A stretch of 64,000 nt of DNA, taken from positions 4,661,568 to 4,725,567 of the forward strand of contig NC_057925.1 in assembly GCF_018873765.1 (NCBI RefSeq). The letters run 5' to 3'. Within the stretch, counting starts at the first letter, position 1, and each line of letters starts with the position of its first letter. Below are positions 1 to 64,000 of the stretch, one piece after another. The stretch is from Telopea speciosissima. Taxonomy: Eukaryota; Streptophyta; Magnoliopsida; Proteales; Proteaceae. The position numbers and the translations under genes were made by a program. The notes beneath the pieces are model-generated. The model did no database searches. It saw nothing but the letters and a program-made list of their open reading frames with translations, and was not told the DNA's origin.

Positions 1-1127
1 GAAACTGTCAAATTGAGCTACTGATTTCAGCTCTGTTTAAGCCTCTTTATTGTTCCCTCACAATATGAATGAAATTCAAATAAGACTCCGTAAATTCCTC
101 TTTTTATCATGTATGAGTCAAGGACCTCTATTAAAACCCACTTGATTTTCTGCAAACCATAATGAGTTAAATCATGTTACTGAATGAAGTATCCAGTAAG
201 TCACAGAGCTTCCATGATGACATCTCCCGGCTTGACTTGGTTTGGACAGTACAGAATGAACTATGTAAACATAATTGCAGGTTTGCTGGACGGTACAGAA
301 TGAACTATGTAAACATAATTGCAGGTTTGCTACCAGTTAATCTGCTTCTTTAGTTCCCACTTCAGATCTGTATCTTACACCTAATTGGGTTTCCCACACA
401 CCTCAAGTGGAGACAAACATTTAAACAGCCAAAACAGTGGGAGGGCTCATTGAGTCCCGATCTTAAACCCACATACTGGAACTGCAATACCAACCCAAAG
501 GAGTTGATGTTAATCCCCAACATTAAAATGTGGGTGTGTGTGTGTGTGTTCTGGGAACCATATCAACTGATTACTTAGAGCATACCCAAACAACAGAGAA
601 AGGGCAAGCAATCAAGGAAAAAAGGAACCCACTAGAAGAGAATCAGAGATGGTGCGGGAGAAGCATAGAATTGATTAATGCTAAACTTGAAAAGGAAATT
701 TCGTCTTGAAACTTGAAAGCAATAGAACTTGGAGTCAGAATTACCTTCATCCTTCTTAGGGCTGATGCTAGAGAACCGGCAAAGGTATTCAAGTTGTCAC
801 AGATACCCTGATTTACAACTCCAATCAGACTACCATCGAACGAGCAGGTGTCTGTTTCTCATTTCTCACTTCTCAGTAGCTCCGCCCTTCACTCTCTTCT
901 CTCTTGTCAGTTTTCACTGCCTTGTGCTAACCGCTTCCGTGGCTTGCTGCTCTAACGAATCATCAGTTAAAAGTCGTAACGTTCAATCACGGTTTCCATG
1001 GCTTCATAAGTGAACGGTTGACGGTTTGAGCCTTTGAGGCTAGGAACTTCCCAGCTACCACAGCTAAAACCAGGACTTGGAATTGCGGTTTCCCTTTTCA
1101 GATGACGAATGAAATGGTGACATAGAA
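1..1127. other. Intergenic flank upstream of the PPR gene
   Basis: I find no supportable gene here. It holds a short direct repeat (246-332), a TG microsatellite near 530-550 and the presumed promoter and 5' UTR of the PPR gene. A minus-strand stretch near 735-850 reads open for about 40 codons and ends in a plausible splice donor, but it has no in-frame start and I do not recognise it. Confidence 0.5.
246..332. repeat. 44-bp direct tandem repeat, two units
   Basis: Two nearly identical 44-bp units lie head to tail. Each contains TACAGAATGAACTATG and ends in GCAGGTTTGCT. They differ at very few positions, so the duplication is recent or conserved. Confidence 0.85.
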
Positions 1128-2729
1128 ATGGAATTGCCAACACATATACCCTCACAGTGGCCAACGCAACCCACCCCTACTAGCATGCTTGAAAAGCCTT
1201 TTATGTTTCTGACTCTAAAACAGCTAAACCAAATTCGTGCCCACATCATCAAATCCTCAAAGCCCAACCTCTTAAATTCCTTGTTGAGATCACTAGCACA
1301 AGCCAACGCCTCACACGATGCCCTTCTCCTATACAATCAGATGCTCTATGGACCAACCTCACACGACCATTTCACATACACCTACGCCCTCAAGGCCTGT
1401 TCACTACTGCACGCCGTTCCCAAGGGCCATGAGATCCATGCCCGCATCATTACATCCGGCCATCACTCGGACATATTCATCCAAAACACCTTACTCAATA
1501 TGTATGTTGATTTCTGCGACATTATCAGTGCTCGCCGGATATTCGACGCTATCTCTGAACCAGACGTTGTGTCATGGACTTCGATGATATCAGGGCTCGC
1601 AAAGAGTGGGTTCGAAGAGGAAGCTTTGATGGTCCTCGTTTCAATGGATGTAAAGCCTAATTCCATGACCCTTGTTTGTCTTCTATCAGCTTGTGCCAGG
1701 TTGAGAGCCCTAGACAAAGGGAAAGCAATCCATGCTTACTGTTTGAAGAACTTGAATGGGGATAACATTATCGTGGACAACGCAATATTAGAGTTATATG
1801 TAAAATGTGGGTCTTTGATACCTGCGCAGCTCCTGTTTGAAACAATGCGTAACAGAGATGTGGTGTCCTGGACTACCATAGTGTGTGGCTATGCGCAAAA
1901 TGGATTTTGCCAGAAGGCCATTACCGTTTTCAGAAAGATGGCACGTGAAGGAGAAGTCGAGCCCAATGAAGCCACTATAGTGAGCGTCTTCTCCGCTTGT
2001 GCTTCACTTGGGTCCTTCAGTTTGGGTCAACAAGTGCACACTTACATCCAATCCATCCATGGTGTCACTCTTGATGGTCATGTGGGAAACGCTCTGGTGA
2101 ACATGTATGCCAAGTGTGGCCACATGAGCATGGCCCTTAAAATATTCAATCGCTTGGCATGCAAAGACTTGGTTTCATGGAGCACCATCATTGGTGGTAT
2201 GGCCATTAACGGGTACGGCATGCAAGCACTGCAGATGTTCTCTCTTATGCTGTGCAATGGTATTGCCCCGGACGGCGTAACGTTCCTGGGTTTGTTATCT
2301 GCGTGTAGCCACGCAAGGCTGGTGGATCAAGGACGGGCCTTCTTCACGGCAATGAGAGATGTTTACAGGATCAGGCCCGAGATCGAGCATTATGCGTGCA
2401 TGGTGGATCTGTATGGTCGTGCTGGACTGCTGGACGAAGCTGAGAGTTTCATTAGAGAGATGCCCATGGAGCCCGATGGTGTGGTCTGGGCTGCGTTGCT
2501 TAATGGGTACAAGATTTATGGAGATGGCAAGGTGGATGAGCGGTTGGCTCGATGTCTGATTGGCGCGAGGAGCGCAAGTGGAGGGACTTGGGCTCTTCTG
2601 TCAAATACTTATGCTAGCGCAAGCAGATGGGAGGAGTTCCACAGGGTGCGAGAAGTGATGAGATGCATGAGAATGAGGAAGACGCCTGGATGTAGTTGGG
2701 TCGAAGTTGACTCACCGATTCATTCATAG
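1128..2729 (+). CDS. PLS-class pentatricopeptide repeat protein, E-type
   Basis: The 533-residue uninterrupted frame begins at an ATG preceded by an in-frame stop region. PPR motifs run from about residue 45 to 445, with recurring signatures such as DVVSWTSMISG (145-155), DVVSWTTIVCGYAQNG (243-258), LVNMYAKCG (322-330) and DLVSWSTIIGG (346-356). An E-type domain follows from about 452 and ends in KTPGCSWVEV near 517-526. The protein stops about seven residues later, so there is no DYW deaminase domain. Such proteins normally act in mitochondria or plastids in RNA editing or maturation, and the E domain recruits a deaminase in trans. Intronless structure is usual for this family. The N-terminus is proline-rich and not a clear transit peptide, so targeting is uncertain. 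The RNA target cannot be inferred. The E domain looks shortened after SWVEV. Confidence 0.93.
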   Translation: MELPTHIPSQWPTQPTPTSMLEKPFMFLTLKQLNQIRAHIIKSSKPNLLNSLLRSLAQANASHDALLLYNQMLYGPTSHDHFTYTYALKACSLLHAVPKGHEIHARIITSGHHSDIFIQNTLLNMYVDFCDIISARRIFDAISEPDVVSWTSMISGLAKSGFEEEALMVLVSMDVKPNSMTLVCLLSACARLRALDKGKAIHAYCLKNLNGDNIIVDNAILELYVKCGSLIPAQLLFETMRNRDVVSWTTIVCGYAQNGFCQKAITVFRKMAREGEVEPNEATIVSVFSACASLGSFSLGQQVHTYIQSIHGVTLDGHVGNALVNMYAKCGHMSMALKIFNRLACKDLVSWSTIIGGMAINGYGMQALQMFSLMLCNGIAPDGVTFLGLLSACSHARLVDQGRAFFTAMRDVYRIRPEIEHYACMVDLYGRAGLLDEAESFIREMPMEPDGVVWAALLNGYKIYGDGKVDERLARCLIGARSASGGTWALLSNTYASASRWEEFHRVREVMRCMRMRKTPGCSWVEVDSPIHS

Positions 2730-3875
2730 ATCTCATTGAGGGGGTTGAATGTTCACGTATGTGAGCGTACATGAACAACTCAGCCGTTCAGATGGAACAT
2801 TACCACAGAATAGATTCCATCTGAACGTTAACATTCCCTGCACTCTGTCATTTCGTGTGTATATTTTTCACTTCAAAAAGATAAAAACAAAAATAGCTTC
2901 AGCTTACGAAAGGAAAGCTACCTTCTTATGCCCGGCACGTTTATTTTTGGTTAGTGTCGGTTTTGGGATATAACTGATTGGGATAGATCGGTTTTACCGA
3001 TGTGGACCTAGAATTGACATCCCCAGGCTCTAGCCTCTAAGGCCTTTACAATGCATAGTGGATGTCCCTCTAAAAAAGGAAAACAACAAAATAAAGAGTA
3101 TCTAAGAATAGTTTATTTTATTATCCACTTAACAATACAATTAAGTCTGGGTCTCGTACTATTGCAACACCTAAGGCAGCATCTTTGGTCCCGAGAACGG
3201 TGAAGCCCAACAATGTTAAACCCAAATTGCAATCTTCATGAGATTGTCCACAAATCCCTTACAACTCCGTCCTAACATTCGGTTCAAAAATATGAAAATT
3301 AGTTCAACAGTAGAGCATAATCTATTTAACATTCTACAATAATTCCTGTCATGAAAAGTGTATCAGCCATGACATCTTTAAATTTAAAAGAAAAAAAATG
3401 GGCCAGTTTGGATCGAATTGATTCTATACAAAAATTAGGGTTTAAGGGGTTTTCTAGCGATTTTCACCAATTCCGGGTGATGTCCTCTTTGACCTTGAGT
3501 TAAGCGATCCATTCTTATCCTTACTATATTGTATTAGGTTCTTCATTTGGGCAATATAAATATTCTTCTACATTTTCAAATTTACGTTTGAGCAGCATCA
3601 GGAGCACCTTCAGCGGATGAAAGTATATAATAAATGGTGCAAAATGCGTGGAAGAAGGATCGCAAAGAATGTGACATGCCTTATATATTCTCTCGAACAA
3701 ATTTGTCGGCAAAATCAACTCATATAAATATCGCACCATCGATTCAAGCTTCAGATCAAGAAGCATCTCTCTTTTTAGACCTTTCTGGTGTTGCTTCTTG
3801 CAAAGCAAATGAGTGGAACCGGAAGTATCCAGTAGGTTCTGTTTAAGATGCATATGTAATCCTAATTAATAACTA
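2730..3875. other. Intergenic, no gene seen
   Basis: AT-rich sequence. Near 2774-2829 there is a small inverted repeat with arms GTTCAGATGGAA and TTCCATCTGAAC. Short frames around 3524-3853 occur on both strands and look like chance. Confidence 0.5.
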
Positions 3876-3880
3876 AAGGG

Positions 3881-4011
3881 GCGTTGTTCTCTGTGCCGCA
3901 GCACAGGCTGCGCCCAGGCACATGGGGGTGGGCGCAGTGACCACCTTGTCCCCTGCACAAGCTGTCCATGTGCTTGGGTGCAACCTGCACTGCGGCACAA
4001 AGAACATTCTC
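3881..4011. mobile_element. Foldback MITE-like element
   Basis: Inverted arms run from GTTGTTCTCTGTGCCGCAGC at the left to the matching GCGGCACAAAGAACA at the right. The element is GC-rich in AT-rich surroundings. Its centre carries GTGACCACCTTGTCCCC, related to the core motif of other foldbacks in the window. The target duplication is not clear. Confidence 0.7.
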
Positions 4012-5456
4012 CTTAACTTATAAGGTTGGTTTTGTTTGGGCTTATCATGGATGATTCAACCAGATACATTCAAGATGATGTTCGTTGGTATATGATTTTC
4101 GTTGATGAACTTGTTTTGTTGGATGAGACAAAAGCAAAGATTAATACCAGATCGGACTTATAAAGATCAATCTTCAAATCCGAAACGTTATAAGATGAAT
4201 AAAATGAAGACGAAGTATAAGGTATGTAACAGCGGTCACACTATGATGGATAATGAGGTGATGAAAATTGATGAGAGTGGGATATTCCTTGAAATGATTA
4301 TTTTAGGTATCTAGGCTTAATCATAAATAAAGAATGTGATATAAAGGATGATATTTCACAGAGAATTAAAATAGGATAGATGAAATAGAAAAATGTGTCC
4401 GTAGTGTTGTGTGTTCGACAACATATTCTTTTAAAATTTTAAAAAAAAAATTTATAGAACAGTCATATGACTTGCAAAAATAAAAACTTTTTTCCTATAA
4501 AATATTAAAAATAAAAAACAATTGATTGCAATTGATTGATTATAGGCCATACAATTAAACCAAGAGATGACCCACCAGACCGTTGGCAATACTATGTTCC
4601 ATACACCGAAAGTAATGAATTTAATCATCCACCAATTAAAACTAGGGGGTCACTTTACCAAAAAAAAAAACTAGGGGGTCAAAGATTACTGTGGGGTGTA
4701 AGCACAATTTGTTTAATAATAAACTTTAATCTTTATTATTAAAAAGGACAGTTACTTAGATGATATTTCTATAGGTGTATTTAGAACTTGGTGTCAACAC
4801 TTTTAATATGATTTAAAAAATAAAAGATCAAATCCACTAATTTGGATCGAAATGGAATTAATCATGATCAATTCCGATTCCAACTATTTTGAAACAATCG
4901 ATAAAAATGTTTTTGGGACTGTTTTTCATGAGGTTTCAGACTTGAGCAAGGCAATTCTAGAATATTTGGGATCAATTCCAACCAATTTCAATCCATCTTG
5001 AATAAAAAACAGTAGTAGTAATCGATTTGAACCCATTTTTCATGGATTTTTATTCTCTCAAGTGTGATGCACTGCCTAACACTTGAAAGGATAATAAAAT
5101 GCCACTGCCCATGTTTTTATTGTTGAATTCTCAAATGTGATGCATGATGCATTTGACCGCACTTGAAAAGATAGAAATCCATTTCCCACTATTTGATTGA
5201 TGTGGTGTAGGAAATTTCCGTAAACATGAGCGGCGTGTGAAAGTGAAACCCTTGCCCAAATCTTTAATGTGAAAACCACGGGCACCAAACTCGACTCCAC
5301 CAAATTTAAAGTGTGCTTCCTTTTTGCAACCCTTAGTTTTGTTTATTCCAGCAAGTTCTGGAAGAAAACTCCCTAATTACTAGTAACTTCAAGTAACTCT
5401 TCCGATGAGAAAGATCAAGTGGTGGAGAAACTCTGATTATGTGGGACCATTGCGTA
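4012..5456. other. AT-rich intergenic, no gene seen
   Basis: Only short, repetitive frames. A direct repeat of AAAACTAGGGGGTCA occurs near 4635-4680. Confidence 0.45.
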
Positions 5457-5640
5457 GGATCCCTCTATTGCTGAGCTGCCCCAACTTCCTTATTATCGTA
5501 GACACAATAGGGCGTGAAATGATCGCCTTATCCCCACTCAGGCATGGCGCTCGAGCAGGGATAAGGCGGTCATTGCACACCTTACTGTGTCTACGACAGT
5601 AGGGAAGTTGGGGCAGCTCGACAGTAGAGGATTCGGATCC
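5457..5640. mobile_element. Foldback element, GGATCC family (copy 1)
   Basis: A near-palindrome of about 184 bp. It starts GGATCCCTCTATTGCTGAGC and ends with the inverted counterpart CAGTAGAGGATTCGGATCC. The arms converge on a centre with ATGATCGCCTTATCCCC and its complement GGGATAAGGCGGTCATT. Related copies lie near 7965, 17725 and 21616. No coding capacity. Confidence 0.85.
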
Positions 5641-7964
5641 TACCCTGTTGCCCTTGTAGGGAAAGGTGTTAATTGGTTCAATTTTGATTTTTTAGTTCGG
5701 TTCAAGATAAAATATAAACAAATTGAAACCAAGTAACTTTCATAATGTGCAAAGTAGAACTGAATCAAGTTGGTTCGATTTCATTTGGTTCATACATAAT
5801 CTCGATAGTTTGGTTCAAATTTAGTTTAAATGGAAACAACCTCCTAAAGTCTAAAACAAATAAATTAGGTGAAAAAAATTACAATCTTATGAAGAGACAA
5901 TCCCGCAATACCAAATCTCATAACTTTCAACTTTTTTTACACAACTTAACATAGAAATCCATAATAGATAATTGCACGCTAATTTACACAGACACATGAT
6001 TGTAGAGTTTAGATTTGTTTGATTTACAGATTATCCAGATCTCTTCGATTCAAATCAACGATTTTTAATCTAAAACTAAAACCCTCGATCTATTTTAGTG
6101 AACTATCTCTCCCAAAATTGTGAAAGATGTTCCACTAAAAATACTCTTGTAATTGTTTAGACTCATATTTTCCAAAAAGGTAAATCAACAGCTACTCTTT
6201 CGATATGAATATAATTATGCATCATTTGCAAACCTGTGGCAGCTTCAAGTAGGCATATATCAACTCTCACGAAACTTATGATTCTAGAACTTCCTGATAA
6301 AGGAGTGAAGGTCAAGCAAGTGACTCGGCTTACTAAATTGAACCAAATAAAATTTCACTTTTTAAAACTAAAATTGAACCAAAAATTTTCGGTTCAAGGT
6401 GGGGCCCAAGAATATGTTATGAGGTCCACATCCTATTTAGGAAGCTTCGTTGGATGAAGAATCAAGTGGGTTCGAGAGTAAAATATGGACAAAAAGGTAG
6501 TTTTTTTGAAAACGATCATATGCTTCATGTTTCCCCTTCTACTTTACCCGAGTAAACGTGAATTCTGTGAGCCATTAGGTAGTGGTTTTGCATCAGATGA
6601 TATTAGTGGTTTGAGGTATCAGATCGGATCGGCCGATTTTGGTCAGATCAGACTGATATCAGTTGAGATCGATCCAAATATCGATTTGATTCAGCTATAC
6701 AGAGGGGTAAAAATATTCTTAAAACAATAGTTTTTTTTTACAAGAAAACAGGGATAAAAATGTCATATTTGCCCGAACTTGGGCAGTCCCAATCTGTATC
6801 GACCAATCCGATTCAGCCGATACCAAGATCAGGAACCATAGGTAAGATTGTCAATCCGGTGGGACTGGTCAGTATTGATGGCTCTACTGTGCCAAGAGTT
6901 ACAACCTACAACTCCCAACCCCCTTCCCCCCTCCCTCCACTTTTTGACTTTTCTATGGATTCTCATACTCGATCCTCTATTGGTTCAAATAAAAAAAGAA
7001 AGAATGATAAACATGATAAAAGATAACTAGAAAGAGAACGGAAGCTCTCTTTAATCACCGCCACTCTCTGTTTCTTAACGCTAAGAAGATTCCCAAGCCA
7101 AAGCCGTAACTGACGTAACCTAACACTTTGTTCAAACTTTCAAAATGGACTAAATCCACCAGTCAAAACGCCATGCGAGACTAGCTTTAATTACACATTC
7201 TTTCACTATTTGTTAGTTATGTCAATCTATAGCCCTGATTTCTTCATAATTGCATCCATACTCCCCTTCCCCAACATTTCTAGACTCTTCACATCTTTAT
7301 AACAAAGTGGTCAGGGAGTCAAAGTTTAGCCCAAACCAGTCGGATGGTCAAATCAACCAAAATTGACCGGTTTAGTTTGGAACAAATCGAATCGAACCTT
7401 TATTGGTTTGATCTAGGTTGGAGTTTTATGAAACCGATAGGAATTGAAACCAATCCAGACTGACTAAATACACCGGCCAAAACTGAAAGCGGATTGAATT
7501 GATAGTAATCTCATAAGAAACAAAAAAACTCAAAAAAAAATTCCTATCAATTTCCTTATGTAAATTGTAAAATCAAAACTGGATTAGACCGAACCTGATA
7601 ATAGATCGATTAGAAACGTATAATAAAAAATTGATAAGAAACTAGATCAAACCAGACCAAAACCAACTGAAACTAAACTTCCTTAACAATTTGGTCTTGG
7701 ATTGGCCTAGTAAGAGACCGAAATGATCTAGCCCTACCGATACTGGATCGAACTAAACGATTGACAACCTTAAATGAAAGGATCAGTTTCTCTCCACTCA
7801 TAGTAAAGAGAGAATCTCTTCATCCATTTGATCTAATCCTCTGGTTGGAGTGGAAAGAAGTATTTCCAATAGGTAACGGGAATTAATGATGAACCCAAAA
7901 TCCAATCATAGCGTCACCATTAATGAATCCCGCGTGAAAGAAAACTTAATCCTTGTGAAATAAT
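5641..7964. repeat. Degenerate repeat-rich intergenic region
   Basis: No gene. The stretch has many short motifs such as TTGGTTC, GAACC and GATCGG, typical of old non-autonomous DNA transposons. About 6600-6870 is a GATATC/CCGATACC-rich piece like those near 12250 and 27915. About 7310-7770 is another block rich in AACCGAACT-like motifs. Element ends could not be fixed. Confidence 0.45.
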
Positions 7965-8153
7965 GGATTGGGGTCTCCTGCTACGCGCGGTTGCCCTAAC
8001 CGCCCTTCTGCACAGGCATAGCAAGGCATGCAATGACCGCCTTACCCCTGCCCGAGCGCCTTGCCCGAGTGGAGGTAAGGCGGTCATTTCACGCCTTGCT
8101 GTGTCTGCGTAGCAGGGCCGTTGGGGCAGCCGCACAGTAGACGATTCGGATCC
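7965..8153. mobile_element. Foldback element, GGATCC family (copy 2)
   Basis: Inverted arms surround GCAATGACCGCCTTACCCC and GGTAAGGCGGTCATTTCA. The right terminus AGACGATTCGGATCC matches copy 1. The left terminus is diverged. No coding capacity. Confidence 0.8.
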
Positions 8154-8165
8154 TGAAATAATAGA

Positions 8166-8665
8166 ATCTATAAATAACTTTCCTTGTACATGGTGAAGAA
8201 ACATGTACTAGTTCATGTAGGTATTTGATAAACCTAAATATGGCCACCCACTGATATGGCGACACGTGGTCGGCAGACTCTGCTGTCGGCTAGATAGATC
8301 CCATCAGGTCATACCCTCATGGAACCTGACCCACACTACAGTTGGTTGACTCAGTCGGTTGTGCGTAAATAAAGAACTCCTGTAAGGAAACCTTCTACGA
8401 ATAAGGGAACATTCCCATCTATAAAGAACTGTACATGGTGAAGAAAGATGTACTAGTTCATGTAGGTATTTAACATACCTAAGTATGGCCAACCACTGAT
8501 ATGGCGACACGTGGCCGACAGACTCTGCAGTCGGCTAGATAGATCCCATCAGGTCAAACCCTCATGGAACCCAACTCACACGACAGTTGGTTGACACAGG
8601 CGGTTGTGCGTAAATAAAGGACTCCTATAAGGAAACCTTCTACGAATAAGGGAACATTCCCATCC
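8166..8665. repeat. Tandem duplication of a 245-bp unit
   Basis: The block starting TGTACATGGTGAAGAA at 8185 recurs at 8430 in the same direction and runs to about 8665. Each copy contains GCGACACGTGG, a G-box core, and ends in GGGAACATTCCCATC. It appears to lie inside the upstream (U3-like) part of the LTR described next. Confidence 0.9.
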
Positions 8666-9052
8666 AAATCCAGAGAATCTTGCGGTCAGTTAGTACTGCG
8701 ATTTAACCACGAAACCATATCTCTCGCCATGAGCAAATACGGGAGCTCTAATCCTACGAGAATATCTTCCTAATGGGAATCTACAAGCGATGTCTCCTGT
8801 TAAGAAAGGGAAACCTCCTACTTTGGGACTCTCCACTACCGACTTATGCAAAGAACCCACACTATAAATACCAAGGCATAGATCTCAACGATCCCATCTT
8901 GAATTCTAGTATATATTTTGTTTGTTGCTAAAGAGACCTGACCTAGGCATTTGAGAGTTTCCGTTAGAGAAGACCAGCTCTTCCTTGCTTATCTGCTCCT
9001 CTGTGCAGGTTTCATTTCCGAAGGATCCACTTGACAATTTCTTGACGCAACA
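8184..9052 (+). mobile_element. LTR-retrotransposon LTR-like sequence, 5' end uncertain
   Basis: The 3' end CTTGACGCAACA (9041-9052) matches, on the opposite strand, the terminus of the well-bounded solo LTR at 14941-15860. Both share a GGGACTCTCCAC block upstream of a TATA-like box, here CACTATAAATACC near 8860. No internal coding region is adjacent, so this is a solo or truncated LTR. I could not fix the 5' boundary or a target duplication. Confidence 0.6.
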
Positions 9053-9588
9053 ATATTTAATTGATTATAGGAAGAAGTTGAATGTGTCTTGTAAACTAAT
9101 CCATGACAAACCCTTATAGTTAATTTGGAATGAATCTTCCTTTGTACGTGGAGTGTAATACTCTTCACGTATATAAAGATAATCCAAACTTGTGGAGAGT
9201 TAAGGAAAAACAAGCAACATATATAACCAAGCCACTAGGTCCATTCCAATGTCAATCTTGGCAATAAACTTGTAGCTAAACCATGAGCCAATGCGAGGGG
9301 TTAAACCAAAAATACAAAAAACCAAGCACGTGGATATAGAATATGCCCAAATATAAGGGCACAGATGCAAATACCAAAACTACAGTATAACTTATGCAAG
9401 AGATAGACAGGATAAGATATTAATTAATTAATACATATATATAAATACAATAGGAATGGTAGATGTCTGCGAAAGTCATTGCTTCAGCCTATCCGAGAGT
9501 CGTCTCTGCTTTTCTCTATCGCTCTTTAAAAGGTCTCTTTCTCTCTCTCTCTATTCCTTGAGCTTTCTTCTTGGTTGGTTCGGTTCAG

Positions 9589-9786
9589 ATGTTGCAGTTA
9601 TTTTTTGCCATGGCCTTCTCGGCGATGCCTTTGACGCTCTACATTCCGCCGGTGAGAAGCTTGAATCTGTTCGTGGAGACAATAGAGACTTTTCTGCGGG
9701 AGAGCACAGTTTACACAGGTAGAGTTTATCCGCGTATTCAGCAAGCGTTTTCCAGGATCGCTGCTGTGTTTCGTTTCAGGAGGTAG
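9589..9786 (+). CDS. Small conserved-looking plant protein, 65 aa
   Basis: The frame opens at an ATG (MLQLFFAMAFSAMPLTLYIP) and gives 65 residues ending AAVFRFRR. The first 25 residues are hydrophobic and could form one membrane segment or anchor. The rest is basic and amphipathic, including RSLNLFVETIETFLRES. From memory this resembles a family of roughly 70-residue plant proteins of unknown function that begin MLQLFF. That is recall, not a search. A CT-rich 5' leader (about 9480-9560) and an upstream TATA-like ATATATATAAATA near 9432-9446 fit a real transcript. The downstream T-rich stretch to about 10335 looks like UTR or intron. An additional 3' exon cannot be excluded. No function is assigned. 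Confidence 0.6.
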   Translation: MLQLFFAMAFSAMPLTLYIPPVRSLNLFVETIETFLRESTVYTGRVYPRIQQAFSRIAAVFRFRR

Positions 9787-10464
9787 AATACCCATTAATC
9801 GTTATTGGGTTCAGATCTTAGTTACTGGTTATGTTCTTCCAACCCCGCCCCAACCTTTTTTTTTTGTTTTTTGGTACTTCGTAGAAAACTTTTGGGGAAA
9901 ATTTTTTAGCCCTGTTTTGATGTTATTGCTTCTTCTTCATCTTCATGTTCTTGCGGGATTTGAGTTGTAGCTTTTGTACATGGAGTTTAATGTTGTTCCC
10001 AATTAAAATGATATTGGGTGATTTTAGTGATTGGTTGGTGAAAATCTAGCAATGGTTGTGTTTATTTTTCTTCTTATCTCTTTACCTGTTTCAGATTGGG
10101 ATATTTTGCCCTTCTATTTAGGGTTGTTGTCAATGTCGTCTCTTACTTATTTGCTCTGTTTGATTTGAATCTGGGTCTGTGCTTTGAAGATATCGGAATT
10201 GGAGTATGCTGGTCGATTGACCTCATTCTCATTGATTTTATCACTTTTTTTGTATTTCTTATGCAATGTGAAACCAGGTTTGTCTTTGATGGGTTCTGTC
10301 TGGACATGATTTCCGTTTTGTTTCCAAGTCAGTGAGTCAATTTTTCTCTCTGTTCTTTACTAGGTAATAGGTATGGCTGTGGGGTGTGAGCCCCTCTCCT
10401 TAGTCCTTCCAAAGAAGGGACCAAAAGGTGTATTTAGTAATAACTTTTCACGAGCTATGTTCTA
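9787..10464. other. 3' flank of the small gene, no further gene seen
   Basis: T-rich sequence that could be 3' UTR or an intron of the 9589 gene. An 79-codon frame at 10096-10335 is rich in F, L and V but matches nothing I know and is probably chance. Confidence 0.4.
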
Positions 10465-10474
10465 AGTTTTGGGT

Positions 10475-11181
10475 AGGGGTGTCAACTGGTCGGGCTTAGC
10501 CGAGCTTCACGATGTTTAAAGCCTGCACTGTGACCGCCCGTTTAAGTATTTAGGTTGGGCCTGATTGGGCTTCGGATTAGTGTAATCGGGTCTTAACAGA
10601 GCTGTGGGTATGTTTAACTATAAACGGAGCCGGGTTTAACTGATTAGGAGTAATAGAATAAGCAACTTATATTTTTCTTCCTTACTTCTTAGATTTATAA
10701 GTTTTTTATCAACGGTGAAAAAAAAAAATCCTAATCATGTGATCCTCAAAATATGGGTAAATAAGTTAATCAAGATATCAATCAAAGTCTAATGTCTTCT
10801 GGACTTAATCATGCTACATGGGATCAAGCTAGTGCATCAATCTTGACATGAGAGTGAGACCATATTATAACATATATGTGTGTATTAATAACTTAATCCA
10901 TCGATCAAGAGCTAGAAATTTTCAAGACCTATATTAAGTTAAAACCTGATCGATCATCCAAAGACCAAACACGCCACTAAAATTATACATATTCAATTCA
11001 CAAGATTTCAAAACTAGCAACTAGGTCTGGCTAGGCCCGGGTAGCATTTGGTTGGTCCGGTCAGGCGCCCATCCGATTACTAAATCTGTCAGATTTAAAA
11101 TCGACAAGTTTAGTAATGGGCCTGACCAGGCGGATTTGATTGGTTCTGTCAGATCGGGCCTGGCCTAGAATTGACACTCCT
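10475..11181. mobile_element. Non-autonomous DNA transposon, AGGGGTGTCAA family
   Basis: The ends are inverted: AGGGGTGTCAACTGG at the left and AGAATTGACACTCCT at the right. The flanks repeat AGTTTTGGGT (10465-10474) and AGTTTTGGGA (11182-11191), a 9-10 bp target duplication. That length suggests a Mutator-like origin. The interior is CGGGC-rich and AT-rich by turns and has no transposase frame. Confidence 0.8.
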
Positions 11182-11310
11182 AGTTTTGGGAATAAAAAAT
11201 AGATAAGTTGATTATTTTGTTTGGAAAAGGTTATCTCTCTCTCTCTCTCTCTCTCAAAACGACAATACAACCTCATCGCAACTAAATGGGATCGGCTACA
11301 TAAGGGAAGC

Positions 11311-11464
11311 AGTTTTCTGTCCAGGAGTGTGGCCTACGTCAGTACTCCCATGTGTCTATCTCTCTTCTCCTTAAAATAAGGGGGCAAATGTATCTTTTCA
11401 CATGGGAGGAAAGAGATAGACTCATGGGAGTGCTGGCGTAGACTACACTCCCGAATAGAAATCT
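11311..11464. mobile_element. Foldback MITE
   Basis: Arms read GAGTGTGGCCTACGTCAGTA and, inverted at the right, CTGGCGTAGACTACACTC, followed inwards by ACTCCCATG and its complement. The loop is short, so the element would form a long hairpin. No coding capacity. Confidence 0.8.
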
Positions 11465-13661
11465 TTTTCTCATATTTGTCTTCCAATCATTTCTATTCGA
11501 GGTCATGCTTGATACATGTATGAAACCGTTCCTATGGTTCAGTGCAATTTAATTGGTTGGTGGGAGGAGAGGGGTGGTTGGACAAGTTCAAACCGACATG
11601 ATCGAGATGTGAATGGTAGATAATTTGGGTTTTTTAGTCGAAAGTGAATAGTGGATAATGAAATGGGGGATAAGTTCTACTTTTCTACTTTTCTTTTCTG
11701 GTTGGCTTAAAAAAGTTAGACTTTATCACCCCTTGGATGTCTAGATACTTCGATTTGTGATCGATGGAAGAGTACAATATGCTCTTAATAGGAATGAGAA
11801 CCTATGAAAGCAATTTTGGTTTATTTATTTTTATGCAAGTCAAGGGTTGAGAGGATCCACAAGGGGTCAAATATGGAATTTTTATCTGCTACAAATAATG
11901 ATCCGTCAAATATGGTATCCATAGGCTCCACTTCTTGAAAAGCAAATAAATGTGAATTAGGTGTCGCTAAGGAGACTTGAACCACCGATCAAGCTCCTGA
12001 CGTGGATCTCCATGGGGAGAAGCGAACCACTAGGACAAGCCCTGAATTGATAAATTTTTTTTATTGGGAGCATATCAAAACAAGTTTGATTACTCATTTC
12101 TATGTTTTCTATAAAATGCCATGGAGATAAGTAGGTATTTCTGGTTGTGTTTCCTCCTCGTAGTCTATGTACAATTTGTATGGTACCTATAGCAATCATA
12201 GATAACAAGTTGATGTTGCAATATTTAGCATCCATATCCCATATGTGTAGGGTAGTTAAAATGGTTTCAAATTGTTCGTATCGATATCAGCTGAGACTAA
12301 TACTAGTATTTGATTGATATTGTATTTGTGTATTGGTCTGTGGTAAGGAGAAAAAAGGCTTAAATTGGCAAAACTGTCTGATATAGGCTGTTTCAACCGA
12401 TCCATATCAATATTGGTATCGACAAAGATAGATATTGGTACCAATACTGATACCTAAAACCATGATATTTGTTAAGAAACTAAATATAATTCATCAATGC
12501 ATAAGATTCACATAGGGGCTAAGCATGTATTAAAAAGGGAAAAATCTAGATGTCATTGTGAACGGTGAAGTATAACGCTTCACTATTTACTACATGGTAC
12601 TACATGAGTATGTTCTTTAACCATTAGTTTCATGTATTCTCATTTTCTAAATTTTGAATCGGAGTTTGAGCCACGTTTCTTATTGTAGTGTAAAATTTTG
12701 CATAAGGTTTTCTATCACATAGACTAACTCATATACTATTAAGTGGCAAATAATAAGGTGTTACGTATCATTAAACATAGTAACATTTAGAAGAAATATA
12801 TAATTTAAGATTACATTCCTTAAGTTGAAAATTCATCTTCTGGCCAGGGTTGAGGATCAGAAGACCTACACTAATGTATAAAGATAGGAGAAAAATTCTA
12901 TGTGTGAGAGTGTATTGACCACGCCCAGATAGAGGGGGCAAAATGATCACCTCGCCCCCATGAAAGGCAAAAATTCTACCCCCACGGTGTCAATGCGTCT
13001 GCTCTCACTGGCCCCTGCACTCGCAGGATCTAGTTCGATCCGTATTTTTATTGGGTTATTATTGATTTGATACTGGTTTTGGTCCGGTTTTGGTGTTACA
13101 TAAAAGTATTTAAAAATAGTAATAAAACTATTTTGTTTCATTTTTTGGGTTTCTAACTGGTTTTCCTATTGGTTTGGTTATTGATTTTGGGCGGACCAGG
13201 TTTTCAGTCGATCCCATCCTACCACAGCCCAAAACCAATCCAATATGAATCGATTCAATTCGATCCAAGTTTTTTCAGATCGGTTTTAACTTTTCAGGTT
13301 AGGTTTTGACACCCTTACTCCTAGCTAAATCCATTAAAATAATAACATTAAAGTAGGGCTACTTTTTAGAGGTCAAAAGAAATTTAAAAGAACGGATTTG
13401 AAAGTAAGTGCCACCAGAACAATAACAAGAAGAGTAGATGTGTTTTGATAAAAAAACAACAACGAAGAAGAAAACTGGACGTCTATCAAACATGAAACAA
13501 GGGCTTAATTAAGAAGTGAGAATAGTCGCAGCAGTGGACTAGTAAGAATCTTGAAAAAAAATTTCTTCTCACATAAAATCCAATCAGCCCATGGTTTTAA
13601 GTATCGGGATTGGATCAGTTGTAGCGGTCGATCTGTATCAATAATGACAATGATAGACATT
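11465..13661. other. Intergenic with degenerate repeats
   Basis: No gene seen. About 12250-12470 is a GATATC/CCAATACTGATACC-rich fragment of the same class as the element near 27915. About 12895-13035 is a GC-rich weak foldback with AATGATCACCTCGCCCCC in its centre. The sequence around 13290-13310 ends in TTTTGACACCCTTA, probably one end of an AGGGGTGTCAA-family relic. Confidence 0.4.
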
Positions 13662-13671
13662 AATATTTAAT

Positions 13672-13939
13672 AGGGGTGTAAATGAATAGTCAAAATCCGT
13701 TTTTGTATCCGTGTCTGTATTTGTTTAGCACTATCCGAATCTGTCCGAAAACTAAACGGATGTGGATGCGGATAGGCTATAGCTATCCGAAAAGCTATAT
13801 TTACATGTCAACGGATAAAATATCTGATTCGTATCTGTGTTCGTATCTGTTTAGCACTATCCAAACCTGTCTGATAGCTAATCGGATGCAAATGCGGATA
13901 TAGCACTATCAGAGCCGAATCTGATCCTTTTACAGCCCT
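13672..13939. mobile_element. 268-bp MITE with perfect 10-bp target duplication
   Basis: Termini are AGGGGTGTAAATG and TTTTACAGCCCT. AATATTTAAT flanks it on both sides (13662-13671 and 13940-13949). The interior contains two diverged direct copies of about 70 bp, each with TGTTTAGCACTATCC and ATGCGGATA. A Mutator-like origin is likely from the TSD length. Confidence 0.88.
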
Positions 13940-13949
13940 AATATTTAAT

Positions 13950-14758
13950 CGATATCGTTTTTTTTCTTTTTCTTTTTTGATAAAATCGATACCGTATTGA
14001 TGGTACTGGAATTGGAGAAGGAAAATGATCAAATAAACTCCGTATCGATATTCAAACCTTCGCCACTGCATAATTTCTTGGGGCCACCCGCCTGAGGGTC
14101 ACTAGGGGCTAGAAGCTTCCGGTTTGTGCATGGTGCGGGGGTCATGTACAAGCCCAGGGGGGATACCAAAAAAAAAACTCCGTATCGATATTTGAGAGGC
14201 AATAACCCGATACGATCGATCCATATTAATAAATCGGTGATGATCGATATGAATACCGATACCGTGCAATAAAAACCATAAAATCATTCTCAACTTGATT
14301 GGCTGAGAACTTAAATATATTCTCAACGATGGTATGACTATCAAGACTCTTAGTCTTATATGATGTACTTGAATGGCTTTGGAAAACCCAACTTTGTTTG
14401 GTTAGCGATTATCTTAATTAGTCTTTATCCCCCAAAAAAAAAATTATCTTAATAAGTAAGAGAAGGACCTGACTCTGACTACGTAAGTCAAGCTGTTTAA
14501 TTATTAATTTTATTCGCTGCACCTATATGTATATATAATATAGGGCCAGTCTCAACCGAAGGCTTCAACACAGGCCCGACCCTATCTAGGCTCAGAGTGG
14601 GTTAGCGTGGGCTCAGGCTGATCAGTTTTTATTTTTGAAACCTCTAGTAGCACATCACTTTGGTGTGTGAATCATGTTAAATCTCTGTATCATCTGTGCT
14701 CAAATATATTTGTTTCTTGGTATTTGTGTTAACATGTGTTGTGGGTTCCAACCATGCA
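13950..14758. other. Intergenic with degenerate repeats
   Basis: No gene. Contains CCGTATCGATATT repeats near 14040 and 14180 and a GGCCC-rich patch near 14540-14630. Confidence 0.4.
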
Positions 14759-14766
14759 TCTATTAT

Positions 14767-14865
14767 GGATCTTTATCCCCTCAACTTGCCTGTCGGATCC
14801 ACCTCACTCTATTAGGGGGAATTGAGGAAATTGACGGGCAGGCAAATTGAGGTGTTATTTTTCAT
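14767..14865. mobile_element. 99-bp MITE, GGATCTTTATCC family
   Basis: Starts GGATCTTTATCCCCTCAA and contains the inverted pair CTTGCCTGTC / GACGGGCAGG. TCTATTAT flanks it at 14759-14766 and 14866-14873. The same terminus occurs at 16704, 37565, 49630 and 63832. Confidence 0.75.
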
Positions 14866-14940
14866 TCTATTATATTTAATAATGATACTTAATAATGAAA
14901 TATGAAATGATATAGAGTTAGTAACATAATTGTTGCGTCA

Positions 14941-15860
14941 AGAAATCGTCGAGCGGTCCTGCGAGTGCCGTCACCTGCAAGTGGACCAAAGGGGTCAACA
15001 GAGAGAACCGGTGTAGTCCCGACCTAGGGCTCTCCGATGCCAAAGTTAGATCTCCTGGCGCAAATAGATGAATAGTGATTATTCAGTATGAGTTTTGATG
15101 TCCCCTATGGGGTTGTGTACCTTGCCTTTTATAGTAGCATATGGCGGTGTGGAGAGTCCCAGTCTGATGGCGATTGTGTCGTTGAGTGGATAGAGGCCCT
15201 GGGTAATGGGGCTCTATCCTGATTGGCCATCTCCCCGTGGGAGGGAGTGTCCTGGTGGCATCAGGATCCTTGGTGGATAGATACCCGCGTGTGGTGATAA
15301 CGTCCTTGGTGCTTGAATCCGTCTGGGTGACGTGACTTCTAAGCGGCGGTCTAGAGTCCTGATAGTGACATGAGTCTTAGCGATACGATCGGATCGTAGA
15401 TGGGTGGCCCCCACCTCACGTGCCCACGATGCTGTGCCTGGGTGCAAGCCGCGCCTGGGTGAGGCCGAGCCTGGATGTGTGGCCGTGCCTAGGTGAAGCC
15501 GCGCCCGCCTGGATGTGTGGCCGCGCCTAGGTGAGGCCTCGCCCAAGTGGTGGCCGCACCTGGGTGAGGCCGCGCCTAGGTGAGGCCGCGCCTGGGGTGA
15601 GGCCGCGCCCCTCGGATGTGTGGCCGCGCCCGCGGGGTGGCCCTGCCTAGGTGAGGCCGGGCCCGAGGGGTGGCCGCGCCTGGGTGAGGCCGCGCCTTGA
15701 TGTGTGGCCGCGCCTAGGTGAGGCCGCGCCCGAGTGGTGGCCGCGCCTGGGTGAGGCCGCGCCCGAGTGCTGGGACCCGGTTCGTTCTCCTTGGCTATGG
15801 AACGGGTCGCCTGTGACACGTGGCGATCGTTGATTGGCCCGATGAATATTGGATGTATCA
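14941..15860 (-). mobile_element. Solo LTR, 920 bp, with 5-bp target duplication
   Basis: On the plus strand it starts TGTTGCGTCAAG and ends GGATGTATCA, so it has the TG...CA ends of an LTR. ATAAT flanks it exactly (14936-14940 and 15861-15865). Orientation is minus because a TATA-like box (complement of CTTTTATAGTAG near 15127) lies upstream of the terminus shared with 8184-9052. No internal domain or second LTR lies nearby, so it is a solo LTR from recombination. The unusual GC-rich tandem array at 15430-15770 lies inside it. Confidence 0.88.
15430..15770. repeat. GC-rich minisatellite inside the solo LTR
   Basis: Irregular repeats of about 19-40 bp built from GGCCGCGCC, TAGGTGAGGC and GATGTGTGGCC. 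GC content is far above the surroundings. It creates long overlapping frames rich in Gly, Pro, Arg and His on both strands that are not genes. Confidence 0.9.
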
Positions 15861-15865
15861 ATAAT

Positions 15866-16694
15866 CATGTAGAATAATGATTACAAAAATTTGTTTATTA
15901 GATTAAATTTCCCTTGCAACCAAATGGAACCCTAAGATACCATTTCCCTTTGGCAAGTAATTTTTTTATCACCTCAAAACACCATGGGGTATGAGCCAGC
16001 ATAAAAGCTGCTTACTTTCCACAACTCATCGAGAATCAAGCAAAGCGTATAAAAAAAGAAAAAAAAAAGAAAGATCTGGCGTAGGAATTTTATGAATCGT
16101 CATACTCAAATTGGGCATCACAGGTTGAGATGATTGAAATTGGATCAATCAGTTAGTAAATGGTTTTCTGTCGGATTTAGATCAATTATTATTCGAGCAT
16201 TCATGGTGCTTGGTTGTAGCCTGATGGGCACTTGACCGATCTGATCACTAACCAAGACCAACCATTTATAGTTTATTTATAGCTTGATCGATCAACTCAT
16301 TTGTGACCTGTTAACCATCCGTTTATATCCAAATTAATCTGTTTAAAATTTGATTATAATCCGATTAACTTAACTCCAATTATGGATGATAACTAACCAA
16401 CCAAAAAATAAATGTGTTCATGCCTAACCTCGAGGCCTAATTAATTAAACAGTGCAATAATGATGTAATTCTTTAAATTGATGGGGTCACACCCTAGTCT
16501 AAAAATCCTCTGCAATACCCTAATATGGGGATGAAGCATCTTCCATGTATTGAGTTCTCAGGGCCGTATTACAGTGTACCGTCAAATGCCCACACTGCAA
16601 AGGATTTTAATCCCTAGTGCAATGGTTATGGGCATAGTAAAAAAGACAGGAAATTCTTAATAGTTTGATATGAGTACTTTTCATTATTCTGGCA
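15866..16694. other. Intergenic, no gene seen
   Basis: AT-rich. Contains a GATCGATC-rich degenerate stretch near 16230-16370 and nothing else I can support. Confidence 0.45.
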
Positions 16695-16703
16695 TCGATT
16701 CCA

Positions 16704-16890
16704 TGGATCTTTATCCTCTCAGCTTCCCTGCCTGGTACAGTTCATATGGTTCCTCTCACAGGGGTAGAAATGACCACCTTATCCCCTACCTGAACACACT
16801 GCCCGGGTGGGGTCCACCCCCGGTCCACCCCCCTCTTATTAGAGGCACTAGGGAACTGTACCAGGCAAGGAACCTGAGAGGATAATTTTC
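16704..16890. mobile_element. 187-bp MITE, GGATCTTTATCC family
   Basis: TCGATTCCA flanks it on both sides (16695-16703 and 16891-16899). The left end carries GGATCTTTATCCTCTCAG and the right end GAGAGGATAATTTTC. Longer inner arms pair CTGCCTGGTACAGTTC with GAACTGTACCAGGCA-like sequence. AATGACCACCTTATCCCC lies inside. Confidence 0.88.
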
Positions 16891-16997
16891 TCGATTCCAC
16901 TGCTTGTATTGGCTCTTGGCAATGATGTTGAGTGAATTCACGACCAGTAGATTGTTATCATCCTTTTATCGTACTACCTGCATGTTGGTGTGTATGG

Positions 16998-17158
16998 TCG
17001 AATTTTTATCCTATGCAGTAACTGCACGGTGTTGTACTGCATCGTATGGCGCCTGCAGAGGCCATGTGCACCATGTGGGGCCCGCTGTGCCACATGGCCT
17101 CTGCTGCTCCGCACGATGCAGTATTGCATCGTGCAATTACAGGAGAAGATAACGATTC
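16998..17158. mobile_element. 161-bp foldback MITE, GAATTTTTATCC end
   Basis: GTGTATGG flanks it (16990-16997 and 17159-17166). Inner arms TGCAGAGGCCATGTG and CACATGGCCTCTGC form a strong hairpin, and outer arms include TGCACGGTG and its counterpart. The left end GAATTTTTATCC links it to the 37565 and 49630 elements. Confidence 0.82.
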
Positions 17159-17166
17159 GTGTATGG

Positions 17167-17724
17167 CTAGGGTTTGAGAGATCGGAATTGGACTGCCGGT
17201 TCCAATCTGATTCCGATTCGAATACCCAAAAATCGGTTAAGATAGACTACAAAATGGTCGAATCGGCGATTTGAACCTGATTCCGGCCAATTTTAGATCA
17301 GGGTTTCTAGGGCTTTTTGAATACTATGCTTACATTCTGATCCATGAACTCATTAAATTACTTGTATTTGAAATTATCATCTAAAAACGAATTTGCTGCA
17401 ATCATTGATCATCGAGTTAATAGGGACTTCAGCCAATTCTATGTAGATTTTGGATGTATGAGAGTAAGGGTGCAAGTTTGGCCCGTGGAACCCAAGCCCG
17501 CCCAAGCCCATATTGAGCCCGACAAGGTTATGGGCTGGGCTGGGCTAGGGTTGAAATTTCTAGGTCATGGGTAAGGTAGGGTTGGGTTGAGCCTGATCAG
17601 GCTTGGATTGAGTCACCCAGGGTTAGGACCAATCAGTGACTGAAACTGAGAGAAATTTCAAAAGTTCACAAGGGTATATGTAATGCAGCCTTAGGTTTTA
17701 AAACCTTGATTGTGGGTTGGTTGC
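17167..17724. other. Intergenic repeat remnants
   Basis: No gene. About 17465-17640 is a GGGCTGGGC-rich piece resembling the interior of the AGGGGTGTCAA elements, without clear ends. Confidence 0.4.
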
Positions 17725-17908
17725 GGATCCAGATCCTCTACTTGCGCCTGCCTGGTACTACCGTTTGCCCCACACATAAGCAAGGTGGAAAATACCACCT
17801 TGCCCCTGACTCGGGCAAGGCGCTTGAACAGGGGTAAGGCGGTATTTTTTGCCTTGCTTGTGTGTGGGGCACACACGACAGTAGGGATAGGCGGAAATAG
17901 AGGATCTC
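17725..17908. mobile_element. Foldback element, GGATCC family (copy 3)
   Basis: Starts GGATCCAGATCCTCTACTTG and ends AATAGAGGATCTC. Inner arms pair GCCCCACACATAAGCAAGG with CCTTGCTTGTGTGTGGGGC. The centre has ACCACCTTGCCCC and its complement. Confidence 0.82.
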
Positions 17909-18146
17909 AATTGGTCGCTATATGCTCACCCGAAGGATAAAAAAATCAACTAGAAGGATAGTGGCAATTTCATAATTTTCTTTAATAAGCTCAGGATCCT
18001 TTAAGAAGACGCAATCAATAAAGGGACAGGATGGTAATTAACTTTAAAAGGAAAGGACAATCTTGAGATTTCAAATGACTGGTGATAAATTTATAAAAAG
18101 AAAGATTTTAGTAAGAACATCTCAGTTCTTACCAAACAAAAAAAAA

Positions 18147-18245
18147 TGTAAGAACATCTCAGTGCATGATGCTCCTGTTACTCTGAGAGGGGAAAATATA
18201 CGCAGCCTTACCCTTGCTTCGCAAAAGAGGCTGTTTTCAATTTAC
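18147..18245 (+). mobile_element. Degenerate Au-like SINE fragment
   Basis: Contains GTGCATGATGCTCC, ACGCAGCCTTACCC and AGAGGCTGTTTTC in the order found in Au-type SINEs. Truncated before the B-box region. It lies immediately before a second copy. Confidence 0.65.
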
Positions 18246-18332
18246 AGAAGAAAGATTCTTTATTAATAACAACAATTATAAGGTCTTAGATGTAAATATA
18301 TTTATTGTTTCTAGAGAGATTCTATCTCTACT

Positions 18333-18490
18333 AAAGGATGTACCTAGTGCATGAGGCTCCCATCACTGCGGGGTTTGGGGAGGGTTATAATGTATGCAAC
18401 TTTACCCCTACTTTTCATAGAGAGACTGTTTCCAGAACCTGCGACCACTTGGTCACAATGGAGGAACCTTTACTGTTGCGCCAAGACCCG
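18333..18490 (+). mobile_element. Au-like SINE, near full length
   Basis: tRNA-derived SINE with the conserved order GTGCATGAGGCTCC, GGGGAGGGTTATAATG, GACTGTTTCCAGAACC, a GCGACCACTTGGTCACAATG stretch and TTGCGCCAAG. This matches what I remember of the Au SINE family, which occurs across flowering plants. Sense is plus. Confidence 0.85.
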
Positions 18491-19467
18491 TAGATAAGAG
18501 TCCATGACCAAAACAAACAAGAATCCATGGCTAAAGAACTTGTTCGAAATCCTTCGGTTAGAATACATTTCTTTCAAATTTATAAGGGAGATGGATCTGT
18601 ACAATAGACTATATATTGACATCATATACATTAGAGAGACAAAGATAATTTTCTATAGGTGTCAAAGTATACAATAACAGGTCTACGGTATTAATGATGA
18701 GCGAACATAGAGATTATGTTAGAGGATGTATATTTTAGTGCCATTTGCAGTTCTTTTCCTTTTATATAATTATGAAAACTTATAAAGATTTTAATCTTTT
18801 TTTTTTTTTTTTTGAGTAAGAATAAAGGTTTTAATCTTGCATTAAATTTAAGGTAAAAGATTGGCTGGGTGAACCTAAGCTTGGATTGGTGGTTCACCAG
18901 TTCTATCATGTGGAAGGATGATATGGGATTTTATAACGTCGTTGGATATCTGAGGAATAATCTGAATTTACATGTCGAACTTTAGCCTCAAATTAAACCA
19001 TTTACCTTCCTCTCATGTATGTACATGCATCCCTTTGAGGTCCATACACCCTTTTAGTTGTCTCAAAATTTTTTTTTTCCGGCCAATGCTTTATTTTTTT
19101 ACCTATCAAACTCCATTTCATCTAAAACTTGACATGTGAGCAAGTCTACCAATCCACCAAATCTCATTCCAATTAGACATGATATTTTGGCTTTTCTATG
19201 TAAGATTTGGAAACACATTTTCTAGTTAGAACCATAAGTGGATGTGAAGGAGGATGGGAAGCTTTTAACAATGGTTATTTAAAACTACTCTCTTAAAGAA
19301 ATGCTAATTTTGTTTGAGATAATCATTAATTACTAAACTATTAATTTATCCAAAAACAAAAAGTCAAATAATAGATTCATGAACTCATTGATGATGCCAA
19401 TATAACCATTTTGACTTATTATCTGCAAAATGTCAATTTAATTAAAATTGAATAAGGAAAAAAAATA
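18491..19467. other. Intergenic, no gene seen
   Basis: AT-rich with poly(T) runs near 18795 and 19065. No supportable feature. Confidence 0.5.
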
Positions 19468-19902
19468 GGTAAAGTACACGTACCCCTGTAGTGCATCCAA
19501 TATTCCTCATACCCCCTAAGCGGTTTAATATTCAACGTACCACCCCTGTTTTATACCCCAAATGCCAGGTAGGTCCAATCCGTTAAATACCACCGATAGA
19601 TGCCAAAATTTTGACCATTTTACCCTTTGCTTCATTTTCTTAAATCTGAAAAAGACTTAATTATCCTCACTTATTTGTTGTCCTAAACTAATTAAAAAAT
19701 GATCATTTTATCCTAAACTAATTAAAAAATGATCATTTTATCCTTTGTTTTATTTTTATAAATAAAAAGACCTAATTGCCCTCATTTATGTATTACCCTA
19801 ACCTAATTTGAAAAGACTATTTTACCCCTAAATATTTGTTCCTAAAAATCCCAAAATGCCCTCATCTTCCTCAAATCATCATCCTCTTTTACATACCAAC
19901 CA

Positions 19903-19934
<32 letters not shown>

Positions 19935-21420
19935 GCCAGCACCACCACCACCATTGGCTTTGGGTTCTAAGACAAATGCGAGGAAAAGGGCTATCATTGT
20001 TGCGGAGAAGAAATCGAGTATCGAAATGCTCGGTGAAGATGGAGTATCGGGTTCCTCTTCTTTGCTCTCAATAGAATATCGAAAGCCTTCTTCACCTCTT
20101 CGCTTCTCTGCTGTCCAGATTGAGGTGAATTCCCCTGCTGCTGCTGCTGCCGCAACCTGGGATTCAGATACAGATTCCTATTCGCCGTTTGTGCAGGGCG
20201 GAACCCCAATCCGCCGCCAATTGTAGATGAATTAATGGAGCTTGAAGCATTCAGAGACTGTTCTATGGTGGCTTTGACAGCAGGGCTAGAAAAGCTAGCC
20301 TCTCTCATGACTCGGCTCACACTTGGGTCATCAAGGATCGAAACAATGAGCTGTTCAAGCTCCACCTTTACGGCTAAAAGGGGTTGTTGCTCCTGCTCTG
20401 GGCAGCCTCTGCGTTGATGGGCTTGAGCTCGCTTGAGCGCAGCCATGAGAGCATTAGAGATTGGGGGGTCAATACCAGGGGAGAGGTTCTGGGCTGAAGG
20501 GAGACGCTCGAGGGCAACACTGAAACAAAGTTCGAGTGCTCTGCATTGGAGTGGGTGAGAAGAGTTTGGGTGAGATCGAATGCAGGCTGATCGAAGGTAC
20601 CCAGATGCAGAGGCCAAAAGTGTTGCAGCGACATGGAGTGGCGTGGTTTGGCCGTGATTCCGACGAGCTGCTTCGGCGATTGAGTGGTTCAGAACACTCG
20701 CCGCCTCTGGGGTTAATGTCTGCTGGATTGTACTCAAACCAGCTCTCATGATGGGTTCTCTGCTGCTTCAACTTCTACGAATTTCTCAAAAAAACTAATA
20801 GAGAACAAGGCACATAGCAATCTCTGAAACAAAATTAAAGAAACCCACCAAAATTCAGGTTTCTCATCCCCGCCGCTGGCTTCCGATACTCCATCTTCAC
20901 CGACCATTCGATACTCGATTTCTTCTCCGCAACAATGATAGCCCTTTTCCTCGCATTTGTCTTAGAACCCAAAGCCAATGGTGGGTGGTGGTGGCGCTGG
21001 GTATGTAAAAGAAGATGGTGATTTGGGGAAGATGAGGGCATTTTGAGATTTTTAGGAACAAATATTTAGGGTTAAAATAGTCTTTTCAAATTATGTTAGG
21101 GTAATACATAAATGAGGGCAATTAGGTCTTTTCATTTATAAAAATAAAACAAAGGGTAAAATGGCCATTTTCAATTAGTTTAGGGCAACAAATAAGTGAG
21201 GGTAATTAAGTCTTTTCAGATTTAAGAAAATAGAGTAAAGGGTAAAATGGTCAAAATTTTGGCATCTAACGGTGGTATTTAACGGATTGAACCTATCTGG
21301 CATTTGGGGTATAAAACAGGGGTGATACGTGGAATATTAAAGGGTGGTACGTGGAATATTGAGCCGCTTATGGGGTACTAGGAATATTGAGTGCATTATA
21401 AGGAGTACGTGTACTTTACC
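19468..21420. mobile_element. Pack-MULE-like element carrying a SMAX1-like gene piece
   Basis: Very long terminal inverted repeats bracket the element: left about 19468-20051 and right about 20878-21420. They begin GGTAAAGTACACGTAC on both sides and share GACCATTTTACCCTTT, TTTGGGTTCTAAGACAAATG and CGGTGAAGATGGAGTATCGG. Repeats of more than 500 bp enclosing a host-gene segment are the hallmark of Pack-MULEs. The interior is the 5' end of a SMAX1-like gene. No transposase frame is present. I could not see a 9-bp target duplication (flanks AAAAAAATA and TCTATAAGT differ), so superfamily is inferred from TIR length and capture. The left TIR carries a CCGCCA microsatellite (about 19905-19950) reduced in the right TIR. 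Confidence 0.82.
19994..20749 (-). pseudogene. Captured 5' fragment of a SMAX1/SMXL gene
   Basis: The 251-codon frame starts at ATG 20749 with [20 protein letters not shown] and follows the N-terminal double Clp-N region of SMAX1-type proteins, including [57 protein letters not shown] and [20 protein letters not shown]. Homology stops after RAKKRNPIL (about residue 236, near 20052), where the frame runs into the terminal repeat and ends 15 codons later. The two P-loop ATPase-like halves and EAR motif of full SMAX1 (about 990 residues) are absent. SMAX1 represses karrikin and strigolactone-type responses with MAX2 and KAI2. A fragment with only Clp-N would lack those parts. It is open and undamaged, so it could be expressed, but it is a capture rather than a gene. 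Confidence 0.88.
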
Positions 21421-21615
21421 TCTATAAGTCTAGAAGTATCTTTAGAGAATTAATTTTAAAAAATAACAATGTTAAGATAGTAGAAGATCTCAGTATAATC
21501 CTATGGAATCTAGAACTTCTTTGACTTCTACAGTAATAGAAGGGGAGTGGAAGGAGGTCGTCCTGCCTCCTTGACTTCTCCATATTTAGAATTGGAATAG
21601 TGCTCTCTGCAACAC

Positions 21616-21798
21616 AGATCTTCTACGGTGCACTGCCTTGTCCTGCCTGTGCTGCACAAACACAAGGCTACGTGCAATGACTGCCTTACCCCCACTTGGG
21701 CAAGGCGCTCGAGCAGGGGTAAGGCGATCAATGCACACCACCTTGTGTCTGCGCAGCACGGCAGGACGGGCAGCCCATGCTCTAGAAGATCTGGATCC
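21616..21798. mobile_element. Foldback element, GGATCC family (copy 4)
   Basis: Arms AGATCTTCTACGGTGCACTG and GCTCTAGAAGATCTGGATCC. The centre has AATGACTGCCTTACCCCC and, inverted, GGGGTAAGGCGATCAATG. Similar in size to copies 1-3. Confidence 0.82.
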
Positions 21799-24424
21799 CT
21801 CTCTCTCTCTATCACAATATTAATTCAATGGAAAATAAAGGGGTGAGGACAGTAACAGTATTCACTTATCATATTGGAAGGAAGTAGCGAGGTCATTTCA
21901 TGTGAAGAGGAGAGAGATAGATACAAATGTGCTAGTGTACCCTTTCCCGGCTTCTTAGAGAATTTTTTCCCTAGAAAACTTTTATAAGGAATTATTGTGT
22001 AACTAACTAAAAATCTTACTATGGTCATTTAATATTCCTTAGCCATATTATATTTCCTATTCAAATATAAATATTTTGGTTAGACAGTGAAGAAAATTTT
22101 AAGGGAATAGAATTCCTACAAGCTCCCAGCAAGAACTCATTCTTACTACACAATAGTTTGGTTGGATTTAAATTTGATAGACAGTTGTCCACATCATCAT
22201 CTATCCATTGTTATAATGAAAACATCGATGTAGCATATCCAAGTATCATTATACTGGTTTAATAAAAGTTTGAAAATCTGAAAAATTAATTTAACATAAA
22301 TCATTGGAAAATCAAGGGGGAAGGCTCTTACAAGATGAGACATACAGTTAAGATTAGCCACCATATTTGAGAGATGATATACCATCGAAGTTCAAAGTGT
22401 ACCCAATGGACAATCTGCTAAATCATCAATCCATCGTGGCTGAAAAAAATAAAGGCATGGGCCAAACATTTTTCAAAAATTTAATACTATGGCGAAAAAG
22501 AATGCTAATTGGTCGCGTGCAGCCTACGCCTAGACGCAGCCCCTTGAAATGACCGCCCCACCCCTACAAAATGAAAAATCCCCTCCAGTCGATGCTCCTA
22601 CACGTGTTTCCATTGGCCCCATACAGGTGCAGGGACAGGCAGCTTGGCACCGACCCCTTGTACTATAGTTAGTAAGTTTTCACTATATTTAGTAAGATCA
22701 ATAGTCTCTCTCTCATTTGGAGGGGGTAGTAATATTATTTTGCTTGATTTAATTAAAATACAAAAACACAACCGCTAGATGGTACTAGATTTGCGGTTTC
22801 AGAGCAAGATACAAGATTCATGTGAGGGATTACAGGGAAGTCAATATCTTATTTAATAGAGACACTGGACTGTAGTAAACTCTGGTAAGGTATTTACTAT
22901 AAATAAAAAATAACTCTAGTAAGGTAAGGATTTATGTGAGTAGGGAAAACCAAATAACTAATAAAATTGAAAATGATAAACTGCTATTATGGGACATGAT
23001 TAGAGGGTTAGCTGACCCTTTTAGTCCTCTAAACTCTCTTATTTTAAGGGAGTAGAGATCAGTTTTCTTATAACAATCAAAACCCTCCTTTTTTTCATTG
23101 ATTAAGAAAATAGGAGAGAAATTATAGATATGGTAAGACATGTTTGCAAATATGCCTCTTCTAATACATCAACAACGTGCCTCGATCTGTGTTAACTTGG
23201 TAGACGTGCGTGAGAGAGAGAGAGAGAGAGAGAGCATGGGATAGAGGTGAGAACTCTCTCAAGAATCAGGTTGTGATTGGCAGGAAAACATGTGAATTTA
23301 AACTCGTGAAAATGAAAAATATAGTGAGGTGGTCTCCTTAGATTCCCCAAGACCACCTTTGTATATATTCAACTCACATAACCCTCTTTCAATATTCATG
23401 GTTTCACGGATTTAAATTCTTTCTCTCTCTTTCTCACACACACTCACACACACATAAGGAATCGTAGGAATAGTTATAGAGATCACTTCCAATGTATTCT
23501 GCTCATCTCACTTTCTTTTTAATACTAACTTACTTGACAATATCATATTCTTCTAAACGGATTATGAATCAGGATGGTTCATGCCCAGTGGTCGGCCCGA
23601 ATGGGCCAATTCCAAGCCGATCGAGATGGAACAGTTATAAAAATGAGCTGTTGACCATTAATCAGAGAAGAGAATATATATCAACAATCCAACAGTATGT
23701 CTCATCTGATTATCCAATCTGATAGTGAACGAATTGGCCGGTTCGGATCAGACATCCGAATCAGCCAAGCCAAAGCCAATCCCAATTCTGGGAAGGGCAC
23801 CATCTACATCAAACCAGACTGAACAAACCAAATCAGATGTTTTCTGATCGAGCCAATTGACCCACTCAGTTGAACCTATGACCCGAGTAGTTGTCCTCTA
23901 TTCCATAAACTCAGTTTTTTTTCTGGGTTGACCCATTGGTCGGATCAGAATGGACATATTAATCTATGAAGAACCACGATTGAGACAGCATCTATGACTC
24001 TGCACTTAACATTAAAATATTTATCTTTTCCTGTTAACACATCCATCAATCCATAAATACAAATATAATAACAGAAGCTAAAGCATGGTCTTGAGCGCTT
24101 ACTTAATAGAATCATATTCTTTTTTTCTGTGTTTTGGTGAATACTTAGAATAATAGTAGACATGCTAGGAACTATCTTGAAGAGAATTTTTGTTCTTAGA
24201 TTAATAATCTTAAAATATAAGTTTACTAAGTACTAAAGGATCACCAACGGTCTCATGGGCTTGAAAATTTTCTCCAAACGTGACAACATTTAAGCCAAAC
24301 TACACTATTCACAGTCTCACTCACTACAAATCCCACACCCTCAGTCCCATCCATTGCACTCTCAATTCTATTTCCGGCTTTCCCTACCAACACTCTCCCA
24401 TCTAAGCTTTCTCAGCCAACCAAC
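21799..24424. other. Intergenic and DREB2F promoter side
   Basis: No firm gene. About 22505-22670 is GC-rich with AATGACCGCCCCACCCC, a likely MITE. A GA repeat lies at about 23211-23234. A 76-codon frame at 23492-23722 starts with a signal-like hydrophobic stretch (MYSAHLTFFLILTYLTISYS) but then runs into GGCCGAATGGGCC-type repeat sequence, so I do not call it. The last 150 bases before 24425 are pyrimidine-rich and suit a 5' UTR. Confidence 0.45.
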
Positions 24425-25285
24425 ATGGATTCTTACAGGAAAGCTCCATCAAAACCATGGAAGAAAGGCCCTACAAGAGGCAAGGGTGGCCCTCAGAATG
24501 CGACATGTGAGTATCGTGGAGTTAGGCAAAGAACTTGGGGCAAATGGGTTGCGGAGATCAGAGAACCCAAGAAGAGAACAAGACTCTGGTTGGGTTCTTT
24601 TGCTACCGCTGAAGAAGCTGCCATGGCCTATGACGAAGCTGCAAGGAAGTTGTATGGGCCTGATGCTTACCTCAATCTACCACACCTCCAACCATATTCC
24701 ACTCCTCCGAGCAAATCCCAGAAGTTCAAATGGTTTCCTTCTAAGAACTTCATTTCCATGTTTCCTTCATACAGAATGCTAAATTTGAATGCCCAACCCA
24801 GTGTTCATGACATTCATCAAAGGATCCAGGAGTTCAAGAAAAATTCGGCTCACAATCAATCTTCACCATCTTGCTCATCTTCATCATGTTCATCTTCCTT
24901 TGATTTGAAATCTGCATTTCAGATCATAGATGATAATATCCACATGGAAGATTCAGTAATCAACAAAGAGGAGATGATTTCAGTTGGGAAAGTGCAAGAA
25001 GAACGTGAAGAAAAACCTCAGATAGATCTCAATGAATTTCTTCAGCAGTTGGGTATACTGAAAGTAGATAGCACATCAGATGACAGCAAAACCACCAGAA
25101 GCTTTCCAGTGGAGGAATCTTTCCCTCCAGATGATTACGGGCTAGCAGCTCTTAGTGAGCAGACTTTCAACTGGGACAGTCTGGTTGATATGAATGGACT
25201 AGAGTATCATCAGGGAGTAGTATCCAGTGGTCTTCAGGATGATCCTGTGCATGAAGAGCTGACATTCCCTACTATTTGGGACTAG
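24425..25285 (+). CDS. DREB2F: DREB2F-like AP2/ERF transcription factor
   Basis: 286 residues from ATG 24425, intronless as usual for DREB genes. The N-terminal [15 protein letters not shown] (12-26) is a nuclear-localisation-type motif of DREB2 proteins. The AP2 domain spans about 29-86 ([20 protein letters not shown] onward) with V42 and E47, the position-14 Val and position-19 Glu that favour DRE/CRT (CCGAC) binding. Downstream, [34 protein letters not shown] and [14 protein letters not shown] match Arabidopsis DREB2F as I recall it, so I call an ortholog of the DREB2 A-2 group. The role inferred from family is drought or stress-responsive transcription in the nucleus. The C-terminus ends TFPTIWD. 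A duplicated copy of the last 165 bp follows the stop, and the 3' half was also copied to 40538. Confidence 0.93.
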
Positions 25286-25448
25286 TGGAATCTCTACCTC
25301 CAGATGAATACGGGCTAGCAGACTTTCGACTGGGACATTCTGGTTCATATGCAATGGACTAGAGTATAATAAGGGAATAGTATCCAGTGGCCTTCAGGAG
25401 GATGATGAGCATGAAGAGCTGGCATTCCCTATTATTTGGGACTACTGA
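25115..25448 (+). repeat. Tandem duplication of the DREB2F 3' end
   Basis: Two diverged units of about 165 bp: 25115-25284 inside the coding region and 25287-25448 after the stop. Both contain CTCCAGATGA.TACGGGCTAG, GGACTAGAGTAT and CATGAAGAGCTG.CATTCCCT. The second unit ends ATTTGGGACTACTGA, which reads IWDY-stop, while the first is cut by TAG after IWD. Confidence 0.9.
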
Positions 25449-27914
25449 AAAGGGTCGGCCAATTTTGGCAGAGTAGGGCTTTTTTCTTTTAAATAGTAGG
25501 ATCTAGATTTAGTGAAGTATAATTCCAGTATAAATGAAGTAAGCTAGCTAAACTAAGTAGCTGTCAAATTAGTAGTTCGTCAACAGTTACACAGTTCCAG
25601 TATAAGCAGAAGAAATTCCCTGTTTGAGGAAACCAAGAGTTTTGTACTAGTCTCAGAGATATTATTAGCTTTTGGGATTCCATGCTCCTATATGGCATCT
25701 CTCTATGTCTCAACTATTTTATGCAGGTTTACTCATGTTAACAAGTAGTGTTCCTTTTGCCAACAAAAGGTCGAATGCTCCATGTTTTTCCTTCCCTCCT
25801 TAATTTGTTTGTTTCCATTGCAGTCAAGCAGTGAACCTAAAACTGAAGCATCTTGAAACATTAAGCCACCTCTCAGATTGGAATTATTTGTTGGTTGAGC
25901 AATCCTAACCATCTGATCAAAAGTCTAGGGCAACAAAACAAAGCGAAAGTTAGACCAACACCAAAACAAGTCAGCACACTCGTAAAACACTAGTATTGAG
26001 CAGCAAGGGATGAAAGTAAATAAATTACACATAATCACATTCACGTATGTCCATTTTAACAAGGTCTTGCCCCTGGAAATAGTGAAGGCTCCCCTGACAT
26101 AGGACACAAAACTGGGGGCCGGGGGAGATAATCCCTTGAAAGTTATCAGTTCTCTTCTAAGCCTGTATAGATTCAACTATTTAAGTGTTCTACCATAGTT
26201 AAACTCACCAGGCTCATCCTGCTTAAAGTATCGACAACTTCCATTATGAAGGCAGGAGAGTGGGGGAACAACAACATCCACCAATCCAATCAATCAGTTG
26301 AGGAGAACAACCTTTCACCACAGTAGAAAATGGTCAGACTTGACCAACCAGTCTAATACAATCCACTAAAATACTGACCATGCACATTTAAGCACTCAAC
26401 TACCTCAGTTCTAGCATCATAGACCGGACATTTTTTTGTTGCGTATCAGAGGCAAATAGCAACATTTATTTGCATAGAATCATTCAGATACCCCACCTGA
26501 AATATCATTTGGAAATGAAAGATGCAACATGATCATACACTATTTTATTTTTTAGAACAATTTAGATTCAAATAAGATATTTGTTAATGTTGATAAATAC
26601 AGTGGTTGTCAGAGAAACCTTTCTTTGAGTTCCATGAGGCCAGAGCTTGAAAAGACTTTTTCCTGACCTTGATAGCCATCTATTTCAGAGACCCATCACC
26701 TTTAGTTTGTTTTATTGGCTTCTCAAAATCTTCAATAAGAGAACCTACAAAACCACATTTCACTATTCTACAGTAGTTACTTGAAATTTACAATTAAATG
26801 GTTAAAGAAAAAATATTACTTACGTACGAGAGAAGGGGAAGAAAACAAAATGAAAATCGGAATTTATATGATGTGGACATTAAAAATAAAAAAGGTGAGG
26901 AGTAATAATGTTAAAAGGAGAGATATTTGAGAATAGTGTGAACATTAAGAAAAAAGGGTAATAATTTTAAAAGAAGAGATATTAGAGAATAGCATATTGG
27001 CATTTAGTAACTTAGTGAATTGAATGACCTCTTTATATTTACAGAGTTTCACCTTGTAAAGATTTTCTAAACTGTGAAAACTCTGGACATTTGTTTCTCT
27101 TTAAATCATACAACTAATGAACCAAACGAGGCCATTACTGAACCTGAGCAACAAACAAGGTGATAGTTCCAATATCATGTGACAGAAACCTCTGTGGAAG
27201 ATCTTCTTCAACGGGCTATAGCAACTAGCAACTTCAGTCTTCTCACATTCATAGAGTTGTCTTCTTCTTCTTTTTTTTTTTTAAACCATGCCATACCTGA
27301 AAAAGATCATATGATAGAATAATTTTATACCTGTGGATCTTTGGTATAAAATATCAGAACTGCCAAAACACAGAATCAAGGAATCCAAACAAGTATCTAG
27401 AACCACACGATTAAACCACACCAGGCTATTTATAAAAGAAAAAAAGTTGAATCCCTTTACGAAGACCACTTTAGCATTGAAACAACGAAACTTTGAATTT
27501 TTTTTCTAATATGGAAGGAGCACAAAATGGTCCCAGTTGCAATCCAAATAATCAAAGATGAAAAATTTCAGTCGAGTAATTAGAAACTGAAAAGTAGTAA
27601 ATGGACACACAGTAATCACTTTACAAATATTTAGACTTTCAGGGAACCACTCCATAATAACCTGCATGGAATTGTTGACAGTGCCACAGACATGACTACA
27701 TTTGCATACAAGCCCACCAGATGCTCAAACAAGGTTAAGCCAAGAGAATGAGACTGACTCCACATACGAGATACCCTACATGATAATGGGCTTAACATCT
27801 TGAAACATTGTGAAATATCTGGTGTTGATTCCAAACCAGTCAATATAGGGATCCAGGAAGGAGAGAGAGTATATCATATTTGATCTGCTACGGGGCATTG
27901 GAAGAATATAGGGA
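25449..27914. other. 3' flank of DREB2F and unresolved region
   Basis: About 25449-25860 is DREB2F 3' UTR and flank, repeated near 41000-41455. At 26680-26744 the minus strand has an exon-like segment: acceptor TTTTGTAG, then about 20 codons (SLIEDFEKPIKQTKGDGSLK) to a stop. It could be the last exon of an unrecognised minus-strand gene, but no partner exons are secure. Confidence 0.35.
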
Positions 27915-28525
27915 CAGGGTTTTAAGTATTGGTAAGTATCATATAATATTGGCCGATACGTAATGGTATCGGTGGGTATTGATATTAATTTTTAAAAAAT
28001 TGTATCGACTGATATGGATCGATACAATCTGATACAGGTAAGATACACTTCATACGCCTCCTTTAAACCTACAAAACAGAAATTGTGAATGAGATATGAA
28101 ATTGAAAGCAAACGAAGGCCTTGGAAATTTGTTTTTCTCTTTGATGTGAGTTGGAGGAAATCAACTAACATAAAAACAACTTTGGGCAAAAAGGTGGTAA
28201 AATTGCAGATTTTTTTTTTTTTTTTTTTTTTGGTGGGTGGGGGCTCAAATCTTCTTTTTTTTGTTTTTGTTTTTGTTATGCATCATTAGATTAGGTACAA
28301 ACAACTCAAATCCTTGCATCAAGCTGATATATATTTACATATTGCACAATAAGGCGTTTTATGCTTCAAAAACTGTATTTTATATGTATCATAAGCACAT
28401 CCATGCATTTCTTGACCATTTTTATGCGTGTCTTTATTGTATCTTGCGTCTCTACGAGACGATACGTATCTTGAAATCACCCCTTTGGTACAATACCCGA
28501 TACTGATACTTATATCCTTGGTTGA
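27915..28525. mobile_element. Degenerate GTATC-rich element with imperfect terminal repeats
   Basis: Left end GGTTTTAAGTATTGGTAAG and right end ATACTGATACTTATATCC are imperfect inverse repeats. The interior has many GATACGTATC-type motifs and a poly(T) of more than 20. No coding frame. The class also occurs near 6600, 12250, 13590 and 14180. Confidence 0.5.
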
Positions 28526-29159
28526 ACTACCATATCTTTTACAGTTGGATCTCAACAATAATGGGAGCCCATAAAGTTTATATTTTTTCTTCGAGAGCAT
28601 TGAAAACATGGGAAGCTTTTGGCAAGTAGAAACTCAGCTTTTGAAGGTGAGGTGATGCCTAACCCTTTTGATGTCACAGCTTCCTAGAGCCATTTATAGA
28701 CTTCATTTATGCTTTTGAACAAAGTGAAGGAAGATGCTTCTGTTCATTCCCCTTTCAGAACAGGAAAAGCATACTTAAATGATAATCCCACATCCCCACA
28801 ATGCAAAATGATCATCACCTTTGAAAGAGTCCAAAGTTCAATAAGTGGTTAAAGCATTAAAAACCCCTCATGTCAATATTCCCCCTTCCATTAATTGAGT
28901 AAAGTCTATTGAAGTTGGGTAATAAATGAATGCAGTAATCAATGCCAAGGGGAAAATAGAAAAACTTATTAATAAGTCATTACTTAATTTGTGAGATGGA
29001 CAAGGAATTCGGAACAGCCAAAAAATGGGAAGGAGAATGGTCTTTCCGGGATGGAAGGAGTAGCATGTAAACCATATCAATCAACCGTATTTGAAGATCA
29101 ATGTAATGCATCAGTTCAAGATCCAGAAAGACCAGCAATGGTAACATAGTTCAATGGAG

Positions 29160-29258
29160 AGTCGTACTGTACGCAGCCTACCCCTGCTTTAGCAAAGAGG
29201 CTGTTTCCAGACTCGAACCCGTGACCACTTGGTCACAATGAAGCAACCTTACCGAGGC
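29160..29258 (+). mobile_element. 5'-truncated Au-like SINE
   Basis: Retains GTACGCAGCCTACCCC, GGCTGTTTCCAGACTCGAAC and CGTGACCACTTGGTCACAAT. The 5' half is missing. Confidence 0.8.
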
Positions 29259-29671
29259 AAATTAATGCAATCTGGAAATTCAAATTATGGATCCTAGATG
29301 CAAGCAGACCCAATAATCAAATATGTGATCAGATCTGAGATAAAGGAAGCAGCTGTGTTGTTAAGGGAAGAAATCAGATCGATGGAAGGGGACGAAAAAA
29401 GAGATGAGATCCATCTTCTTGGGAGGAAGAAGAGAGAAAAAGCGAACAAAAGAAATAATGTTTTGGATACCAATCCCTAATGCACTGCTCAACAGCACCA
29501 TAAGTCATAAAAAAAAAACTCATTCTTACTCAAATCATCTCTAATTGATGGCGGTGTATTACATATAATGACCTTCTAAAATTCCTTAAATTGACTCATA
29601 TAAGGACTCCTAATCACACTCACACTCAATAAAGTAAATAAACTCACAACCAAGCTCTACCTAACCATTAA

Positions 29672-29780
29672 AGGGCGTACCCAATGCACGAGGCTCCAGC
29701 CACTGCGGGGTCTGGGGAGGGTTATAATGTACGCAGCCTTACCCAATTACCCCCACTTTACGGAGAGGCTGTTTCCAGAA
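29672..29780 (+). mobile_element. Au-like SINE with 17-bp target duplication
   Basis: Begins AGGGCGTACCCAATGCACGA and is truncated after GGCTGTTTCCAGAA. The flanks CTCTACCTAACCATTAA (29655-29671) and CTCTACATAGCCATTAA (29781-29797) form an imperfect 17-bp target duplication, proving retrotransposition. The missing 3' part implies internal priming or deletion. Confidence 0.88.
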
Positions 29781-29968
29781 CTCTACATAGCCATTAAGTA
29801 TTCTAATCTAACTCAAATACTCAACTTAACTACTAATCTCGTATACTTAATTTATCCCCACCTTATGGGTTTATAAGTTAGGCACATTACAACGAAACCC
29901 AAAAAAATAAAAGGCCCAACCTATAATATAAATATCCAAAGATCAATTTCAGTCCATTGAACTGCTAC

Positions 29969-30785
29969 CATAGTTCGAGATCTCGGCAAGTTTCTCGGTT
30001 TTTTGAGAAACCGCGACGAGTTGGCATACGAGTTGCAAAAGCGCAACAACTCGACTAAGATCTCGCCGAGTTCTCGAGATCTCGAGAATCTTGACCCAAA
30101 CTCTTTTATATGAGTGCCAGATCTCGAGATCTTGGTGGAAAATCTTGGTATACAGACAACTATCTATGCAAACCTTGGTATACAGACACTTATTTAGGCC
30201 AGGAACTAAAACAAACTCTTATTTATGCCTAAAATCATTTAAGTAAATGTTTACATTTACTTAAGATATTATTCATAGACAAGCAAATAGCCCCCTATTT
30301 GAATCCAATAAAAATAGTTAAAAGTCAACCCCCCAGTTCAAGAACAAAAACTAGATTTTCAGCGGTAGATGCAATTTTCAACTTTCTAATGCTGGGGTTT
30401 TTCTCAAATCTAAAAATTCCATAAATCTTAATATGGTAAAACATTGCTAAAAACCAAAAGTGCGGTAAAATATTCATTTGTTTTGATGTCCAAGAAAATA
30501 TTTTCATTCAGAGCGATTTTGAAAACATTCGTGCACACCAAATTAAGTTTGACCGGTACATAACTCCTATTTGGACTTTGTTTTTGCAAAATCTGATAGT
30601 GCCACTATGTTTAAATGACCTAAAATAGGCTAAATACCAAGTTTCAGACCCAAACTAGGTCTAAAACCCACCGAGTTGAGGCTTCGAGTCGGAAAAAAAA
30701 AAATGCACCAACTCGGCGAGATCTCTACTTGACTCAGTTTTTCAAGGGACCGAGTTGGTACCGAGTTCCGAGTTTTAGTACCTTG
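29969..30785. mobile_element. hAT-like non-autonomous element, 8-bp target duplication
   Basis: ACTGCTAC flanks it exactly (29961-29968 and 30786-30793). Termini are CATAGTTCGAGATCTCGG and, inverted, CAAGGTACTAAAACTCGG. An 8-bp duplication and a CA start fit hAT elements. Subterminal regions are packed with CTCGAGATCTCG and CTCGGCGAG motifs, which could be transposase-binding repeats. No transposase frame. Confidence 0.85.
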
Positions 30786-30793
30786 ACTGCTAC

Positions 30794-31534
30794 CAGCACC
30801 TTATAAGCCTCCCAAGCTTGCTCACAGGTTTTCCATATGGGATGAATGTCTAATGCAACTACATAATAGACAAAGCCAATCCATTGGAGAGATGCTACAT
30901 CAGAGTAGCATATGCCACATCAGCTTAAGATGGAAATTTTTCTAGACAAAGGCCGTGGACTCAAAGGAGATTCAAAGACCATGATAAAATTACTTGCAAG
31001 CTTCATGGAATACATGGTTGACTCTTCATGACATTCACTTTTCTAGTACACATGCTTCACTGACTTTCAAATTTCTCGTGCCTACGTGGAAGCCAAAATG
31101 GCAAAAGATTCCCTTGCTTCAAAAGAGCACATATTAGAAGTTTTTTCTCTTGTTTATATTTCTCCCTCCATGTTCATGTGCTAGATAGCCCTTGTGTTGT
31201 GTAACCCTATCTAAACCCTGATGGTATGAAACCATAAAACATCATGACTTGAAATGTATTACCCAGTGAGATAAACCTTGTTCATCATATGTTACTATTG
31301 CACACATGCATGCATGATTGCATGAGAAAGAGAGAGAGAACAAGGATTCATCTTCTGATCTTCCCTTCTTTTCCTTAATTTTTGGGGCATGTTATTTTAA
31401 AAGAAAGTAATACACAAAAAATACAATGATAAAGGGCATAACACACCTGCTGGGAAGTATTTAGAGATTAGGGCCCCTAATTTTGTCAATGGATGCGGTT
31501 AAAAGGTCAGTAATTTCTGGCAGTACCCAACGGA
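30794..31534. other. Unresolved intergenic
   Basis: On the minus strand near 30795-30905 an open stretch reads IGFVYYVVALDIHPIWKTCE and EQAWEAYK. It looks coding-like but is under 45 codons and not recognised. The rest holds nothing I can support. Confidence 0.3.
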
Positions 31535-32045
31535 ATGTATGGCCAGACTGACCATGAATGGATGGTTCAGTGGTTGGGGCTTTTCCGGACCAATAGGTGA
31601 AGGGGACCCTAATAGTGCAGAGCTGTTGGACCTGAAAACAGGGCTGGACCTGCTTAGGAAGGGCTTCACTGGTGCTAACATATAGGAAGAATCAGCAAAT
31701 GTTATTCGGGATATAGAGGACTTGACATAGGAGCCCGGGCATTATACTTGCCATATCAAACCAGACATCTTATGTCTCAAATGCATATTCAGTTTCAATG
31801 GAAGCCCACAAGTGAAAATGCGGTGGCTGATAATTTGGTAAAAGAGGGGTGGTTTAGCCAAGATTATGTTGTGGAGATGATTACCCTTTATGAATTATTA
31901 GTCAGGGTGAGTTTTGTGTATTGGGTTCTTCATCAAATCATTGTGATCAGCCCCGCTGCATGAGGTTCTCTGCTGTCATTTTTTTGTATTACTACCTTGT
32001 ACTCCTACTTTATGAATATAAATAAAGCTGTCACTTAAAAAAACA
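31535..32045 (+). mobile_element. 5'-truncated LINE 3' end with RNase H remnant and poly(A)
   Basis: Plus-strand codons give WGFSGPIGEGDPNSAELLDL and GLDLLRKGF, the strand and helix pattern of the RNase H domain at the end of plant LINE ORF2, then after stops and shifts ENAVADNLVKEG, the usual C-terminal motif. A short 3' UTR follows with AATATAAATAAAGC and a run of A at about 32036-32045. Stops and frameshifts mark it dead. Confidence 0.8.
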
Positions 32046-33929
32046 AAGGTGTAATCATAGGAATGGTGCCAGCCCCTTGAGGCATAAGCTACATGATGCA
32101 CAAGTGTAATCCGTTGAACATAGATCCAATTTTTCAAAAAGTTTTTATTCCTTGGAATCTTCCCCCTCCCCCCCCCCCTTTCTCTCTCTCTCTCCTGGGG
32201 TTATCAAGATACCATTGTACCGAGATATCATATCTGTTTCTCTAGGAAAATGGATATCTCCAAAATACACATACAGAACGAATTGGTATGGTATATTCAT
32301 ACCATAATATATGAACAGTAAGAACTATAATTCGTATCGATATTGGAACACATGGGGAAGAAAAAGGATTTATGGATGCATTACATCTATTCATTGAATA
32401 AGTGATAATCTTAGAGATGATTTGCCCATACCTGATGATGTTTCTTAGGAAAACTGGACCAGCATGAGCAGCACCAAAACAGATTTGGGTGATGTTATGC
32501 CAACATTATGAGTGTGTGATTACCAAGCACATTTAGATTTCTCATCCCTCACATTAAATGGGGCCATCAGCAGAACAATATGGTTTAGCCCTACAAAAAC
32601 ATGAAAAAAAAAAAACTTCATTAGCAGGGCACTGCAAAATATTTAAATTTAGCTAAACACAAAATTCAAGAGAAGGAAAGGTTGAAATGCAAGGGTCAAA
32701 TTTCTTCAATGAAATAAGGCTTGATGAACCCCTCTTATTCATCAAAATCGTCTTTTTACTCATGCTCCATTTCCTCATAATATATTACACATCGGAAGTA
32801 GAAAATTTTAACCTACTCTGATGATAGACTCACTTAAATGACCTAATATATTACAAATTTGGACTAGGCAAGCCCCTTCATCATCTCAAGAGTCGAGGCC
32901 AAATTGCACAAAAAGCAGTTTGGAAGAGAAAATGGGTGGCAGACAAGAGAGTAAGTGCACAAAACAGAAATATATTTAAATGTTGAGAGCAGCCCTGGAA
33001 CGTCTATGGGCAAGCATGTATGTACTTTTGGGGAATTTAAGATTTACCAAACAGAAAATCAGAAGGTCTAGAACAAAGGAAGCACCCCCAATGTTAGACA
33101 CAGTGTGGATTTTAAATGAATCGTGTCCAACAAAGTCTTCTTTTTTTTAAGTAGAGTTTTGAAGAAAAAAAAAAAAGGTAAGAGGGAGTAATGTAAAACT
33201 GAATTTGAATAGTCAAAACGGTACCAGAACAGATTCTTTTTCTCAGAAAATAAAATTCAAATAAAGAGAAAATGCATAAAACGAAATCTAATGATCAGAT
33301 GGACCTGAAATTCAGGTCGAGTTCTATTCTTAGGGTTAAGAACACTTTCTGAAAGTTTGAATTCGATCCAATTGTTGGATCTGAAAATATGGGTCAAACG
33401 ACTCAAACCTAGTTGCACTCAGAGAGGGGTATAACAGTAAATTCGCAACTCAGATTAAAATTCAACTAAGAGAAATATGATGGCCAATCGATTCTGATCA
33501 TGTGACAGAAATATCAGCAATAATAAATCAATAGAAACAGTGATTCAACTAGAAATTAAATAGCTGGTATTAAATCTGGGAAAACAGGGAAAGAATGGGG
33601 AGATTTAATTATCTCCAGATCAGCAGGTCTGATCAAGGAGAACTTCTGGTCGAGTGCTTTCTTTAGGTTTTAGAATAACCAATCAAAAGATGAGCATAAT
33701 CTGATGACGAAATTTCCTCAACCGTAAATTTGTAATTCATGCCAAAAAAACACTCACATATGAATTCCAGATCAGACTAGGAATTGCAGAAAATTCAGAG
33801 GAACACTTACTTGGTCAATGGAGAAGAAGATGGAGGAAGGAGAATAAGAACAAAGGAACAATCAAACATGAACCAGCTTTGATCGAACACAAGGTTCTTC
33901 ACCCATGGAGAAGAGCAGCAATTGCCAAC

Positions 33930-34094
33930 CTGGATCCGGCTCCTCTCCAGGGACCTCAGCGCCCAGGGCACGCCCAGGGGGCATCCAAGGGTGGGGCTGT
34001 GCTGCACACATCTCGATGCATGCCTAGGGATGTGTACGGCACAGCCCAACGGCTGGATGCTCCCTGGGCATGCTGGGCTCCCTGGAGACGAGCT
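33930..34094. mobile_element. 165-bp GC-rich foldback MITE, 11-bp target duplication
   Basis: CAATTGCCAAC flanks both sides (33919-33929 and 34095-34105). Arms GGCTCCTCTCCAGGGACCTC and GGGCTCCCTGGAGACGAGC are inverse. Inner sequence CAGGGGGCATCCAAGG pairs with TGCTCCCTGGGCATG-like sequence. It is absent from the matching place in copy B (about 43240), though that site is itself rearranged. Confidence 0.88.
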
Positions 34095-34549
34095 CAATTG
34101 CCAACCCCTAGCCAACTCCACTTTACAAAGCACAATCACTTTTAAAGTCTAACTAGCCTATATCGACCTTAAGAGTAATATGGACTCAAAAGCAAAGAAA
34201 ATTAAAGACTTACTTAAATTGAACCAATATTGAATCATGACTTATATTGGATCATGGTTTAACCAATCTGAACCAAAACAACTTAAAACATTAAAGAAAC
34301 TAACTTAAAAGACTAAACAAAGTAGGCCACGCTAGGCTAGCCTCTCTTGGATCTCCTAAGGTAGGTCTTGAGATCTGCATCAGGGAGCATCTTAGCAAAA
34401 GGAGATATGAGCCTTATTATGCTATACAAGGCCAAAAAAAAAAAAAAAAGTTTGCTAACGTCAATAAATTAATAAGTGCCACAAATAATGGCCAAAGTGG
34501 GAAGTTTTTCAGGAACATAACCCTCTCACCTAAGGATCAGAACACCACT

Positions 34550-34715
34550 AAAAAGGGCGTCGCCAGTGCACGAGGCTCCCGTCATTGCATGGTCTGTGGA
34601 GGGTCATAATGTACGCAGCCTTACCCCCACTTCGCAGAAAGGCTGTTTCCCGACTCGCATCCGCGACCACTAGGTTGCAATGGAGCAACCTTACCGTTGC
34701 ACTGAGGTCTGCCCA
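34550..34715 (+). mobile_element. Au-like SINE, full length, in copy A
   Basis: Target duplication CTAAGGATCAGAACACCACT (34530-34549) and the same with one change at 34716-34735. The body has the full Au order from AAAAGGGCGTCGCCAGTGCA to TTACCGTTGCACTGAGG. Its counterpart in copy B lies at 43708, so insertion preceded the segmental duplication. Confidence 0.92.
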
Positions 34716-36737
34716 CTAAAGATCAGAACACCACTCCCGCAAGTAAATTCTACCATAACCAAGAATAAGCAGAGAAAATTCAGAAAGTAATTCAAGATAT
34801 TCAATGTAATCTTAGTAGATATATTAAGGAAGCTGATACACAAAAATAGTTCTTTTACATCATTCACATGCACTAATTCCATATGAAGCATAGATTTAAG
34901 GTGTGACAATAATCCTCAAGTGATTTTATAAAGAGAAAAACATGAGGAAATGAAAGAAATAAGAACAAGTTTAAAAAGGTGTATAGAAGAAAGAGTCATA
35001 TGGTTCAAGAACCAAACTTGTAAAACAAACTCGATGCAATTTCCTTATACAAGTGGCAATGTCTTCCACTTTCAAATATCTGGATTCAAGGGAAGATGGA
35101 GATATAAAGTCCTTAAAAAGTACTGCAAATCATATAAGAAATTAAAATATCCTTAGAATGAGACAGTCTATAAAATTAAAAAATCTCAAAGTGAGACTAG
35201 ACTCTGCACCAAAGATCATTCCAGATTTTGGTGAGTGTCCAATCGTTAACATAATAATTGACAACCACCAACCCCCATTATCATAGTATGATGTATATCC
35301 TTCAGAAACCAAGTTCCACTCTCATTTAAATAGCATAAGCATAATAAATTAACATAAATTTCATTAGCATAAATAAGGAACTGACAAAAAAGAACATAAC
35401 TAGTTTGAAACTTCCTCAAGATTTAGAGCAATATTTAAGTAGACAATCTCTGGGATACCATGAACATTGATAGAAATTCAAGAATCCTGTTCCCAGTGGA
35501 CACCAAATTATATTTTGTCCAAGGGAGGAGCAAATAAGTAGGTTGGTGAAGGAGAAAGTAGCATTACAGTGCCAGCCAGTCAATTTGGAACTAAGTAATT
35601 TTAGATTAGATGACATCATGTCCAAGGGAGGGAGCCCCTAAATCAGCCTTGTTCAGTTCTATAAAGAACCATATCATGAGTTCAAACTTTGGAGAATAAA
35701 ATCAGAATGCTATAAGGGAACAGTAGAAAAGAAATGTTTTAAGTAAATGAGCATCACAACTTTTTTTTCTTTTTGGTTGATACTTGTTAGCAACTCATGA
35801 TAGAAATTAAAGCAAATTGACAGGATTTATTCTTAGCTGCTGCTCAAAACATTATTTTTAAATATCTTCTCACATTATGAGGAAGTGCATGTAAGATTCT
35901 TTCTTTTCCAATTTTGGAATGCCAACTGTGTAGCATTTCTTCGTCTAATCAAATCAATTAAATATATTTGTATGAAGAAAATCACACAACATGGAAATTC
36001 AACCATACAAACATGCAAAGTACTCAATTTTTTAAGTTCAATTACTAAAGTGAAAAATTCTTAGAAGCTGCACTCTGAGTTCATGAGCCCATAGTATGAT
36101 TCAAGAAACAAACACATAAACCTGAGCAAAATGTTAAAATTCAATATGGATTATCGAACTTAACAAAATTATCTCAAAAGGTAGGATCTTGTATTACAAA
36201 TATTAGGTAACAAAAACAAGGAAGTGGAATAAATTGAAACGGATAAAACATCCGGTGAACAGGAAGAACATCCCCTCAGTAGATTAAAACTCAGTAATTC
36301 TCACAATGCACAAGAGACCCCAAATCAATTAATTCTCAGATGGAGAAACAATTCTCCCAACATGAAGCTGAAGATGTTGTACAAAACAATCCGACGAAAA
36401 GAAAAGCCAATCTTCGAATTCAAAATGAACCGAGGACATTCCCTAGAAAAAAAATATGGAAAAGTTGAATAAGGAAGGAGCTGAAAGATAGAGATACCTC
36501 TTATATGTCGATTAGAGAACCCATAACCAAGTTGAACTCCTCCATTAAAATGGTGGAAGATTCGTCTGTTCTTAGTGGAGTTGAGGGCTGGCTTCCCTAC
36601 CTCCATGGTTGCTGTTCAGTATGGGCCAGACTCAACCAGAGAAAGAATGTTGGAGTGGGGTTCCTATTTCCTATTCTTTTTTTATTCTTATGCGCAATTC
36701 AAGGTTGATAAAATCATTGCCAGCTCACGTGGGGTTA

Positions 36738-37545
36738 AGGGGGTCAATTTCAGGCCAACCGAACCTAGTCCGATTATTAAACGTGTCGGGCTTTTCGGAG
36801 TGGGATCTTAATCTGTTGGGCATCCAACCGGACCGATCAACTACGAGCCCGATCTAGCTAGTGTCAAATTTTCATGGTAATAGTATCAACGTTATCATCA
36901 ATCAATTAGATAAGTTTCTAACTTGAATCAGTTTTTTCCATTTTATTTTAGTATTTTCTAACTCATACTAGATTGAGGTGGATTTAGATTTTAGTAATTA
37001 GAACACTAATTACACTAATTTTATTTTCCTTTATGTACTCATTCTCCAACATAATCGATAACTACTGTTAGGTTTGTACCTAACTTGGCCTTAGTAAAAG
37101 GATTTGGACCTACTACTACTACTACTACTTTTGTGGGAAGGCTACAATCTACAGAATGACGAGTCCTCTGGGGAAGGACTAAAGACTTGAGAGCCTAACT
37201 AGTTTCCTCCACTAATTAAAGTGGTCTCAAGTGAGGAAGAATGACTAAAGAGGGTTGGTTAATTTCTTCCACTAACTTCCCATTTTTTATTTTTCCCTCC
37301 AGCCCACTTTAGAAACCAATTCTAGGACTGCACCGTTTAAAACCCGATTAAAAACAGTCTAGAGTTAAACAAGTCCACAACCTAGTTAGGCTCGATTCTA
37401 GTACCCGATTATAGCTCAATACCAACTAAGCCCGTTTAGGCCTAGCCCGATTATCTAAACGGGCAGTTACAGTGCAGGCTTTAAGCTTGGTTAAGCCTGA
37501 TTAGGCCTGACCGAGATCGATCAAGCCCGACAGGTTGACACCCCT
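36738..37545. mobile_element. AGGGGTGTCAA-family element, copy A
   Basis: Left end AGGGGGTCAATTTCAGGCC, right end CAGGTTGACACCCCT. Flanks CGTGGGGTTA and ACGTGGGTTA suggest a 10-bp duplication with a small change. The interior includes a CTA microsatellite near 37110. Shared with copy B at 49058. Confidence 0.78.
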
Positions 37546-37564
37546 ACGTGGGTTATCCATTTTT

Positions 37565-37745
37565 GGACCTTTAACCCCTGAGATTCGTTGACCGGTACGG
37601 TTGTGTGGTTCCTCTCATAGGAGGGGGCTGAAATGACCATTCCACTCCCTAACCGAACACACTGCCCAGGTGTGATCTACCCCCCTTTTATTAGAGGCAC
37701 TAGGGAACCGTACCGGGTAGGGGAACTGCAAGTGATAAAAATTCT
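37565..37745. mobile_element. 181-bp MITE present in copy A only
   Basis: Starts GGACCTTTAACCCCTGAG, ends GTGATAAAAATTCT. Flanks CCATTTTT (37557-37564) and CCATTTTC (37746-37753). Copy B at about 49937 has one CCATTTTT and no element, an empty site. Inner arms ACCGGTACGGTTG / AACCGTACCGGG resemble the 16704 element. Confidence 0.88.
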
Positions 37746-39360
37746 CCATTTTCTAATTGCCAAAGTTGTCGTCCCACTTGTTCAAATTCAACTTTGTTTT
37801 TTTGGGGATGAAAATTCCAATCTATCTTTCTTATTACTTTTTTGAGAAAAATCTTTTTGGAGAAAATATTTTGTGGTGAAGATTCAAAGAGAACGTTATG
37901 TGGCCGTGTGTGGTATAATATGTATTTTTGTGAAAGTTAAGTGACTTTCGGTGTTCTTGAGAGACCCCTATAATTTTCCATTACATAGGAGTGTTCAAAG
38001 TCAGACTTTAGATTGATAAATATAGTAGAGATCTCTTAAGAACACCAAAAGTCACTTATTTGTCATAATCTGAACCTTATCTTTTTTTTGGTAAATCTGA
38101 ACCTTATCAACTAAAGGGAGTTATGCTGATGCAACAATTTGTGTCACATCAATCAACATTTTTCCATTTAGCCCAATTTGTTACGTGCTAAGAAAGTTTT
38201 CTTAAGTTACAAACTTAATATATGGCCACTAAGCAACATCTAGTTTCTATCCTTATGGACTACATTATGTTAAAAAAAAAATTATAATTTATGAATCATG
38301 GCAGTACATGTTTAGTACGTAAACACTCTCTTCTATGTATTATAATGAGCCATCCTTGGCTCCACAACTTGCTGACATCTTTACTATGGAGAAAATTATT
38401 GTTGCTTATGCTGGCACTCTCATTGTTGTTGTCAATCTTGACAACAAATATTATCAAAAAAAAATCTTGACAACAAACTTTCTTGGTGGCCATGGCCTAT
38501 AGATTTGGTGACATGATCTTCATGATAATAAAAGACTTTGGGGATGAGGCAGCCGGTAATGTGCGATGGGCTTACCGGAAGAGAGGGGTAATATAGGAAT
38601 TTAAGATTACCAGGGGAGAAAGAGAGGTGAAACTTTGCTTTTGTAGGAGAATCAAAAAAAGAAGTTCCAATCAGGGGAGTATCAGTAGATATAGATTGAG
38701 TATATTTTCCTCACTCCATGTGATTGGTCGTCCTTATCTTTTTTTCAAGTGGGTATCACAAAAAGAATCTCTTACCTAAATTTAATTTCATTTGGAGAGG
38801 AGAATCTTGAAGTTGACAGCTTAGGAATTCGTTCCCAATAAGGCAAGAAGAATCAATAGCAGGGGCGACAAGGATTTTTCCAATAAGGGGAAGAAGTTGA
38901 AAGAAAGTTTTGGTAAAATAATTTAAAAAAATCGCTTAGTTAGGCAACAAAGCTGGAGGCTTGGAGAACCTTTTCTCTTATATTTATTTCAAGAAATATT
39001 AATATATGGAAGAGAGACCAATGAGAATGTACGGCCAAGCATCCAATATTGGGGGTAAGGTGGTCATTTCTCCACCCATGTGTTTGAGCTTATCGGGCAC
39101 GATCAAACAGCCTTCTTTTGCGCATTAATATAATTTTGAAACCATATTAAGAGACGTGAAGCTACATGGATCTATTTTAATACTAGTTTTTAACATCACT
39201 GTCTTTATTTTAAACCCTCACAACACCCATGACCAACCCCTTACGTATGTTTAGGCCGTCTCTACTCTATAGCAAGTTGGTTTATGATTGCAACTTAAGA
39301 GTTCTAAAGCCAACATTTCCTTAAAATAACACAAAAAAAGACCGAATCTTCCTTTCAATT

Positions 39361-39476
39361 TGGATATATATATATATATATTTATGAACAACTGAACCAT
39401 CATCAATCTCATCTCTCCAGAATTCCTAATGCAGCAGAGATAAACACAAAAGAGAAGAGTATTGAGAAGGTAATTA
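39361..39476 (+). promoter_or_regulatory. DUF599-A core promoter and 5' UTR
   Basis: A TA-repeat TATA region (about 39364-39381) lies about 100 bp before the ATG and differs in length among the three paralogs: a long TA run in A and C, but ATATATTTATATTTATG in B. The leader with ATCATCAATCTCATC and GAGAAGGTAATTA is otherwise nearly identical in all three. Confidence 0.55.
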
Positions 39477-40287
39477 ATGGCATTTGTGGCTCAAAACCTA
39501 GACCTGGTCTTGGTCCCTTCAGGGCTTTTGATCATGTTCACCTATCATCTCTACCTCCTCTACCGAGTCCTAAAATATCCTTCAACAACAGCCATCGGCT
39601 ATGAGAACCACAATTGGATGGCTTGGGTTGAGAGAATGATGCAAGTTAGGTTAATTACTACTACTACTACTACTACTACTCTTCTCTGTTTTCTGATTTT
39701 CCATTCACTAAAGGTATTACATATCTAATTTGCAGGGTGACTTGAGTTATGTAAGCCTAGCAATATCAGTGTTATCAAACAGCATATCTGGTTCGATCTA
39801 CTTGGCTTCCTTTTGCCTTTCATTCTTCTCTTTCATAGGCGTATGGGTGGGAAGTTCCAGTAGCAACGCCGTCAATGTCGTGTTTATACTAGGGAACACA
39901 ACCCAGGCCAACATTTCCCTCAAAAACATAAGCATGCTTGTAACTTTCATGCTGGCCTTTGGGGCGTTTATTCAGTCGGTGAGGTACTTTGTTCAGGCGA
40001 ACTCGTTAATAAGTATGCCGAATAAGGATGTGCCGGTGAGTTATGTGCAGAGGTTGGTGTTAAGGGGGAATAATTTCTGGCAGGTTGGGCTGAGGGTGGT
40101 CTACTTTGCTATGGCTTTCTTGTTTTGGAGTTTTGGACCAATACCCATGTTTGCTTCTTGTGTGATTATGGTCATATGTCTGTATTTCTTGGATACCACT
40201 AAGGAACCTTTGCATCTGTTCCGGCCGCTGGTTGAGCCTCCATTGAAGAAGGTGGTGGAGGAGGTGGTTGCTGTAGCTAGGGCATAG
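39477..40287 (+). CDS. DUF599 membrane protein, paralog A (two exons)
   Basis: Exons 39477-39644 and 39736-40287, joined by a 91-bp GT...AG intron (CAA|GTTAGG and TTTGCAG|GGT), encode 239 residues. The product fits plant DUF599 proteins: LDLVLVPSGLLIMFTYHLYL (8-27) as the first membrane segment, the family mark YENHNWMAWVERMM, further hydrophobic segments near 77-94, 121-137 and 176-207, and conserved RGNNFWQVGLR, WSFGPIPMF and YFLDT. DUF599 function is unknown; an integral membrane location is inferred. The intron holds eight ACT units. This copy lies at the end of duplication block A, and a DREB2F tail fragment follows 250 bp after its stop. Confidence 0.92.
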
Positions 40288-40537
40288 CAGAGCACCTTCT
40301 CTGATTGTCATGTTAATGTTATTGGGAGACTTTTGGGATTGTATTTTTCATTTTTTTTAATGAAATGGAGTTGTGTCCTTTACAAATGCTTAGAAATCCA
40401 TTTGCCTTTCAAAGGAAGACAGTGGCCACAATCTAAGGAGAGTGAAGGAGATAAATTCAGTCTCTCTTCTGAAATGAATTTGGAAAATTGCTTCAAAAAG
40501 GCAAAACTCTATCTACGTGAATTGACTTTATTCTCAA

Positions 40538-41455
40538 TAATCAACAAAGAGGAGATGATTTCAGTTGGGAAAGAGCAAGAAGAACGTGAAGAAAAACCTC
40601 AGATAGATCTCAATGAATTTCTTCAGTAGTTGGGTATACTGAAAGTAGATAGCACATCAAATGACAGCAAAACCACCAGAAGCTTTCCAGTGGAGGAATC
40701 TTTCCCTCCAGATGATTACGGGCTAGCAGCTCTTAGTGAGCAGACTTTCAACTGGGACAGTCTGGTTGATATGAATGGACTAGAGTATCATCAGGGAGTA
40801 GTATCCAGTGGTCTTCAGGATGATCTTGTGCATGAAGAGCTGACATTCCCTACTATTTGGGACTAGTGGAATCTCTACCTCCAGATGTATATGGACTAGA
40901 GTATAATAAGGGAAAAGTATCCAGTGGCCTTCAGGAGGATGATGAGCATGAAGAGCTGGCATTCCCTACTATTTGGGACTACTGAAAAGGGTCAGCCAAT
41001 TTTGGCAGGGTAGGGCTTTTTTCTTTTAAAAAGTAGGATCTGGATTTAGTGAAGTATAATTCCAGTATAAATGAAAGTAAGCTAGCTAAATTAAGTAGCT
41101 GTCAAATTAGTAGTTAGTAAAAAGTTACACAGCTCTATGTTATTAGTCTTATATAGTTGCGCAAATGTGTAGGGATCTGTAGAAGAAATTCTCCGTTTGA
41201 GGAAACCAAGAGTTTTGTACTAGTCTCAGAGATAATATATTTGTTAGCTTTTGGGATTCCATGCTCCTATATGGCATTTCTCTGTCTCAACTATTTTATA
41301 CAAGCTTACTCATGTTAACAAGTAGTGTTCCTTCTGCCAACAAAAAGGTCTACTGCTCTATGTTTTTCCTTCCCTCCTTTATTGGTTTGTTTCCATTGCA
41401 GTCAGGCAGTGACGCTAAAACTGAAGCATCTTGGCATGTCCAAACATTAAGCTAA
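40538..41455 (+). pseudogene. Truncated DREB2F copy (3' half plus 3' flank)
   Basis: Positions 40538-40866 equal 24957-25285 at a constant offset of 15581, with four substitutions noticed. One turns the Gln codon of FLQQLG into TAG (40627-40629). The AP2 domain and promoter are absent, so it is not a functional transcription factor. The second, downstream unit of the C-terminal tandem repeat is also present but carries a deletion of about 43 bp. Matching flank continues to about 41455. Confidence 0.95.
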
Positions 41456-41504
41456 AATAGAATTCTAGTCTAACTAGGAAAGGAACTAAACTAGGAAGCT
41501 AAAT

Positions 41505-41720
41505 AACTATGTCACGTTGGACATATCCCAACTGACTCATATCTCAACACTCCCCCTCAAGCTGGAGTATACATATATCAAAAAGACAGCTCCAACTTGG
41601 ACCAATAAGAATAGAAAAAATAAATGCTACACCAGTCTTGAATAGTAGTCATAGACTCCAGTGAGCACAGAGGAACTCCAATCAACCACCATAAAGCACA
41701 CACTCCAAACATTCTAACAA
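41505..41720 (-). mobile_element. Probable Copia-type LTR fragment at a duplication junction
   Basis: Contains ACACTCCCCCTCAAGCTGGA, a phrase I associate from memory with Copia-type retrotransposons in plants. It sits where about 6.4 kb of copy A sequence is missing. Ends are not defined. Confidence 0.35.
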
Positions 41721-43707
41721 TACATACATAATGAATTGGTATGGTATATTCATACCATAATATATGAACAATAAGAACTATAATTCTTATCGCTACTGGA
41801 ACTCATGGGGAAGAAAAAGGGTTTATGGATGCATTACATCTATTCGCATGAGCAGCACCAAAACAGATTTGGGTGGTGTTGTGCCAACATTAGGAGTGTG
41901 TGATCACCAAGCACATGTAGATTTCTCATCCCTCACATTAAATGGGGACATCAGCAGAACAAGATGGTTTAGCCCTACAAAAACTTCATTAGCAGGGCAC
42001 TGCAAAATATTTAAATTTAGCTAAACACAACATTCAAGAGAAGGGATGGTTGAAATGCAAGGGTCAAGTTTCTTCAATGAAATGGCCTGATGAACCCCTC
42101 TTATTCATCAGAATCGTCTTTTTACTCGTGCTCCATTTCCTCATAATATATTACACATTGGAACTAGAAAACTTTAACCTACTCTGATGATAGACTCACT
42201 TAAATGGCCTAATATATTACAAATTTGGACAAGGCAAGCCCCTTCAACATCTCAAGAGTCAAGACCAAATTGCACAAAACGTAGTTTGGAAGAGAAAACG
42301 GGCGGCAGATAAGAGAGTAAGTGCACAAAACAGAAATATATTTTAATGTTAAGAGCAGCCTTGGAATGTCTATGGGCAAGCATGCATGTACTTTTGGGGA
42401 AACTAAGATTCACCAAACAGAAATTCAGAAGGTCTAGAACAAAGGAAGCACCCCCAATGTTAGGCCCAGTGTGGATTGTAAATGAATCGTGTCCAACAAA
42501 ATCTTCTTCTTTTTTTTTATGTAGAGTTTGAATTTGAATAGTCAAAACGGTACCAAAACAGAATCTTTTTCTCAGAGAATAAAAATCAGATAAAGGGAAA
42601 ATGCATCAAACGAAATCTAATGATCAGATGGACCTGAAATTCAGGTCGAGTTCTGTTCTTAGGGTTGAGAACACTTTCTGAAAGTTTGATTTCGATCCAA
42701 TTGTTGGATCTGAAAATATGGGTCAAACGACTCAAACCTAGTTGCACTAGGAGAGGGGTATAACAGTAAATTTGCAACTCAAATTAAAATTCAGTGAAGA
42801 GAAATATGATGGCCAATTGATACTGATCATGTGACAAAAATATCAGCAATAATAAATCAATAGAAACAATGATTCAATTAGAAATTTAGCTCGTATTAAA
42901 TCTGGGAAAACAGGGAAAGAATGGGGAGATTCAATTATCTCCAGATCAGCAGGTCTGAGTAAGGAGAACTTCTGGTTGAGTGCTTTCTTTAGGTTTTAGA
43001 ATAACATATCAAAAGATGAGGATAATCTGATGACCAGATTTCCTTAACCGTAAATTTGTAATTCATGCCAAAAAACACTCACACATGAATTCCAGATCAG
43101 AGTAGGAATTGCAGAAAAATAAGAACAAAGAAAATACACCTGGGCTTCTCACCACAAGGTGGTTGGAACAATCAAACACCAACCAGATTTGATCGAACAC
43201 AAGGATCCTAGATCAAACACAAGGTTCTTCACCCATGGAGAAGAGCAGCAGCAGCTTATTTTTTCAAAATGAAAATTGTGGGCTATAAATGTGCCTCAAG
43301 GTTTGCTTTTATTGACAAGGAAAGAGAGAGTTTGAGATGGAGTTTGGCTTGGAAGACCAACCCCTAGCCGACTTCACTTTACAAAGCAAATCACTTTTAA
43401 AGTCTAACCAGCCTATATCGACTTTAAGAGTAATGTGGACTCAACTTAAAAGCAAAGAAAATTAAAGACATACTTAAATTGAACCAATATTGAATCATGA
43501 CTTATATAATTATATTGGATCATGGTTTAACCAATCTGAACCAAATCAACTTAAAACATTAAAGAAACTAACTTAAAAGTATGCTATACAAGGCAAAAAA
43601 AAAAAAAATTTACTAACGTCAATAAATTAATAAGTGCCACAATTAATGGCCAAAGTGGGACGTTTTTCAGGAACATAACCCTCTCACCTAAGGATCAGAA
43701 CATCACT

Positions 43708-43824
43708 AAAAAGGGCATCCCCAGTGTACAAGGTTCCCGCCACTGCATGGTCTGGGGAGGGTCATAATGTATGCAGCCTTACCCCCGCTTCGTGGAAAGG
43801 CTGTTTCCCGCTGAGGTCCGCCCA
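43708..43824 (+). mobile_element. Au-like SINE in copy B, 3' part deleted
   Basis: Orthologous to 34550-34715: same target duplication (CTAAGGATCAGAACATCACT at 43688). The B-box region is deleted, joining CTGTTTCCCG to CTGAGGTCCG. Confidence 0.9.
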
Positions 43825-46469
43825 ATAAGGATAAGAACACCACTCACGCAAGTAATTTTGCCATAACCAAGGATAAGCAGAGAAAATTCAGAATGTAATT
43901 CAAGATATTCAATGTAACCTTAGGAGATAAGTTAAGGAAGCTGATACACAAAAATAGTTCTACTACATCATTCACGTGCACTGAGATGGTTTTGAATTTT
44001 CTTTTTCATTAGGGCATGTCACAGGGGTTGAATTTTTGTTTCTGTCTAGTCTCTTTAAAAGAATAACAAGAATGGCTTTCAATAGAGCTGAATGACGAAA
44101 CAGAATCCATGTAGCCACCAACCCCAAATAGTTGGGACAAGGCTCAGTTGAGTTGAATATCTATTTTCTTAAAAACGAAGAAAAGAAAAGACAGAAAGAA
44201 TGATATTCCATATGAAGCATAGATTTAAGTTGTGACAGTAATCCCCAAGTGATTTTATGAAGAGAAAAACATGAGGAAACGAAAGAAATAAGAATAAGTT
44301 TAAAAAGGTGTATAGAAGAAAGAGTCATATGGTTCAAGAACCAAACTCTTAAAATAAACTCGAAAAGAAGAGAAAAACTTGATGCAATTTTCCTGTACAA
44401 GTGGTAGTTTCTTCCACTTTCAAATATCTGGATTCAAGGGAAGATGGAGGTATAAAGTCCTTAAATAGTACTGCAAATCATATAAGAAATTAAAATATCC
44501 TTAGAATGAGACAGTCTATAAAATTCAAAAATCTCAAAGTGAGACTAGACTCTGCACCAAAGATCATTCCAGATTTTGGTGAGTGTCCAATCCAACCGTT
44601 AACATAATAATTGACAACCACCAACCCCCATTATCATAGTATGACGTATATCCTTCAGAAACCAAGTTCCACTCTCATTTAAATAGCGCAGGCATAATAA
44701 ATTAACGTAAATTTCATTAGCATAAATAAGGAACTGATAGAAAAGAACATAACTAGTTTGAAACTGTATGACGTATATCCTTCAGAAACCAAGTTCCACT
44801 CTCATTTAAATAGCGCAGGCATAATAAATTACCGTAAATTTCATTAGCATAAATAAGGAACTGATAGAAAAGAACATAACTAGTTTGAAACTTCCTCAAG
44901 ATGTAGAGCAATATTTAAGTAGACAATCTCTGGGATACCATGAACGTTGATAGAAATTCAAGAATCATGTTCCCAGTGGACACCAAATTATACTTTGTCC
45001 AAGGGAGGACCAAATAAGCAGGTTCCTTCACAAGGAGAAGGAGAAAGTAGCATTATAGTGCCAGTCAGTCAATTTGGAACTAAGTAATTTTATTAGACGA
45101 CATCGTTTCCAAGGGAGGGAGCCCCTAAATCAGGCTTTTTCAGTTTCATAAAGAACCATATCATGAGTTCAAACTTTGGAGAATAAAATCAGAATGCTAT
45201 AAGGGAACAGTAGAAAAGAAATGTTTTAAGTAAATGAGCATCACTACTTTTTTTCTTTTTGGTTGATACTTGTTAACAAGACTCATGATTAGAAATTAAA
45301 GCAAAGTGACAGGATTTATTCTCAGCACAAAACATTATTTTTAAAAACCAAACACAAAATATCTTCTCACATTATGAGGAAGTGCAAGTGAGATTCTTTC
45401 TTTTCCAATTTGGAATGCCAACTGTGTAGCATTTCCTCATCTATTCAAATCAATTAAATATGTTTTGTAGGAAGAAAATCACACACCATGGCAACTCAAC
45501 CATTCAAGCATGCAAAGTACTCAGTTTTTTAAGTTAATTACTGAAGTGCAAAATCCTTAGAAGCTGCACCCTGACTTCATGAACCTATAGTATGATTCAA
45601 GAAACAACCACATAAACCTGAGCAAAATGTAAAAATTCAATATGGATTATCGAACTTATCAAAATTATCTCAAAAGGTAAGATACTGGTACTACATATAA
45701 TAGGCAAGTAGGTAACAAAAACAAGATAGCGGAATAAATCGAAACGGATAAAACATCCGGTGAACAGGAAGAACATCCCCTAGTAATTCTCACAATGCAC
45801 AAGAGACCCTAAATCAACTAATTCTCAGATTTAGTACAAAAAAATCCGACGAAAAGAAAAGCCAATCTTCGAATTCGAAATGAACCGAGAACATTGCCTA
45901 GAAAAAAAAATGGAAAAGTTGAATAGAGGAAGGAGCTGAGAGATAGAGATACCTCTTATATGTCAATTAGAGGACCCATAACCAAGTTGAACTCCTCCAT
46001 TAAAATGGCGGAAGATTCGTCTGTTCTTAGCGGAGTTGAGGGCTGGCTTCCCTACCTCCATGGTTGCAGTTCAGTGTGTGACAGACTCGACCAGAGAAAG
46101 AACGTTGGAGTCGGGTTCCTATTTTTTATTCTTTTTTTATTCTTTTTCGGGTTGTTATTCATGTAACAAGGATGGGTTACATTTGAAAAAATAACAAAAG
46201 AGTGAACTGCAATATTGAATGATCAATTAAGTGGGACAAACTAGACATTTCATATTCTTTAATTAGAATCTCATGACAAATATTGTAAAATGACATATCT
46301 GTCAGTTCATAACCGTGATAGTAAACTGGGAGTATTCTTCTCCCCAAATTCCTTTTCCGTCTTCGATCAAATACCCTCTGCTTTTCCTCTCTCTTCCTCT
46401 CGTTTCCATCAGGGCTTAAGGTCTCTTTGAATTGCCAAAAGGATTCCCTACAATTTATGTTGCGAAAAG

Positions 46470-46700
46470 ATTGTGTTCTTTGTACTGAGAGCTGATACAG
46501 ATAAGTTTTGTTTCTTCTGCGACAAGTATGTCCACTCAGTTAATGCCGTCTCCTAAGCACCTCTGTTCTTAGATCTGTGACAATTGCAGTTCCGAACCAG
46601 CATCTGTGCGTTGTTCTTGTGACAATCTCGTGCTCTGCCACGATTAGGACTCCCATGGTAGCTGTTCTATCTCGGCTTTTCAGATAGTTGTGTCTCTGCT
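46470..46700 (+). pseudogene. CONSTANS-like tandem B-box fragment
   Basis: One frame gives LRADTDKFCFFCDKYVHSVN, the second half of B-box 1. A frame one base off gives CDNCSSEPASVRCSCDNLVL then CHD-stop-DSHGSCSISA, B-box 2. Spacing of the Cys, Asp and His residues matches the COL9 to COL15 group. A frameshift plus stops (after NAVS and after CHD) show decay. No CCT domain is seen. Confidence 0.75.
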
Positions 46701-48007
46701 CAGTACTAATTTAAGTCATGCAAGACTCAAGAAAAAAAAAATTCAAACCCCAATTTCTAAAGCTGACTCTTCACCCAATCCTCTCCAACTTATAAAAGCT
46801 ACTATGTTTTTTAGACAACCCAGTCAAGGGGACTGAAACAGCTAAGAATTAGAAGATGCAATTTACCCAAAATTTGCTTCTTGAGAACCTGATGCTTGAA
46901 ATGGCTTCGACTTCTAAGAATCCTCTCCAACTTGCTCAGCAAATGCCATCAACACGGTATCAAATCTTCCAACATTAGCAACAACAGAACTTCAGCTTCA
47001 GAAATAGATGAAATTCCAAGCTGATATGATGTCGCGTAGGATCAATAGTAATATAAACCTCAAGTTTGATAGCTCTATTTGCACACCCAGAAGGTTCATT
47101 AGGTCTGAATTTTTATTCAGATTTGTTTCTAAAATGGTGGGTGTGTATTACTTGACATATAGGTATGAAAATCTGATTACAAGTTTTCTGTTGGAACCTC
47201 AGAGTTTGATGACTTGATTGTGGCATGGTACTGCACCACTGTCTCAGTTTGGAGTCTGACAACGGCTGTGACACAGTATGGGGGGAATGAAGGATGAGGG
47301 AATGAGAGTCTGGGAGAGAGGGAATCGATAGCTCCATCGAAAATAAGGGAGAGAGATCGGGTTCAAGGAGAGAGGGAATGAAGGATGGGTTGTACTCAAT
47401 TACGTTTGAGTCCTTTATTAAAAAAATTAGTTGAAGTTGTTGGTTTGTTTCTATTTTTCAATTGGGAATATGATTCTACTCAATTATTCTCATAAATTTA
47501 TTTTCAATCATATCCTTAACAATAGTTTTTCACGGGTAATCGATGTCTTGTTATGTTTGGATAAATAACAGACCATTGTTACGATAATAATTCCCATTCT
47601 TTTTTTAAGTAAAAATTCTTTTTAAATATTATGGGTAAAGCTGTTTGTAATCAACGCGACTTATTTAACCAACTCACTCTACTTCAAACCTTTTAAGACA
47701 AGGGTGTTTTTTGTAATTACTCCTTCTCCCTCTTCCTCTTCCTCTTCCCTCCCTTGCCGGCTCCCCGATCTGGGCTCTGGATCCCTCTCCCCCTCCCTCC
47801 TACGGCTCTTGCAACTCACTCCGCCCTCCTCTGCAATTCTCCGCCCCCAACCCACCCTCCCCTACAACTACATGCCACGACTACTACAACAATCCCAACT
47901 GGGCTCACAAGAGACGTCTCCTGTGAAGATTAAATCTGAGACATACCTCTTCGTTGTCACTGTCGCCTGCTTTAGGGAAGCTTCGAAGGGACCCGTCCAT
48001 GGGATAG

Positions 48008-48113
48008 GATGATCTGAACTAGTGGGTTGAGGAATTCATAAAGAAATTCAATAAGGACATGAGGTTGCAAAGACAAGAGTGTTTGAATCAATAACATGAG
48101 ATGATTAATCGTG
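48008..48113 (+). pseudogene. DUF761-like C-terminal fragment
   Basis: Codons give DDLN-stop-WVEEFIKKFNKDMRLQRQEC then LNQ-stop-HEMINR, matching the LNRRVEEFI.KFN...RLQRQES motif that ends plant DUF761/DUF4408 proteins, from memory. Stops TAG 48020 and TAA 48092 interrupt it. The proline-rich frame upstream (47704-48012) may belong to the same captured gene. Confidence 0.6.
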
Positions 48114-48550
48114 ATCCAGGACCTCAACCACTTTCGCTGTCGATCCCGCTTCTCATCCTGACAGAGAGGGTGTGTTGCGTAAAATTGAAGAATGGGAGAA
48201 TGCCACCATGAGCGTCCTCCTTCTAGAAGCCAACGACAGATGCAATCTTGGGAGTGATTCTTATGAGCGAAGTGGAAAAGTTCTGAAGTCACTTATTAGA
48301 GAAGAATCCGTCAAAGAAAAAGGTGGCATCTGCAACTTCTTTATCAGAGTATTCATTTGAAAAAAAAAAAAAATTCTTTATTGTTCTCTGATAAATGATG
48401 TAGGCAGCATTTGGAACTTCTTAGTTAAGTAGATTCTTACCATCATTTCATTTTCAGACAAATGGGGAATTTAAAAAAATGTCTGTTTCCTTCTTGTATC
48501 GATGGATTCGGGTACATCGAATAGTGGAATACCCTCCGCCACACACACAC

Positions 48551-48825
48551 ACAGGAACCTTGTTAAGCCAAAGGAGGCAATAGTCCTACTGACGGGAGGC
48601 AGGGACGGAGGAGGTTGTGAGGGGAGTTGAGTTGCAGAGGCACATGGGCAGGGGAAGGGAGGGCAGAGGCTGAGAACGCAGATGGAGTGGAGGCGGCAAA
48701 GGGGAAACTTGTTAAGCCAGAGGAGGCAAGGACGAACGAGGTTGTGGGATGGTGTTGGGAGTTGAGTTGCAGAGGTACAGGGGCAAGGGAGGCCAAAGCG
48801 CAAAGGCCAAGAACGGAGGTGGGGC
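48551..48825. repeat. Two-unit imperfect tandem repeat, GGAGGC-rich
   Basis: CTTGTTAAGCCA.AGGAGGCAA and GGAGTTGAGTTGCAGAGG occur twice, about 145-155 bp apart. Long frames on both strands here are repeat artefacts. Confidence 0.75.
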
Positions 48826-49057
48826 AACGACATGAATCCTCTCTCTCTTTCTATTGCGAAATTACATTATTAGACATTTTTTACGTACCAACATATCATT
48901 TTTGGGAGGACAAAAAAATCCGGTTACAAAGTCTATTTGGGTCTTGGTTACAAACAGATGCACCTTTAAATTATTTTGTTTTGTATTTTTGATAAATTTT
49001 TAAATTCTTACGCGTAATCCAAGTTTGATAAAATCATTGCCAGCTCCCGTGGGGACA

Positions 49058-49924
49058 AGGGTGTCAATTCCAGGCCCAGCCTGGCAGGCCCAATCGAACC
49101 CAGCCCGATTATTAAATGTGTCGGGCTTTTCAGTGTGGGGTCTTAATCCGTCAAGCCCCCGACCAAACAGATCAATTCCGAGAACCTGACCAATTTGCTA
49201 GTGTCAAATTTTCATGGTAATACTAACAACGTTATCATCAATCAATTAGATAAATTTCTAACTTGAATAAGTTTTTCCATTTTATTTTAGTTTTTCTGAC
49301 TCAAACTAGATTGAGGTGGATTTAGATTTTAGTAATTAGAACACTAATTAGTCATTACAGTAATTTTATGTACCTAACTTGGCCTTAGAACTTACCAAAA
49401 AAAAACTTGACCTAAGAAAAAGGATTTGGACCTACAACTACTACATTTGTTGGAAGGCTAAAATCTACAGAATGACGGGTTCTCTGGGGAAGGACTAAAG
49501 ACCTGAGAGCCTAACTAGTTTCCTCCACTAATTAAAGTGGTCTCAAGTGAGGAAGAGTGACTAAAGAGGGTTGGTTAGTTTCTTCCACTAACTTACCATT
49601 TTTTATTTTTCCCTCCAGCCCACGTTAGAAGAATTTTTATCCGTTGCTGTGCCATCGTGCGGCGCAGCAGCGCCTCCAGTACTGGAGCAGATAAAGGTCC
49701 ACGTTAGAGACCAATTCTAGGGCTGCAGGGCTGCACCGTTTAGAGCCCATTTAAAAACAATCTAGAGTTGAACAAGCCCACAACCTGGTTAGGCCCGATT
49801 CTAGTACCCATAGCTTGAGACCGACCTAGCCCGTCTAGGCCTGGCCCGAGTATCTAAACGGGCAGTCACGCTGCAGGCTTCAAGCTTGGTTAAACCTGGT
49901 TAGGCCCGACCGGTTGACACCCTT
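49058..49924. mobile_element. AGGGGTGTCAA-family element, copy B
   Basis: Counterpart of 36738-37545, ends AGGGTGTCAATTCCAGG and CCGGTTGACACCC. Interrupted by the 70-bp MITE at 49630. Confidence 0.78.
49630..49699. mobile_element. 70-bp micro-MITE with 9-bp target duplication
   Basis: CACGTTAGA flanks it on both sides (49621-49629 and 49700-49708). Copy A has a single CACTTTAGA near 37306 and no element. Ends AGAATTTTTATCCG and GCAGATAAAGGTC place it in the GGATCTTTATCC family. Confidence 0.92.
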
Positions 49925-51638
49925 ACCGGGGGTTATCCATTTTTTGATTGCCAAAGTTGTCCTCCCACTTGTTCAAATCCAACTTTGTTTTTTTGGGATG
50001 AAAACTTCAATCTATCTTTCTTATTACTTTTTTGAGAGAAATCTTTTTGGAGAAAATATTTCATGGTGAAGGTTCAAAGAGAACGCTACCTGGGCATGTA
50101 GGGTATAATCTGTATTTTGGTGAAAGTTAAGCGACTTTTGATGTTCTTGAGAAACCTCCCCTGTATTTTTTCATTACATAGGGGTGTTCAAAGTCCAAAC
50201 TAAAAACTGATAAATAGATTGGAGATCTGTCAACAACACCAAAAGCCACTTATTTGTCATAATCTAAACCTTATCAGGGAGTTATGCTGATGCGGCAATT
50301 TGGGTCACATCAATCAACATTCTCCCATTTAGCCCATATTGTTATATGCTAAGAAATTTTTCTTAAGTTACAAACTTGATCTATGACCACTAAACACCAT
50401 CTAATTCCAAGACTACCTAATGTTCCAAAAAAAAAAAAAAAATAATCCATGAATCATGGCGGTACATGTCTAGTACGTAGAACACTTTTTGCTATTTATT
50501 ATAATGAGCCATCCTTGGCTCCACAACTTGCTGACATCTTTATTATGGAAAACATTATTGTTGTTTATGCTGTTACTCTCATTGTTGTCGTCAATCTTGA
50601 CAACAAACTTTCTGGGTGGCCATGGCTTGTAGATTTGTTGACATGATCCTTATGATAATAAAAGATTTTGGGGATGAGACAGCCAGTCATGTGCGATGGG
50701 TTTACCGGAAGAGAGGGGTAATATAAGAATTTAAGATTACCAGGGGAGAAAGAGAAGTGAAACTTTGCTTTTGTAGGAAAATCAAAAAGAGAAGTTCTAA
50801 TTAGGGGAGTATCAGTAGATAGAGATTGAGTATATTTTCTTCACTCCATGTGATTGGTCATCCTTATCTTTTTTTCAAGTGGGAATCACAAAAAGAATCT
50901 CTTACCTAAATTTAATTTCATTTGGAGAGGAGAATCTTGAAGTTGTTGGGAATTCGTTCCCAATAAGGCAAGAAGAATAAATAGCAGGGGCAACAAGGAT
51001 TCTTCCAATAGGGGGAAGAAGCTGGAAGAGAGTTTTAGTAAAATAATTAAAAAAAAAATCTCTTACTTACGCAGGCAAAGCTGGAGGCTTGGAGAACCTT
51101 TTCTCTTATATTTATTTCAAGAAAAATTAATGTATGAAAAAGAGATCACTACTTGGTTTCATGGCTCCTGCATTGGTACGGGGACTAATGAGAATACATG
51201 TCCAAGCATCCAATATGGGGGGCAAGGTGGTCATTTTTCCACACATGTGTTTGGGCTTAGCAGGCATTATCAAACAGCCTTCTTTTTCGCATAATATAAT
51301 TTTGAAACCATATTAAGAGACGTGAAGCGACATAGATTTATTTTAATACTAGTCCTTAACATCAATTCCTTTATTTTAAACCCTCACAACACCCATGACC
51401 AACCCATTACGTATGTTTAAGCCGTCTCTACTCTATAGCAAGTTGGTTTATGATTACAACTTAAGAGTTCTAAAGTCAATACTTCCTTAAAATAACACAA
51501 AGAAGACCAATGAATCTTCCTTTCAATTTGGATATATTTATATTTATGAACAACTGAACCATCATCAATCTCATCTCTCCAGAATTCCTAATGCAGTAGA
51601 GATAAACACAAAAGAGAAGAGTATTGAGAAGGTAATTA

Positions 51639-52446
51639 ATGGCATTTGCGGCTCAAAACCTAGACCTGGTCTTGGTCCCTTCAGGGCTTTTGATCATGTT
51701 CACCTATCATCTCTACCTCCTCTACCGAGTCCTAAAATATCCCTCAACAACAGCCATCGGCTATGAGAACCACAACTGGATGGCTTGGGTTGAGAGAATG
51801 ATGCAGGTTAGGTTAATTACTACTACTACTACTACTACTATTCTCTGTTTTCTGATTTTCCATTCACTAAATGTATTCCATATCTAATTTGCAGGGTGAC
51901 TTGAGTTATGTAAGCCTAGCAATATCAGTGTTATCAAACAGCATAACCGGTTCGCTCTACTTGGCTTCCTTTTGCCTTTCATTCTGCCCTTTCATAGGAG
52001 TATGGGTGGGAACTTCCGCTACCAACGCCATCAATTCTGTGTTTATACTGGGGAACACAAGCCAGGCCACCACTTCCCTCAAAAACGTAAGCATGCTTGT
52101 AGGTTTCATGCTGGCCTTTGGGGCATTTATTCAGTCGGTGAGGTACTTTGTTCAGGCGAACTCATTGATAAGTATGCCGAATAAGGATGTGCCGGTGAGT
52201 TATGTGCAGAGGTTGGTGTTAAGGGGGAATAATTTCTGGCAGGTTGGGCTGAGGGTGGTCTACTTTGCTATGGCTTTCTTGTTTTGGAGTTTTGGACCAA
52301 TACCCATGTTTGCTTCTTGTGTGGTTATGGTCATATTTCTGTATTTCTTGGATACCAATAGGGAACCTTTGCATCTGTTCCGGCCGCTGGTTGAGCCTCC
52401 GTTGAAGAAGGTGGTGGAGGAGGTGGTTGCTGTAGCTAGGGCATAG
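51639..52446 (+). CDS. DUF599 membrane protein, paralog B (two exons)
   Basis: Exons 51639-51806 and 51895-52446, intron 88 bp with seven ACT units, 239 residues. Splice sites CAG|GTTAGG and TTTGCAG|GGT. Exon 1 matches paralog A except F/A at residue 4. Exon 2 is divergent in the stretch from about residue 86 to 126: it has GTSATNAINSVFILGNTSQA where A and C share GSSSSNAVNVVFILGNTTQA. The C-terminal third is almost identical in all three. Function unknown; integral membrane protein by its hydrophobic segments. The frame is intact. Confidence 0.92.
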
Positions 52447-52966
52447 CAGAGCACCTTCTCTGATCGTCATGTCAATGTTATTGGGAGACTTTTGGAATTG
52501 TTTTTTTTTTTTTTTTTTTGTGTTTAATTTAATGGAGTTGTGTCCTTTACAAATGTTTAGAAATTCATTTGCCTTTCAAAGGAAGAAGGTGGCCTCAATC
52601 TAAGGAGAGTGAAAGAGATAAATTCAGTCTCTCTTCTGAAGCATATTTGGAAAATTGCTTCAAGAAGGCAAACTCTATCTAGGTGAATTGTCTTTATTCT
52701 CAACCTCTTAAAAAGGACTTTATATAGACTGTCCTCTGCTCCCATAACTCCTCCTGGCCTTGAAGGAAAATCCTTCAAACAAGACATGTTTAAATTTTGA
52801 GCTCCATTCGATCTACCACATAGCAGATATTTGTATGGACCTTTCAGATAAGTTTAACTGAAAGGTAATGGATGCCAAATCAGCTAAAATAAAGTAGAGG
52901 CAAAATATTTGTATCAAATCTGGGATCTAATACCATTTCATTCTTGGATAAAAAGAAAAGAAAGAA

Positions 52967-53384
52967 CCTCCAAGTTCTAGGAAAGAATCAAATATTGTAA
53001 AATCATGAATTGGAGCTTGGATCATGTGAAATACCTCAGCACCTGCATCAAATGAAACTGTGTACAGAAGATTGAACATGTCTGACACCAACAAAATACA
53101 CGATCCCATTTATCGTGACTGTTTCTGAACAATGAAATTGCCATTTTTCATCTTTACTGAACAATGAAAGTGAAGATCCATTGACACATCTCCATGTATT
53201 GCAACCAGAACACCCTAAGGACAGCACCTCACATTTCAAAGTATAGTCATCCAACAGAAGGTGCACCAATTTATATATGCCAATTTTAGGAACATAAGTG
53301 AACCTACATTGACAGTCAGAATTCAAATTATCACTAGTAGCTGAAGGAAGGTTCACTATTTGTTTAGTAACCAAATTAGCTTCC
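52967..53384 (-). pseudogene. F-box gene relic, internally deleted
   Basis: Matches the middle of the intact F-box gene at 60270-61457 (for example IYKLVHLLLDDYT, CEVLSLGCSG, VTINGIVYFVGV, DAGAEVFHMI). The F-box itself and C-terminus are missing. One edge joins sequence equal to 60240 to that equal to 60630; the other joins the equivalent of 61050 to 62453. A frameshift near 53085 breaks VQSS...DAGAEV. Not functional. Confidence 0.92.
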
Positions 53385-54418
53385 CAGAGTCCATGTGCCC
53401 TTTCGAGTGGGGAAGATATAATTGAACCAATTTTATGTAAAAACATTCAACATAGGCATGCAATGGGGCTTTTGTCAACCTTGGACTGTATTGCTAGTAC
53501 CAAAGAAAAGAAAAACCTTGTAGTATATTGCACTTTGGGATACTTAATAAACTAGATTTACAAATCTGAAAAAAAAAAGGAAGCTATTGGAGTGGTCTAA
53601 TTGGAATTATGTCTGATTCAGATAAATTAATGTTAGTAATCTTTCTCCCAATATGATAAGAAGAGCAGGGGAATGGGCATTGAGGACATCAATCTCGACC
53701 ATACAATCAATAATCTAATCACAATTGATTGATCAAATGGAAAGAATCTAGAAATTCAATCCTATGGCATTACATAGAGAGTGATAGAGGAAGATTTGAT
53801 AGCTAAGCAAACTTGTTTTATGAACAGTTACTAATATTAGTAAATACCAACCTGTGAACAGCAAAAGAAATTCATGGATTCACCTGCGATGTAGATTTCT
53901 AGTAATAGGTGAATAAGAACAAAGCAGATTAAATTATTTTTAAAAAAAAGAAGGAAATTTTAAGAGGATTAATTTAATTAAGGAATTGTCCATACAGAGT
54001 CACAAACTATATTTGACGTAGAGCACCACAATTACCAAAGAAAGAAAAAAAAAATTAGGAATTCAAACTGAAAAATCAGAAATCACCCCCAAACAAACAT
54101 AATCATTCACTTTTCCTACAATCTACCAATGCTTTTATCATAAAGGATTAAAGGACAAAAAATAGGGCAGTCAAAGTATCACACTAGAAACCCTTAGACT
54201 AAAACAGGTAGAGAGAGAGAGAGAGAGAAAGAGAGAGGGCGAACCTGGTCAATGCGACGTGAAGGAGACTGAAACAGGGTGAGGAGAACAGCTTCTGCTA
54301 TACGATGAATGATGAAACAAGCTGAAGGAGGTCGAACGAGAGTGTATGTGAAGAGTAGAATGATAATCTGAGTAAGGAATTTAGAAATTTGAGGGCTTTG
54401 CATAGGAAAGCGCGCAAC
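53385..54418. repeat. Duplicated flank of the F-box gene
   Basis: Collinear with about 62453-63736, without the SINE present there at 62712. No coding frame. A GA repeat lies near 54211-54238. Homology ends near 54395, just before the next element. Confidence 0.85.
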
Positions 54419-56112
54419 GTTCACATGCCCCCTGAAAATGGTCAAACTTATAGTTGCCCCCTTGAATTTTCACTAATTTCACGTGCACCCCTGCTTTTCA
54501 AGCTAAGTATCACTATAATCCCTCCCGGATCAGTTATGTTATAATGGATCCTAGTTTTTTAACATTGATGGACCATTCTGCCCCTTGATAGGGTAGAATG
54601 ACAAAAATGCCCTTATTTGAAAAAAAAAAAAAAAAAAAAACCTGCAACTCATCTTCCCCAAATGAATCTTCCCCATTTGGGGAAGATGAGTTGCAGGTAT
54701 CTTTCAACAACTGAGAACTTATGTTCTTGATCATATTCTTCCCCAAAGGGTTGTTTTCCGATTTTTTTTTGAACCATTGTAGATTTTCATTAAATTTGTT
54801 CAACTAAGAGGGTTGTTTTTTCTGTCCCTAAGGTTGATTTTATGGTTCTAGGTTTAGAAGATTCTCAAGTGTAGAAAAGAAAGCTTTTTTTTTTTGTTTT
54901 AATTTTATTTTGGGGTTTGGAATTCCGGTTTCTCTTTGTTTCTCTCTGAAACCGTCGCCTGTTCTTTGGTTTTGGTAAGCAACAAGTGGTTTTTCTTATT
55001 TTTGCAGTTTTTGCTTTTCTGGTAGCGGTCTTTCTTTTTATCTTCTTTGCTTTATTCAGAAGTCATGGCAGCAGCTATAGATATCTACAGTAATGGACCT
55101 GTATCATCAGATCCCTTCAGAGAGGAGCTCATGAAAGCACTGGAGCCTTATATCAAAAGTGCTTCCTCATCAACCTCCTCTGTTTTGCTCTTTCTCTTCT
55201 CAACCCCAGTTTTACCCTGGTTCTTGCTCAACGTCGACTACCCAAATGCGTTGACTACCCAAATGTTTTCTCCAGGGTTCTCGATCCAAGGCCAATTTGG
55301 TCTCAAGCAATCAGGTTCATTAGTAGGGCTAAATCAACTCAGCCCTTCTCAGGTTCAACAGATTCAAGTCCAGATCCAGCTCCAACATCAATAGCAACAC
55401 GTGGCTGCAGCCTCCATCCAAAACTAGAGGCTCAGGCAGTCTCAGTTGCAGCAACAACAACCACATTTCCTGAATTTCCTCGGTCCGAAAGCAATCCCGA
55501 TGAAGCAACTGGGTTCATTAGCAAAACCCACGAAGCTCTACAGAGGGGTGAGACAGCGGCATTGGGGGAAATGGGTTGCAGAGATCCGTCTATCAAAGAA
55601 CCGTACTCGGCTTTGGCTCGGCATTTTCGACACCGCTAAGGAGGCTGCTTTGGTCTACGATAGGGCTGCTTACAAGCTCAGAGGAGAGTTCGTGAGGCTT
55701 AACTTTCCCGATCTCAGACACCAAATTAATGGAGGAGAGTTCGGCGATTACAAGCCCTTGCAGTCCTCTGTGGATGCAAAGCTTCAGGCGATTTGTCAAA
55801 GCTTGGCTAATTTGCAAAAACAGGGGAATGGGGGTTGAAGGATACCTGCAACTCATCTTCCCCCATCGATTTGGGGAAGATAGGTTGCAGGTTTTTTTTT
55901 TTTTTTTAAGGGCATTTTTGTCATTCCACTCTATCAAGGGCAGAATGGTCTAACCATGTACAAAAAATGTCAGACGTTAGAACATAACGTTTCTGTCTAA
56001 CGGGAGGGACTATAGTGGTACTTAGTTTGGAAAACAGAGATGCACGTGGAATTAGTGACAGTTCAGGGTGGCAACTGTAAATTTAACCATTTTCAGAGGG
56101 GGCATTTGAAAA
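54419..56112. mobile_element. Pack-MULE-like element carrying a RAP2.4-like gene piece
   Basis: Terminal inverted repeats of about 240 bp: left about 54419-54660, right about 55850-56112. Shared blocks include ATGCCCCCTGAAAATGGT (right end inverted), AGACCATTCTGCCC-like sequence, GACAAAAATGCCC and CCTGCAACTCATCTTCCCC. The left arm carries a small extra hairpin (54641-54698). The captured segment runs from a 5' UTR-like stretch with an intron-like GTAAGC...TTTGCAG (54975-55005) through the AP2 domain. No target duplication was certain. Superfamily is inferred from long TIRs and gene capture. Confidence 0.8.
55065..55838 (+). pseudogene. Captured RAP2.4-like AP2/ERF fragment with two stops
   Basis: From ATG 55065 one frame runs to the stop after 55836, interrupted by TAG at 55392-55394 and 55425-55427. 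The start MAAAIDIYSNGPVSSDPF, the GSLVGLNQLSPSQVQQIQ block, the AP2 domain ([20 protein letters not shown] through LNFPDLRH) and the [20 protein letters not shown] tail match the DREB A-6 group represented by Arabidopsis RAP2.4. The frame ends after QKQGNGG, so the acidic C-terminus is missing. The second open part (55446-55838) still encodes a complete AP2 domain and could make a short DNA-binding protein if translated, but the gene as captured is broken. Confidence 0.9.
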
Positions 56113-56315
56113 TAACCCTTTTTTTTTTTTGGTAGAATGGTGATTTATTGATGAGGAATGCTTGAAGCACCCGGGTCTCCCCTTTGCAGAGGAGAAGAAG
56201 CCAGGGAGTGGAAGTAGGTCAGACCGTGCCCTTCTTAGCCAAGGTGTCTGCAACAACATTGACATGCCTTGGAATTGGAATACAACGCAACAGTCCAATT
56301 CAAGCACTACATTCT
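56113..56315 (-). mobile_element. 5'-truncated LINE 3' end
   Basis: On the minus strand the codons give IPRHVNVVADTLAKK-like residues (with a frameshift) from the RNase H end of plant LINE ORF2, then a 3' UTR and poly(A), seen as poly(T) at 56119-56131 on the plus strand. It lies exactly between two long-TIR elements. Confidence 0.7.
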
Positions 56316-56330
56316 TTTTTTTTGTTTTGA

Positions 56331-57666
56331 GTTTTCTTCAAATGCCCCCTCAAATACAAATGTCCCCCTGAACTTTTACTAATTTCAAATGCATCCCTAT
56401 TTTCTAAACTATGTAACACTCTAGTACTCCCATTAGTCTCGGACGTTTTCTACTGCAACTCATCTTCCATAAGTCGTTTAGGGTTTGAAAAAAGGAACAA
56501 ATTGCAAGTTTTTTCTGTTTGAAGATTGGTTAGATTTTCAAACTGTGCTTTCTTCTTTTTTTTTTTCTTTTTTTTTTTTCCGTTCTTCATATGGCAAACA
56601 TTTGATAACTTGTGATGAGTCTCCAAGCCATGGATTGTAGGTATTTACAACCTTCTGCTATATAATGTTTGTCTCAATTGAATCTAGGGTTAGATTCTTC
56701 TCCTTCTGGTTATAAAATTGAGGCATTTGCAATTTTTGATTAGTTCTATATTAAATTTGTCGAGTATTAAGTAATTATTGCCGCACTAGAATCTAGGGTT
56801 TTGGTGATTCCATGACATTGAAGAGGTTCTGATCAGTAAGAACCTTATAATTAGAGAATGCAAATTGTGCTTCACTGGGGACAGTTTGTACCATCTGCAT
56901 TGGAGGTCCTTAGATTTTTCCATCTGCATTTGAATCCATCATTGTTCCACTCTTTCTGTTCTCTTTCAAATCGAGTTGTAAGTAGTTCCCCTTCTAAAAC
57001 TCTGAAATCCCCTTCCTTCCCCCAAACCAAAAAGAAATCTCTGAATGAACAAAGATTTTCTGTTCTTCTGATGAAATTGATGCTCTTTCTGCCATTGTAT
57101 ATTGGATCGCACCTTGCAGAATCTCATACTTTTTCAATTAAAACCTGGATCTGATTCGTAAACTTCGTTATAACCTGGGGACATGTCTGTGAGTATGTGT
57201 TTGGTCTAGTCTATCAAAATTTCAACTCTCATCGTTTGTATATTTGCTTGTTTAATCTTCTTTAATGAAGATCATTATTTTTTCTTCAGTTGAGTATCTG
57301 TTTCATGCAACTGGTACATAGAGTCCCCAGTGAAGCACAGTTTGCAAAACTAACCAATCTTCAACCGAAAAAAAACCTGCAATTGTTCTCTTTTTTCAAA
57401 CCCTAAATGATTTGGGGAAGATGAGTTGCAGGTTTGGTTTGGTTTTTTTTTTTTTTTCAAGGTAAAGACGTTTTTGTCACTTTATCCTATCAAGGCAGAA
57501 TGGTCTAACCATGCTCAAAAAATGTCAGAAGTTCGAACATAACGTCCGAGACTAGAGGAGGACTAGAGTGTTACATAGTTTGGGAAGTAAAGGTGTATTT
57601 AAAATTAGTGAAAATTTAAGAGGCATTTGTACGGATAGGCAATTTGAGTGGGGCATTTGAAGAAAA
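56331..57666. mobile_element. Second long-TIR element related to 54419
   Basis: Inverted repeats of about 250 bp begin GTTTTCTTCAAATGCCCC at both ends and include GTAACACTCTAGT, CTCGGACGTT, TAGGGTTTGAAAAAAG and GAAGATTGGTTAG. The interior has a 98-codon frame (56858-57154, MQIVLHWGQFVPSALEVLRF) that I do not recognise. It may be a captured fragment or chance. The sequence GTGCTTCACTGGGGAC occurs both in the TIR end and inside, as if the TIR edge was duplicated. Confidence 0.78.
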
Positions 57667-57689
57667 CATTTTTTTTTTTTTGGGTAAAG

Positions 57690-57914
57690 GTAAGCATTAC
57701 TTACATTCATCCGGAAAATCGGCCCACTCCCAGTTCCTCTAATAGGGGGTGGTGGACCCCACCTAGGACAGAGTGTTTTGGCAAATGTAGGGTGGTCGGT
57801 CATTCTAAACCCCCCCCCCCAATTTTTGGCAAAGGTAGGGTGGTCGGTCATTCTAACCCCCCCCCCCCCCCCCCCAATTTGTTAGAGAAACTAGGGAACT
57901 AAGCCGGGCAGATC
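57690..57914. repeat. Poly(C) tandem patch in MITE-like sequence
   Basis: Two units of GGTAGGGTGGTCGGTCATTC followed by C runs of about 10 and 18. Flanking CCAGTTCCTCTAATAGGG and GAGAAACTAGGGAACT resemble the 16704 and 37565 MITEs. The C runs may be length-unstable or assembly-sensitive. Confidence 0.7.
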
Positions 57915-58280
57915 AAATAGCCTCTTTTTGCATAATATAATTTTGAAACCATGTTAAGAGACGTGAAGCTACATGGATTTATTTTAATACTAGTTCTTAA
58001 CATCACTTCCTTTATTTTAAACCTTCACAACACCCATGACAAACCCATTACGTACGTTTAGGCCGTCTCTACTCTATAGCAAGTTGGTTTATGATTGCAA
58101 CTTAAGAGTTATAAAGTCAATACTTCTTTAAAATAACACAGAAGACCAATGAATCTTCCTTTCAATTTGGATATATATATATATATTTATGAACAACTGA
58201 ACCATCATCAATCTCATCTTTCCAGAATTCCTAATGCAGTAGAGATAACACCAAAGAGAAGAGTATTGAGAAGGTAATTA

Positions 58281-58459
58281 ATGGGAGTTGTGGCTCAAAA
58301 CCTAGACCTGATTTTGGTCCCTTCAGGGCTTTTGATCATGTTCACCTATGATCTCTACCTCCTCTACCGAGTCCTAAAATATCCTTCAACAACAGCCATC
58401 GGCTATGAGAACCGCAATTGGATGGCTTGGGTTGAGAGAATGATGCAGGTTAGGTTAAT

Positions 58460-58494
<35 letters not shown>

Positions 58495-59100
58495 TTCTCT
58501 GTTTTCTGATTTTCCATTCACTAAATGTATTCCATATCTAATTTGCAGGGTGACTTGAGTTATGTAAGCCTAGCAATATCAGTGTTATCAAACAGCATAA
58601 CTGGTTCGATCTACCTGGCTTCCTTTTGCCTTTCATTTTTCGCTTTCATAGGAGTATGGGTGGGAAGTTCCAGTAGCAACGCCGTCAATGTCGTGTTTAT
58701 ACTGGGAAACACAACCCAGGCCAACATTTCCCTCAAAAACATAAGCATGCTTGTAACTTTCATGCTGGCCTTTGGGGCGTTTATTCAGTCGGTGAGGTAC
58801 TTTGTTCAGGCGAACTCGTTAATAAGTATGCCGAATAAGGATGTGCCGGTGAGTTATGTGCAACGGTTGGTGTTAAGGGGGAATAATTTCTGGCAGGTTG
58901 GGCTGAGGGTGGTCTACTTTGCTATGGCTTTCTTGTTTTGGAGTTTTGGACCAATACCCATGTTTGCTTCTTGTGTTGTTATGGTCATATGTCTGTATTT
59001 CTTGGATACCAACAAGGAACCTTTGCATCTGTTCCGGCCGCTGGTTGAGCCTCCGTTGACGAAGGTGGTGCAGGAGGTGGTTGCTGTAGCTAGGGCATAG
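58281..59100 (+). CDS. DUF599 membrane protein, paralog C (two exons)
   Basis: Exons 58281-58448 and 58549-59100, intron 100 bp with eleven ACT units, 239 residues. Differences from A include MGVVAQ at the N-terminus, I11, D24 for H in the first membrane segment, R46 for H, and LTKVVQEV near the C-terminus. D24 inside the hydrophobic TYDLYLLY stretch is notable. The promoter and exon 1 flank follow copy B; most of exon 2 and the 3' UTR follow copy A. Frame intact. Function unknown. Confidence 0.92.
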
Positions 59101-60269
59101 CAGAGCACCTTCTCTGACTGTCATGTTAATGTTATTGGGAGACTTTTGGAATTGTATTTTCTTTTTTTTTTTTAATGAAATGGAGTTGTGCCCTTTACAA
59201 ATGCTTAGAAATCCATTTGCCTTTCAAAGGAAGAAGGTGGCCTCAATCTAAGGAGAGTGAAGGAGATAAATTCAGTCTCTCTTCTGAAATGAATTTGGAA
59301 AATTGCTTCAAAAAGGCAAACTCTATCTACGTGAATTGACTTTATTCTCAACCTCTTCAAAAAAATATTGAGAAATAGAGAAACAGAAGTGTATCATGCC
59401 CTTATCGGTCAGTTAATCGGGCCTACCGGTGTGAGCCAACAAAAAAATAAATGTATTTGGTGAGAATGGAAAGAAAAACAACTAACAAAAATTTAGTTAG
59501 TTACAACATCTTCTAAAACACAAGTAAACTTATCCATCCTAGCCTAATGGGCTAGTCTAGAATCTACTGACACAGTATCCTAAAGAGTGAAATTTACATT
59601 CATTTTAACAAACAGAGATAATTGTCAATAGCATCCAAAACTACTAAAGATGAAATATTAGAGATAATCTCTCATCTTGACTAATCTAACACATCATCTA
59701 GGTGTCCTTCAAGTAGCTACATGTCAAAATTCAAGGCCTAATTCAATTATATACTCCTTTTATTAGCATGTATCCTTGTATATTTTTTTTTCAACTACCT
59801 TTGTATGCCTATGCAAATTTTTTGCCATTTAGCGAATTCCGTTTGCGTTGAAACTTGACATATAAGCAGAGGACCTTGAGCACTACATGTACACAAAATT
59901 TGGGCTTACGTGGCAGATATTTGGGTCTATCAAATAAGCTTATCTGAATGAGCTACTCAGAAAACCTAAGAAAAAAAAATTTAAGAAATATGGAATAAAA
60001 TATTAAAGTATGTGATATAATAACTGCAATGCATATAAGGCAATATGTAAGCCATGCAATTAATATTTATGGAAAGAGGAAGTATACACTATCTAATTGT
60101 GAATAGTAGGCAGCACCAGCATTCAGTTTACACATGATCAGAAAATAATGGATGCCAAATCAGCTAAAAAGAAGTAGAGGCAAAATATTTGTATGTATAA
60201 GATCTATTATTTCATTCTTGGATAAAAAGAAAAGAAAGAAACAGTGTTTAGGGACTTAAGTGCACCCAA
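59101..60269. other. Between DUF599-C and the F-box gene
   Basis: About 59101-59360 is the DUF599-C 3' UTR and flank, alike in copy B. About 59380-60140 is unique repeat-like sequence with GGCCTACCGGTGTGAGCCAA, absent from copy B. No gene. Confidence 0.45.
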
Positions 60270-61457
60270 TTATACCAACTTAGGAGAGATCAAACTATTG
60301 ACATGAGTAAAAAAACCAGAGGGACATCCTCTAACATCAAATTGTATTTCACTCTCTTGATTTAATTCAAGATCGTACGCAATGTGAGAAAGAATTTCAG
60401 AAGATGACTTGATTTCAAAGATTATGATTTTTCTTCCTCCATGTGAGAAGCTAGATACGACATGAAGAAAATCAGAACTGTCACTCCAGTGTAAGGTACA
60501 CCCCATAGATGGTTTCCTTAATGAGATTACGTGTTGCTTCACCCATGTCCCCTTCAACCAATCCTTCAAAATCCATACAATGTATGTATTGCATTTAAAA
60601 GGTTTGGTTGCTTGCACAAATGATAACACGCCTCCAAGTTCTAGGAAAGAATCAGATACTGTAATTTCATGAACTGGAGCTCGGATCATGTGAAATACCT
60701 CTGCACCTGCATCAAATGAAACTATGTGCATGGAAGAAGATTGAACATGTGTGACACCTACAAAATACACGATCCCATTTATCGTTACCGTTTTTGAACC
60801 ATAAAATTCCCATCTTTCATCTTCACTACTCGATGAAAGTGAAAATCCATTGACACATCTCCATGTATTGCGACCAGAACACCCCAAGGAGAGCACCTCA
60901 CATGTCACAGTATACTCATCAATCAGAAGGTGCACCAATTTATATATGCCAGTTTCAGGAACATATGCAAACCCACATTGATGGTACCAGGAATCCAAAT
61001 TCTCACTACTAGCTGAAGGAAGGTCCACTATTTGTTTAGTAATCAAATTAGCCACAGAAAGGCAGTTTCGCTTAGTTTTTAGTAGTACCAAACCATTGCA
61101 GCTACCAATGACCTCTCCTATGGAACCATACTTCAAATCTTGTTCTATATTCTTTTTGTCTTTCATCTCTTTGAAGTCTGGTTCATAGATAAACTTTCTC
61201 TCCAAAAAGTTTCGGTTTATGATCAAACCAGGAATGGAATGTCCAAGGTGGGATTGGATGAAAACACGGTCATGGATTAGATTGTACCATGACTTGCATA
61301 CGCTTCTGAATTTATACACTATGTCAGCCCGAAGTCTAACAAGGATATTGAATATCACCTCTTGAGGAAGAAAGGGCATATCATTCTTCTTCAATATGAG
61401 AGATTTGGATGCTTTTGCTGCTGTTGCTCCTGCTTCAACCTTCCTTCCTTTTCTCAT
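60270..61457 (-). CDS. F-box protein with F-box-associated domain
   Basis: 395 residues from ATG 61457 (MRKGRKVEAGATAAKASKSL). The open frame extends two codons upstream only through TTG, so this ATG is the start. The F-box lies at about 28-70 (MPFLPQEVIFNILVRLRADI, YKFRSVCKSWYNLI), the SKP1-binding module of SCF ubiquitin ligases. The rest (about 110-385) is the beta-rich F-box-associated type, with GSCNGLVLL, WRCVNGFSL, TINGIVYFVG and DAGAEVFHMIRAP. The target is unknown; these families evolve fast. A splice acceptor TTTTGTAACAG lies 20 bases before the ATG, and exon-like sequence near 63560-63740 suggests a 5' UTR intron. A deleted paralog is at 52967. Confidence 0.92.
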   Translation of the reverse strand: MRKGRKVEAGATAAKASKSLILKKNDMPFLPQEVIFNILVRLRADIVYKFRSVCKSWYNLIHDRVFIQSHLGHSIPGLIINRNFLERKFIYEPDFKEMKDKKNIEQDLKYGSIGEVIGSCNGLVLLKTKRNCLSVANLITKQIVDLPSASSENLDSWYHQCGFAYVPETGIYKLVHLLIDEYTVTCEVLSLGCSGRNTWRCVNGFSLSSSSEDERWEFYGSKTVTINGIVYFVGVTHVQSSSMHIVSFDAGAEVFHMIRAPVHEITVSDSFLELGGVLSFVQATKPFKCNTYIVWILKDWLKGTWVKQHVISLRKPSMGCTLHWSDSSDFLHVVSSFSHGGRKIIIFEIKSSSEILSHIAYDLELNQESEIQFDVRGCPSGFFTHVNSLISPKLV

Positions 61458-63740
61458 GGTCAAGTCTTGAGCTTTCCTGTTACAAAATCATTTACTTAGT
61501 AACCAAACCCATCATTATTGAAGAATAAAAATTTTTTATGAACATTAATTCTATTGCAAACTACTCAAAAAGAAGAGAACACAACAACAGCACACAGCTG
61601 AGAGCCAAAAAGAAAAGAAAAAAAAAACACAGCAGCAGAAACAACAAAACAATCAAAAGAAAACACAGCCTATCAATCTGGGGTGGGGATAATTTATGAA
61701 ATTATTACAAAAATGTTTACTAAGATAAGACATTTAAGTATGATAAATGATTGAAATACATGTAATCATAAACATATAGAAAAAATGTTAGATAAACTTT
61801 AACTTAAACACTAAATAGCCAAAACAATTTAGTCTTTAAATTCTAAAGAATGTCAAAATAGAAAGAATAATAAAAAATGTATTGAGAGAGAGAAAGAGAT
61901 GTAACCATGTTATTTTAGGGGACGAGGAGGGGTCGGCTCCTATGGATAGAGATCATTCTCTCACATAATCTTCAAAGAGAAATCTTGATAAGAAAATCAG
62001 GAGGGCCCCTAGGTGCCTATCAAAACATGAACTTGTTTGAAAAGAGAAGGTTTGGATTTAGAATGTTAAATATGAAGGTAATAGAACAAAAAAAATAATA
62101 ATAAAGACATTATAATATAAAAATCAAAATAAAAAAAGATATGTATCTAAGGATCAAAAAGAGACATTTAAGAAATATGCCAAAATGAATCTTATTAGGA
62201 TCGACGGTAGTCTGTAAAACTAACTAAAATAAGACAAAAAAATTATTTGATCATACACAACGTAGAAAAGATAGCAACCATGCATGTTTTTTTACCTTTT
62301 GAACTCCATTACTAATCTAAGAAACCTTCTTAACTCTAACTCATCAAACATTGCAAATGAAATGTGAAATAAGAAACAAAATTTTGTGCATTGTAAATGA
62401 AAAAAGAATAATAAGAAAAACTTTGGCCATCTAAATCATAGCCAAGTAATTGGCTTTCCTGAGTCCATGTGTCCTTTCTGGTGGGAAAGATATAATTGAA
62501 CCAACATTATGCAAAGACATTCAACAGAGACATGCAATGGACCTTTTGTCAACCTTGGACTGTATTTCTAGTAGCAAAGAAAAGAAAAAAACTTGCAGTA
62601 TATAGCAATTTGGGCCACTTAATAAAATAGATTTACAAAATCTGAAAAAAAAATCTATTGGAATGGTCTAGTTGGAATTATGTCTGATTCAGATAATTTA
62701 ATGTTAGCAATAAAAGGGCATACCCAGTGCACAAGGCTCCCACCATTGCGGGGTCTGGGGAGGGTCATAATGTACACAGCCTTATGCTTGCTTTTGCAGA
62801 GAGGCTGTTTCCAGACTCCAACCCGATGGAGTAATCCTTCTCCCAATATGATAAGAAGAGTAGGGGAATGGGCATTGAGGACATCAATCTCGACCATACA
62901 ATCAATAATTGAAATCCCAATTGAATGATCAAATGGATAAAATCCGGAACCCAAATGGCATTTCATAGAGAGTGATAGAGGAAGATTTGATAATTAAGCA
63001 ACCTTGTTTTATGAACAGTGACTGATAGTAGTAAATACCAACCTGTGAACAGAGAAAGAAATTCCGACTCACTTGAGATGTGTATTTCTAGTATGCATTA
63101 TAATAGGTGAATAAGAACAAAGCAAATTGAATCACAAACTATTTTTGAAGGAAGAGGACCACAATTACCAAAGAGGAACGAAAACAATCGTAGGCTGAGG
63201 TGTTAAAACCTAAAACCCTTCATTACTATACTATAGCTCTGGGTAAAGCGTTGGGTGTCCATGCTTGTGAGCCTAAACCAACCATACTTAACCTAACAAT
63301 AGGAAATGCATTAAAAGAGCTCTTTTTTCCTTTTCTGGGAAGCAATAAGGGAAACCCCTTTGTTGTTATAAACAGAAAATAACAGTAAGCACAAGAAATC
63401 AATATTTCTAATTGAGCTACAAATTCAAACTGAAAAAACAAAAATCTTCCACTAACACATATAATCATTCACTTTTCCTACAATCTACCACTGCTTTTAT
63501 CATAAAGGATTCTCAAACTAAAAGCCCTTAAACTAAAACAGGTTGAGAGAGAGAGGAGGTGAACCTGGCCAAAGTGGGCGTGAAGGAGACTAGAACAGGT
63601 TGAGGGAGAACAGTTTTAGACGTGCGATGAATGATGAAACAGGATGAAAGAGGACCCTTTCACAGGTTGAAGGAGGCTTAATGGAGAGTGTATGCGAAAG
63701 TAGAGAGATAACCGAGTTACGGAATTTAGAAATTTGGTGT
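61458..63740 (-). other. 5' region of the F-box gene, probably UTR intron and promoter
   Basis: No coding frame. Possible minus-strand exon edges: acceptor TAACAG at about 61478, acceptor TTCACAG with GTTGGT near 63045, and a donor CAG|GTTCACC near 63567 following TTCACGCCCACTTTGG. About 61500-62450 is AT-rich and absent from the copy B relic. These are inferences from splice-like signals and shared duplication. Confidence 0.4.
62712..62830 (+). mobile_element. Au-like SINE inserted after the F-box duplication
   Basis: Body from AAAAGGGCATACCCAGTGCA to CAGACTCCAACCCGATGGAG. The paralogous site at about 53632-53645 reads AATGTTAGTAATCTTTC with no SINE; here AGCAAT precedes and AGTAAT follows it, a short target duplication. 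Confidence 0.9.
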
Positions 63741-63831
63741 CCGGAAGCGATTAGGATTAGGATAGACACACTGACAAAATAATCTAGTAATATAGAGAAG
63801 GGTAAGAGAATAACTCACCTGGATCTTTATC

Positions 63832-64000
63832 CCCTCCAGTTCCCGAAAAGAGCTCCCATCCTGCAGTGGCGGGAGTCTAGAGCGTCCAGCTCAGCCCAGC
63901 AAAAACCCCCCAAAAACAGGGGGTGGGGTGGTCATTTCACATGTGGGGCTCAGGTGGGACCCTCTTGTGAAATGACCACCCTACCCTTTGTTTTTGCTGT
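63832..64000. mobile_element. Foldback element cut by the window end
   Basis: Starts GGATCTTTATCCCCTCCAG. Inner arms GTGGTCATTTCACATG and TGTGAAATGACCACCCTACC are inverse, and CAGCAAAAACCCCCC pairs with the final TTTGTTTTTGCTG. The right end lies outside the window. Confidence 0.75.

Follow-up and report, generated by a model that had tools for sequence, protein, structure and literature searches.

A probable young Pack-MULE carrying the open 5' end of SMAX1 in Telopea speciosissima

Results and discussion

Architecture of the element

The window, by which we mean the whole 64,000-nucleotide stretch of contig NC_057925.1 of Telopea speciosissima that was analysed, contains an inverted-repeat element that encloses the 5' end of the SMAX1 gene, whose product represses smoke and strigolactone-type signalling. 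Its features are as follows (window coordinates).

19467..20050, + strand: left arm (3' arm in the SMAX1 sense), 584 bp, outer end AGGTAAAGTACACGTAC
19757, + strand: mirror image of the TATAAAT at 21134..21140, motif match only
19948..20050, + strand: inner segment of the left arm, present on both sides of the window element
19994..20749, - strand: open frame of 251 residues, of which 1-234 are SMAX1 and the last 17 are encoded by the left arm
20049..20859, - strand: captured SMAX1 part, about 811 bp (110 bp of leader plus codons 1-234)
20835..21041, - strand: upstream ORF of 68 residues, starting within the right arm
20860..21421, - strand: right arm (5' arm in the SMAX1 sense)
21134..21140, - strand: TATAAAT, motif match only

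A first-pass annotation of this DNA had described inverted repeats of about 540-580 bp around the SMAX1 5' end, in agreement with the arms of 584 and 539 bp measured here. The 539 bp (20883-21421) are the part of the right arm that is repeated in inverted orientation at the left, and 20860-20882 are transposon sequence with no left-side counterpart. When the arms are aligned, 486 of 516 ungapped sites are identical and 91 columns contain gaps; their minus-strand match scores 591 bits, as against at most 30.1 in 92 random pairs of window stretches. The captured part is 50.6% GC and the arms 38%. No transposase frame lies within the window element. The mirrored TATAAAT motifs are possible inward promoters, judging from the motif match, and 12 ATGs lie between the outer end of the right arm and the SMAX1 ATG, or fewer if transcription starts below the TATAAAT. 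An Rfam scan of positions 19000-22000 gave nothing at the gathering score, and folding of the junction fragment was dropped as evidence because 12 of 200 shuffles folded equally well.

Just outside the element, at 21649-21759, is an inverted repeat with two 53-nt arms, 75% complementary and 5 nt apart. Elsewhere in the window, three similar genes for DUF599 proteins (39730-40287, 51871-52446 and 58525-59100, + strand) form a local cluster, and a 215-codon frame at 15214-15861 (minus strand) shows a repeated Arg/Pro/Gly/His-rich pattern and may represent a repeat array and not a gene.

The captured frame and its parent gene

The frame begins at the natural ATG at 20749 on the minus strand and runs to 19994 without stop or frameshift, giving the 251-residue protein with a new tail in the TIR that the first-pass annotation had reported. 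Residues 1-236 align to Arabidopsis SMAX1 (PDB 9kkx_D) with an E-value of 4e-106. The identity amounts to 144 of 157 aligned residues in 1-158, where the N domain is present, and to 39 of 73 in 159-234. Pfam Clp_N scores 19.7 bits on the frame, slightly under its cutoff of 20.7, so the SMAX1 identity is founded on the structure-sequence match, the genome protein search and the comparison with the parent. Neither LxLxL nor DLNxxP (EAR motif) occurs in the 251 residues, from which D1M and D2 with RGKT are also missing.

The protein search, run on the assembly that contains the window (822.9 Mb, 1287 contigs), gave 42 match rows and found the window copy, a 251-residue frame at C4:9.446 Mb, a split frame at C6:37.99 Mb, the parent and a paralogue. 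The parent SMAX1 lies at C4:29.57 Mb, on another chromosome than the window, and is 97% identical over residues 1-236; at the DNA level, the captured part is 96% identical to it. The paralogue, on C11, reaches 87% in the protein search. RGKT and FDLN motifs were read by eye in the open frames of the parent, whose frame is 425 codons from the ATG, which places the end of the capture within an open frame. The stretch shared by window and parent extends from 110 bp before the window ATG (94 bp in the parent) to a point inside codon 234. Beyond it I235, L236 and the rest of the tail are arm-encoded, as evidenced by AACCCAATTTTC in the parent where the window element has AACCCGATACTCC. The SMAX1 origin that had been claimed for codons 1 to about 236 therefore stands, but not the end point. 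Sixteen bp of the leader (within window 20805-20859) are missing from the parent and present in the carriers that have this stretch (the window copy and L050) and in an older copy on C1 (L066, see below); the parent's gap is probably a later loss in the parent.

The 9.9 kb of the parent locus yielded no match to the arms. Any remaining SMAX1 sequence around the element was sought by eye among ORFs of at least 75 residues starting between 8 and 34 kb, and afterwards through the genome searches. Both a parent SMAX1 and further copies of the TIR (next section) were found in the genome; the first-pass annotation had named the lack of either as refuting its proposal. The window copy could have been the in-place remains of the sole SMAX1 gene, a reading that has the absent target duplication of the window element in its favour and nothing else. 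It is refuted by the parent on C4 and the paralogue on C11, with two sister carriers also against it, and its probability is next to nil.

A multicopy family of Mutator-like ends

A genome search with the arms returned at least 45 match rows, its own included, with 40 of 1421 candidates scored. Of 29 loci excised from outside the window, 16 have both ends visible; two of those loci are a single element, which leaves n = 15 elements. Of these 15 relatives, 12 are flanked by a 9-bp target duplication that has one mismatch or none, and in 10 it is exact. One of the exact duplications consists of A alone, and two of the 12 loci have the same 9-mer. A wrong-partner control with wider shifts gave 0/286 exact pairs and 8/286 with one mismatch, some of the control flanks not being true element ends. 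Target duplications of MULEs range from 8 to 11 bp. The commonest end in the family is GGGTAAAGTACACGT. The interiors of the 15 elements fall into nine kinds at an E-value of 1e-5, with six alike at about 96-98%, two alike at 87% and seven without a match among the others. Given the multicopy arms and the 9-bp duplications in 12 of the 15 relatives, we classify the TIR family as Mutator-like (Pack-MULE) on these sequence features. The proposal of a Pack-MULE-like element is thus borne out by a multicopy TIR family, 9-bp duplications, varied interiors and a parent SMAX1 elsewhere.

The window element itself has no target duplication, its flanking 9-mers, AAAAAAAAT and CTATAAGTC, differing by six mismatches. 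This absence marks the window insertion site only, and membership among the MULEs is accordingly claimed through the TIR family. A candidate duplication with ATAAG as its last bases, some 10 bp beyond the left end, was dropped because many offset combinations had been tried. In the genome 150 MULE transposase domains (PF10551) were scored, as domains alone, and none was tied to the TIRs. Viral contigs gave five isolated matches to the TIR end, which we attribute to chance. A search for SMAX1 relatives among viral contigs and prokaryote genomes gave pattern matches, none of which tblastn confirmed as a relative.

The element is of a kind already known and is well documented here; any function it has would be putative. 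It resembles the Pack-MULEs described in PMC13317346 in its TIR family, 9-bp duplications, varied interiors and lack of an internal transposase, and also in the capture of the GC-richer 5' end of a gene and in the presence of more than one copy after capture. It differs from that description in that the window copy is without its own target duplication and the captured frame is undamaged and runs into the arm. A brief literature search found nothing linking Pack-MULEs to SMAX1.

Three copies of the loaded element

A search with the captured DNA, in which all 15 of 15 candidates were scored, returned three carriers (one in two pieces), the parent, the paralogue, four older fragments and weak matches, and no fourth carrier with the same arms. 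Missing from the copy at C4:9.446 Mb are its 5' arm, which was not found in about 12 kb of upstream sequence, and the initial 62 bp of the 832-bp query; its frame stays open as far as the stop in the arm-encoded tail that the window copy also uses. About 140 bp upstream of this 5'-truncated SMAX1 piece, in the same direction, lies a U1 snRNA gene (Rfam RF00003, 126.5 bits; L048 3241-3401, minus strand). The copy at C6:37.99 Mb has both arms and the duplication ATTTTAATT/TTTTTAATT (8/9). A 3.2-kb insertion interrupts its frame. The insertion has 291-bp end repeats that are 99.3% alike and is flanked by a 5-bp duplication, AGCAG; we identify it, from these features, as an LTR-type element.

The arm-encoded tail is common to the window, C4 and C6 copies. 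Together with the junctions and two shared synonymous changes, it points to one capture from which all three carriers would stem. In a quick tree of the captured part, the three carriers did not form a supported clade (support 0.12).

Mechanism of capture

The inner arm segment (at least 40 bp of it) is found on one side only in 9 of the 15 relatives, is absent from 6, and occurs on both sides in none. In the SMAX1 carriers, it is on both sides of the window and C6 copies and on the surviving 3' side of the C4 copy. One relative, L029, has all 103 bp of the inner arm followed by GAAGCCAGAGGCGGGGATGAGAAG, up to the point at which the window switches from transposon to SMAX1. At this switch point the parent has the junction match GAGAAG (the window now reads GAGAAA), and at the other capture junction the match is CC. 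The inner arm segment has 1 mismatch in 102 sites, as against 29 in 414 outside it (Fisher p 0.017); a change-point test of this arm-age gradient, reached by 123 of 2000 shuffles, is weak alone.

The one-sided inner arm in the relatives suggests gap repair with template switching, and capture in this way, as a single event, is the account towards which we lean, if with no great assurance. Repair of a break inside an older element would have used the opposite arm as template, copying its inner part inward. At the CC match, the repair would have switched into SMAX1, copied back about 0.8 kb and rejoined at the GAGAAG match, so that one event would account for both the symmetry of the inner arms and the SMAX1 cargo. 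The loaded element would then have transposed by means of a transposase supplied in trans, and its frame is most likely still open because little time has passed. Gap filling with short sequence matches has been described for Pack-TIR elements (PMC8277862), whose duplications are alike in their junction microhomology and in the template switching inferred for them. The elements in that description are mostly single-copy in animals, whereas here the loaded element is present at three places and the inner arm is copied across.

The long arms on both sides would also be expected if two neighbouring insertions flanking SMAX1 had been mobilised jointly, as PMC8903248 proposes for Pack-TYPE elements. 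We consider this unlikely, as the 9.9-kb parent locus is free of arm sequence, the two joins show short matches and lie inside the arms, and the symmetrical inner arm is confined to the SMAX1 carriers. We are confident, though short of certain, that the window contains a young non-autonomous Mutator-like element (Pack-MULE) whose cargo, the SMAX1 5' end, was copied at the DNA level.

Age of the copy and state of the frame

Codon changes were counted by parsimony on 229 of 236 columns, those free of gaps; the seven excluded columns contain about three additional replacement changes among the carriers. Synonymous (S) and replacement (N) changes are distributed as follows.

Stem: 2 S, 0 N
Window copy: 1 S, 5 N
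C4 copy: 0 S, 2 N
C6 copy: 4 S, 3 N
Parent: 1 S, 1 N

The changes after capture thus comprise 10 N and 7 S, where the neutral expectation is 68-75% N (two-sided p 0.16-0.44 over three transition weights), although with so few substitutions the test has low power. Between parent and paralogue the counts are about 28 N to 56 S, and the comparison with the post-capture changes gives a Fisher p of 0.058 with the stem and 0.021 without it. The chance of no stop after six changes is 0.79. A simulation with the indel rate taken from the arms gave an open-frame chance of 0.01-0.18, which leaves some room for selection; we trust the former figure over it, since the arm indels were judged to be mostly in simple repeats.

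The synonymous divergence from the parent is 0.024, on four changes only. At assumed rates of 7e-9 to 1.3e-8 substitutions per site and year, this corresponds to about 1-2 million years, with a wide error. The arm-arm divergence of 0.061 gives 2.3-4.4 million years at the same rates, and a larger arm divergence is to be expected if the arms predate the capture. It had been proposed that intactness reflects youth or selection. Youth suffices, given the 0.79 chance of no stop together with counts of 10 N and 7 S that fit neutral drift, and the frame is most likely intact owing to the youth of the copy. Selection is not needed as a cause, and as a necessary one it was rejected.

Other captures of SMAX1 and its relatives

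A second element, at L066 (C1:63.90 Mb, about 3193-4985), holds a decayed SMAX1 piece covering nearly the same stretch as window 20049-20859. Its ends differ (GGGAAAATT...), and a perfect 9-bp duplication, ATAATATTA, was read by eye. At ten sites it agrees with the paralogue where the carriers agree with the parent, at none does it agree with the carriers against both, and at one it agrees with the parent alone. This 10-to-0 pattern marks L066, on its sequence, as an older and separate Pack-MULE capture. Its breakpoints nonetheless lie within about 5 nt (3') and about 7-13 nt (5', depending on how GAGAAG is counted) of those of the window copy.

Three further decayed copies, L067 (C9:10.23), L068 (C4:6.43) and L069 (C48), extend from upstream of SMAX1 to about codon 320 and partly share their flanks. 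In L068, 83-bp inverted repeats surround the SMAX1 fragment, and on this account these copies likely represent a third transposon capture, less firmly based than that of L066.

Fragments of another SMXL gene occur at L070 (C4:34.80), L071 (C2:47.48) and L072 (C3:43.45 Mb). The L070 piece has the SMAX1 nucleotide-binding domain PF23569, with a transposase-associated domain, PF13963, beside the fragment, and the L072 fragment is adjoined by a stretch near-identical to L070's PF13963 neighbour. The presence of PF13963, which we take to indicate a CACTA-type link, suggests that the carriers at L070 and L072 are CACTA-type.

Possible consequences

The first-pass annotation had considered that a Clp-N-only protein, or siRNA from the long repeats, could affect the parent gene. 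As many as 12 ATGs precede the frame, which lacks both an EAR motif and the RGKT/D2 region, and an effect of the protein or its RNA on SMAX1 is probably absent or weak.

At the RNA level, transcripts converging from the mirrored arm promoters could pair along the captured part into double-stranded RNA, a source of siRNAs that could lower the parent SMAX1. The captured parts, about 94-98% identical to the parent, and the mirrored TATAAAT motifs in the arms would allow this, and siRNAs of captured genes acting on donor genes are reported in a review (PMC13317346). The long repeats have no match in the parent locus, which argues the other way: siRNAs from a hairpin stem would not target SMAX1, and only transcripts of the captured part could. 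The stem was accordingly rejected as a source, the claim for siRNA from the long repeats falls with it, and silencing by the remaining route is improbable.

At the protein level, a putative Clp-N-only product affecting signalling is possible and not the reading we favour. The 251-residue protein would have to be made, evade hormone-triggered degradation, as it might in lacking D2 and RGKT, and compete with full SMAX1 for transcription factors. The native-ATG frame is open in the window and C4 copies, and is split by the insertion in the C6 copy. According to PMC12184505, the Arabidopsis SMAX1 N domain is the output part, sufficed for a set of transcription-factor contacts in yeast two-hybrid assays, and is stated to be stabler than the full protein; an N210-SRDX fusion replaced SMAX1 and was insensitive to karrikin. 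These data would favour a new regulator. In the same source, N158 without the repression motif had no effect in Arabidopsis, and N210 was tested there only with that motif. The window frame has no LxLxL or DLNxxP motif of its own, 12 upstream ATGs precede it, and the window copy has accumulated 5 N changes to 1 S. We therefore regard such a regulator as very unlikely. Compared with the miniature SMAX1 N-domain constructs of that work, so far as they are described there, the frame is alike in having the N domain without D1M and D2; it differs in being natural, in having no added repression motif, in extending to residue 234 plus 17 new residues, and in being predicted only. Should the truncated form be translated, these laboratory miniatures would have a natural counterpart that is easy to test.

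Two captures whose breakpoints nearly coincide, a probable third capture and two open frames raise the further idea that the SMAX1 N-terminal module is a recurrent cargo, and that a transposon may spread a hormone-blind miniature tuning germination or seedling growth. To this idea we attach a very slight probability. The parent, the paralogue, SMAX1-free relatives and three loaded copies together make up an unusually complete record, in which the order of the capture events becomes readable through the apparent transfer of the inner arm to the other side and the use of two short matches as switch points.
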